Origin: Tangfeifania diversioriginum
GTDB lineage: Bacteria; Bacteroidota; Bacteroidia; Bacteroidales; Prolixibacteraceae
DNA: 38,746 nucleotides
NCBI GenBank assembly: GCA_945873105.1
Contig: CAMCBW010000050.1
Location: 1-38,746, forward strand
Reading direction: 5' to 3'
A program made the position numbers and the translations under genes. Below are positions 1 through 38,746 of this stretch, piece by piece; positions within the stretch are counted from its first letter, which is position 1; each line of letters opens with the position of its first letter. The notes beneath the pieces are model-generated. The model saw nothing but the letters and a program-made list of their open reading frames with translations, was not told the origin of the DNA and made no database searches.

Positions 1-110
1 TCGTCAAAAGTCAGGTAGACTACTTTCTCTTCCCCTGGCATACGCCAGACAGCGGCTGGAAACCACTTGGTGAAAAATCCGGGCAGGTGTACCTGTAACT
101 TAAACTTCAT
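1..110 (-). CDS. Polysaccharide deacetylase, N-terminal fragment
   Basis: Only the first 36 codons lie in the window; the gene runs off the left edge. The reading frame starts at an ATG complementary to 108-110. The visible end reads VVYLTFDD, the opening of the NodB homology domain, whose paired aspartates bind the metal in carbohydrate esterase family 4. Such enzymes remove N- or O-acetyl groups from cell-wall or surface glycans. A Bacteroidetes -7 box lies 26 nt upstream of the start, so the gene probably has its own promoter although it follows the DUF2723 gene on the same strand. There is no obvious signal peptide in the visible part. The family call rests on one short motif. Confidence 0.7.
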   Translation of the reverse strand, partial: MKFKLQVHLPGFFTKWFPAAVWRMPGEEKVVYLTFD

Positions 111-135
111 TTTGTACAATTAACACACAAAGTTG

Positions 136-143
136 CAAAAGTA
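136..143 (-). promoter_or_regulatory. Bacteroidetes -7 promoter box
   Basis: Read on the minus strand this is TACTTTTG, an exact match to TAnnTTTG. It sits 26 nt ahead of the polysaccharide deacetylase start, giving a predicted leader of about 20 nt. No convincing TTTG -33 element is seen at the usual 19-21 nt spacing. Confidence 0.45.
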
Positions 144-181
144 ACGATATTCTTCGAATTGTATACTGTCTCTCAAAACTA

Positions 182-3100
182 TCATTTTGATGGGGAATTC
201 CTCTTCGCAGGCTGTATCACCGAGAACATCCCTGACAATTTGGTATTGATCTCGTTGGAAAGCTCCTTCTCCCCAAACTGTTCAGTAATCTCTCCCAGTG
301 TCTGCAGCAGATAAAATGCACGCTGCAAATCTTCAGAAACCGAGTCCCTGAATTTGGGGTCAAGGGAGAGATAATAGAGAATCTCCTTCTCATTGTTCTC
401 CACCATCTGTCGAACAACCTCATTCCCTTTCTTCACTGCAGCCGGCAACATATTGACCTCCATAGAGGTGCGCTCCTTGCCCATTCTGGTCATATCCACC
501 TGGGCGGCTTTGTAATAGGCCTCCGCCATCAGGAGATTGAAGTAGTTGTAAGGCACTTTTTTGTTGGGAACCAATTCATTGCAACGATCCAGTACCGCAA
601 CGGCAGAATCAGTTCTGCCTTCCATCACCAACTGGTCAGCCAGCCTTACGAAGTTGTTACGGATGTTCATCGACATCCGCATGTTGTTCTCGTCGAGGTA
701 GACTTTTGGGTCGTTCATGTTGCCCCATTTGAATTTGTTGATGATGTTGTTGTACATGATGCCTGAATTCACCCTTCCTATCTGACCCTCCTTGACTTTC
801 GTCTTTACAGGTACCAACCGGTAGGCAAAACCCTCGGCCTGAAAATACTCCTGCAGGTTGAGGTACTTCTCCCGGCCAACAGTTACGGCAAAGTAAATCG
901 GGCGCTTCCATTTGTTGTTGTTGATGATGTCCAGGATAATCATCTCATCCTTTGAGAGATAATTACCTGTCAGGTTGATCTCCATCTTGTCCACAATCAG
1001 AGAATCATCCTTCGCTTCCACCGTTCCGGAGGCAAGTACATCGCGTTTGTCGATGGGCAAATAGAGCTGTTTGGTGGGAAGGTAGGAGGCATTTTCAGCC
1101 TGCTGAAGTTTGGATCCCGGATCATCCGACCGGATAAATTCAAGCGCTTCGTTCAGATTCACCGGACGCTTGAGCTGATCCAGCACATAGACAATGTCCC
1201 TGGTCCCCTGCACCACCTGATCTTCCGTAAATTTGATGGGAAGTGGATCTGAGTCGTAATATTTTTTGCGCATCTGGTCGATGTACCAGTCGGTTTGAAG
1301 GTAACTCAGGTTGCAGACCCTCACATCGGTGCGGATTCCTTCCACCTCCTGGGCATACCACAAGGGGAAGGTATCGTTGTCGCCATTGGTGAAAATAATG
1401 GCATTGGGAGCACAGGTCTGAAGGTAATTCCCTCCAAAATCACGGGCAGTATAGCGCCCCGACCGGTCGTGGTCGTCCCAGTTTTCGGAGGCCATCAGCA
1501 TGGGCACCGCAAGGAATGTTATAGCAACAGAGATTATCGCGCCTACTGTGGCAGGCGTATATCGCTTCAAAAGGTCGTAAACACCCAGAACTCCCAGTCC
1601 AATCCAGATGGCAAAAGCATAGAAGGATCCGGCATAGGCATAATCCCGTTCACGCGGCTGCAATGGATCCTGGTTCAGATAGACCACAATGGCCAGTCCG
1701 GTCATGATAAAAAGCAGCATCACTACCGTGAAATCGTGCTTCCCCTTTTTTCCTGAGTTGAACTGAAAGAACATTCCCAGCAATCCAAGCAGGAAAGGTA
1801 ACATGAAATAGGCATTCTTCGCCCGGTTGTCACCAAGGGTTGGAGGCAGGCTCTTCTGGTCGCCCAGCCGGATGGCATCCAGCGCATTGATGCCGGTAAT
1901 CCAGTTGCCGCCCAAAATTCCGCCCTGACCCTGGACATCGTTCTGACGGCCCGAAAAGTTCCACAGAAAATAACGGAGGTACATAAAACCAACCTGGTAG
2001 CCAAAAAAGAACTGGAGATTCTCCCCAAAAGTTGGTTTCATCAACGTCTCGGGCTCACCCTGCCGGTTGGTAGCCTGGATGGGCGTTCCCTTGATTCCCG
2101 CCCAGTTCTTGTACTCCTGGATATGATCCGGGTTGGAGCTGTACATCCTTGGGAAAACAGTGCAGAAACGTGAATCATAATTGGGGATCGACTTGTATTC
2201 GGCAATCACATATTTGCCGTTTTTCATGATGTAGGTCGGACTGCCCTGCTTGTAGGGAACCTGCTCGTCGAGCGGGGCATTGTAATACTGGCCATATCCC
2301 AGCGGACGGCTGCCATATTGGTCCCTGTTCAGGTAAGAAAGCAAGGAAAAAACATTGTCAGGGTTGTTCTGGTCCATCGGAGGATTGGCAGATGAGCGAA
2401 TGACCGTCATGGCATAGGAGGAATACCCGATAACGATCACCGAAAGACCAAGCAAGATGGTATTGGCGACTATTTGCTTGCGCCGGTAGGTATAGATGAT
2501 TCCATAGCTGACGCCGCCGGTGAGTGCAAGGGCATAAATGATCACCCCGCTGTTGTAGGGTAATCCGATGCCGTTTACAAAAAGCAGTTCGAACCAGGAG
2601 GCAACAATGACCAGACCGGGAATGACGAACCAAATAATTACTGCGAGCAGAACCGCAGAGATACCGGATGCTGCCAGGATCCCATTCCTGGTGGGTTCAT
2701 ACTTCCTGAAATAATAGACAAACACTATGGCTGGAATTGCGAGCAGGTTGAGCAGGTGGACACCGATGGAGAGGCCGATCAGGTAACAGATCAATACAAT
2801 CCAGCGATTGGCGAAAGGCTCATCCGCCTCATTCTCCCATTTCAGGATGGCCCAAAAAACCAGGGCTGTAAAGAGGGAGGAGGTTCCGTATACTTCCCCT
2901 TCCACCGCTGAGAACCAGAAGGTATCGGAAAAGGTGTAAGCGAGAGCACCCACCACTCCGGCGCCGATGATGACAATCAACTCAGCCAGCGTCTCTTTCT
3001 CGCCATTCAGGACAATTTTTCTGGCCAGGTGCGTGATACTCCAAAAGAGGAAGAGGATGGTAAAGGCACTTGCCAGGGCAGACATTACATTGATCATCAC

Positions 3101-3331
3101 CGGTATCTGGGAGGTGGAACCGGCAAACATGGTGAAGATACGTCCAAGGATCATAAACAGCGGTGCACCTGGTGGGTGACCAACTTCCAGCCGGAAGGCG
3201 GTGGTGATAAACTCACCACAATCCCAAAAACTGGCGGTGGGTTCAATGGTCAACAGATAGACGATGGCAGCAATTACAAAGATTCCCCATCCGACAACCG
3301 TGTTGTAAAACTTGAATGTTCTCATCAGCAT
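182..3331 (-). CDS. DUF2723 multi-pass membrane protein, GT-C-like
   Basis: This 1049-residue protein belongs to the DUF2723 family (PF11028, related to eukaryotic TMEM260). The N-terminal half is strongly hydrophobic, with many membrane helices. It carries the family signature EPTASFWDCGEF at residues 30-41 and GHPPGAPLF just after it; acidic residues in the first luminal loop are typical of GT-C glycosyltransferases. The C-terminal third is soluble, begins around NGDNDTFPLWYAQE and ends in a helical, TPR-like segment. TMEM260 is a protein O-mannosyltransferase; the bacterial role is unproven, and export-linked glycosylation is an inference. Two in-frame ATGs (3331 and 3325) are equally plausible starts. 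The gene is complete and ends 72 nt before the deacetylase start. Confidence 0.88.
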   Translation of the reverse strand: MLMRTFKFYNTVVGWGIFVIAAIVYLLTIEPTASFWDCGEFITTAFRLEVGHPPGAPLFMILGRIFTMFAGSTSQIPVMINVMSALASAFTILFLFWSITHLARKIVLNGEKETLAELIVIIGAGVVGALAYTFSDTFWFSAVEGEVYGTSSLFTALVFWAILKWENEADEPFANRWIVLICYLIGLSIGVHLLNLLAIPAIVFVYYFRKYEPTRNGILAASGISAVLLAVIIWFVIPGLVIVASWFELLFVNGIGLPYNSGVIIYALALTGGVSYGIIYTYRRKQIVANTILLGLSVIVIGYSSYAMTVIRSSANPPMDQNNPDNVFSLLSYLNRDQYGSRPLGYGQYYNAPLDEQVPYKQGSPTYIMKNGKYVIAEYKSIPNYDSRFCTVFPRMYSSNPDHIQEYKNWAGIKGTPIQATNRQGEPETLMKPTFGENLQFFFGYQVGFMYLRYFLWNFSGRQNDVQGQGGILGGNWITGINALDAIRLGDQKSLPPTLGDNRAKNAYFMLPFLLGLLGMFFQFNSGKKGKHDFTVVMLLFIMTGLAIVVYLNQDPLQPRERDYAYAGSFYAFAIWIGLGVLGVYDLLKRYTPATVGAIISVAITFLAVPMLMASENWDDHDRSGRYTARDFGGNYLQTCAPNAIIFTNGDNDTFPLWYAQEVEGIRTDVRVCNLSYLQTDWYIDQMRKKYYDSDPLPIKFTEDQVVQGTRDIVYVLDQLKRPVNLNEALEFIRSDDPGSKLQQAENASYLPTKQLYLPIDKRDVLASGTVEAKDDSLIVDKMEINLTGNYLSKDEMIILDIINNNKWKRPIYFAVTVGREKYLNLQEYFQAEGFAYRLVPVKTKVKEGQIGRVNSGIMYNNIINKFKWGNMNDPKVYLDENNMRMSMNIRNNFVRLADQLVMEGRTDSAVAVLDRCNELVPNKKVPYNYFNLLMAEAYYKAAQVDMTRMGKERTSMEVNMLPAAVKKGNEVVRQMVENNEKEILYYLSLDPKFRDSVSEDLQRAFYLLQTLGEITEQFGEKELSNEINTKLSGMFSVIQPAKRNSPSK

Positions 3332-3621
3332 TATTTTAATCGATCACTATGTGCAAAAACGGATACGGAGAATTTCCGCATTTTTTAAGTCAGGATATGC
3401 TCTATTCGGAGCATCCAAAAATCACTGCGAAGATATAAAATCTTTCCCCACAGAAGAAAGCGTTTCCTGTCATTCTGAAAGGTTGTCCCAATCTTCCCTT
3501 CGCAGGTTGGAAGAATCCACCAAACTAATCATATCTCCTTAAATTACAATAGCATAAGACACATAAACAGCAACTCCGACCAAAATTAGGCGAAGAATTT
3601 AAGTTCTTTTTCAATTTTGTA
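3332..3621. other. Gene-free stretch with a repeat-like segment
   Basis: No convincing gene is present. Short open frames here lack start signals and recognisable content. Around 3466-3525 the sequence contains TGTCATTCTGAAAGG followed by two GGTTG/GGAAGAATCC-like words. It resembles the degenerate TGTCATTC...GAAGAATC intergenic repeats common in Bacteroidetes genomes, but it is too diverged to delimit. The DUF2723 promoter should lie here; no exact TAnnTTTG was found for it. Confidence 0.35.
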
Positions 3622-3651
3622 TTGGCAGAAAAAAAAAACTTTGTATTTTTG
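3622..3651 (+). promoter_or_regulatory. Promoter of tRNA-Gln
   Basis: TTG at 3622-3624 and TATTTTTG at 3644-3651 are separated by 19 nt, matching the Bacteroidetes -33/-7 arrangement. Transcription would begin about 25 nt before the tRNA. Confidence 0.65.
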
Positions 3652-3681
3652 CGCGGTCTTAAATGATAAGACAACTTTGAT

Positions 3682-3757
3682 TGACCCGTGGTGTAATTGG
3701 CAACACGTCTGATTTTGGTTCAGAAGAGTCCTAGTTCGAGCCTAGGCGGGTCAACCA
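3682..3757 (+). tRNA. tRNA-Gln (anticodon TTG)
   Basis: The cloverleaf folds fully. Acceptor TGACCCG pairs with CGGGTCA, anticodon stem TCTGA pairs with TCAGA around loop TTTTGGT, and the anticodon is TTG. The discriminator A is followed by an encoded CCA (3755-3757). The 3' half from the anticodon loop onward is duplicated at 4523-4620, which points to use as an integration site. Confidence 0.95.
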
Positions 3758-3810
3758 GTAAATCAATCACCTGCAATTTGTTTTGTGGGTGATTTTTTTT
3801 GTTGCGAGGT
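3712..3810 (+). repeat. tRNA-Gln 3' end direct repeat, copy 1
   Basis: This 99-nt segment runs from the anticodon loop of tRNA-Gln through its terminator to GTTGCGAGGT. It matches 4523-4620 with 8 mismatches and one missing T (about 91% identity by eye). It is followed at 3813-3822 by a second GTTGCGAGGT, a 12-nt tandem duplication. Interpreted as the attL-like copy, retaining the functional tRNA. Confidence 0.8.
3765..3800 (+). terminator. Intrinsic terminator after tRNA-Gln
   Basis: AATCACC (3765-3771) pairs with GGTGATT (3788-3794) and is followed by an uninterrupted T run to 3800. It lies eight bases after the encoded CCA. Confidence 0.75.
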
Positions 3811-3869
3811 TTGTTGCGAGGTTTTGTGGATCAAAGATAAATTCAATAGCACTTCATAATTTCTTTTCA

Positions 3870-3877
3870 TACCTTTG
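3870..3877 (+). promoter_or_regulatory. -7 box of the PIN toxin operon
   Basis: TACCTTTG matches TAnnTTTG exactly. The predicted transcription start (about 3884) leaves a short leader before the GTG at 3897. Confidence 0.5.
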
Positions 3878-3896
3878 ATACAACAATTTGCCGCAA

Positions 3897-4352
3897 GTGA
3901 AACAAAGAATTTATGTTGATACATCCGTGTTCGGAGGCTACTTTGAGCCTGAATTTGAATTATGGAGCAAAGTGTTGTTTGAAAGAATACTTAAAGGAGA
4001 TATTACAATGCTTTATTCTCAAATGGCTGAAATTGAGTTGACCAATGCACCTCAAAAAGTGAGAAACCTGCTTGACAAGATTCCAGTTTCCAATATTGAA
4101 TTTTTGAGTATAACAGAACAAACCAACGCTTTGGCGGATAGGTACCTCATGGAAAACGTTGTTGGCAAAACAAGTAGGCCTGACTGTTTACATATCGCAA
4201 TTGCTACGCTCAATAATGCTGATATTCTGGCAAGCTGGAACTTCAAGCACATTGTTAATGTAACCAGAATTCGGGGTTATAATGGGGTCAATTATATGCT
4301 TGGTTACAAAATGCTCGAAATTAGAACACCAAGAGAAATATTTGAAATATGA
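3897..4352 (+). CDS. PIN-domain toxin, VapC-like ribonuclease
   Basis: A 151-residue PIN-domain protein. Likely metal-binding acids are Asp8 in YVDTS, a glutamate in AEIE (residues 44-47), Asp96 in RPDCLHIA and Asp109 in ADILASWNFKHI; the SWNFKHI ending is characteristic of this PIN subgroup. Such toxins cleave tRNA or other RNAs and are held inactive by a partner antitoxin. The GTG at 3897 is preferred because translation then begins MKQRIYVDTS, close to the first catalytic Asp, and a -7 box lies 20 nt upstream; a TTG at 3888 is the alternative. Its stop overlaps the next gene by 4 nt (ATGA). The toxin-first order is less common than antitoxin-first. Confidence 0.85.
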   Translation: MKQRIYVDTSVFGGYFEPEFELWSKVLFERILKGDITMLYSQMAEIELTNAPQKVRNLLDKIPVSNIEFLSITEQTNALADRYLMENVVGKTSRPDCLHIAIATLNNADILASWNFKHIVNVTRIRGYNGVNYMLGYKMLEIRTPREIFEI

Positions 4353-4519
4353 AGACGACTAAGGAAAAAAAAGAGACATCTACTGTTGAGGAACTTAGAC
4401 AAATCCGGGATAAAATCGGGTCTGAAATAAAAGATATGACTTATGACCAGCTGAAAGAGTATATTAATTCAAAATTGAGCCTCCATAATTCCTCTGTTTG
4501 GCCTAAGGGTGTAGAGTAA
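4349..4519 (+). CDS. Small antitoxin-like partner of the PIN toxin
   Basis: A 56-residue, highly charged gene starts inside the toxin stop codon (ATGA overlap), implying translational coupling. Lysines dominate the N-terminus. The middle reads VEELRQIRDKI and the C-terminal third contains MTYDQLKEYINSKL, a short helix-rich pattern seen in small antitoxins paired with PIN proteins in Bacteroidetes and cyanobacteria. No DNA-binding domain is evident, so autoregulation is uncertain. The function is inferred from size, charge and position. Its stop lies 3 nt before the duplicated tRNA tail, so that tail supplies its 3' end. Confidence 0.65.
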   Translation: MKTTKEKKETSTVEELRQIRDKIGSEIKDMTYDQLKEYINSKLSLHNSSVWPKGVE

Positions 4520-4522
4520 ATC

Positions 4523-4620
4523 ATTTTGGTTCAGAAGAGTCTTGATACGAACCTAGGCGGGTCAGCCAGTTAATCAATCACCTGCAATTTATTTTGTGGG
4601 TGATTTTTTTGTTGCGAGGT
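4523..4620 (+). repeat. tRNA-Gln 3' end direct repeat, copy 2 (tRNA remnant)
   Basis: A 98-nt diverged copy of 3712-3810. It lacks the acceptor 5' strand and D arm, and five changes clustered at 4542-4551 destroy the T arm, so it cannot be a tRNA. The terminator part is intact. Interpreted as the attR-like copy. Confidence 0.8.
4576..4610 (+). terminator. Duplicated tRNA-Gln terminator, now ending the TA operon
   Basis: AATCACC (4576-4582) pairs with GGTGATT (4599-4605), followed by a T run to 4610. It is copied with the tRNA tail and positioned 57 nt after the antitoxin stop. Confidence 0.65.
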
Positions 4621-4916
4621 TGAAACCCCAAATTACCCATTTTGACCCACGTCTAATGTCTTCACCGAACATTTTAAACCATTGGAAAGACACTTCGAAA
4701 CTTCCTGTCAGGTGAAAATAAGTTGCACTGTTTTTTTCATCAATCAATTCTAAATATTCAGCCAGAAGACACTCGTTGAGTTTTATTACCTATTTTTAAG
4801 TGATATTAATCACCCAAAGGTTCGGTCGGCAACAAACCAATGGCTTCTAACAAAGCCTTTGTTAATATTTCAAACATGTTGACTATTAATAGGTGAATCT
4901 ATTATACAATGAAAAT
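4621..4916. other. AT-rich gene-free stretch upstream of DUF4365 gene
   Basis: No gene was recognised on either strand. A 17-bp near-palindrome lies at 4848-4864 (TAACAAAG, one central base, CTTTGTTA), 53 nt before the next start codon; it could be an operator but nothing else supports this. Confidence 0.35.
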
Positions 4917-5768
4917 ATGACCCAAAGATTAGGAAAGAACTTAAGAAGTGGACACATAGCAGAAGATATTGGTGTATTATTTCTGCGGTCATTTTGTTCT
5001 GTTGCTAAGATTCGTCAGGAAGACGACTATGGCATTGATGCAGTAGCAACATTGCTAAGACCTGAAAAAGGATTACTGTACGCTGAAAATTCATTCTTTG
5101 TTCAAATAAAATCTTCACGAATAAATAAGATAGAGTATTCAGGGGATGAAATTGAATGGATATTGAATCAAGACCTTCCCTTTTTTATTTGTAGTGTTGA
5201 TAAAGTAAATCAGACGATTGCACTTTATACAACTAATCCAATCTACAATCTTCTTGTAGATAAAGATGTTAAGAAAATAGAAATCGTTTTATCTGAATCC
5301 CCAAAAAATGAACACAATCGATTTGAAAAAAGAGATGATAGAACACTTATATTTATTGGACCGCCTGTAATTTTTACAAAAGAATCAGATTCAAGAACTG
5401 ATGAATTCTCACCTCAAGCTTACAAACTAATGTCTGAATGGGTTACCAAGGAATTTAATCTTATGACATTAAGAAGATTAGGCATTACAAAATTTGCTAA
5501 ATGGACTACATGGGATAGTCCAGACTATTACGGAACAATGAAAATTGGTTCCCATGATAATATTATCCGTGATTTAGAAGCCATAAAACCATTGCTTGAA
5601 TATCTAAGTATGCATATATCTTTTTCGGATTTTGGCAATAAATACGAAGAATCATTAGCTTTTCTCATATTAAAAAAATGGTTTGATAGATACGATCTAG
5701 ACCTAGATATAAACGAACGCGAATTGAAACGAAAAGTTAAATGGCCTAAACAGAAAGATTATTTGTAA
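4917..5768 (+). CDS. DUF4365-type PD-(D/E)XK nuclease-like protein
   Basis: This roughly 283-residue protein opens with a helical segment (GHIAEDIGVLFL). It is followed by EDDYGIDAVATL and then FFVQIKSS, the Asp...Gln-x-Lys pattern of the restriction-endonuclease-like fold in DUF4365 proteins. The rest is unassigned and AT-rich. DUF4365 domains are found in mobile and defence-linked genes, but the substrate is unknown. The ATG at 4917 is preferred over an in-frame GTG at 4893 because the family begins close to the GHIAEDIG helix. It ends 3 nt from the convergent FISUMP gene with no terminator between. Base composition is clearly more AT-rich than the core genes, suggesting transfer. Confidence 0.68.
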   Translation: MTQRLGKNLRSGHIAEDIGVLFLRSFCSVAKIRQEDDYGIDAVATLLRPEKGLLYAENSFFVQIKSSRINKIEYSGDEIEWILNQDLPFFICSVDKVNQTIALYTTNPIYNLLVDKDVKKIEIVLSESPKNEHNRFEKRDDRTLIFIGPPVIFTKESDSRTDEFSPQAYKLMSEWVTKEFNLMTLRRLGITKFAKWTTWDSPDYYGTMKIGSHDNIIRDLEAIKPLLEYLSMHISFSDFGNKYEESLAFLILKKWFDRYDLDLDINERELKRKVKWPKQKDYL

Positions 5769-5771
5769 ATA

Positions 5772-7406
5772 TCAATCCTTTATGCATCGGACTGAGAATC
5801 CAAATCTTTTTGTATTTGCGCCACGATAGAAAGGTAGATTTACCATTAACTGGCGGCACCAGGCAGCAGAAGTTGATCCATCAGATGTACTGCTCCAATA
5901 ACCACTTCCACGGCCAAGTGTTTCGAATGTTCCAGTACTTATTGCTGCAAAGTAACGAATTCCACCTGGCAAACCAGTAAAACCACTTTCATTAGTTGAG
6001 CCATTGTTAGGGTTTGCCCAATGAGAAGTTCCCGTTTCTCTTAATTTGTCCCCAGCAAGACTTAATCCACCCAAATAATTTGTTAATATTGTCCATTCTG
6101 CGTCAGAAGGTATATGCCAGCCCACTGGCGCTATTTTATTCATGTTTGATGGATCTACAACATACCAATTGTACAAAGCTCCATAAATAGTTCCATTAAT
6201 AGAATAATCGTTATTATACCAGCAATATGCAGGAGTAGCTAGTGCTGCCCATGCTGTTTCACCCGTAATATTAGGTATAATTGTGCCGTCGTTGTATTTG
6301 GTTGTTTTCAGATTTTCGGCCATCCAAATTTGAGTTCCTATAGTGACTGTTTTATAAATATTACCGTCAATATCGCCAATCATCCCCAAAGTAAGAGTAG
6401 TAAACTTGAATGGTATTTCGTAGGCTGTACCTATTTTATTAGTTGCATAAGCTCTAGCGTAATAGATGGTTTTCGAAATCAATCCTGTGATAGAACTATT
6501 AAAAATTCCAATGCCCGTTCCATTAACCGTCTTATTATCTGCAATTGTAGGCAAGGAGGAAGTACTCCAACATATTCCTCGAGCTATAACTGCTGATCCG
6601 CCATCTGAGGTAACCTCACAATTAAGGGATGCAGATGTAGCTGATATAGTGGCAAGAGCAGCAATCTTTACTGTTGGAATTGTAGCCATTAGACTAATAT
6701 TATCTTTTACGCATCGAACTGACTTCCCCCTCTGCAAATCAAATATATAGCCTGTTTTTGAAACAGCTGCCTCATCAAACCACATTTGCCGATTCCAATC
6801 ATTTGAGTAGTCTGTTGGTGTACTGGTAATATTACTCCACCACACACCTTCCACACCAAGACCATCGAAAAAATTTCCATTATAAGTAATCCCCCCTGGA
6901 AGTGCCCCAAATCCATATTGATCAGAAGCTCCGGTATTTGGATTACCCCAATGTGTCAATCCTTTTTCCTTTAATTTTCCACCTGCAACATTTTCACCAC
7001 CCAGATAAGTTGTTAATGTTGTCCAATCATAATCTGTTGCAACATGCCAACCAAGTGGTGCAATAATTCTATTATCTTTTATCGCGTACCAATTGTATAA
7101 AGCTCCGTACAAATCCTTATATTTAATATTATTATCATACCAGCAATAGGCACCCTTTGTCGTTGACCATGAAGCCTTATCATTAGCAATAGCATCACCA
7201 TTCCGATATTTAGTTGCTTTTAGGTTCTCTGTCATCCAAACCTGAGTTCCAATAGTGATAGTTTTATAAGTATTGCCATCATTGTCAGTTACCGTACTAC
7301 TTTGATTTGGTTCATCCTCGGTTGGCTTAGTGCAACCAGTTAGAATAATAGTTAAAAAAACAGACACGAATAAGGGGAGTATTCTTATCTGGAATTTTGT
7401 TTTCAA
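5772..7406 (-). CDS. Lipoprotein with two FISUMP domains and a central FN3-like domain
   Basis: A 544-residue predicted lipoprotein. A hydrophobic leader ends in lipobox LTGC with Cys25. Two copies of the Fibrobacter succinogenes major paralogous domain (TIGR02145) follow, at about residues 40-235 and 342-544. Each contains YKT(I/V)TIGTQ(V/I)WM(T/A)ENLK, YGALYNWY, GWH(V/I) and a terminal SVRC(V/I)KD. Between them (about 250-338) is a fibronectin-III-like segment ending YYARAYATNKIGTAY. The molecular function is unknown; surface attachment is inferred from the lipobox. The start is a TTG at 7406: an in-frame stop lies 15 nt upstream and no ATG is available. The two FISUMP halves look like an internal duplication. 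Confidence 0.85.
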   Translation of the reverse strand: MKTKFQIRILPLFVSVFLTIILTGCTKPTEDEPNQSSTVTDNDGNTYKTITIGTQVWMTENLKATKYRNGDAIANDKASWSTTKGAYCWYDNNIKYKDLYGALYNWYAIKDNRIIAPLGWHVATDYDWTTLTTYLGGENVAGGKLKEKGLTHWGNPNTGASDQYGFGALPGGITYNGNFFDGLGVEGVWWSNITSTPTDYSNDWNRQMWFDEAAVSKTGYIFDLQRGKSVRCVKDNISLMATIPTVKIAALATISATSASLNCEVTSDGGSAVIARGICWSTSSLPTIADNKTVNGTGIGIFNSSITGLISKTIYYARAYATNKIGTAYEIPFKFTTLTLGMIGDIDGNIYKTVTIGTQIWMAENLKTTKYNDGTIIPNITGETAWAALATPAYCWYNNDYSINGTIYGALYNWYVVDPSNMNKIAPVGWHIPSDAEWTILTNYLGGLSLAGDKLRETGTSHWANPNNGSTNESGFTGLPGGIRYFAAISTGTFETLGRGSGYWSSTSDGSTSAAWCRQLMVNLPFYRGANTKRFGFSVRCIKD

Positions 7407-7578
7407 TGTGATTAGTTTTTAGATTCAAACATCTCAAAGTTAAACAATTAAATTTTAAATAACCATTTTTAGATTATATAAGATGACCTAAAGGCAATAA
7501 ACTATGCCGGAAACTGTCTGTATCGCATAACCTTTGACGTAATTGAAAGCGAGTTGTAATGAGAATATATGTACAATT

Positions 7579-7859
7579 ATGAAAAGTAAACTTTGTAATC
7601 AAGAAGAAAAGTTAATGAAAAAATCTCATATTATCCCTGATTTTTTTTTACAGAGAGTCAGGGATTTATGACAATCAGAATAGAATCAAAAATTGAAATA
7701 AAAGATTTTCTAATTACAAAAAAGGTTCGCCGTGTCCCGACTGGTGATTATGATGGTGGAATTTTGTGTTCTGAAGGTGACAATGTATTGATCGGAGGTC
7801 TTGAAGATTATGGTCGGCCAAAGAGTTCCATCAGTAAAATGAATGATTCGTTGGAATAG
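7579..7859 (+). pseudogene. Decayed HNH-like 'SHIIP' family gene
   Basis: Two short frames read as pieces of one protein. The first (ATG 7579) encodes LCNQEEKLMKKSHIIPDFF and stops at 7671. The second (from 7668) encodes RRVPTGDYDGGILCSEGDN followed by VLIGGLEDYG. Together they resemble an HNH-type family having a CxxC knuckle, a KSHIIP(D/E)F(L/M)Y motif and a second ILCxxCDN(x)IG motif. Removing one T from the nine-T run at 7641-7649 gives DFFYRESGIYDNQNRI, closer to that pattern, and a second shift is then needed. Second knuckle cysteines appear lost (CNQEE, CSEGD). The family match is from memory; the decay is visible directly. Confidence 0.55.
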
Positions 7860-7898
7860 TTGTTAAGTTTCAATACCCTACGGGTTCTAATGTATTGA

Positions 7899-8207
7899 CT
7901 ACAAAACGGGCTTTAGCCCAATCGTTTGGAAACTAAATTCAATCCGAACACCCAATTCCGAAGCCATTTTATTGATGGTGGCCAAAGTCAGATTGAATTT
8001 ACCGTTTTCAATCCTTGAAATTTGCCCCTTATCCACTCCCAGTTTTTCGGCAAGTTGACCCTGGGTAAGTTTCCTTTGCTTTCGAAGTTCCTTAAATTTA
8101 TACGCCAGGATTTCTGCTTTTAATTCACTCTCGAAAATCTCTCTTCCAATGGTCCCTCGTTTGCCTGCAATTTCGTCCAAAAGTTCATCATGGGTAGTTG
8201 TTTTCAT
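7899..8207 (-). CDS. XRE-family antitoxin, HigA-like
   Basis: A 102-residue protein with a helix-turn-helix at about residues 45-90: LTQGQLAEKLGVDKGQISRI, then ENGKFNLTLATINKMASELG. The N-terminal arm has no recognised fold. It is encoded downstream of a HigB/Gp49-type toxin with a 93-nt gap, the toxin-first order usual for higBA. The HTH should bind operator DNA and repress the module; two inverted repeats in the gap are candidate sites. Because the gap is unusually wide for higBA, the antitoxin may also have its own promoter. Confidence 0.85.
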   Translation of the reverse strand: MKTTTHDELLDEIAGKRGTIGREIFESELKAEILAYKFKELRKQRKLTQGQLAEKLGVDKGQISRIENGKFNLTLATINKMASELGVRIEFSFQTIGLKPVL

Positions 8208-8236
8208 ACTATAATAATTTGTTTTTTAAACGTAGT

Positions 8237-8268
8237 ATGGAACTCCATGTTGATGAAATTATTTTCAT
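8237..8268 (-). promoter_or_regulatory. Two inverted repeats, candidate antitoxin operator
   Basis: ATGGA-AC-TCCAT (8237-8248) and ATGAAA-TTAT-TTTCAT (8253-8268) lie side by side, 30-61 nt upstream of the antitoxin start. Paired short palindromes next to an XRE gene are typical operator architecture; binding is inferred. Confidence 0.4.
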
Positions 8269-8300
8269 ACCCTTGGGTGTTGGGAAACAACATGTTCGTT

Positions 8301-8630
8301 TCATAATTCAAAATATTTTCTCCTTAGTTTTTCTGCTTTCTCAATCTCCTTGACCGGAGTCTTTTGTCTCTTCTTAAAAATTCCATGCGTATAGATTACA
8401 AATACGTTATCTTCCTTAACCCAAAAAGCAAAAAGCCGATATTGCATCCCTTCTGCCATTGCTCTAAACTCCCAAATATCAGCTCCTGCTAATTTTTTAA
8501 AAATCGCAGGGTCTCTTACCTGCTGGGCCTTACTTACATTGAATAGCAATTTCTTGGCAGCTTTCCGATCTATGCTTCGGATAAATTCGGTGGCTGGAAC
8601 CACATATTTTACTTCAAAATTAATTTCCAT
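8301..8630 (-). CDS. HigB/Gp49-type toxin (RelE superfamily)
   Basis: A 109-residue protein of the phage-derived Gp49-like/HigB family. The diagnostic C-terminal part is present: WEFRAMAEGMQYRLFAFW, then a beta strand and THGIFKKRQKTPVKEIEKAE. These toxins are ribosome-dependent or free mRNA interferases. The N-terminus (FEVKYVVPATEFIRSIDRKA) fits the ATG at 8630 aligned with the family. A consensus promoter abuts that start, so the transcript would be leaderless or nearly so. It is encoded ahead of its XRE antitoxin on the minus strand. Complete and apparently intact. Confidence 0.85.
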   Translation of the reverse strand: MEINFEVKYVVPATEFIRSIDRKAAKKLLFNVSKAQQVRDPAIFKKLAGADIWEFRAMAEGMQYRLFAFWVKEDNVFVIYTHGIFKKRQKTPVKEIEKAEKLRRKYFEL

Positions 8631-8631
8631 A

Positions 8632-8662
8632 CAAAAATAATGGATGTTGCAATTTAATACAA
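8632..8662 (-). promoter_or_regulatory. Consensus promoter abutting the HigB start
   Basis: Read on the minus strand, TTG (8660-8662) and TATTTTTG (8632-8639) are 20 nt apart, an excellent Bacteroidetes match. The -7 box ends 1 nt before the ATG, so transcription should start at or just inside the coding sequence. Confidence 0.45.
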
Positions 8663-9005
8663 CTTATTGCAAAGAAATAGAACCCGTTCTGATGATTAAT
8701 ACTCGTTTGCATCCTGTAAGATGCTTTTAACCTAATATACTGAATTTTCCGGACAAAAAAGAGTAAAACCAGCATCACATTTTAATCTCAACACTCCAAT
8801 GCTATCAGGCATGGTCAGTTTTTATAACTCGGGGTTTCCCCCCGGCGGGAGAAAAATCACGGCAGATTGAGCTTGATTGCTAATATTGTTTTTTCTTCAA
8901 ATCTTTGCTTAACTTTAGTTGGTTGTTGGCAGAAACTTAGGCTCCTCCACTCCTGAAAGCTCCAAACATTCCTGTAAATGAATCTCCATCATCCCTGAAT
9001 TGAAC
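8663..9005. other. Gene-free stretch before the 41-bp array
   Basis: No gene was recognised. TTG at 8886-8888 and TAACTTTA at 8910-8917 (one mismatch to TAnnTTTG, 21-nt spacing) could form a promoter firing rightward into the 41-bp array. A C/G-rich imperfect hairpin lies at about 8830-8853 (GGGTTTCCCC/CCGGCGGGAG). Both are weak. Confidence 0.3.
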
Positions 9006-9224
9006 AAATTGGGATATTTCCTTGTTTCAGGAATGTCAGTAAGGGCAAATGGCACGGATTCCTAGTTTCAGGAAAGCCAGGAATGGCAAATGGCACAGAT
9101 CCCTTGTTTCAGGAAAGTGCTAGGTGGCAAATGGCAGCGATTCCTAATTTCAGGAAGGTGAGAGGGGGCAAATGGCACAAATACCTTATTTCATGAAATC
9201 TGGAGGTTGTCAATGGCAAGAATT
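9006..9224 (+). repeat. 41-bp tandem array, five units plus a partial one
   Basis: Units begin at 9006, 9047, 9088, 9129 and 9170 (lengths 41, 41, 41, 41, 42); a sixth decays after about 13 nt. Consensus features are AAATGGCA at positions 1-8, GATTCCT at 11-17, TTTCAGGAA at 20-28, and GGC at 39-41. Positions 29-38 vary strongly between units. TTCCT and AGGAA can pair as a 5-bp hairpin in units 1, 2 and 4 of the row; this is broken in the third and fifth. The period is not a multiple of three and the units contain stops, so it is not coding. It ends about 100 nt before the DUF6261 start. Confidence 0.85.
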
Positions 9225-9322
9225 GCGTATTTATAGAGCTGCTGACGACTAAAAAACGAGAAAATACGAAATTGAGTTATTAATAGTTCCCTTAATTATT
9301 TACTATTAAATTTTTCATTCGT

Positions 9323-10057
9323 ATGATTACTGCAATTGATCTTGTGAAACTTCGCAATGCGGAGTTCCTCACATTTGTTGCGACTTACTCAGAGATAGTC
9401 GCTGTTAACGATCCTGCTAAGCTGAATATTGCAACGCAACACGCTGCTTTCAAATTGAAGCTTGACGAAATGTCGGAGCTTTTCAAACGAGAAAGGAGCA
9501 GCATCTTCACCCAGGCACTGGTGCAGCTGGATGAACGCCGCGACGATGCCATCACCGGGTTTGCTACTGTTATCAATGGTTTTTGCTACCATTTCAATGC
9601 GGAGACCAAACAGGCAGCCAGGCTTCTAAACGAAAGCCTGATCCTGTACGGTGTTGGCATTGCCCGGTTGAATTTACAGGCCGAAACCTCTACCATTTCT
9701 GGAATCGTACACGATTGGGAGACCCAACCGAACCTTTCTGCCGCAATTACCAGGCTTGGCCTTTCGGATTGGGTGGCGGAACTGAAAACAGCCAACCAAT
9801 TGTTCGATCAGAAATACCTTGAACGGACGCGCGAGTATGGCGCTGCCAATCCCAGTACCATGAAGGTAAAACGGGAGGAGATGACAGTTGCCTACTACGA
9901 ATTGCGCAAATTCATCGAAGCCAACTCAGTTGTCAATCCCGGTGCAGCTTACGATAAATTGATTGGTGAGCTGAATGCACTGATTGATCAGTACAATTTA
10001 CTGCTAAACACACGATCTGCGGAGCCAAACCCTGAGTCGACTCCTGCCAACAATTAA
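9323..10057 (+). CDS. DUF6261 family protein
   Basis: This 244-residue protein resembles the DUF6261 family of Bacteroidetes. It is predicted to be almost entirely helical, soluble, and without a signal peptide or catalytic-looking motif. Conserved-looking blocks are the N-terminal LRNAEFLTF, LDERRDDAITGFATVINGF near residue 70, and AYDKLIGELNALIDQYNLLL at the C-terminus, followed by a polar tail. Function unknown. The gene stands alone between the 41-bp array and a strong hairpin terminator. Codon use looks more like the core genes than the AT-rich neighbours. Repeat-gene association is the point of interest; no role is claimed. Confidence 0.7.
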   Translation: MITAIDLVKLRNAEFLTFVATYSEIVAVNDPAKLNIATQHAAFKLKLDEMSELFKRERSSIFTQALVQLDERRDDAITGFATVINGFCYHFNAETKQAARLLNESLILYGVGIARLNLQAETSTISGIVHDWETQPNLSAAITRLGLSDWVAELKTANQLFDQKYLERTREYGAANPSTMKVKREEMTVAYYELRKFIEANSVVNPGAAYDKLIGELNALIDQYNLLLNTRSAEPNPESTPANN

Positions 10058-10071
10058 CGCTATTCTTTTCG

Positions 10072-10100
10072 AAAGCCTGCCATTGGGAACAGCAGGCTTT
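10072..10100 (+). terminator. Hairpin terminator after the DUF6261 gene
   Basis: AAAGCCTGC (10072-10080) pairs perfectly with GCAGGCTTT (10092-10100) across an 11-nt loop, 15 nt after the stop. The following T tract is short, so termination strength is uncertain. Confidence 0.6.
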
Positions 10101-10161
10101 CATTAGCCATTCAAACAATAAGTAATTTCGGATTTTAACAGCCTATTTTCCCTTTTGATAG

Positions 10162-10169
10162 TATATTTG
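10162..10169 (+). promoter_or_regulatory. -7 box of the ParE/RelE-type TA operon
   Basis: TATATTTG matches TAnnTTTG exactly, 23 nt ahead of the GTG start of the antitoxin gene. No clear -33 element. Confidence 0.5.
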
Positions 10170-10192
10170 TATCACATCCATAATTTATCAAA

Positions 10193-10414
10193 GTGAAAGT
10201 ATTTTCAATAACCATACCTGACGACAAGGAAAACACCTTCATCGAATTAATGAACAGTGTTTCATTCGTCAACAAAATCGAGGTTGTTTCCAGTGAAAAT
10301 GAAATTCCTTCATGGCACAAAGTAATTCTTGACCAAAGAATTGAAGATAAAGCCGGAGATTACCTTAAGTGGGATGACTTGCAAAAAGATCTAAATGCAA
10401 AATATGGCTTATAA
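10193..10414 (+). CDS. Antitoxin-like protein, partner of ParE/RelE toxin
   Basis: A 73-residue protein beginning with a beta-strand (VFSITIPDDKENTFIELM). The C-terminal part, DYLKWDDLQKDLNAKYG, is the short acidic helix that wraps the toxin in many RelB/addiction-module antitoxins. The start is GTG at 10193; no in-frame ATG gives a sensible N-terminus and a -7 box is correctly spaced upstream. It overlaps the toxin gene by 11 nt. It lacks an obvious HTH; the N-terminal strand could still form a ribbon-helix-helix-like dimer. Identity rests mainly on context. Confidence 0.7.
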   Translation: MKVFSITIPDDKENTFIELMNSVSFVNKIEVVSSENEIPSWHKVILDQRIEDKAGDYLKWDDLQKDLNAKYGL

Positions 10415-10697
10415 GCTATTTGTCAATCCATCTGCAAGGCTTGATATCATTGAGGCTATTGACTGGTATAACGAAAAACAGCCTAATCTGGGATTTCGTT
10501 TATACAAATACATTCAAACCACACTTGAAATTATACGAAGCAACCCTTCGGGGTTTGCCGTTCGATATAAAACAATTCATACTGCAATTGTAAAAAAATT
10601 CCCTTACATGATTCACTATATTGTGGATCAACAGACCGAAACCATCAGCGTTCTGGCTGTTCTTTGTATGCATCGCAGTCCCGACTCGTGGATTTAA
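10404..10697 (+). CDS. ParE/RelE superfamily toxin
   Basis: A 97-residue protein with the family pattern. An N-terminal strand and helix (FVNPSARLDIIEAIDWYNEKQ) lead into GFRLYKYIQTTLEIIRSNP, then VRYKTIHTAIVKKFPYMIHY and the final strand ISVLAVLCMHRSPDSW. This order is typical of ParE-like gyrase inhibitors and RelE-like RNases; which activity applies cannot be told from the sequence. The ATG at 10404 (MAYKLFV) is preferred over 10395 because family members start directly before this strand. It overlaps the antitoxin gene and is the third TA module in 7 kb. Confidence 0.85.
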   Translation: MAYKLFVNPSARLDIIEAIDWYNEKQPNLGFRLYKYIQTTLEIIRSNPSGFAVRYKTIHTAIVKKFPYMIHYIVDQQTETISVLAVLCMHRSPDSWI

Positions 10698-10769
10698 TAA
10701 TGATCGGACGGCAAAGCACACCTTACGGAATCGAAAAATTGCGGCCTTTCGACTTACTTGATTGTATCC

Positions 10770-11672
10770 TTAATCTTTAAACGCCTCGAAAGTTTTCAGC
10801 TTCAGCCTCAGCTTAACGATGATGCTGAAAATGATAGCTGTCCAGAAGGAAAACATGGAATAGACCAACGCTGGCTTGACCATATCCTGGTTTTGCAGCA
10901 GTGTTCCTGCAACCAGAAAGGCCAGCGTTGTATTGTGTACCGCCGATTCAATGGCAATTGTAAAGGAGTCCTTGTTACTCAACCTGTTTATAAAAATGAT
11001 GTAATATCCCCAAATAAAAGAGACAATATTGATTAACAAGCCATATGGGAAAATTTGCCAAAATTCGGTAGCACTGATACCCGTACCTCCTTGCTCTTCA
11101 CTGGCAAATAGTTTTACAAAGAATACGGCTGCCAATGCCACCAAAAGCACATAATTCATGGGCTTTTTAATGTTATCAGCAAAGGTTGGAAACCTTCCTC
11201 TGATCAATGCTCCCACCAAAGCGGGTATGAGCGTTACAAGAAAAATCTGTCTCAATGTTTCCCAAAAAGGAAGCTGGATGGAGGTTTGGCTGCCATAATA
11301 AAACATCAAGGCAAGATTGACTGTAAAGGGAATTGTAAAGAGTGTCAAAATGCTGTTGATAGTGGTAAAAGTGACTGAAAGTGCCACATTCCCTTTGAAA
11401 AAATAGGTAAGAAAGCCTGAGGTGGAGGCACCTGGACAGGAAATCAGCAATATTAAGCCAACTTTAACAGGAAGCGGGAGATCTGAGAAATAGGTAACTA
11501 CAAATGCAAAGATAGGCAGTGCAATAATCTGAGAGCTTAATCCAATCAACAAGGACTTAGGTTCATTTACAACATCCTTGAAGTTTTGAATCGTTAGGGT
11601 CAACCCAATGCCCAACATGATAAATGCCAGGACTGAACTTATCAAAATATCGATGTACGAATAGGGCAGCAT
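10770..11672 (-). CDS. BASS-family transporter (bile acid:sodium symporter fold)
   Basis: A 300-residue integral membrane protein with about ten predicted helices. Family landmarks are the discontinuous-helix motif CPGASTSGFLTYFFKGNVALS near residue 85 and ESAVHNTTLAFLVA near residue 250, the two crossover segments that hold sodium and substrate in ASBT-like structures. Bacterial members import bile acids, pantoate, pyruvate or other organic anions; the substrate here cannot be assigned. It is monocistronic-looking, separated from the upstream dGTPase gene by a 44-bp palindrome. The start ATG at 11672 is clear. Full length for the family. Confidence 0.88.
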   Translation of the reverse strand: MLPYSYIDILISSVLAFIMLGIGLTLTIQNFKDVVNEPKSLLIGLSSQIIALPIFAFVVTYFSDLPLPVKVGLILLISCPGASTSGFLTYFFKGNVALSVTFTTINSILTLFTIPFTVNLALMFYYGSQTSIQLPFWETLRQIFLVTLIPALVGALIRGRFPTFADNIKKPMNYVLLVALAAVFFVKLFASEEQGGTGISATEFWQIFPYGLLINIVSFIWGYYIIFINRLSNKDSFTIAIESAVHNTTLAFLVAGTLLQNQDMVKPALVYSMFSFWTAIIFSIIVKLRLKLKTFEAFKD

Positions 11673-11784
11673 TCTGAATTGGATTATTCAACAGTGACTT
11701 CTTTACAAATTTGCTCTTTTTTTGATTGTATTCTTATGCGGCACAAATTATATTTAAAGGCTAATATAAGGAGAAAGTTTATCT

Positions 11785-11828
11785 GATCGGACGCCCACGC
11801 AGGGGCGCCCCTGCGTGGGCGTCCGATC
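11785..11828. repeat. Perfect 44-bp palindrome
   Basis: A 22-nt arm running from GATCGGACGCCC to AGGGGC is followed directly by its exact reverse complement with no loop. It is G+C-rich in an AT-rich spacer, starts 10 nt after the dGTPase stop on the minus strand, and has no T tract. It resembles palindromic REP-like repeats that spread between genes; a terminator role is possible but unsupported. Confidence 0.85.
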
Positions 11829-11837
11829 TTCAAATCA

Positions 11838-13181
11838 TCACATGCCCGGCAAATTGATCCCTGTAATCTTGCGATAGAGATCCAAGGCATAAAGATCGGT
11901 CATCCCGGATACGAAATCGACAATCGTCTGCAACTGCTCGTACAAATTTTCGCTTTGAAGGTGGTATTGGGATGGAATAATGGAGAGCAGCTTCTCCGAA
12001 AACGGATCTTTGGGATCCAGGATGGCCGGGGTAAACTCCTCCAGCAGGGTTCCCAATATCTTGTAGCCTGCGATCTCTATCTGGATGACGACAGGATCCC
12101 TGTAAATCCGGTCCGCAGAGAGCTCTTTGATCACTTTCATCGCTTTTCCGGAGTTTCCCTCCAGCATTTTCAGCAGCGAAGGAGTCGCCTCACCCCGCAA
12201 TATCTGCTCCAGGTTACCGAGGAAGATGGCTGCACACTCTTTCACCAATTTCCCGATTACCATCGCCCGAAGATAGCCAACCCGTTCGTTCCGGTCAGAG
12301 ACAATTTTAAGGTTGGTATGAATGACCGAAAGCACCTCCTTGTCGGCTCTTTCATCAAAAAATGCCAACAAAAGATCCTCTGTCTCTGCAGAGCCGATGA
12401 TTTTGAGCTTGTGGGCATCCTCCAGATCAATCACCTGGTAACAGATGTCGTCGGCAGCCTCCACCAGGTAGACTAACGGGTGACGGGCAAAACGCTGGGG
12501 ATGGTCGGATAGCTGGGGTATCCCGAGGATGGTCGCAATCTTGTAAAAGAGGGCTTTCTCGGTCTGGAAAAAGCCAAACTTGTGTTTGTTACCAGCCAGG
12601 ATGGATTCGTAGGGATACTTCACCACAGCGGCGAGGGTGGAATAAGTCAGGCCAAATCCTCCCTCCCTGCGGCCATTGAAGGTGTGGGTCAGCAACCTGA
12701 AGGCATTGGCATTCCCGTCGAAACAGGTAAAGTCGGACTGCTGTTCGGCCGTTAATTTATCCAGATAGGTTTTGCCTTTCCCTTTGCTGAAAAAGTTGGA
12801 AATGGCATGCTCTCCCGAATGGCCAAAGGGTGGATTGCCCATATCGTGGGCCAGGCAGGCGGTCGAGACGATGGTCCCGATTTCGGCCAATATGGACTGC
12901 TCTGTAGGATCCCCCATCCTGGTAAGGCCAAGCGCCACCAGGTTTCCCAGCGAACGCCCCACGCTGGCCACCTCGAGGGAGTGGGTGAGCCGGTTGTGCA
13001 CGAAAATACTTCCCGGCAACGGGAATACTTGCGTCTTGTTTTGCAGCCTCCGGAAGGGAGAGGAGAAGATGAGGCGGTCGTAATCCCGCTGGAAGGCGGT
13101 CCGGATCTCTTCCGGTTCGTCGTAGTGTCTGAATTCAAGGCCCAAACGTACCGGAGAGATCAGCTGACTCCATTTTGTCAT
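11838..13181 (-). CDS. dgt: Deoxyguanosinetriphosphate triphosphohydrolase (dGTPase)
   Basis: A 447-residue HD-superfamily enzyme hydrolysing dGTP, and often other dNTPs, to the nucleoside and triphosphate. The N-terminus has the family sequence YDRLIFSSPFRRLQNKTQVF. Metal ligands are His67 in RLTHSLE, His112-Asp113 in CLAHDMGNPPFGHSGE, and a downstream Asp in EAADDICY. Length matches Bacteroidetes Dgt proteins. It is divergent from the CysP-like permease, with a 109-nt AT-rich spacer presumably holding both promoters, though no exact TAnnTTTG was found there. A second, distinct HD phosphohydrolase lies at 21003-22256. Confidence 0.93.
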   Translation of the reverse strand: MTKWSQLISPVRLGLEFRHYDEPEEIRTAFQRDYDRLIFSSPFRRLQNKTQVFPLPGSIFVHNRLTHSLEVASVGRSLGNLVALGLTRMGDPTEQSILAEIGTIVSTACLAHDMGNPPFGHSGEHAISNFFSKGKGKTYLDKLTAEQQSDFTCFDGNANAFRLLTHTFNGRREGGFGLTYSTLAAVVKYPYESILAGNKHKFGFFQTEKALFYKIATILGIPQLSDHPQRFARHPLVYLVEAADDICYQVIDLEDAHKLKIIGSAETEDLLLAFFDERADKEVLSVIHTNLKIVSDRNERVGYLRAMVIGKLVKECAAIFLGNLEQILRGEATPSLLKMLEGNSGKAMKVIKELSADRIYRDPVVIQIEIAGYKILGTLLEEFTPAILDPKDPFSEKLLSIIPSQYHLQSENLYEQLQTIVDFVSGMTDLYALDLYRKITGINLPGM

Positions 13182-13290
13182 GGTAACAGGTTCTGGTGAC
13201 GGCTCAAATTTGGACTATTTTTCGAATATGACAAAAGGATTGTTAAATATTTATAAATATCTTCGCACAAATTAACTTTTCCCGGATTTT

Positions 13291-14322
13291 ATGTTCAACG
13301 GTCTGTTACTCCCATTGCTGGTTGCCATGTTCCTGGCTTTGAACATGGGAGGAAGCGGTACTGCACCCTCCTTCGCAACAGCTTTTGGATCAGGCATTAT
13401 CCGAAGATCATTGATACCGGGGCTTTTTGGAATCTTTGTTTTGCTGGGGGCTTTGCTGGCTGGAAAAAATACGGCGATCACCCTCGGAAAGGAAATCTTA
13501 CCTGCTGTAAGTCTTGACTACACCCTTACCACCATCATCCTCTTTTCGGTGGCCCTCTCGCTCCTTTTTGCCAACCTGATCGGGGTGCCACAGTCGACGG
13601 CTCAATCTACGGTAGTTGCCCTGATTGCTCCAGCCCATTATGTTGGACAACTCAACACCCACAAAATATTTTACGAGATTCTCCCCACCTGGATTGTGAT
13701 GCCCTTCATCTCATTTGGCATCATGTATTTTATTACCAGGGTGATCTCCCGTCGCTTTGACCTTAAAAATCCAGGGTACTTTGCCACCGAAAAACGGCAG
13801 AAATTCTTCAACTGGGTGGTGATCATCACCAGCTGCTACGTGGCCTTCTCCATCGGATCCAACAATGTGGCCAACGCCGCCGGTCCAATCACCTCCATGA
13901 TTACCAACGAAATGCACATCAACCCCACCAGCCAGAATTTCGTTTTGATCATGTTGCTTTGTACCTTGATTATTGCGCCTGTTTTTGCCATCGGCAGCTC
14001 CATTTTTGGCCACAAACTCATGGTCAGAACCGGTACTGCCATCATCCCTATCGGGAAGGTGGAGGCCTCGATGATCTCGTTCATCACAGCATCCCTTTTG
14101 TTAACAGCCTCGCTTACAAGGGGAATTCCCACCTCCCTGGTGCAACTCAATACTTTTGCCATCCTGGCACTCAGCGTTTCAAAAGTAGGATGGAAAGAGA
14201 CCTTCTCCAAGAAGGTGGTGAAACAGTTCTGGATGATCTGGCTGATTGCCCCGCTGATCGCATTCATCTTCTCCTACCTGCTTACCTCACTGGCCGATCG
14301 GGCAGGTTTGCTCTCCATGTAA
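13291..14322 (+). CDS. PiT-superfamily permease, CysP (sulfate)-like
   Basis: A 343-residue membrane protein with two inverted PiT repeats. The first carries LNMGGSGTAPSFATAFGSG in place of the GANDVANA signature of phosphate transporters; the second keeps SIGSNNVANAAGP. This combination and the short length resemble Bacillus subtilis CysP, a sulfate permease (about 354 residues), more than PitA. PQSTAQSTVVALI corresponds to the repeat-1 substrate segment. No sulfur-assimilation genes are nearby, so substrate assignment is inference. It ends flush against the stop of the convergent YgjP-like gene with no terminator. Confidence 0.82.
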   Translation: MFNGLLLPLLVAMFLALNMGGSGTAPSFATAFGSGIIRRSLIPGLFGIFVLLGALLAGKNTAITLGKEILPAVSLDYTLTTIILFSVALSLLFANLIGVPQSTAQSTVVALIAPAHYVGQLNTHKIFYEILPTWIVMPFISFGIMYFITRVISRRFDLKNPGYFATEKRQKFFNWVVIITSCYVAFSIGSNNVANAAGPITSMITNEMHINPTSQNFVLIMLLCTLIIAPVFAIGSSIFGHKLMVRTGTAIIPIGKVEASMISFITASLLLTASLTRGIPTSLVQLNTFAILALSVSKVGWKETFSKKVVKQFWMIWLIAPLIAFIFSYLLTSLADRAGLLSM

Positions 14323-15048
14323 TCAGAAAATCCCCGGCCTGAACTTTTTGACCACTTTATCAAGTTCATCTCCATCCGGGAAATGACCCTTCAGCCTGGC
14401 TTTGAAAGCCGGACCGTGGTTGGGCACCTTGGTATGCACCAGCTCATGAACCAAAATGTAGTCGATCACCCGATCGGGAAGCCGCATCAGGTGGAGGTTC
14501 AGGTTGATGTTCCCCAGGTTGGAACAACTTCCCCAGTTGGTCTTGTTATTCTTGATGGTCAATGCTTTAAAGGAGTATCCCAATTGACTGGCCAGCTCAC
14601 GCGTCCTACCGGGCAAATATCTTTTGGCTTCATACCGCAGCACTCCCTCCACCGCCATTTTTATCCTGGCTACAATTTCAGGATGTTGGAGGGATGCCTC
14701 TTCCGGATAGCCAATCACCACCAATTGCTCCTGCTCGTGGAATTTAACCTGAACCTTGGTAGATTTAAGCGGCTCAAGGTGGTATTTAAAATTACGGGTA
14801 GAGAAAAGGTCACCCGGCAGAAGCTCCTTCCTGGTAAGGCCACGCTTTTCTAACCTCTTCCTGGTTCGGATTACCCACTCCCTTTTCTCTTCCAGAAATG
14901 CCTCCCCCCTCGAGAATGGCAAAAGCCAGGGGATGGTAACCTGGACCTCTCCGCTGGATTTGACAGAGATTCTCAGTTGCCTGGACCTTGCCTTGCGCAC
15001 CAGCAGCACCTCTCCTATCCCATCCACGAAGAGGATTTTCTCACTCAT
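14323..15048 (-). CDS. YgjP-like M48-type metallopeptidase (DUF45)
   Basis: A 241-residue protein. The C-terminal half has the zinc motif HELVHTKVPNHG at about residue 200, preceded by NNKTNWGSCS, the YgjP/SprT-like signature. The N-terminal half is beta-rich and matches the family's accessory domain (SRQLRISVKSSGEVQVTIP). The cellular substrate of these putative zinc proteases is unknown. Its ATG overlaps the stop of the upstream YbhN-like gene by 4 nt (ATGA), indicating a two-gene operon. Full length. Confidence 0.88.
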   Translation of the reverse strand: MSEKILFVDGIGEVLLVRKARSRQLRISVKSSGEVQVTIPWLLPFSRGEAFLEEKREWVIRTRKRLEKRGLTRKELLPGDLFSTRNFKYHLEPLKSTKVQVKFHEQEQLVVIGYPEEASLQHPEIVARIKMAVEGVLRYEAKRYLPGRTRELASQLGYSFKALTIKNNKTNWGSCSNLGNINLNLHLMRLPDRVIDYILVHELVHTKVPNHGPAFKARLKGHFPDGDELDKVVKKFRPGIF

Positions 15049-16169
15049 TTAGCCTCCTCCTCGTCATCTGAAATCTCTTCCTGGTTATGTCCCAAAAAAC
15101 TCTTTTTGATCCATCCGGGAAGGATTACGGCGCCAATGAACAGGTAGGGATAATAACTAAAAAGCCGCCAGATAACGGTCATTAGACTCACAAACCCAAC
15201 CGGGATAAATATTTTCATGTACTCCATAAAGATCATTTCAGAGATGCCGGTACCGCCGGGGGTAGGCATCACCATCATCATGATCCAGAGCACCAATTGC
15301 CGGGCATAGATATTGAAATGTTCCACAATAGAGAGCAAGTGAGGTTCTGCGTTACCCTTGATGCCATAAATGAGTGCCAATACCAAAAAGTTGACCACCA
15401 GATAGTGGGAAGTCCAGGACAAGGCAGTTGCCCCAAAACCCTTCAGCCAGAACTTAAAAGGTTTGTTGGAGAGATGCTTGGAGGCTTTAACAATCTCGTT
15501 GCCCTGGTTGATGGCACCCTGCTTCCATTTGCGCAATCCCGGCAGGGAGAAGATCAACACAATAAATTTTTTCAGTGCATGGGGATTGATAAAGAGTCCA
15601 TAGCCCACCAGAAGTGCAATGAACAGCATGACAGAGTAACCCGCCAGGGCAAAGTAGAAATACTTGTTCTGCATCAGATCGATGGTAGAGGAAGCGGAGA
15701 GTTCAAAGAGGCTGGTCCAGCCTACCAGTAAAACGACCAAAGGAAATACCAGCACAAAATAGAGTTCGTCCAAGAAGAGGGTTGCCAGCACTATCGCCGA
15801 ACCTTTTCCGATCGAAAGCCCCTCCTTGTAGAGGAATAGCAAGGCCACAGAGGTTCCGCCAACGGCAGAAGGGGTCACCGCCGAAGAAAATTCCCACAAC
15901 AACACAATGCGAATGGCCCCGATGATACTCAATTTACCCTCTGAAAGTACTCTCAAACGGATCACATATCCGGTAATCCGGCCCACAATCATCAGGGCAG
16001 CCATGACCAGAAAAATCACCACCAGGGGTGAGAATTGAATGGAGGTTAGTGCTTTGAGGGATCCTTCCCGTGTGAATATGTAAATTGCCACTCCTATCCC
16101 AATCAAGAGCGGCAGTATAATCTTACCAGGATGAACTGAATGGACAATCTTAGCAGTATTTAGCTTCAT
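15045..16169 (-). CDS. YbhN/AglD-like flippase domain protein
   Basis: A 374-residue polytopic membrane protein of the lysylphosphatidylglycerol synthase transmembrane-domain superfamily (UPF0104, YbhN/AglD), with about eight helices. Landmarks are EFSSAVTPSAVGGTSVALLF near residue 100 and MPTPGGTGISEMIF near residue 300. Members flip or act on lipid-linked intermediates; there is no soluble transferase domain, so lysyl-PG synthesis is unlikely. The frame stays open to 16502 but the ATG at 16169 gives the canonical start, and the extension would overlap the divergent YtxH gene. The 296-nt divergent spacer holds no exact promoter box. The C-terminus is acidic (EEISDDEEEAK). Confidence 0.85.
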   Translation of the reverse strand: MKLNTAKIVHSVHPGKIILPLLIGIGVAIYIFTREGSLKALTSIQFSPLVVIFLVMAALMIVGRITGYVIRLRVLSEGKLSIIGAIRIVLLWEFSSAVTPSAVGGTSVALLFLYKEGLSIGKGSAIVLATLFLDELYFVLVFPLVVLLVGWTSLFELSASSTIDLMQNKYFYFALAGYSVMLFIALLVGYGLFINPHALKKFIVLIFSLPGLRKWKQGAINQGNEIVKASKHLSNKPFKFWLKGFGATALSWTSHYLVVNFLVLALIYGIKGNAEPHLLSIVEHFNIYARQLVLWIMMMVMPTPGGTGISEMIFMEYMKIFIPVGFVSLMTVIWRLFSYYPYLFIGAVILPGWIKKSFLGHNQEEISDDEEEAK

Positions 16170-16465
16170 AATGACCGTCGAAGGTTGGGAATTTCCTGAA
16201 ATTAATACGGGTAAATCTAAAGAAATATTTCCTATTTTTGGATAACCCGCCAAAGCTTTAATTTTTTGGTCCGGTGGGATGGTAGTTGCAATGCCTGGTA
16301 ATTTCAGCCAAAGTATTGCACAGATGATTCTGTCGCATTTTTTCATTGCGGCGCCTGCGTTTAACCGCGAAATTATTGACAATTTTATAGTTCGAAGGAA
16401 TTTGAACCTATGACAATTTGTTGTACATATCACTAAATGATTGACCATTACCAAAATCGACCAAC

Positions 16466-16699
16466 ATGAGCGAAAATAAGGGGACCAAAATCCTGCTGGC
16501 ATTTGTAGCAGGTGCTGCCATCGGAGCTGCCATCGGGTATTTTCTCAATTCGGACAAGAAAGAGGAGATATTGTCGGATATTCAGGAAGGTGCTTCCAAG
16601 CTTAAAAACGACATCCAGGAGAATCTATCCAGGGCCAAAGAGATGGTAGACAACTTCCGTACCAATAATGTGGATAGCTCCACAGAAAATCCTGCCTAA
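16466..16699 (+). CDS. YtxH-domain small membrane protein
   Basis: A 77-residue protein with one N-terminal glycine/alanine-rich membrane helix (ILLAFVAGAAIGAAIGYFL) followed by an amphipathic helix, the YtxH architecture. Such proteins are induced by envelope or general stress in several phyla; molecular function is unknown. It abuts the holin-like gene with no spacer (stop 16699, next start 16700), so the three genes to 17397 form an operon. Confidence 0.85.
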   Translation: MSENKGTKILLAFVAGAAIGAAIGYFLNSDKKEEILSDIQEGASKLKNDIQENLSRAKEMVDNFRTNNVDSSTENPA

Positions 16700-17062
16700 A
16701 TGGAACGTGATTCAAAGGAGTTTTTTCAGGAATTGAAGCTGATGGTGACAGATTACCTGTCAGCCAGGATGCAACTGATCAAATATGAATTTTACGAAAA
16801 GACCGCCAAAATATCAGCGGCCCTCTTCTCCTCCCTGGTCATCGTGCTGCTGGCATCCCTGATGCTGTTTTTCCTGAGTATTGCGCTGGGGTTTTACCTT
16901 GGCGCGCTTTTTGAAAGCTACGGTACCGGCTTTCTGATGGTGACCGGCTTGTACCTGCTCATGCTGCTTCCATTTATCTTTTTCAGGAAGAATTGGATCG
17001 AAAAAACCATCATCAATCGCTTGTTGGAAGAGCTAACAGAGAAAGAGGAGGAAGAAAAATGA
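16700..17062 (+). CDS. Phage holin superfamily III-type membrane protein
   Basis: A 120-residue protein with two hydrophobic helices (residues about 38-65 and 75-97) flanked by a charged N-terminal amphipathic helix and an acidic lysine/glutamate tail. It fits the Phage_holin_3_6 (PF07332) family, which in Bacteroidetes accompanies YtxH genes rather than phage lysis cassettes. No phage genes are nearby, so an envelope or stress role is more likely than lysis. The stop overlaps the next ATG by 3 nt. Confidence 0.8.
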   Translation: MERDSKEFFQELKLMVTDYLSARMQLIKYEFYEKTAKISAALFSSLVIVLLASLMLFFLSIALGFYLGALFESYGTGFLMVTGLYLLMLLPFIFFRKNWIEKTIINRLLEELTEKEEEEK

Positions 17063-17397
17063 GCAACAAGTCTGCAAAAATCGACAACCTTGCCAAGCTC
17101 AGGATGGAAAAGAGCAAATTGCAGAGCTACTGCACCTACCAGGAAAAATTGATCGGTTACAAGCTCGAATACCTGAGGGAAAACTACTCTGAGTTATTGA
17201 GCGATGCCGTACTTCCCTACAGCAAATCGCAGAACAACGATGTAAACAACCTGCTGGATTCCGTCAACAACATCATTGTCAGGATGGTTCCCTCTGCATT
17301 TGAAGGCAAGTTCTTGCCCAAAATTATGCTCAAACTGATTGAGATCCTGATGATCCAAACTTTTAAGAAGACAAGAAATGAAAAGGGTAAAGGGTAA
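17059..17397 (+). CDS. Small coiled-coil protein of the YtxH-holin operon
   Basis: A 112-residue helical protein, unrecognised at family level. The N-terminal half is lysine-rich and likely coiled coil (LAKLRMEKSKLQSYCTYQEK); a mildly hydrophobic stretch (FLPKIMLKLIEILMIQTF) closes the protein. The ATG at 17059 overlaps the holin stop; an upstream in-frame ATG (16993) would overlap the holin gene by 70 nt and is rejected. Its last four codons (KGKG) and its stop codon are formed by the heptamer array that begins here, showing that the array has grown into the coding end. Confidence 0.7.
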   Translation: MSNKSAKIDNLAKLRMEKSKLQSYCTYQEKLIGYKLEYLRENYSELLSDAVLPYSKSQNNDVNNLLDSVNNIIVRMVPSAFEGKFLPKIMLKLIEILMIQTFKKTRNEKGKG

Positions 17398-17540
17398 AGG
17401 GTAAAGGATAAAGGTTAAAGGATAAAGGATAAAGGTTAAAGGTTAAAGGATAAAGGTTAAAGGATAAAGGATAAAGGTTAAAGGTTAAAGGTTAAAGGAT
17501 AAAGGATAAAGGATAAAGGATAAAGGATAAAGGATAAAGT
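17382..17540 (+). repeat. Heptamer array (TAAAGGN), about 21 units
   Basis: From 17388 the sequence is 21 consecutive 7-nt units of TAAAGG followed by G, A or T, with no change of length; the first units form the end and stop codon of the preceding gene. Because 7 is not divisible by 3, TAA appears in all three sense frames every 21 nt. Similar shorter arrays follow lpxA, infB and pheS. Confidence 0.95.
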
Positions 17541-17581
17541 TAGATTTGGATGAAGGATAGATTGGTTGCGTAAGGGTTAAT

Positions 17582-17617
17582 AAAAAAACGCCTGGATGAA
17601 GATCCGGGCGTTTTTTT
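17582..17617. terminator. Bidirectional intrinsic terminator
   Basis: ACGCCTGGAT and ATCCGGGCGT form a stem with one internal T/G pair around GAAG. Seven A precede it and seven T follow, so it can serve both the YtxH-operon and the convergent lpxA operon. Confidence 0.85.
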
Positions 17618-17647
17618 ATTTTGACAACGAATATTGGGAGTCCCTCA

Positions 17648-17688
17648 CTTTATCCTTTATCCTTTATCCTTTAACCTTTATCCTTAAA
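17648..17688 (-). repeat. Heptamer array downstream of lpxA
   Basis: About five to six TAAAGGN units read on the minus strand, the sense strand of lpxA, beginning about 7 nt after its stop codon. Same unit as at 17388, opposite orientation. Confidence 0.85.
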
Positions 17689-17692
17689 GTAA

Positions 17693-18475
17693 TCAGTCGG
17701 GAAAATACCCCTTGATAATACCTCTTTTGGAATCTTTGATAAAAAGGAGTATTTCATCCCTTTCACGCGATGCAGGCATCTCTGTCTCAACAACTTCCAG
17801 TGCCTGCGAATTGTTGTAGCCTTTCTGGTAGATGATGCGGTAAATATCCTGGATTTGGGTGATCATCTCGTTGGTGAACTCTCTGCGGCGCAAACCGATG
17901 GAGTTGACCCCTGCATAGGAGAGGGGTTCACGACCAGCTTTGATATAGGGAGGAACATCTTTCCTTACCAGGGATCCCCCGGAAAGCATCACATGCTTTC
18001 CGATATGACAGAACTGGTGAATACCCGTATGACCGCCGATGATGGCGAAATCATCCACGATCACTTCACCTGCCAGGGAGGTGGAGTTCACCAGGATAAC
18101 GTTGTCCCCCACTACACAATCGTGGGCAACATGTACATAGGCCATGATCAGGCAATTGCTGCCAATGACCGTCTTCCCCTTGGCCGAAGTTCCCCGGTTG
18201 ATGGTAACGCACTCCCGGATGGTCGTGTTGTTTCCAATTTCAACCGTCGAATACTCGCCTTTGAATTTCAGGTCCTGGGGTTCCCCACCAACGACAGCAC
18301 CGGGAAAAATCTTGCAGTTCTTCCCGATTCGGGTACCCGGCAAGATGGTCGCATGTGGGCCTATATTTGTTCCTTCTCCGATGACAACGTCGTCACCAAT
18401 CGTAGCAAACGGCTCAACGACAACCCCTGCTGCCAGTTTTGCATTGGGGTGGATATGGGCAAGTACTTGATTCAT
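17693..18475 (-). CDS. lpxA: UDP-N-acetylglucosamine acyltransferase
   Basis: A 260-residue left-handed beta-helix acyltransferase catalysing the first step of lipid A synthesis, transfer of a 3-hydroxyacyl chain from ACP to UDP-GlcNAc O3. Hexapeptide repeats fill residues 8-190. The catalytic base is His118 in HVAHDCVVG (Escherichia coli His125). GGEPQDLKFKGE and the C-terminal helical domain (LRRREFTNEMITQIQDIYRI) are typical. It is the last gene of the HD/lpxD/lpxC-fabZ/lpxA operon, 6 nt after the fusion gene. Confidence 0.97.
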   Translation of the reverse strand: MNQVLAHIHPNAKLAAGVVVEPFATIGDDVVIGEGTNIGPHATILPGTRIGKNCKIFPGAVVGGEPQDLKFKGEYSTVEIGNNTTIRECVTINRGTSAKGKTVIGSNCLIMAYVHVAHDCVVGDNVILVNSTSLAGEVIVDDFAIIGGHTGIHQFCHIGKHVMLSGGSLVRKDVPPYIKAGREPLSYAGVNSIGLRRREFTNEMITQIQDIYRIIYQKGYNNSQALEVVETEMPASRERDEILLFIKDSKRGIIKGYFPD

Positions 18476-18481
18476 TAGTAA

Positions 18482-19876
18482 TTATTTATTTTTTACAATC
18501 TGTGCCATAAATTCTCCTTCACAAACTACGGTATCTCCTACAAATGCAAGACCCCTCATGTTGGCGATTCCCCTGCGAATTGGACTCATCAACTTGATTT
18601 TGTAAATAAGGGTATCCCCTGGAACCACCTTTTTCCGGAACTTGATGTTGTCCATGGTCATGAAGTAGGTGGAGTAGTCCCCATCGGCAGGCATGGAGCT
18701 GATGACGAAGATTCCGCCACATTGAGCCATCGATTCGACAATCATTACCCCAGGCATCACCGGTTCTTCCGGGAAGTGCCCCATGAAAAATGGCTCATTC
18801 TGTGTTACATTCTTGATGCCTATGATATAATCGCCACCCTTCTCAATGACTTTGTCGAGCAAGAGGAATGGATTCCGGTGGGGAAGCATCCGCTTGATCG
18901 CGTTGACATCGTACAATGGTTCCTTGTTGGGATCATACTCCGGGGGAGCAGACTCGGCCAGGCTCTTCAGGTGCTCCTTCAGCAAAAGCTTTGTAAACTC
19001 AGTATTGGCAAGGTGACCGGGCCGTTTGGCAATGATCCTTCCCTTGATTCTTTTACCCAGCAGAGCCGTATCGCCGATGAGGTCGAGCAGCTTGTGACGG
19101 GCACATTCGTTGTCGAAATGGAGTTTTAGGTTGTTGAGGATACCAATCTCATTGACCTGGATGTGTTCGTGGTTGAAGAGATCGGCGATCCTGTTCAGCT
19201 CATCCTGCTGCATCTCCTGGTCCATGATGACAATGGCATTGTCGAGGTCTCCGCCTTTTACCAGGTTGTTTTTCAGCAATGCTTCGAGTTCCCGTACAAA
19301 GACGAAAGTGCGGCATGGGGCAATCTCGGTAGTAAATTCAGTGGTACTGTCGAAAGAGGCAAACTGGTTCCCCAGGACGGAAGAGTTGTAGGATACCAGT
19401 ACATCCATCGAGAAATTCTCGTCCGGAAGAATCGTCAGTTCAGAGCCTGTGGATTGGTTGCGGTAGGTAATTTTCTTTTTAACGATGAAGTAATCCCTTT
19501 CGGCATTCTGCTCCACGATTCCAGCCTCCTGCAAGGCTTCCACGAAAGGCAGTGCGCTGCCATCCATGATTGGTACCTCCGAGCCATTGATCTCCATCAG
19601 CACATTGTCAATATCGGAGGAAACCAAAGCAGCCATGGCATGTTCAATGGTACTGATGGTTACTTCACCTTCCTGCAGCACTGTACCCCTGGCAGTTCCT
19701 CTTACTTTCGACACAATGGCCTCAATCACTGGCTCTCCCTCCAAATCAATCCGCTTGAACCGGAATCCGAAATTCTCGGGTGCAGGTTTAAAGGTAAGCG
19801 TTACTTCAACGCCAGTATGAAGACCCTTCCCGGTAACAGTAACCGGATAGGCAATGGTATTCTGTTTCACAATCAT
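18482..19876 (-). CDS. lpxC-fabZ: Bifunctional LpxC deacetylase / FabZ dehydratase
   Basis: A 464-residue fusion typical of Bacteroidetes. The N-terminal domain (residues 1-300) is the zinc-dependent UDP-3-O-acyl-GlcNAc deacetylase; ligands are His79 in TIEHAMAAL, His261 and Asp265 in RHKLLDLIGD. The C-terminal domain (about 325-464) is the hot-dog 3-hydroxyacyl-ACP dehydratase, with LPHRNPFLLLDKV and catalytic His367/Glu381 in GHFPEEPVMPGVMIVESMAQ. Linking these balances lipid A and fatty acid flux. The ATG at 19876 is preferred over an upstream TTG (19885). No internal promoter is evident, so it is probably transcribed with lpxD. Confidence 0.97.
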   Translation of the reverse strand: MIVKQNTIAYPVTVTGKGLHTGVEVTLTFKPAPENFGFRFKRIDLEGEPVIEAIVSKVRGTARGTVLQEGEVTISTIEHAMAALVSSDIDNVLMEINGSEVPIMDGSALPFVEALQEAGIVEQNAERDYFIVKKKITYRNQSTGSELTILPDENFSMDVLVSYNSSVLGNQFASFDSTTEFTTEIAPCRTFVFVRELEALLKNNLVKGGDLDNAIVIMDQEMQQDELNRIADLFNHEHIQVNEIGILNNLKLHFDNECARHKLLDLIGDTALLGKRIKGRIIAKRPGHLANTEFTKLLLKEHLKSLAESAPPEYDPNKEPLYDVNAIKRMLPHRNPFLLLDKVIEKGGDYIIGIKNVTQNEPFFMGHFPEEPVMPGVMIVESMAQCGGIFVISSMPADGDYSTYFMTMDNIKFRKKVVPGDTLIYKIKLMSPIRRGIANMRGLAFVGDTVVCEGEFMAQIVKNK

Positions 19877-19922
19877 CCCTGACAATCTATAATTTAACTT
19901 AACTATTTAACTTGGTCTAGAA

Positions 19923-20963
19923 CTATTCATTTTTCGATTCCATCGCCTTCATCCATTTCTTCAGGTCAGAAACATCACCCGACATCTGGGGCAATTTTCT
20001 AAAGATGGCCATGGAACGCATAAAATCTTTGTGATCCTGAACGGGTGAGCCGATCATGGTGGAATTATCCGGTATATTGGTCATGATTCCCGCCTGGCCA
20101 CCAAGCCTGACGTTGTTGCCAATGCTAAGATGACCCGAGACACCAACCTGTGCGCCAATCATGCAATTTTTACCAATTTTTGAAGAGCCGGCAACACCGC
20201 TCTGGCCGGCAATTACAGTATTCTCTCCAACTTCTGCATTGTGGGCTATTTGTATCAGGTTGTCCAATTTTACACCCCGACGAACAATGGTTGATCCCAT
20301 TGTGGCACAATCGATACAGGTGTTGGCACCGATTTCGACAAGATCTTCCAGGATGACGTTGCCAATCTGGGCAATTTTGGAGAAGGGGCCATCGGCATTT
20401 GGCGCAAAACCAAAACCATCGGCGCCGATCACTGAACCTGAATGCAAAATACAGTCAGCGCCTATGATGCAATCTGCATAGATCTTTACACCTGCAAAAA
20501 GCGTGGTATTGTCACCAATCACTACATTTTCGCCCACAAACACCTGGGGATAAATCTTGACATTTCTCCCAATCTTCACATTGTCTGAGATGTAAGCAAA
20601 TGCACCCAGGTAAATATCTTCTCCCAGCGTAGCACTGCTGCTCACATAGGATGGTTGTTCGATCCCCCTTTTTCCCGGTTTAAGCTGCTGGTACATTTTT
20701 AGCAGCTCTGCCAACGCGGCATAGGGATCATCCACCCTGATAAGGGTACACTCCAGTTTTTCCTCGGGCTTAAAATCCCTTGAAACGATTACAGCGCTGG
20801 CGAGGGTGTTATAAATGTATTTTGTATAGGCCGGGTTGGAAAGAAAGGAGAGTGTGCCCGGAATACCCTGATCAATTTTTGAGATATTGTTTATCTTAAC
20901 TTCCCCATCCCCTTCGATGGTTCCATTGAGAATCATTGCAATGTCTTTGGCCTTAAACTCCAT
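19923..20963 (-). CDS. lpxD: UDP-3-O-acylglucosamine N-acyltransferase
   Basis: A 346-residue enzyme adding the N-linked acyl chain in lipid A synthesis. The N-terminal uridine-binding domain (residues 1-100) includes [21 protein letters not shown]. The beta-helix domain has hexapeptide repeats from about 105 to 320, with catalytic His241 in [13 protein letters not shown] (Escherichia coli His239). It precedes lpxC-fabZ by 46 nt, and a consensus -7 box lies 24 nt upstream of its start, so it may head its own transcript inside the larger cluster. Confidence 0.97.
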
Positions 20964-20987
20964 TCATTTACTTTTAAAAATTAGGTG

Positions 20988-20995
20988 CAAAAATA
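20988..20995 (-). promoter_or_regulatory. -7 box upstream of lpxD
   Basis: TATTTTTG on the minus strand, an exact TAnnTTTG match, in the 39-nt gap between the HD gene and lpxD. No clear -33 element. Confidence 0.5.
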
Positions 20996-21002
20996 AACAA
21001 TA

Positions 21003-22256
21003 TTAGTTACCCTGCGAGATTTTTGCCGGATAACAGACAAAATGTTTGCGCACGGTCTTGGTCAATCCCTCCAGGTTTATATCGGAAGCATCCCTGATAT
21101 CCTTCAACTTGCCATTCTTGTACAGGATGAGAATGGCCTCCTCGTCAGGTTGATAGGCCTTGTTGGTCATTTCGCCAATGGAGATAAAATAATCAGCATC
21201 TCCCTTCGCTATACCCTGGATGGCACCTACCTTTGCCTTGATTTCTCCCAGTTGACTCTCCCCAAAAGGATGAGGAGAGATTTTGATTTTCATCAACTTC
21301 CTGTTCACGATCCGAGCGGCCAGTTCCGATAAAACCAGGTCAGGATAGGTGATCCAATCCTTGATGCTGCTCAATATATCAGAATCATCCAGCCAGGAGA
21401 AGCTGTCAAGTGCCCGTCTCCTGGTAGCTCTTTCAGGCGATTTGAAATCGGCAGCGGTGACCTCCCCCTTCAAAAAGCAGGCGAAGGCAGCAGAAGAGCT
21501 GACCCCACGGCCGGCAACAACCAGGTCGGAAGCGCGCTGAAGCAGATTTACCAGGGTACGTTCTGCGGATACCACGGTCTTGTGCAGATACACCTGCCAG
21601 TACATCATCCTTCTGGCGACCAGAAATTTTTCGACCGAATAGATCCCCTTGGCCTCCACCACCAGCTGATCGTGGCGAACATCCAGCATCTTGATGATGC
21701 GGTCGGAAGAGACAACCCCCTCAGAGACCCCGCAATAGAAACTATCCCTTTTCAGGAAATCGAGCCGGTCCATGTCCAGCTGACTGCTTACCAGGAGGTG
21801 CAGGAAATGCTTGGGATATTGGTCCAGAAAGATCTGGATCGCAAGTTCCAATCTTCCGTCAAACTCTTCGTTTAACTCCTTCATAAACAAGAGCGAAATC
21901 TCCTCGTGTGAGATCCCTTTCACGATACTCTCCTCCAGTGCGTGCGAAAATGGCCCATGGCCAAGGTCATGGAGCAATACCGAAATGGTCACTCCTTCGG
22001 CCTCTTCATCGGTAATCTCCACCCCCTTCTCTCGCAACACCTGCAAGGCAGTCCGGACGAGGTACATGCTACCGATACTGTGCTCAAACCGGGTATGATT
22101 GGCGCCCGGATAGACCAGGTAGGTAAGCCCCAACTGCCGGATGCGCCTTAGCCTTTGGAAATAAGGATGTTCGATCAAATCGAACAACAATCCTGAATTC
22201 AGATCGATGAATCCCCACACAGGATCATTCACAATTTTATGTTTGTTTTGCCGCAC
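21003..22256 (-). CDS. HD-domain phosphohydrolase (SAMHD1-like family)
   Basis: A 417-residue HD protein of the YdhJ/SAMHD1-like group, probably a nucleotide phosphohydrolase. Landmarks are the N-terminal NDPVWGFIDLN and PYFQRLRRIRQLGLTYLVYP, then metal ligands in HTRFEHS (His59), His96-Asp97 in LLHDLGHGPFSH and a downstream Asp in QLDMDRLDFLKRD. It is conserved next to lpxD in Bacteroidetes, so the gene order here is standard, although its biochemical link to lipid A is unknown. The start is GTG at 22256; no in-frame ATG matches the family N-terminus. Confidence 0.88.
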   Translation of the reverse strand: MRQNKHKIVNDPVWGFIDLNSGLLFDLIEHPYFQRLRRIRQLGLTYLVYPGANHTRFEHSIGSMYLVRTALQVLREKGVEITDEEAEGVTISVLLHDLGHGPFSHALEESIVKGISHEEISLLFMKELNEEFDGRLELAIQIFLDQYPKHFLHLLVSSQLDMDRLDFLKRDSFYCGVSEGVVSSDRIIKMLDVRHDQLVVEAKGIYSVEKFLVARRMMYWQVYLHKTVVSAERTLVNLLQRASDLVVAGRGVSSSAAFACFLKGEVTAADFKSPERATRRRALDSFSWLDDSDILSSIKDWITYPDLVLSELAARIVNRKLMKIKISPHPFGESQLGEIKAKVGAIQGIAKGDADYFISIGEMTNKAYQPDEEAILILYKNGKLKDIRDASDINLEGLTKTVRKHFVCYPAKISQGN

Positions 22257-22319
22257 TCACTGATTTTTTATTATCAAATTGACTCCTAATAATTTACAAA
22301 TTCTCCCGTCAAATGAGGG

Positions 22320-22341
22320 GAGACGTTGCATGCAACGTCTC
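22320..22341. repeat. Perfect 22-bp palindrome
   Basis: GAGACGTTGCA and its exact complement meet without a loop, in the divergent spacer between the HD gene and rimP. It resembles the GAGACGTTGCATG-type palindromic repeats dispersed in many bacterial genomes. Confidence 0.75.
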
Positions 22342-22369
22342 TACGGATGCCCCTTTCAGCCTTTCTTCG

Positions 22370-22404
22370 ACTTTCAACGCTCAACTTTGAACTTTCAACG
22401 CTCA
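22370..22404 (+). repeat. Two 14-nt direct repeats, 21-nt spacing
   Basis: ACTTTCAACGCTCA occurs at 22370-22383 and 22391-22404, exactly two helical turns apart, upstream of the rimP promoter. It may be low-complexity sequence or paired binding sites. Confidence 0.6.
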
Positions 22405-22453
22405 TCTTTCCATTCGCAAACACCAGCAGATCATTCAAAAATAGAAATAAAAA

Positions 22454-22485
22454 TTTGTTTAATTCAAACATTAATAGTAATTTCG
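22454..22485 (+). promoter_or_regulatory. Promoter of rimP-nusA-infB
   Basis: TTTG (22454-22457) and TAATTTCG (22478-22485, one mismatch to TAnnTTTG) are 20 nt apart. Transcription would start near 22492 and include the leader hairpin. Confidence 0.55.
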
Positions 22486-22507
22486 CAGCGGAGAATAATC
22501 GAAGGAT

Positions 22508-22528
22508 TAGGGGACGCATTGTCCCCTA
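22508..22528 (+). promoter_or_regulatory. Leader hairpin before rimP, possible attenuator
   Basis: TAGGGGAC and GTCCCCTA form a perfect 8-bp stem around GCATT, followed by TTTTATTAAG. It lies 17 nt before the rimP ATG, so it is either a weak intrinsic terminator or a structure affecting initiation. Confidence 0.55.
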
Positions 22529-22545
22529 TTTTATTAAGTTAGCAA

Positions 22546-23004
22546 ATGATATCGAAGGAAGTTATTCAAAGAATGGTGGAAGAAAAGCTGTCGGACACGA
22601 TGTTTATCGTCGAGGTAACCGTTGGTTTGGGCAATGCTATTTCGGTAATTATTGACAGCGACCAGGGATTAAGCATCGACAAGTGCATTGAAATGAGTCG
22701 CCACATCGAGCATCAATTTGACCGTGAAGTGGAAGATTTTTCACTGGAGGTCTCCTCTCCCGGCCTTACCCAGCCCTTCAGGGTACTGCGTCAATACCTT
22801 AAAAATCTGGGGAAAGAGGTGGAAATAGTTACCTCCAAAGGTGAGAAGATGGCAGGAATCCTGAAATCTGCCGACGATTCCGGTTTCACCCTGGAGATTG
22901 CAAGCAGCGTAAAAATAGATGGAAAGAAATCGGTTGAACTAAAAACCGTTGAATTTTCGTTGAAAGATATAAAAACAGTTAAACCAGTTATTACTTTTAA
23001 ATAA
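22546..23004 (+). CDS. rimP: Ribosome maturation factor RimP
   Basis: A 152-residue two-domain protein required for 30S subunit maturation. The N-terminal domain includes FIVEVTVGLGNAISVIIDSD and MSRHIEHQFDREVEDFSLEV; SSPGLTQPF is the family hallmark. The C-terminal SH3-like domain starts near ILKSADDSGF. It is first in the conserved rimP-nusA-infB operon and 12 nt ahead of nusA. Confidence 0.93.
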   Translation: MISKEVIQRMVEEKLSDTMFIVEVTVGLGNAISVIIDSDQGLSIDKCIEMSRHIEHQFDREVEDFSLEVSSPGLTQPFRVLRQYLKNLGKEVEIVTSKGEKMAGILKSADDSGFTLEIASSVKIDGKKSVELKTVEFSLKDIKTVKPVITFK

Positions 23005-23016
23005 AATCCTGAAGAT

Positions 23017-24258
23017 ATGGACAACCTCAATCTGATTGACACGTTTTCGGAATTTAAAGACCTGAAAAATATCGATCGAGCCACGATGATGAGCGTTTTG
23101 GAAGATGCTTTCAGAAGTGTGATTCAAAAACAGTTTGGTTCGGATGAGAATTTTGACGTCATTATAAACCCCGACAAAGGAGACTTTGAAATATACCGTA
23201 ACCGTACGGTAGTGGAAGATGGTGCCTTGACAGATTTAAATACAGAGATCACCATTTCGGCAGCCAATGTCAACGATGGAGATTATGAATTGGGTGAAGA
23301 GGTAACCGATACCATCCGCTTCAGCGATTTTGGAAGGCGTGCGATCCTGAACCTGCGGCAGAATCTGGCCTCAAGAATTCTTGAACTGGAGAAAGACAAC
23401 ATCTACCAAAAATACAAATCCCGGATTGGAGAGATCGTTACAGGCGAGGTCTACCAAATATGGAAAAAGGAGCTGCTTTTGCTCGATGACGAGGGAAATG
23501 AGCTGATCCTCCCCAAAAACGAACAAATCCCATCAGATTTTTTCAGAAAAGGGGACAGTGTTCGTGCCGTTGTCATCAAGGTAGAGATGAGAAACAACAG
23601 CCCTTACATCATTCTTTCCCGTACCTCCCCAGTCTTCCTGGAAAGACTTTTCGAGTTGGAAGTACCTGAAATTTCGGATGGTTTGATCACCATCAAGAAA
23701 ATTGTCCGGATTCCGGGAGAACGCGCAAAGGTTGCCGTCGAATCCTATGATGACCGCATCGACCCGGTTGGGGCCTGCGTTGGCATGAAGGGTTCCCGTA
23801 TTCACGGAATCGTGAGGGAGTTGCGCAACGAGAACATCGATGTAATTAACTTTACCAACAACAATCAACTATATATACAAAGGGCTCTCAACCCAGCCAA
23901 AATATCTTCCATCAAGATCTATGGCAACGAAAACAGGGTTGAGGTATTCCTGAAGCCGGAGGAAGTTTCGCTGGCCATCGGGAAAGGCGGTTTGAACATC
24001 AAACTTGCCAGCCAACTCACAGGTTACGATATTGATGTCTACCGTGATCGCGAAATTGCAGATGAAGAAGACGTTTCACTGGAAGAATTTGCAGATGAGA
24101 TCGATGACTGGGTTCTTGACGGACTCAAATCCATTGGTTGCGATACGGCCAGAAATGTGCTGAACCTCTCTCGGGAGGAGTTGATAAAACGTACAGACTT
24201 CGAAGAAGAGACCATCGACGAAGTTTTACGCATACTAAAGTCCGAATTTGAACAGTAA
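23017..24258 (+). CDS. nusA: Transcription termination/antitermination factor NusA
   Basis: A 413-residue NusA, which binds RNA polymerase and modulates pausing, termination and antitermination. Domains in order are the N-terminal polymerase-binding domain (1-125), S1 (about 130-200, GEIVTGEVYQIWKKELLL), KH1 (GACVGMKGSRIHGIVREL), KH2 (AIGKGGLNIKLASQLTGYDI), and a C-terminal helical segment that looks like a single acidic repeat. The tail is shorter than the double repeat of Escherichia coli, as in other Bacteroidetes. It is 58 nt upstream of infB. Confidence 0.96.
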   Translation: MDNLNLIDTFSEFKDLKNIDRATMMSVLEDAFRSVIQKQFGSDENFDVIINPDKGDFEIYRNRTVVEDGALTDLNTEITISAANVNDGDYELGEEVTDTIRFSDFGRRAILNLRQNLASRILELEKDNIYQKYKSRIGEIVTGEVYQIWKKELLLLDDEGNELILPKNEQIPSDFFRKGDSVRAVVIKVEMRNNSPYIILSRTSPVFLERLFELEVPEISDGLITIKKIVRIPGERAKVAVESYDDRIDPVGACVGMKGSRIHGIVRELRNENIDVINFTNNNQLYIQRALNPAKISSIKIYGNENRVEVFLKPEEVSLAIGKGGLNIKLASQLTGYDIDVYRDREIADEEDVSLEEFADEIDDWVLDGLKSIGCDTARNVLNLSREELIKRTDFEEETIDEVLRILKSEFEQ

Positions 24259-24316
24259 TTGTCAGACGTTCAATCATCCGGAAGAGATAAAGCAAATATA
24301 AACTGTTTGGCAAAGT

Positions 24317-27300
24317 ATGGATACAGGTAACAAAGTATCAAGGTTAAGTAAAATTGCACGTGAACTGAACGTGGGGATCTCTACGATCGTAGAGTTTCTG
24401 AACAAACAGGGGATCAAGATGACCCCTGATCCCAACGCGAAGATCGATGCTGACGCCCAGGCTCTTCTCGAAAAACAGTTCCGAAAGGACCATGACGCCA
24501 AAGTTGAGGCTGACATGCACCGCCCCGGACGCCTGAAAAGAGATACCATCACCATCGAAGATGTTCATCCCAATGAACACAAGGCTCATCCGGACGATTT
24601 TGAAGATGATTCTGTCAACATCACTGACAATAGTCTTCATCACAAGGACATCAAACACCATGAGCCTCAGGTTAAAACACAGAAACCTGAAATTCTCCAT
24701 ACAACCCTGCCAGAGAAGCCCACCATCAAGGTGGTAGGTTCTGTGGACCTGCAAAATTTATCTTCCCGGCCAAAGAGTGTGGAAGAGGTTGCCCGTCCGG
24801 TAAAGGCAGAAACTGTTGTGCCGGCGGCTGAAAAACCGCAGGAAAAACCGGTTGCTCCCAAAGCTGAAGTAGCACCACCGCCAACTCCGGCACCCGAAGT
24901 TAGGGAACCCGCTGAACCCATCGCTCAAAAGCCGGTCCACGAAGAGCGCCTTCCAGAGATGATTTCAAATGTCACCCATCTTGAATCCAACCTGAACATT
25001 ATCGGGAAGATTGATTTGGATGCGCCAAAGGTTTCAGACAAAAACAAAAAAGAGATTACCCTCACCAAGAAAAAGCATGTCACGCCAAAATCACCGGAAG
25101 GGAAACCAATAAAACCGGTTCGTGACGGCAAGCACCGTGAAGATGCCCTGGAAGAGATCTTCCCTGACCTGGAAGAGGTGCCTGAAGAGATTTTCAAACA
25201 TGCCAGGGAGATTCTCTCCGGACCAAAGGTTATCGGGAAAATTGAACTACCGGTCGAAGGCTTGAAAAAGGGAATTGGCGTTCGTGACGAAGACCGCTCA
25301 CTGCGCAAAAAGAAACGCAAACGTGTATCCAAAGATGCAAAAGAGCGTGTTCCGCTGAATATTGAGAAGAAGACCGATGAGCCCAAGGAGAAGAAAGTTG
25401 GGGAAAAAGAGAAAAGTACGATCAAGAAAAAAAGTTCACTGGTCGTAAAAAAGAAGTTGCCGCTCAAAAAGGAGGTCAACGAAGAGGATGTTCAAAAACA
25501 GGTCAAAGAAACTCTCGCCCGTCTAACTACCAAAAGTCAAAAAACGAGGGGGTCCAAACACCGCCGCGACAAACGTCTTGCCTATACGGAGAAGATGGCA
25601 GAAGAGGGTGCACAGGCCGATATCGACAGAAATATCATCAAAATTACCGAGTTCGTCTCTGTGAGTGAACTGGCAAGCATGATGGATGTCAACCCAACCC
25701 AGGTTATTGCAACCTGTATGTCGCTTGGACTATTTGTGTCTATCAACCAGCGACTTGACGCAGAGACAATGTCTGTTGTAGCCGATGAGTTTGGGTTCAA
25801 GGTCGAATTTATCTCGGTAGAAGTACAGGAGGCCATCCTTGAAGAGAAAGATTCGGAGGAGGATCTCAAATCCAGGCCACCGATTGTCACCGTGATGGGA
25901 CACGTCGACCACGGAAAAACCTCCCTGCTCGACTACATCCGTAAAGCCAATGTAATCGCCGGTGAGGCGGGTGGAATCACCCAGCACATCGGAGCCTACA
26001 ACGTGAAACTGGAAGATGGCCGCAAAATCACCTTCCTCGATACACCGGGTCACGAGGCTTTCACCGCCATGCGTGCCAGGGGTGCACAGGTAACCGACAT
26101 CGCCATCATCATTGTAGCTGCCGACGACGACGTGATGCCGCAAACCATCGAGGCCATCAATCACGCCTCGGCAGCCGGAGTTCCCATCGTATTTGCCATC
26201 AACAAAGTCGACAAACATACCGCAGATCCCGAAAAAATCAAGCACCAACTGGCCAACATGAACTACATGGTGGAGAGCTGGGGCGGAAAATACCAGTCGC
26301 ACGACATCTCAGCCAAATCGGGTCTGGGTGTGGCCGAACTGCTTGAAAAAGTACTGCTGGAAGCCGAAATGCTCAACCTTCGGGCCAACCCGAACAAAAG
26401 GGCCAATGGTTCTGTCATCGAATCCACCCTCGACAAGGGTCGTGGATACGTGGCTACCATTCTGGTTCAATCGGGTACCCTGAAAGTGGGAGATGTGCTT
26501 TTGGCCGGACCACATTTTGGTCACATCAAGGCCATGTTCAACGAACGGAACCAACGCGTAGAAAGTGTCGGTCCTGCCGAACCGGTGCTGATCCTTGGAT
26601 TGAACGGTGCGCCTCAGGCGGGCGATAAATTCAATGTCATGGAGAGCGAGCGCGAAGCCCGCCAGATTGCCAACAAACGAGAACAGCTGCAGCGCGAGCA
26701 AGGACTCCGGACACAGAAACACATTACCCTCGACGAGATTGGCCGAAGAATTGCCATTGGCAACTTCCAGGAACTGAACATCATTGTGAAGGGAGACGTG
26801 GACGGATCCATCGAAGCTTTGTCCGACTCGCTGATCAAACTCTCGACTACCGAGATCCAGGTCAACGTGATCCACAAGGCGGTTGGTCAGATCACAGAGT
26901 CAGACATTATGCTGGCTTCTGCTTCCAACGCCATTATCGTAGGATTCCAGGTCCGTCCTTCCATGAGCGCCAGGAAACTGGCCGAGAAGGAGGAGATCGA
27001 TATCCGTCTCTACTCCATCATCTACGACGCGATCAACGAGATCAAGTCGGCAATGGAGGGAATGCTTGCTCCGGAGATCAAGGAGGAGGTCAAGGGAACC
27101 GCAGAGGTTCTTACCGCCTTCAAGATTACCAAGGTGGGTACCATTGCCGGATGTATCGTCCGCGATGGCAAGATCATCCGCAACTCGAAGGTGCGCCTGA
27201 TCCGCGACGGTATCGTCGTCTTCACCGGCGAACTCGAATCATTGAAACGATTCAAGGATGATGTCAAGGAGGTAGCCAAAGGGTACGAGTGTGGTCTGAA

Positions 27301-27379
27301 CATCCAGAACTACAACGATGTACACGAAGGCGACTTTATTGAGGCTTTTGAGCAGGTGGAGGTCGCTAAAACGTTGTAA
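24317..27379 (+). CDS. infB: Translation initiation factor IF-2
   Basis: A 1020-residue IF-2, the GTPase that recruits initiator tRNA to the 30S subunit. An N-terminal IF2N module ([19 protein letters not shown]) leads into a long charged, Pro/Ala/Lys-rich linker to about residue 420. A second IF2N-like module ([20 protein letters not shown]) follows. The G domain has GHVDHGKT near residue 526, DTPGHEAF near 575 and NKVD near 629; EF-Tu-like and C-terminal domains follow to the end. The linker has three copies of a short G(K/S)(I/V)(D/E)L motif. A heptamer array begins at the stop codon. Confidence 0.97.
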
Positions 27380-27408
27380 GGATAAAGGTTAAAGGATAAA
27401 GGTTAAAG
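27377..27408 (+). repeat. Heptamer array overlapping the infB stop
   Basis: About four TAAAGGN-type units; the first TAA is the infB stop codon. The sense strand is again the purine-rich strand. Confidence 0.85.
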
Positions 27409-27433
27409 TACTGGACTCCGAAGTTCTATAAAG

Positions 27434-27496
27434 AACATTCCCAAAGTTTTAGTTACGAGCAAAAGTTGCTCGTAACTAAAACTTTGGGAATGTTTT
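27434..27496. terminator. Bidirectional terminator with a 29-bp perfect stem
   Basis: Arms 27434-27462 and 27466-27494 are exact complements separated by only AAG, with T tracts at the plus-strand exit and A at the entry. It serves infB and the convergent dehydrogenase gene, whose stop is at 27502. The stem is about three times longer than a usual terminator. Confidence 0.85.
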
Positions 27497-27501
27497 TCTT
27501 G

Positions 27502-28458
27502 TTAAGGATTTAAACAATCTTCCACTGGTTTTCCCGTCAGAAAATTTAACAGGTTCAATGCGGCTCTTCGCTGAAGTTCGATGGCTGCATAGTCGGAATA
27601 CCAGGCATAATGACCGGTGCAAATGGTTCGTGAATGGTTCACCAGCTCCTCCTGGTTCCGATTGGTCGGTTCATTCTCATAGACATCCAGCCCGGCACTA
27701 TGGATTCTACCGGTTTTTAACGCAACTAGCAATGCCTTTTCATCAATTACCTCACCACGTGAGGTATTGATCACCACCGGCCTTTTTCGCATCAAAGAGA
27801 ATGCTTCCTCATCCAAAAGATGGATCGTTTCTTCCGTGAGATTGCAATGGATACTGATCACATCAGACTTTGCAAGCAATTCAAGGATATCCACCTTCCG
27901 GGCAGAAAGTTGACTACAATGGGGCTCTGACTTGTATGGATCAGCTGCAAGCACCTCTTTAAACAGAGGTGATGCCTTTTTGCAGAATTCGCTGCCGATT
28001 CTACCCAATCCGATAATTCCCAGTGTCTTATCGTGCAATTCAAATACATCCGAAACCGGTGGAGAGGCAAATTTTTCTGCCAATTGCGAGTGGGTATCCC
28101 ACATACCACGAGCGCATGAAAACATCAGCGCCATCGCATGGTCTGAAACGGAATGGTTGGCATACCCCTGAACGTTAGCGGCCTTGATCCCAAATTTGGT
28201 GCAAGCGGCAACATCTACATTGTCGTAACCCACCCCATAACGTACAACGGCCTTTAGATTTTTCAAGCCGGACAGAAACTCTTCATCGATTTTGGTATGC
28301 CTTACCAGGATGCCCGCTGCATTTTCGGCAAATTTTCTCTTCTCCTCCTTATCTCCCTGGTAGGTAGGGTATATTTTTAGCTGTAAACCGACGCTCCCAA
28401 ACAGGTCTTTTTCAAAATCGTAAGATTTATACCCGGCATCCAAAATCACCACTTCCAT
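27502..28458 (-). CDS. NAD-dependent D-2-hydroxyacid dehydrogenase, CtBP-like
   Basis: A 318-residue two-domain dehydrogenase. The nucleotide-binding motif GIIGLGRIG is at 147-155, and the catalytic triad is Arg234 (NTSRGEV), Glu263 (DVYENEP) and His283 in GHYAWYSDYA, the form typical of the C-terminal-binding-protein-like branch. Members oxidise or reduce 2-hydroxy/2-keto acids; the substrate here is not determinable. It follows an SDR gene by 45 nt on the same strand, and the pair may act in one sugar-acid or keto-acid pathway. Full length with all catalytic residues. Confidence 0.88.
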   Translation of the reverse strand: MEVVILDAGYKSYDFEKDLFGSVGLQLKIYPTYQGDKEEKRKFAENAAGILVRHTKIDEEFLSGLKNLKAVVRYGVGYDNVDVAACTKFGIKAANVQGYANHSVSDHAMALMFSCARGMWDTHSQLAEKFASPPVSDVFELHDKTLGIIGLGRIGSEFCKKASPLFKEVLAADPYKSEPHCSQLSARKVDILELLAKSDVISIHCNLTEETIHLLDEEAFSLMRKRPVVINTSRGEVIDEKALLVALKTGRIHSAGLDVYENEPTNRNQEELVNHSRTICTGHYAWYSDYAAIELQRRAALNLLNFLTGKPVEDCLNP

Positions 28459-28503
28459 CTCTCTAATTTTTCATGCATCCATACTTAAAAACAACCACTT
28501 CCC

Positions 28504-29331
28504 TCAAATTCCATTGTAGGCGGAGAACCCGCCATCGACCGGAATAGTTGCTCCGGTAATGAAGGAAGAGTGCTCCGACAACAGCCAGAAAATAGTTGAA
28601 ATGAGATCATCCGGATTGCCGAGTTTACCCAGTGGTGTGTGCGCAACAATTCGCTTTCCCCTTGGCGTCAATTCACCGGTTTTTTCATCGAAAAGCAAAA
28701 AACGATTCTGTTCGGTCAGAATAAAACCAGGAGCAATGGCATTTACCCGGATATTAGATTTCGAAAGGTGGACAGCCAGCCATTGGGTGAAATTATTGAC
28801 CGCCGCCTTCCCTGCACTGTATGCTGGTGATTTACTCAAGGGCAGAATGGCTCCCATGGAACTGATATTGATGATATTCCCAAATTGTTGCCGTGCCATT
28901 GCCTCCCCAAATACTTTGGCAGGAATTACCGTTCCCATAAAATTCAGGTCGGAAGTTTGTTGAAAATCGGATAGGTTGATCCCAAAGAAAGAATCCTGCA
29001 GCGGCGTATCCGGATATAAAAACTCGGCCTTTGTCGATGCCCCTTTGGCTGCACCACCAGCCACATTGATCAGACCGTCTATGGTTGGAAACTGGCTCAG
29101 TATATCCACATTTATTTTGGACAGCTCTTCCGCTTTAAGCACATCACAGGCAAAGGCATGATGATTTCCGCCAAAGGAATTTATTCTTTCAAGGGTATCT
29201 TTGAGTTTTTGCTCGCTTCGTCCCAAAATGGCCAGGTTGGCGCCTGATTTTGCCAAAGCTACCGAGATGGCTGTCCCAAGTACGCCACTTGCCCCTGTGA
29301 CAATGAAATTCCTGTCTTTTACTGAAAACAT
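28504..29331 (-). CDS. SDR oxidoreductase, possible fructuronate reductase (D-mannonate oxidoreductase)
   Basis: A 275-residue short-chain dehydrogenase. The cofactor motif TGASGVLG is near the N-terminus, followed by NVAGGAAKG, NIINISSMGA and the catalytic Tyr-x3-Lys in PAYSAGKAA. An insertion after NVAGG, including DSFFGINLSDFQQTSDLNFMGT, resembles SDR-type D-mannonate oxidoreductases, so fructuronate reduction is a reasonable but unproven guess. The ATG at 29331 is chosen over a GTG at 29361 because family proteins begin a few residues before the Rossmann strand. The upstream spacer to pheS is filled by a heptamer array. Confidence 0.82.
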   Translation of the reverse strand: MFSVKDRNFIVTGASGVLGTAISVALAKSGANLAILGRSEQKLKDTLERINSFGGNHHAFACDVLKAEELSKINVDILSQFPTIDGLINVAGGAAKGASTKAEFLYPDTPLQDSFFGINLSDFQQTSDLNFMGTVIPAKVFGEAMARQQFGNIINISSMGAILPLSKSPAYSAGKAAVNNFTQWLAVHLSKSNIRVNAIAPGFILTEQNRFLLFDEKTGELTPRGKRIVAHTPLGKLGNPDDLISTIFWLLSEHSSFITGATIPVDGGFSAYNGI

Positions 29332-29385
29332 AGCCAGACTTACTTCTTTCGTTTTTGGCACCCGTATGGTCCTGCTCCCATGCCA

Positions 29386-29472
29386 CTTTATCCTTTATCC
29401 TTTATCCTTTAGCCTTTATCCTTTAGCCTTTATCCTTTATCCTTTATCCTTTATCCTTTATCCTTTATCCTT
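29386..29472 (-). repeat. Heptamer array downstream of pheS
   Basis: About twelve units read as TAAAGGN (some TAAAGGC) on the minus strand, starting 2-3 nt after the pheS stop. The opposite strand is open in all frames and produces spurious YPLSF-repeat reading frames. Confidence 0.92.
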
Positions 29473-29474
29473 CT

Positions 29475-30494
29475 TTAGTTCGCCGATTCAAACTGATTGA
29501 GGAATCTCACATCATTCTCAAAATAGAGTCTGAGATCATTGATGCCAAACTTGAGCATGGCGGTCCTTTCGATCCCCATGCCAAAGGCAAAGCCGGTATA
29601 TTTCTTGCTGTCGATGCCGGAAGCTTCCAGCACATTGGGATCCACCATGCCACAACCCAGGATCTCGAGCCATCCGCTGTATTTGCAGACGTTACAACCC
29701 TTTCCTCCACAGATGGAGCAAGATACATCCACCTCTGCCGAAGGCTCGGTGAAGGGGAAGTAGGAGGGACGCATCCGAATCTCCGTCTTTTCGCCGAAAA
29801 GTTCCCTGGCAAAAAAGAGCAGGGTCTGCTTCAGGTCGGCAAAGGAGACATTCTCATCGATGTACAACCCTTCGATTTGGTGAAACATGCAGTGGGCCCG
29901 GTAGGAGATCGCCTCATTCCGGAATACCCTTCCCGGCGTCACTGTCCGGATCGGCGGTTTCATCGTCTCCATGTCATGCACCTGCACGGAGGAGGTATGG
30001 GTTCTCAACAGGATATCGGGATTCCGCTGGATAAAAAAGGTATCCTGCATGTCGCGTGCCGGATGCTCCTCCGGAAAATTCAAGGCAGAAAAGACATGCC
30101 AGTCATCCTCGATTTCGGGACCTTCAGAGACCACAAATCCAAGACGTTTGAATATTTCGAGCATCTCATTTTTCACGATGGAGATGGGATGACGGCTTCC
30201 TGCCCGCATGGAATCTCCCGGTAGGGAAAGATCGAGTTTTTGGGCTTCAGTTGTCTGTTCTTCCAGACCCTCTTTCAGTACCCGGATCTTCTCCATGGCA
30301 AAATTCTTCAGGGTATTGACCGCCGCGCCTATCTCCTTTTTCTGGTCGGCCGATACATTCCTGAAATCCTCAATCAGCTTGGAGATCTCGCCCTTTTTGC
30401 TGAGGTATTTGATCCTCAGCTCTTCCAACTCCTCTGCCGTCTTGACAGCCCGCTCTTCAATTTCCTTTTGAAGCTCCTTGATCCGCTCTAACAT
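29475..30494 (-). CDS. pheS: Phenylalanyl-tRNA synthetase alpha subunit
   Basis: A 339-residue class II synthetase subunit that, with PheT, charges tRNA-Phe. An N-terminal coiled coil (residues 1-90) is followed by motif 2 (FRNEAISYRAHCMFHQIEGL) and motif 3 (GMGIERTAMLKFGI). A cysteine cluster, CSICGGKGCNVCKYSGW, precedes motif 3 as in other PheS proteins. The ATG at 30494 gives the canonical MLERIKELQKEIEE start; the longer open frame to 30722 overlaps the CDF gene and is rejected. pheT is not in the window, so the subunits are unlinked as usual in this phylum. Confidence 0.97.
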   Translation of the reverse strand: MLERIKELQKEIEERAVKTAEELEELRIKYLSKKGEISKLIEDFRNVSADQKKEIGAAVNTLKNFAMEKIRVLKEGLEEQTTEAQKLDLSLPGDSMRAGSRHPISIVKNEMLEIFKRLGFVVSEGPEIEDDWHVFSALNFPEEHPARDMQDTFFIQRNPDILLRTHTSSVQVHDMETMKPPIRTVTPGRVFRNEAISYRAHCMFHQIEGLYIDENVSFADLKQTLLFFARELFGEKTEIRMRPSYFPFTEPSAEVDVSCSICGGKGCNVCKYSGWLEILGCGMVDPNVLEASGIDSKKYTGFAFGMGIERTAMLKFGINDLRLYFENDVRFLNQFESAN

Positions 30495-30534
30495 GGTGAT
30501 ACAATTGATGAAGTGCAAAAATAGAAAAAATAAG

Positions 30535-31449
30535 CTAAATGGAGCTTCCCCGGTCGATCCCGATATCGTTGTGCGACACAGGGTCCTCCACAGGCTCCAG
30601 GTGGGTAAATACCGTAACAGGGATGGGAAAGTGGTCGCGTATCTTTTTTTCAATGATCTCCAGCAGGTCATGCCCCTTCTGAACCGTCCATTCTCCCGGC
30701 ACAAGAATATGAACCGAAACAAATTTCCGTTGTCCGGCCTGCCGTGTCATCAGCGAATGAAATTCAATCCCAGGCTGACGAAACTGGTCAAAGATCACCT
30801 CTATCTGCTGACGCTCCTCGGCCGGTATGGCCGTATCTATCAAACCTCTGGCCGATTGTTGCATCAGCCTGTAGCCTGTCCAGACAATGTTAAGGGCCAC
30901 CAGCATGGCTATGATGGGGTCCAGAATCAACCAGCCGGTCAACTTCACCAGTCCGATGGCCACTACCACACCAATGGAGGTCCACACATCGGTCATCAGG
31001 TGCTTCCCGTCTGCCATGAGGGTAATCGAATGGCTCTTCTTTCCCTCCTTCAGCAACACCCAGGCTACGCCAAGGTTGATCAGTGAGGCAGCCAGGGAGA
31101 TGAGCAAACCAATGCCCATATTGTCGAGTGGCTGAGGATCCAGCAATCGCGGATAGGCACTCCATACAATGCTGCAGGCAGCAATCACAATGAGCCCTCC
31201 CTCTATCGCACTCGAAAAATATTCGGCTTTCGAGTGTCCGAAAGCATGCTCTGCATCCGCAGGTTTCTCTGCAATGTGCAGCACGACCAGTGCGATCAGT
31301 GCGGCAATCAGGTTGACACACGATTCCATCGCATCGGAAAGCAAACCAACCGAATCGGTCAGCAGGAAGGCCATCCCCTTCAGACTGATGGTCATTACCG
31401 CCGCCACAATCGAGAGGTAGATGAATTTCTTTAGCGATTTCGAGGCCAT
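30535..31449 (-). CDS. Cation diffusion facilitator transporter
   Basis: A 304-residue CDF efflux protein exchanging divalent metals for protons. Six membrane helices are expected. Metal-site motifs are [14 protein letters not shown] near residue 35 and [13 protein letters not shown] near residue 150, in the FieF-like pattern; [11 protein letters not shown] is the loop histidine segment. The C-terminal cytoplasmic domain ([23 protein letters not shown]) dimerises. The metal could be Zn, Fe or Co. It lies 40 nt upstream of pheS on the same strand. Confidence 0.93.
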
Positions 31450-31469
31450 ACTGCAAGAATTAATTGGAA

Positions 31470-31549
31470 AATTGGAAAATGTGGAAATGTGGAAATTAGA
31501 TCAGCATTCGCGCAATGAGCCCATTTTCACATTTCCACATTTTCCAATT
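31470..31549. repeat. 22-bp perfect inverted repeat with 36-nt spacer
   Basis: 31470-31491 is the exact complement of 31528-31549, between the M3 peptidase stop and the CDF start. On the peptidase sense strand it is purine-rich (GTGAAAATTGG, AATGTGG). It could form a hairpin that terminates the peptidase mRNA, but it lacks a T tract. Confidence 0.85.
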
Positions 31550-31555
31550 TTCACA

Positions 31556-33667
31556 TTATTTTTTCACCAAACCCTCCCGCTCCAGCAGCGGTTCAATGGA
31601 GGGTTCCTGTCCACGGAAAGCCTTGTACAAAACCATCGGGTGTGCGGTGCCTCCCTTTTCGAGGATATTTTTGCGGAAAGATTCAGCTGTTGTTCGGTCA
31701 AATATTCCATTCTTTTTAAACAGTGAAAATGCATCGGCATCCAGCACCTCCGCCCATTTGTAGCCATAATATCCTGCCGCGTAGCCCCCGGCAAAAATAT
31801 GTGAGAAAGCGGTACTAAGGCACAATCCGTCGAGTGGGGGGAAGAGATCTGTAGCCGCCATTGCCTTCTTCTCAAAATCCACCACACTGCCCGTCATCGG
31901 TTCGTTGATGGAGTGCCAGGCCATGTCATTCATGCCAAAACTGAGCTGGCGTTCACTCATGGTGGCAGCCTGGAAATTCTTGGATTTGATCAACTTTTGA
32001 ACCAATTCAGATGGAATCTTCTCCCCTGTTTGGTAATGGGTGGCAAAAATATCCAGGAACTCTTTCCGAATCGCCCAGTTCTCCATGATCTGGGAAGGCA
32101 ACTCTACAAAATCGCGGTAGACGGAGGTTCCCGACATGGCTTCGTAAACGGTATTGGCAAACATGCCGTGCAGGCCATGTCCAAACTCATGCAGGAAAGT
32201 ACTCACCTCATAAAATGTTAACAGGGACGGTTTGGTGGCAGTGGGTTTGGTGAAGTTGGTCACGATGGAGACCTGCGGACGAACATTGACACCACTGAGG
32301 TTACTTTGCGAACGGAATTCCGTCATCCAGGCACCCCCTCTTTTTCCCTCCCTTGGGAAGAAATCGAGGTAAAGCACAGAGAGGAAGGAACCATCCTTGT
32401 CAAAAACTTCATAGGACTTCACATCAGGATGGTACACCTGGATCTCTTTGTTCTCCTTGTAGGTTATCCCATAGAGCCGGTTGGTCAGTTCAAACACCCC
32501 GGCAATCACATTCTCCAGCTTGAAATAGGGTTTTACCTCCTGCTCATCAAAACCGTAGCGCTCATTTTTGAGCTTCTCAGACCAGTAGCTCCAATCCCAC
32601 CGCTCCAGTTGCTCTTTGAATCCTTTGGATTTCGCATACTCCTGCACATCGGCCAGATCTTTCAGCGCAGAGGGTCTGGAGGCTTCGTGCAACTGCTGCA
32701 GGAAAGCATTCACCTTCGCCGGACTCTCGGCCATCCGCTCTTCCAGCACAAAAGCCCCATGGTTGGAATATCCCAGCAATTTGGCCCTTTCCAGTCTAAG
32801 GTTGACAATTTTGCGGATGGTCTCTTCGTTGTTGTTGCTGTTGTCGTGGTAGGCACGGGAATTGTAGGCCTTGTAAAGCTCCTGGCGCAACTTCCGGTTG
32901 TCGGCAAATTTCATGAAGGCAATGTAACCGGGTCCCTGGAGGTTGATCATCCACCCCTCCTTCTTCTTGGATTTGGCCAATTGGGCAGCTGCTTCAACTT
33001 CGCTTTCAGGCAAACCAGCCAGATCCTTCTTGTCGGTAATGACCAATTGGTAAGCATTGGTTTCGGCCAGTACATTTTCGCCAAAGGTGAGCGAGAGTTT
33101 GGACAGCTCCGTATTGATCTGGCCAAAACGTTCCTTGGCTATACCCTCCAGGTTGGCCCCGCTCCTAACGAATCCTTTGTAGCTATCTTCCAGTAATTTA
33201 AGATCTTCTGCATTCAGTTTCAATGCATCCTTCTGGTTGTAAACGGCCTTGACCCGTTGAAACAGCTGCTCATTCAGTGAGACATAATTCTGAAAGGCCG
33301 ACAATTTTGGGGAAATATCCCTTGCAATTGATTGGATGGTATCGTCAGTTTCAGAGCTGTTCAGGTTGAACAGGATGGTGGTAGCCCTGGATAACTTCTT
33401 GCCACCAATTTCCAGTGCACGGATGGTATTTTCAAAGGTAGGTTTTTCCGGATTCTTGATCACCGCATCCACCTCTGCCCTGGCCTCTACCAGCAACTGG
33501 TCGATGGCCGGCACAAAATGTTTGTGTTTGATCTCTTTGAATGGAGGAGTCTGATGAACCGTTTTCCATTCTGTCAACAGCGGATTGACCGCCTTGTTCT
33601 CGTTCTTCATATGGATTGATGTTATACCGGTCAGGATGAATGCCCCGACAATTAATGATCTTTTCAT
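31556..33667 (-). CDS. M3 family peptidyl-dipeptidase (Dcp-like)
   Basis: A 703-residue zinc metallopeptidase. A hydrophobic N-terminus (LIVGAFILTGITSIHM) suggests export or membrane anchoring. The catalytic motif HEFGHGLHG lies near residue 490, followed by the third ligand region (ELPSQIMENW). Length and the GGYAAGYYGYKWAEVLDADAF C-terminal block match Dcp/oligopeptidase A relatives. It releases dipeptides from peptide C-termini in the known family. A -7 box lies 32 nt upstream. Full length. Confidence 0.94.
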   Translation of the reverse strand: MKRSLIVGAFILTGITSIHMKNENKAVNPLLTEWKTVHQTPPFKEIKHKHFVPAIDQLLVEARAEVDAVIKNPEKPTFENTIRALEIGGKKLSRATTILFNLNSSETDDTIQSIARDISPKLSAFQNYVSLNEQLFQRVKAVYNQKDALKLNAEDLKLLEDSYKGFVRSGANLEGIAKERFGQINTELSKLSLTFGENVLAETNAYQLVITDKKDLAGLPESEVEAAAQLAKSKKKEGWMINLQGPGYIAFMKFADNRKLRQELYKAYNSRAYHDNSNNNEETIRKIVNLRLERAKLLGYSNHGAFVLEERMAESPAKVNAFLQQLHEASRPSALKDLADVQEYAKSKGFKEQLERWDWSYWSEKLKNERYGFDEQEVKPYFKLENVIAGVFELTNRLYGITYKENKEIQVYHPDVKSYEVFDKDGSFLSVLYLDFFPREGKRGGAWMTEFRSQSNLSGVNVRPQVSIVTNFTKPTATKPSLLTFYEVSTFLHEFGHGLHGMFANTVYEAMSGTSVYRDFVELPSQIMENWAIRKEFLDIFATHYQTGEKIPSELVQKLIKSKNFQAATMSERQLSFGMNDMAWHSINEPMTGSVVDFEKKAMAATDLFPPLDGLCLSTAFSHIFAGGYAAGYYGYKWAEVLDADAFSLFKKNGIFDRTTAESFRKNILEKGGTAHPMVLYKAFRGQEPSIEPLLEREGLVKK

Positions 33668-33698
33668 TTAAGGTCTCTTTTATTATTCTTCAATTGTA

Positions 33699-33706
33699 CA
33701 AATGTA
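33699..33706 (-). promoter_or_regulatory. -7 box of the M3 peptidase gene
   Basis: TACATTTG on the minus strand matches TAnnTTTG exactly, 32 nt before the ATG. Confidence 0.5.
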
Positions 33707-33750
33707 AATTTTTTCCATTCATCAGACGGGCAAAAACCATTATCTCAAAT

Positions 33751-33841
33751 TCATCCCTTTTATCTCACCTTCATCTCCGTCCCTCCGTCTCTCCGTCATT
33801 TTCGTCATCTCCGTCTCTCCGTCATTTCAGTCCCTCCGTCA
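33751..33841 (-). repeat. Purine-rich GACGGAG repeat after the flavin reductase stop
   Basis: Read on the minus strand, ATGACGGAGAGACGGAG-like blocks repeat irregularly from directly after the TAA at 33842-33844. Different words from the heptamer arrays, but the same position and strand bias. Confidence 0.75.
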
Positions 33842-34429
33842 TTACCTCAGCCTTCGCTTCGTCTTCTCCTTCATCACGCTCCAACCAAACTTTCCGATCT
33901 TTTTCCCCATCTCATAATAATTTCCGTGGGAGTAGGCCATCAGGCCGGCAAGTTCGAGGCTCATGGCACCGCTGAGAGGATCGATGTATTGGTCATCGGC
34001 TACGATGTTGACTACATTGGCTATAAACATGTCGTGGGTACCAAGCTCCTTGACTTCAACCACCTTGCATTCGATGCTGATGGGTGATTCTGCCACGATG
34101 GGACAATTGACCACCGTAGCCGGAAGCGGGGTCAATCCGCATTCGCTGAACTTGTCGAAATCGCGTCCGGATTTTACCCCGCACCAGTCGGTTACCTCCG
34201 CCATCTGTTTGGTGGTAAGGTTGATGACAAATTCTCCGGTACGTTTGAGGATCGCGGAAGAGTGCCTTCCGGGGCGCACCGAGATGTAGCACATGGGCGG
34301 ATCTGTGCAGAGGGTTCCCAGCCAGGAGACGGTGATCAGGTTGTATTCTGCGGGTGTTGCCCCACAGCTGATCAGGGCTGCAGGCAGCGGGTAGATCATG
34401 TTGCCGGGTTTCCAGTTTACTTTAGCCAT
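33842..34429 (-). CDS. Flavin reductase-like protein (flavoredoxin family)
   Basis: A 195-residue FMN-binding split-barrel protein. The family blocks are YNLITVSWLGTLCTDPPMCYI, SVRPGRHSSAIL and GEFVINL in the first half, and HDMFIANVVNIVADDQYI in the second. Members reduce flavin with NAD(P)H or carry electrons as flavoredoxins; the partner is unknown. It is separated by 211 nt from the PfkB gene upstream, a spacer containing a long inverted repeat. Full length. Confidence 0.88.
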   Translation of the reverse strand: MAKVNWKPGNMIYPLPAALISCGATPAEYNLITVSWLGTLCTDPPMCYISVRPGRHSSAILKRTGEFVINLTTKQMAEVTDWCGVKSGRDFDKFSECGLTPLPATVVNCPIVAESPISIECKVVEVKELGTHDMFIANVVNIVADDQYIDPLSGAMSLELAGLMAYSHGNYYEMGKKIGKFGWSVMKEKTKRRLR

Positions 34430-34466
34430 AAAAAATGTTCATTTATATTGTGTTTCCAATGCTAAA

Positions 34467-34631
34467 ATTTTGGATTTTCAATTTTGGATTTTGGATTACG
34501 CAGTACCACAATTTTCGCATAATAGTGATTTCAATACCTAAAGAATCGCCGGAAAAACACTTGGAATATAAAATTGCTTCCTGCAATCAGTATCGCTGGA
34601 GTTCACCAATCCAAAATCGAAAATCCAAAAT
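34467..34631. repeat. 24-nt inverted repeat, 117-nt spacer
   Basis: 34467-34490 and 34608-34631 are reverse complements with one mismatch, made of GATTTTGGATTTTC-type words. They occupy both ends of the spacer between the PfkB gene and the flavin reductase gene, so the whole spacer could fold back on itself. Confidence 0.8.
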
Positions 34632-34640
34632 CGAAAACTA

Positions 34641-35621
34641 CTATAGTTCTTGTTCTATTTTCCTTATCTCTTTCCACTCTTCTGCCGTCAGTTTAGCCCC
34701 AGGTACCCGGATGACCCTGGAGGCCAGCAGGGCACCCAGTTTGCCGCTCTTCTCCAGGTTGTATCCTTTGGCAAGACCCGAAAGGAATCCGGCTGCAAAG
34801 AAATCGCCAGCACCGGTTGTATCTACGACAAGATCGCCAGCGGCAGCTATTTTACATTGGAAGGCACCCTGTTGAATGTAGGCTCCCTCCTTCCCTACCT
34901 TTACGATGGCCAGGTCACATCGTCCGGCCAGGTTTTCAACTGCCTCCAGCGGTTCCATGCCGGTAAAGGATTTAGCCTCCTCTTCGTTGGCGAATATGAT
35001 GTCCACGTAGGTGTCGACCAGTTCATTTAAAAGCCCAAGGTTGGCCTCCACCACATTGTAGCTGGCCAGATCCAGTGCAATGGTTAAACCTGCCTTTTTT
35101 GCCGCCTGGGCAGCTGCCATGATCAGGGCATGGTTGTAAACGAGGTACCCCTCCACAAAGAACAGATCGAAACCATTCAATCTTTCCGGGGTGATATCGT
35201 TGGGATACAGTTCAGAGGCAGCACCAAGGTAGGTGGCAAAGGTCCGTTCGCCTCCGGGTTCCACCAGTCCCACGGCTCTCCCGGTAGGTAGTTCCGAATG
35301 GATCAAAAGTGGCTGGATTCCCTGGGCGATCTGTTCATTTTCGAACAATTTCCCGAGATCATCCCGGCCAACTGTACCCAAGAAACCGCAGGGTACACCC
35401 AGGTTGGCAATGCCATTGATGGCATTGGCCACAGATCCGCCGGTTACCAGGAGTCTTTTTTCATCTTCAATCGCAAATTGAATGCGTTCCGACATGCTTC
35501 TGTCGACCAGTGTCATACTGCCCTTGGGCAACTGCAAGGATCTGATAATCTGATCGTCGTTTAGCATGGTGATGATGTCGACCAATGCATTTCCGATTCC
35601 CAGTATCTTCAAATAAGCCAT
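34641..35621 (-). CDS. PfkB-family carbohydrate/adenosine kinase
   Basis: A 326-residue ribokinase-fold kinase. NALVDI at the N-terminus, GGSVANAINGIANLG (substrate motif) and DTTGAGDFFAAGFLSGL with the catalytic Asp near residue 270 are all present. The overall pattern resembles Bacteroidetes adenosine kinases, though sugar kinases of the family are not excluded. A -7 box lies 29 nt upstream, back to back with the tRNA-Asn promoter. Full length and apparently intact. Confidence 0.9.
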   Translation of the reverse strand: MAYLKILGIGNALVDIITMLNDDQIIRSLQLPKGSMTLVDRSMSERIQFAIEDEKRLLVTGGSVANAINGIANLGVPCGFLGTVGRDDLGKLFENEQIAQGIQPLLIHSELPTGRAVGLVEPGGERTFATYLGAASELYPNDITPERLNGFDLFFVEGYLVYNHALIMAAAQAAKKAGLTIALDLASYNVVEANLGLLNELVDTYVDIIFANEEEAKSFTGMEPLEAVENLAGRCDLAIVKVGKEGAYIQQGAFQCKIAAAGDLVVDTTGAGDFFAAGFLSGLAKGYNLEKSGKLGALLASRVIRVPGAKLTAEEWKEIRKIEQEL

Positions 35622-35649
35622 AACATTTATTTATTTACATGAATTTGTG

Positions 35650-35657
35650 CAAATATA
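35650..35657 (-). promoter_or_regulatory. -7 box of the PfkB kinase gene
   Basis: TATATTTG on the minus strand, an exact match, 29 nt before the ATG. Confidence 0.5.
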
Positions 35658-35680
35658 TTTCCATTTTATGAAAAAGGTGT

Positions 35681-35688
35681 TATTTTTG
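35681..35688 (+). promoter_or_regulatory. -7 box of tRNA-Asn
   Basis: TATTTTTG, an exact match, 35 nt before the tRNA. It is divergent from the kinase promoter; the -33 region is not clear. Confidence 0.5.
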
Positions 35689-35722
35689 CAACGCTTTAGA
35701 AAATTAACTGAAGCAAATAAAC

Positions 35723-35796
35723 TCCTTAGTAGCTCAGTTGGTTAGAGCGGCGGACTGTTAATCCGTAGGTCGTAGGTTCAAGTCCTACCTGAGGAG
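35723..35796 (+). tRNA. tRNA-Asn (anticodon GTT)
   Basis: Acceptor TCCTTAG pairs with CTGAGGA (one T-G), D stem GCTC/GAGC, anticodon stem GCGGA/TCCGT around CTGTTAA, T stem GTAGG/CCTAC. The discriminator is G, as expected for bacterial tRNA-Asn. CCA is not encoded, unlike in the tRNA-Gln here. Confidence 0.95.
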
Positions 35797-35813
35797 CAGC
35801 ATAATGAAGATAT

Positions 35814-35845
35814 AACCCTGTAAGATAGTTTCTTGCAGGGTTTTT
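35814..35845 (+). terminator. Intrinsic terminator after tRNA-Asn
   Basis: AACCCTGTAAGA pairs with TTCTTGCAGGGTT around a small loop (one T-G), followed by five T. It starts 17 nt after the tRNA. Confidence 0.75.
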
Positions 35846-36033
35846 CATTTTGGCAACTAAAGAATAACTAAATATAAATTAGCTGATAATTCTTCCTTTT
35901 CTTCTTGTTGTTTGGAATCAGTGGGCATTTTTACCAATCAGAAGTTTCATTTTTCAAGTTTGTGCAAAGGCTATTGGGACTGAGATTGTCCCACTTGCCC
36001 CATCTGCGAAGCCCTCCCTTCCCCTTGCCTTGA

Positions 36034-36144
36034 TTAGTCCTGAATGAATACCTGATCAGGGTTAATGGTAGTTACTTTGATTTGATTGAAGGGATAAGAT
36101 ATCTTCCTCTTTTCTTTCCTAATAAAAAGGGTTGAGGTTTTCAC
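36034..36144 (-). CDS. Small ORF coupled to the rep remnant (36 aa)
   Basis: A basic 36-residue frame starts at GTG 36144, one nucleotide after the stop of the rep remnant's second frame, and ends at 36036-36034. It reads VKTSTLFIRKEKRKISYPFN, then QIKVTTINPDQVFIQD. The tight spacing is the only argument that it is a gene, possibly a small accessory gene of the same element. No family is recognised. Confidence 0.3.
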   Translation of the reverse strand: MKTSTLFIRKEKRKISYPFNQIKVTTINPDQVFIQD

Positions 36145-36145
36145 T

Positions 36146-37032
36146 TCATCCTTCCACTTGTTTAACCTTTGCTTCCAGCAGTTCAGAAATATAATATTCA
36201 GATTTCCCCTGATTAGACATCTTGTTTAGATTTTCCCTTAATATCTTCAATCTTGCCTTCTTGTCATCATGAGAAAGAATACTGTCAGGTATAGCTTTCA
36301 ATTTAGCTTTAAGCAGATCTTCTGTATTGAAATGATACACCCCTTCCAGATTCTTCAGGATAAGCATTGGTAAAGTCCCTGCATAAGATCAGCCTTCCTG
36401 TCTGGCAGGACTAATTTCCCTGTTTTCATAATGTGTTTGTAAGTTGAAATTAAATCATTCTGAAGTTGAACCTGAAAGCTGGAAGAAAGCAATTCATTCA
36501 CATATACATTCCCCTTGAAATAGGCTTCTGGCTTCTTGCAATGGCTTTCAATCTTGATATAATACTTTGCCCTATCCCATCCGTAAAGCCTTGAAATCTC
36601 TTCCTGAATAGCCTTATCAAGCTTGTTCTTTATGTTCCTTGATACATCATAAATTTTGACCTTCAGGGCAGGACTAATAAACTCTTTGCCTGTAATGATA
36701 TTCCCTTGCTTATACTCCCTGCATTGATATCCCAAAAGCTTGATATGATTTCTTAAAAACTGCTCTTCAGAAAATGGGACTTCCTGAATTGTACCATATT
36801 CAAAGCATTCAACTAATCCAGAATAAACATTTGTCCCTAAACATCCTGAAAGGTAATCCAGCCCTTCATCCCAATCATGGCAGGATGAATAAAAGTTATG
36901 TCCATTTATCCAATAAGGAAGGCTTCCCTTAATCTTGACCTGATTCATGCTTTTATAATACCAGACTTCAAGCTTCCTGCATCCTTCAAAGAAGTATTTA
37001 TCAGCATCCTTATAGCTGGCTTCCTTCTCAAG
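36146..37032 (-). pseudogene. Truncated, frameshifted gene II/X-type replication initiator
   Basis: Two overlapping frames look like one broken gene. The first is open from 37032 with no start codon until an ATG at 36948. It contains KSMNQVKIKGSLPYWINGHN, then LKVKIYDVSRNIKNKLD and SHCKKPEAYFKGN, and stops at 36355. This resembles phage/plasmid replication proteins of the filamentous-phage gene II/X family. The second frame (36367-36146, LKAIPDSILSHDDKKARLKI) looks like its C-terminal tail shifted by one base. The N-terminal part, including the usual catalytic region, is missing beyond 37032. Its position beside tRNA-Asn fits an integrated element remnant. The family assignment is moderate. 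Confidence 0.55.
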
Positions 37033-37061
37033 TTAACCGGCTCCTCTGTTTATGCAACTGC

Positions 37062-38363
37062 TTAAAGGCGCACTGTATTCATTGCCAGTTGTGTATACAC
37101 TTCTTTTTCAAAACTATACACCTCAATACTGGTAAGCGAAGATGCCTCAGCACCCTGCGGTGTCACCAGTATGAAAGTAGCTGTCGGACTATCAGGATTG
37201 TGGTCAATCCAAGTACCTGAATTGGCATAAATGGATTTGAGCCCAGACGGGTTATAATACGGTTTAATCGTCGCCCTGTGATTGTGACCAAATATTACAA
37301 TTCTTTTGTCTGAATTTTTGTTCTTAAAATACTGTATCACTGCCTGGTCATCTGTTTCATCGGCACTATTTGCGAATGCGATGGCATGGTCAACAGGAAT
37401 GTTCACAGCGACATGGTTGTTGGTTTGTCTGGCATTCCAGGTATTTTGAATGTCATTGTACAGTTTAACCTTTATCTCACCTCCTGCCTTTGCCTGTGTG
37501 GGCAACAGGTCATTGATGGAATAGCTCCCCGAAAAACCATTCACATTTGTTACGATGACGTTCTCATCAAAATGATTGTTGACAGGAAGGTGCTCCATTG
37601 CCCATTTCCAGATCTGAGAGTAGATATAGAGCAGCTTTTGTTGCTGATCGCTTTGGGGATTAAGCGAAACCGGTGGTATCTCATCCAGGTTTTTTTTGCA
37701 ATTCTCCCTGACGTGAAGGGCGGCGATTCTTGTGAAGAAGTATCCAGGCGGCAAAATGGTTCCCGGGGCAATATCCTGGTTGGATAGCATGTCCGGTGCA
37801 CAGAAGAAGTTGTACCTGTGACCATGTTCGATTGCCAGTTGTGGCAGATATTGCGGTGAATAGGTCCCAAGTCCCAACTCCTTATCCCTTGCCTGACTGA
37901 TACCCGGAAACAAAAACCCAACATTTTCGGGAGTCAAAGTAATGTCATGGTTACCGGGAACATAAGTCAGCTTGATTTTCCCCTCTTTGATGATGTTGTT
38001 GAATGCTTCCAGAATGCCATGGTTGGAGGTGGCAAGCCGCTTCACAAAATCCCGCTGATCCTTCCCATTGTATGTGTTCACGTCGGCAGGTACAAACCAC
38101 TCATCCAGCAAATCTCCGCCTATCACCAGTTCCCTGACGTTAGTGGATGACCTGATGTTTTTAAGGAATTTCTCAAGCAGTGTGGCATTTTTATTGAGTT
38201 CAGCATAAGAGAGATCCGCCCCCATGTGCAGGTCACTGATCACCACCAGCTGGTTCCGCTTGTTGCTGCCGTTGTTAAAAGGGTCCATGCCTTTGGCCTG
38301 ATCGTTTTGAAATGTCGTTAATGACAAGGCCATCCATACTGTAAAGAATATGTTTCTGGTCAT
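37062..38363 (-). CDS. Exported metallophosphoesterase
   Basis: A 433-residue calcineurin-like phosphoesterase with a hydrophobic N-terminus that could be a signal peptide. All five metal-site blocks are visible: SDLHMGAD (Asp44, His46), GGDLLDEW (Asp84), PGNHD (Asn138-His139), EHGH and FGHNH near residue 360. A long insertion between the fourth and fifth blocks (residues about 195-320) has no recognised domain. Substrate unknown; UDP-diacylglucosamine hydrolase-like relatives exist but the length is greater. It sits between the rep remnant and the T9SS gene, all on the minus strand. Confidence 0.88.
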   Translation of the reverse strand: MTRNIFFTVWMALSLTTFQNDQAKGMDPFNNGSNKRNQLVVISDLHMGADLSYAELNKNATLLEKFLKNIRSSTNVRELVIGGDLLDEWFVPADVNTYNGKDQRDFVKRLATSNHGILEAFNNIIKEGKIKLTYVPGNHDITLTPENVGFLFPGISQARDKELGLGTYSPQYLPQLAIEHGHRYNFFCAPDMLSNQDIAPGTILPPGYFFTRIAALHVRENCKKNLDEIPPVSLNPQSDQQQKLLYIYSQIWKWAMEHLPVNNHFDENVIVTNVNGFSGSYSINDLLPTQAKAGGEIKVKLYNDIQNTWNARQTNNHVAVNIPVDHAIAFANSADETDDQAVIQYFKNKNSDKRIVIFGHNHRATIKPYYNPSGLKSIYANSGTWIDHNPDSPTATFILVTPQGAEASSLTSIEVYSFEKEVYTQLAMNTVRL

Positions 38364-38517
38364 TGTGCAATTATCAATTGTTGGTTAGAAATTCAGGACA
38401 ATCGCTAAACTACTATAATATTTTAAACCATTCTAGGGCAGGGTGCAATTAATACCAGGAAAAGGCAAATAATCGTGTTGCAGATTGGAATCTTTTGACA
38501 TCTGTTTTTTAGATTCT

Positions 38518-38746
38518 TTATTTGGTGATGATCACCTTGCAAACAGCTGTTTGGGCACCATTGCGAAGTCTGCAAATATAGAGGCCAGCAGGGTGGACGG
38601 ATACATCCCACGTCACTTCATACGTACCCGGATACATCATTTGACTGACAAGGGAAGAGACCAGGTTTCCGCGGGTATCATAAATGGAAAGATTCGTGAA
38701 TTGCAGCGGACCCTGGCCGTTCTCCACGCTGCCTGTTCGAGTCCTG
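38518..38746 (-). CDS. C-terminal end of a T9SS-exported protein
   Basis: The last 75 codons of a gene entering from the right edge. The sequence FTNLSIYDTRGNLVSSL, then GTYEVTWDVSVHPAGLYICR and a terminal KVIITK is a type A type IX secretion sorting domain (PF18962-like beta sandwich). It directs export across the outer membrane and anchoring to the surface. The passenger domain is outside the window. The 154-nt gap to the metallophosphoesterase start holds no clear promoter box. Confidence 0.82.
   Translation of the reverse strand, partial: RTRTGSVENGQGPLQFTNLSIYDTRGNLVSSLVSQMMYPGTYEVTWDVSVHPAGLYICRLRNGAQTAVCKVIITK

What the first reader, a model, noticed from the sequence alone, without database searches (positions are those of the whole stretch)
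9006..9322. 41-bp repeat array with variable 7-10-nt segments upstream of a DUF6261 gene
Five units of 41, 41, 41, 41 and 42 nt are seen directly. Units 2 and 3 differ at 3 of the first 30 positions but at all of positions 31-37; other pairs show the same contrast. That is a repeat with very short hypervariable segments, most degenerate at its downstream end. It is non-coding, most units can form a TTCCT/AGGAA hairpin, and it ends about 100 nt before the isolated DUF6261 gene, which has its own terminator. Segments are too short for CRISPR spacers. It could be a structured RNA, an array of protein sites controlling DUF6261, or a repeat recognised by the DUF6261 protein. A functional link is inference.
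Basis: partly seen in the sequence, partly recalled or inferred. Interest (0 to 1): 0.72.

Follow-up and report, generated by a model that had tools for sequence, protein, structure and literature searches.

The report
Phased DNA arrays beside DUF6261 genes
Genes of an uncharacterised bacterial protein family usually sit next to rows of 41-42-letter DNA repeats, a spacing of four turns of the double helix, and copies of the same rows lie elsewhere in many of the genomes examined, which points to an unstudied DNA-binding system.

Summary
The array is real: 41-bp units at 9018, 9059, 9100, 9141 and 9182 plus a degenerate sixth, ending about 90 bp before the DUF6261 start codon. It is not local. 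Of 71 non-redundant DUF6261 ORFs (>=200 aa), 61 have an upstream array whose best period among 20-70 bp is 41 or 42 (score >=16; 55 at >=24, against 2 of 209 control ORFs at >=24). Units differ between loci but share geometry: a palindrome in most, often a second dyad half a unit away, and conserved blocks about every 10 bp, i.e. one face of B-DNA. RNA explanations are not supported: the window array folds no better than shuffles on either strand and arms show no G:U preference. Of 26 gene-linked arrays tested, 21 have remote "orphan" arrays of the same unit, though 0 of 3 in the window's genome; at three sites orphans diverge with a gene-linked array. Best reading: DUF6261, predicted all-helical with no Foldseek match, binds its own and remote cognate arrays. 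Binding is inferred. A second family, PQLLE, has 21/42-bp arrays. Paper searches found no description.

The parts
9018..9232 (.). 41-bp repeat array: five full units (9018, 9059, 9100, 9141, 9182) and a degenerate sixth from 9223
   Evidence: TRF, match-score extension, unit table
9018..9033 (.). first copy of the imperfect palindrome TTCCTtgtttcAGGAA (dyad A of the unit); recurs every 41 bp
   Evidence: direct reading; not significant for this array alone (p 0.23)
9244..9322 (+). leader between array and start codon, conserved in the paralogue on C25 (84%) and, by eye, on C16
9323..10057 (+). DUF6261 gene (244 aa), predicted all-helical
   Evidence: Pfam PF19775 E 7e-40; AlphaFold2 mean pLDDT 94.4; Foldseek against PDB: no match at E<=0.001
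10071..10101 (+). GAAAGCCTGC...GCAGGCTTTC inverted repeat after the gene, terminator-like; a similar one follows the C16 paralogue
   Evidence: direct reading; no terminator scan was run

Best explanation
The array is a row of double-stranded DNA sites for the DUF6261 protein encoded next to it. Each 41/42-bp unit is four turns of B-DNA, with conserved half-sites about one turn apart, a two-fold axis in a palindrome and often a second axis half a unit (20.5-21 bp, two turns) away, so protein subunits would line up on one face. Most paralogues would recognise their own unit at their own gene and, in many genomes, at 1-4 remote arrays, and could hold these chromosomal sites together or mark them; the home array could also set the gene's own expression. 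SHOWN: the array, its period, symmetry and phasing across loci, the linkage to the gene, remote arrays of the same unit, co-divergence at three sites. INFERRED: that DUF6261 is the binder. SPECULATIVE: bridging or organising as the purpose.
For: Linkage: 55 of 71 ORFs vs 2 of 209 controls at score >=24 (Fisher p 4e-41), 61 of 71 at >=16; a gene met later on a Parabacteroides distasonis plasmid also has a 42-bp array, score 87. Symmetry: 192 dyad peaks vs 42 in shuffles over 58 arrays, commonest spacings 42, 41 and 20.5 bp; palindrome p<=0.05 in 38 of 56 arrays; position exactly half a unit away has mean percentile 0.80, Wilcoxon p 1.8e-9, and is the best distant dyad in 14 of 56. Conserved blocks at +-5 and +-16, minima at 0, +-11 and +-20.5 over 46 arrays; a similar pattern between gene-linked and orphan arrays. 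Remote arrays of the same unit for 21 of 26 gene-linked arrays tested. Co-divergence: at the L107 site the G806 array matches G806's own gene-linked array over 312 bp and those of the other species over at most 72 bp; at L159 and L103 the G795 array matches G795's own best. Two-part build: PQLLE halves are duplicates (hhalign 98%; model) and its arrays have 21-bp repeats.
Against: No binding was tested, and no known DNA-binding domain or Foldseek match was found. The window's own array has no significant palindrome alone and the window's genome shows no orphan (0 of 3 arrays; draft of 99 contigs). DUF6261 halves are only weakly alike (59%, E 9e-5) and DUF6261 and PQLLE show no homology (2.7%). 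My written prediction on gene presence failed in part: G795 has all three genes foretold, but of six foretold absences in G806 and G013 three were wrong (notes, result). Orphans at fixed sites: 0 of 6 site-genome pairs without the cognate gene, 6 of 22 with it (p 0.29), so no proof of dependence. Site L176 in G795 matches other species' arrays better than its own; at L107 the G013 array matches its sister G795 better than its own; L157 looks like an array left behind when the gene moved.
Confidence: 0.6

Rival explanations
1. Selfish or REP-like satellites: the arrays are copied or mobile DNA that DUF6261 helps to spread or maintain, as RAYT transposases are proposed to do for REPINs.
For: A gene beside its palindromic repeat, with further copies in that genome; some copies are colinear whole-array duplicates (L087/L175 best diagonal 0.86 vs mean 0.55; L089/L163 0.70 vs 0.49); orphan sites often differ between species.
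Against: Few copies (1-4 remote sites), as arrays of 75-587 bp; no nuclease or transposase family in Pfam for the window protein; the L107 site holds an array in all four species compared.
Confidence: 0.16
2. The array is bound by another protein (a nucleoid protein or regulator) and DUF6261 is only its regulated neighbour.
For: No DNA-binding domain is recognised in DUF6261; PQLLE, without detected homology, has similar arrays.
Against: Units differ between most paralogues of one genome while the neighbouring gene is of one family; a single shared factor could hardly read them all.
Confidence: 0.15
3. Type III toxin-antitoxin-like: the array is transcribed as a repeat RNA that restrains a DUF6261 toxin.
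For: Short tandem repeats directly upstream of one gene.
Against: No folding excess for the window array on either strand (other arrays were not folded); no wobble preference over 46 arrays; no Rfam match reaching a gathering score in 8 loci; remote arrays without a DUF6261 gene nearby.
Confidence: 0.05
4. Neutral satellite DNA with no function.
For: Tandem repeats arise by slippage; some DUF6261 genes have none.
Against: 55 of 71 vs 2 of 209; the period stays at 41/42 while the sequence changes; symmetric conservation profile.
Confidence: 0.04

Closest known systems
Iteron plasmids (Rep protein with two-turn direct repeats beside its gene; handcuffing)
   Same: Rows of sites about two helical turns apart next to the gene of the presumed reader; arrays elsewhere could be paired by it. 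The iteron facts are recalled; only a search listing with starts of abstracts was seen
   Different: No Rep family match, a model without strands, chromosome-scale contigs in the genomes sampled, several paralogues with different units
REP/REPIN repeats with RAYT transposases
   Same: Palindromic repeats near a gene, with further copies in that genome (abstract and section list of PMC3116915 seen)
   Different: Whole phased arrays, few copies, no transposase family match
Type III toxin-antitoxin (ToxIN, CptIN, TenpIN)
   Same: Tandem repeat upstream of one gene (search listing only; details recalled)
   Different: No RNA folding excess, all-helical protein, orphan arrays without the gene
PQLLE family (NF052641)
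   Same: About 220 aa, all-helical model, 21/42-bp arrays upstream in 22 of 29 ORFs
   Different: A 21-bp period is prominent; no homology to DUF6261 detected

Membership tests
Pfam PF19775 (DUF6261) | profile match above the curated cut-off | tested here: met
   136.9 bits vs cut-off 27
CRISPR array | near-identical repeats separated by unique spacers of usual length (about 30 nt, recalled) | tested here: not met
   unit of 41 with variable stretches of about 7-10 nt; a CRISPR-like array in G033 shows period 64-67
CRISPR array | cas genes nearby | not tested
   only four ORFs around the array were scanned
Type III toxin-antitoxin | structured repeat RNA | tested here: not met
   window array z 0.14 and -0.08; no wobble preference over 46 arrays; transcription not testable here
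Type III toxin-antitoxin | ToxN-like endoribonuclease fold with beta strands (recalled) | tested here: not met
   predicted structure has helices only; Pfam gives DUF6261 only
REP/RAYT | Y1/HUH transposase beside the repeats | tested here: not met
   Pfam gives DUF6261 only
REP/RAYT | palindromic repeats dispersed in the genome | tested here: inconclusive
   remote arrays for 21 of 26 gene-linked arrays, but 1-4 sites each and 0 of 3 in the window's genome
Iteron/Rep | winged-helix Rep initiator (recalled) | tested here: not met
Iteron/Rep | sites phased by whole helical turns next to the gene | tested here: met
   periods 41/42; dyads 20.5/21 bp apart in part of the arrays
Partition centromere (ParABS and the like) | partner NTPase | not tested
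   flanking genes were not annotated beyond four ORFs of the window

The most novel reading that the evidence does not exclude
A new class of bacterial site-specific chromosome-organising systems: all-helical proteins built of two halves (clear for PQLLE, weak for DUF6261), each paralogue with its own address made of helically phased two-turn sites, present at its gene and at a few remote places, which it bridges; one genome here has 14 DUF6261 matches and could thus carry many orthogonal systems.
Probability: 0.3. Interest if true: 0.93.

Novelty: categorically new. Interest (0 to 1): 0.85.

Why it matters
A protein family labelled only 'unknown function' gains a strong, testable lead: a candidate DNA address readable from sequence. 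If the proteins read their arrays, this is a large set of largely distinct protein-DNA pairs from a fold for which Foldseek found no solved relative, and possibly an unknown layer of chromosome organisation in Bacteroidota, gut species included.

Tried and rejected
Structured RNA: folding of the window array on both strands, Rfam on 8 loci (five matches up to E 1, all below the families' gathering scores), G:T vs A:C mismatches (222 vs 286 cells, expected 381 vs 396; 52 vs 71 events, p 0.10; the slight lean is to A:C). Chance: shuffles and control ORFs. Defence system: PADLOC best for DUF6261 E 0.017; no PHROGs or NCBIfam match up to 0.1 for two DUF6261 proteins. Phage or plasmid gene: 0 phage records, 1 plasmid record. 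Known fold: no Foldseek match at E<=0.001 for DUF6261 or PQLLE. PDB by sequence: two 'Tet4 Variant' entries (E 2e-4 and 0.001, no single stretch passing) and an ESAT-6-like protein (E 0.04); taken as helical chance matches, not followed up.

Rows dropped or negative: of 79 ORFs, 8 under 200 aa were left out; of 71, ten do not count as 41/42: L009 (best 54, weaker 41) and nine below score 16 (L042, L069, L068, L036, L026, L022, L095, L056, L065; L065 has masked bases upstream). Score 16 is close to the largest shuffle value (17), hence the count at 24. In one search several arrays were over-extended by a loose threshold and two were runs of N; no count uses those extensions. One search compared 31 pairs (5 orphans left out beforehand) and its offset profile rests on those with a clear dyad (25). 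Matches in reverse orientation were first taken as evidence against RNA; symmetric units match either way, so they get no weight. An apparent mirror placement around the origin in G033 did not recur in G035 and G710 by hand arithmetic and was dropped. Gene directions come from longest-ORF calls, without a control for gap types; two of my notes overstate the convergent share and give 0 of 7, which the recount makes 0 of 6.

Papers: searches. DUF6261 occurs in one paper (PMC10376253, listing only, not opened). Nothing on these arrays was seen in the listings; the library lacks most subscription papers and preprints. Of one paper (PMC3116915) I saw abstract and section list; no other was opened.

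Full report
OBSERVATION. The window holds a 41-bp tandem array at 9018-9232: units at 9018, 9059, 9100, 9141, 9182 and a degenerate one at 9223. Its self-match score is 86; 200 block shuffles reach 17. The gene after it, 9323-10057, is DUF6261 (E 7e-40).

THE ARRAY GOES WITH DUF6261 GENES. The same genome has two close paralogues (66% identity) and a distant one. Both close paralogues carry a 41-bp array upstream with a different unit, that of C16 still related to the window's (64% over 199 bp); the distant one (L036) has none. DUF6261 ORFs were collected from 61 genomes (own and relatives; 15 with a match), 395 genomes of the class (7), 395 of the phylum (12, of which 11 over the cut-off) and 12 public loci; these sets overlap. 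After removal of duplicates 79 ORFs remained; 8 under 200 aa were left out. Of the 71 left, 61 have an upstream array whose best period among 20-70 is 41 (36 ORFs) or 42 (25) at score 16 or more, and 55 at score 24 or more; one has 54; nine are below 16, one of them masked. Among 209 other ORFs in 400 kb of genome G033, 2 have a 41/42 array at score 24 or more; one of these arrays (L107) proved to be a remote copy of a DUF6261 array, the other (L100) matched none. A gene met later on a Parabacteroides distasonis plasmid also has a 42-bp array in its upstream gap.

ANATOMY. Units of most loci share no sequence (one search lists the exceptions), but they share geometry. In 58 arrays, 192 dyad peaks occur against 42 in shuffles; the commonest spacings are 42, 41 and 20.5 bp. 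A palindrome is significant at p<=0.05 in 38 of 56 arrays (22 at p<=0.01); the window's own is not (0.23). The position exactly half a unit from the first dyad is also unusually symmetric (mean percentile 0.80, Wilcoxon p 1.8e-9; best distant dyad in 14 of 56). Averaged over 46 arrays, conservation peaks at +-5 and +-16 and is lowest at 0, +-11 and +-20.5 from the dyad: about one block per turn of B-DNA. 41-42 bp is four turns (helical repeat recalled). The variable stretches are the minima between blocks.

DNA RATHER THAN RNA. Folding of the window array as RNA is no better than shuffles on either strand (z 0.14, -0.08); other arrays were not folded. In the palindrome arms of 46 arrays, single changes to G:T (52) are not commoner than to A:C (71; p 0.10), while 37 changes keep the pair with both sides changed (no shuffle control for that last number). 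A stem in RNA should tolerate G:U on one strand. Rfam gives no match reaching a gathering score in the 8 loci searched.

REMOTE COGNATE ARRAYS. In genome G033, three arrays met in the control stretches had the units of three DUF6261-linked arrays elsewhere in that genome. Searches with 26 gene-linked arrays found remote arrays of the same unit for 21; the two misses outside the window's genome are L064 and L093, and the window's genome gave 0 of 3. These 26 are a part of those collected (8 from G033, 6 from G310, 4 from G035, 3 from G710, 3 from G000, 1 each from G013 and G009). Matches were in the array's own genome or, for G033 queries, in G013 of the same genus. In the 36 remote loci examined, no ORF of 90 aa or more matched DUF6261 in the stretch held (mostly 4 kb each side); 16 lie in convergent gaps, 17 in tandem, 2 in divergent, 1 unknown (L160 and L161 appear to be one site twice, and L103, counted tandem, looks convergent by eye). 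Convergent gaps hold no promoter of the flanking genes; tandem gaps may. Gene-linked and remote arrays agree best at the dyad offsets where units agree among themselves (25 pairs with a clear dyad).

CO-DIVERGENCE AND GENE PRESENCE. Ten G033 orphan sites were looked up in three species of the same genus. The L107 site has an array in all three. The G806 array there matches G806's own DUF6261-linked array over 312 bp (76%) and those of the other species over at most 72 bp; the G795 array matches its own best; the G013 array matches that of its sister G795 best and its own second. L159 and L103 sites in G795 match G795's own array best. Against this, the L176 site in G795 matches other species' arrays better than its own, and the L157 site in G795 is the gene's own place, so L157 looks like an array left behind. 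Weak or unrelated period-42 signals at the L158, L163 and L164 sites matched no DUF6261-linked array of the four genomes; in G806 and G795 a PQLLE gene lies near the L163 site. Before the last search I noted that G795 should have the genes of L084, L087 and L034 and that G806 and G013 should lack them. G795 has all three; of the six foretold absences three held (L084 in G806, L087 in G013, and none for L034; L087 is present in G806 and L034 in both; L084 is present in G013 with a degenerate array), so in fact two of six held. At fixed sites an orphan was seen in 0 of 6 pairs without the gene and 6 of 22 with it (two further pairs were not fetched; p 0.29).

THE PROTEIN. DUF6261 is predicted with high confidence as helices only (mean pLDDT 94.4), with no Foldseek match at E<=0.001. 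Its halves are weakly alike (59%, E 9e-5). A second family, PQLLE (NF052641), came up because one control array (L102) stood before a truncated copy. Of 29 PQLLE ORFs, 22 have an upstream array with best period 21, 42 or 63 and score of at least 20 (counted; some are near-identical copies and a few start codons were misplaced). Its halves are clearly duplicates (98%, E 9e-14), as in the model. No homology to DUF6261 was detected (2.7%). Two halves in the protein and two turns per half unit in the DNA suggest one half per 21 bp; that is inference.

CONCLUSION. Shown: a widespread, phased, symmetric DNA array tied to DUF6261 genes, with remote arrays of the same unit for most gene-linked arrays tested outside the window's genome. 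Open: what the home and remote sites do together. The systems it resembles (iteron/Rep, REP/RAYT, type III toxin-antitoxin, CRISPR) each fail at least one defining feature tested here.

CORRECTION WITHIN THE REPORT. Where the Against line says that three of six foretold absences were wrong, the exact count is four wrong and two right, as set out above.

Noticed in passing
L102:5180-5693; L190-L219: PQLLE family genes (NF052641) carry 21/42-bp arrays upstream in 22 of 29 ORFs; a truncated copy in G033 keeps its array.
   Followed up: partly
window 7899-8630 and 10395-10697: Toxin-antitoxin-like genes flank the DUF6261 gene: Gp49 family with an HTH gene on one side, ParE-like on the other.
   Followed up: no
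window 17382-17539, 17648-17685, 27378-27408, 29386-29472: Heptamer tandem repeats (AAAGGAT / CTTTATC and relatives) in several places of the window.
   Followed up: no
L100:5400-5662 and L115:17846-17995 (G033): Arrays of period 42 that match nothing else among the loci held; perhaps another family or a decayed one.
   Followed up: partly
L104:1-11758 (G033): A long CRISPR-like array of period 64-67.
   Followed up: no
L160 and L161 (G033:C1 3950800-3959000 and 31200-39400): Two stretches near the contig ends share the same flanking genes and array, perhaps an uncut circular overlap in the assembly.
   Followed up: no
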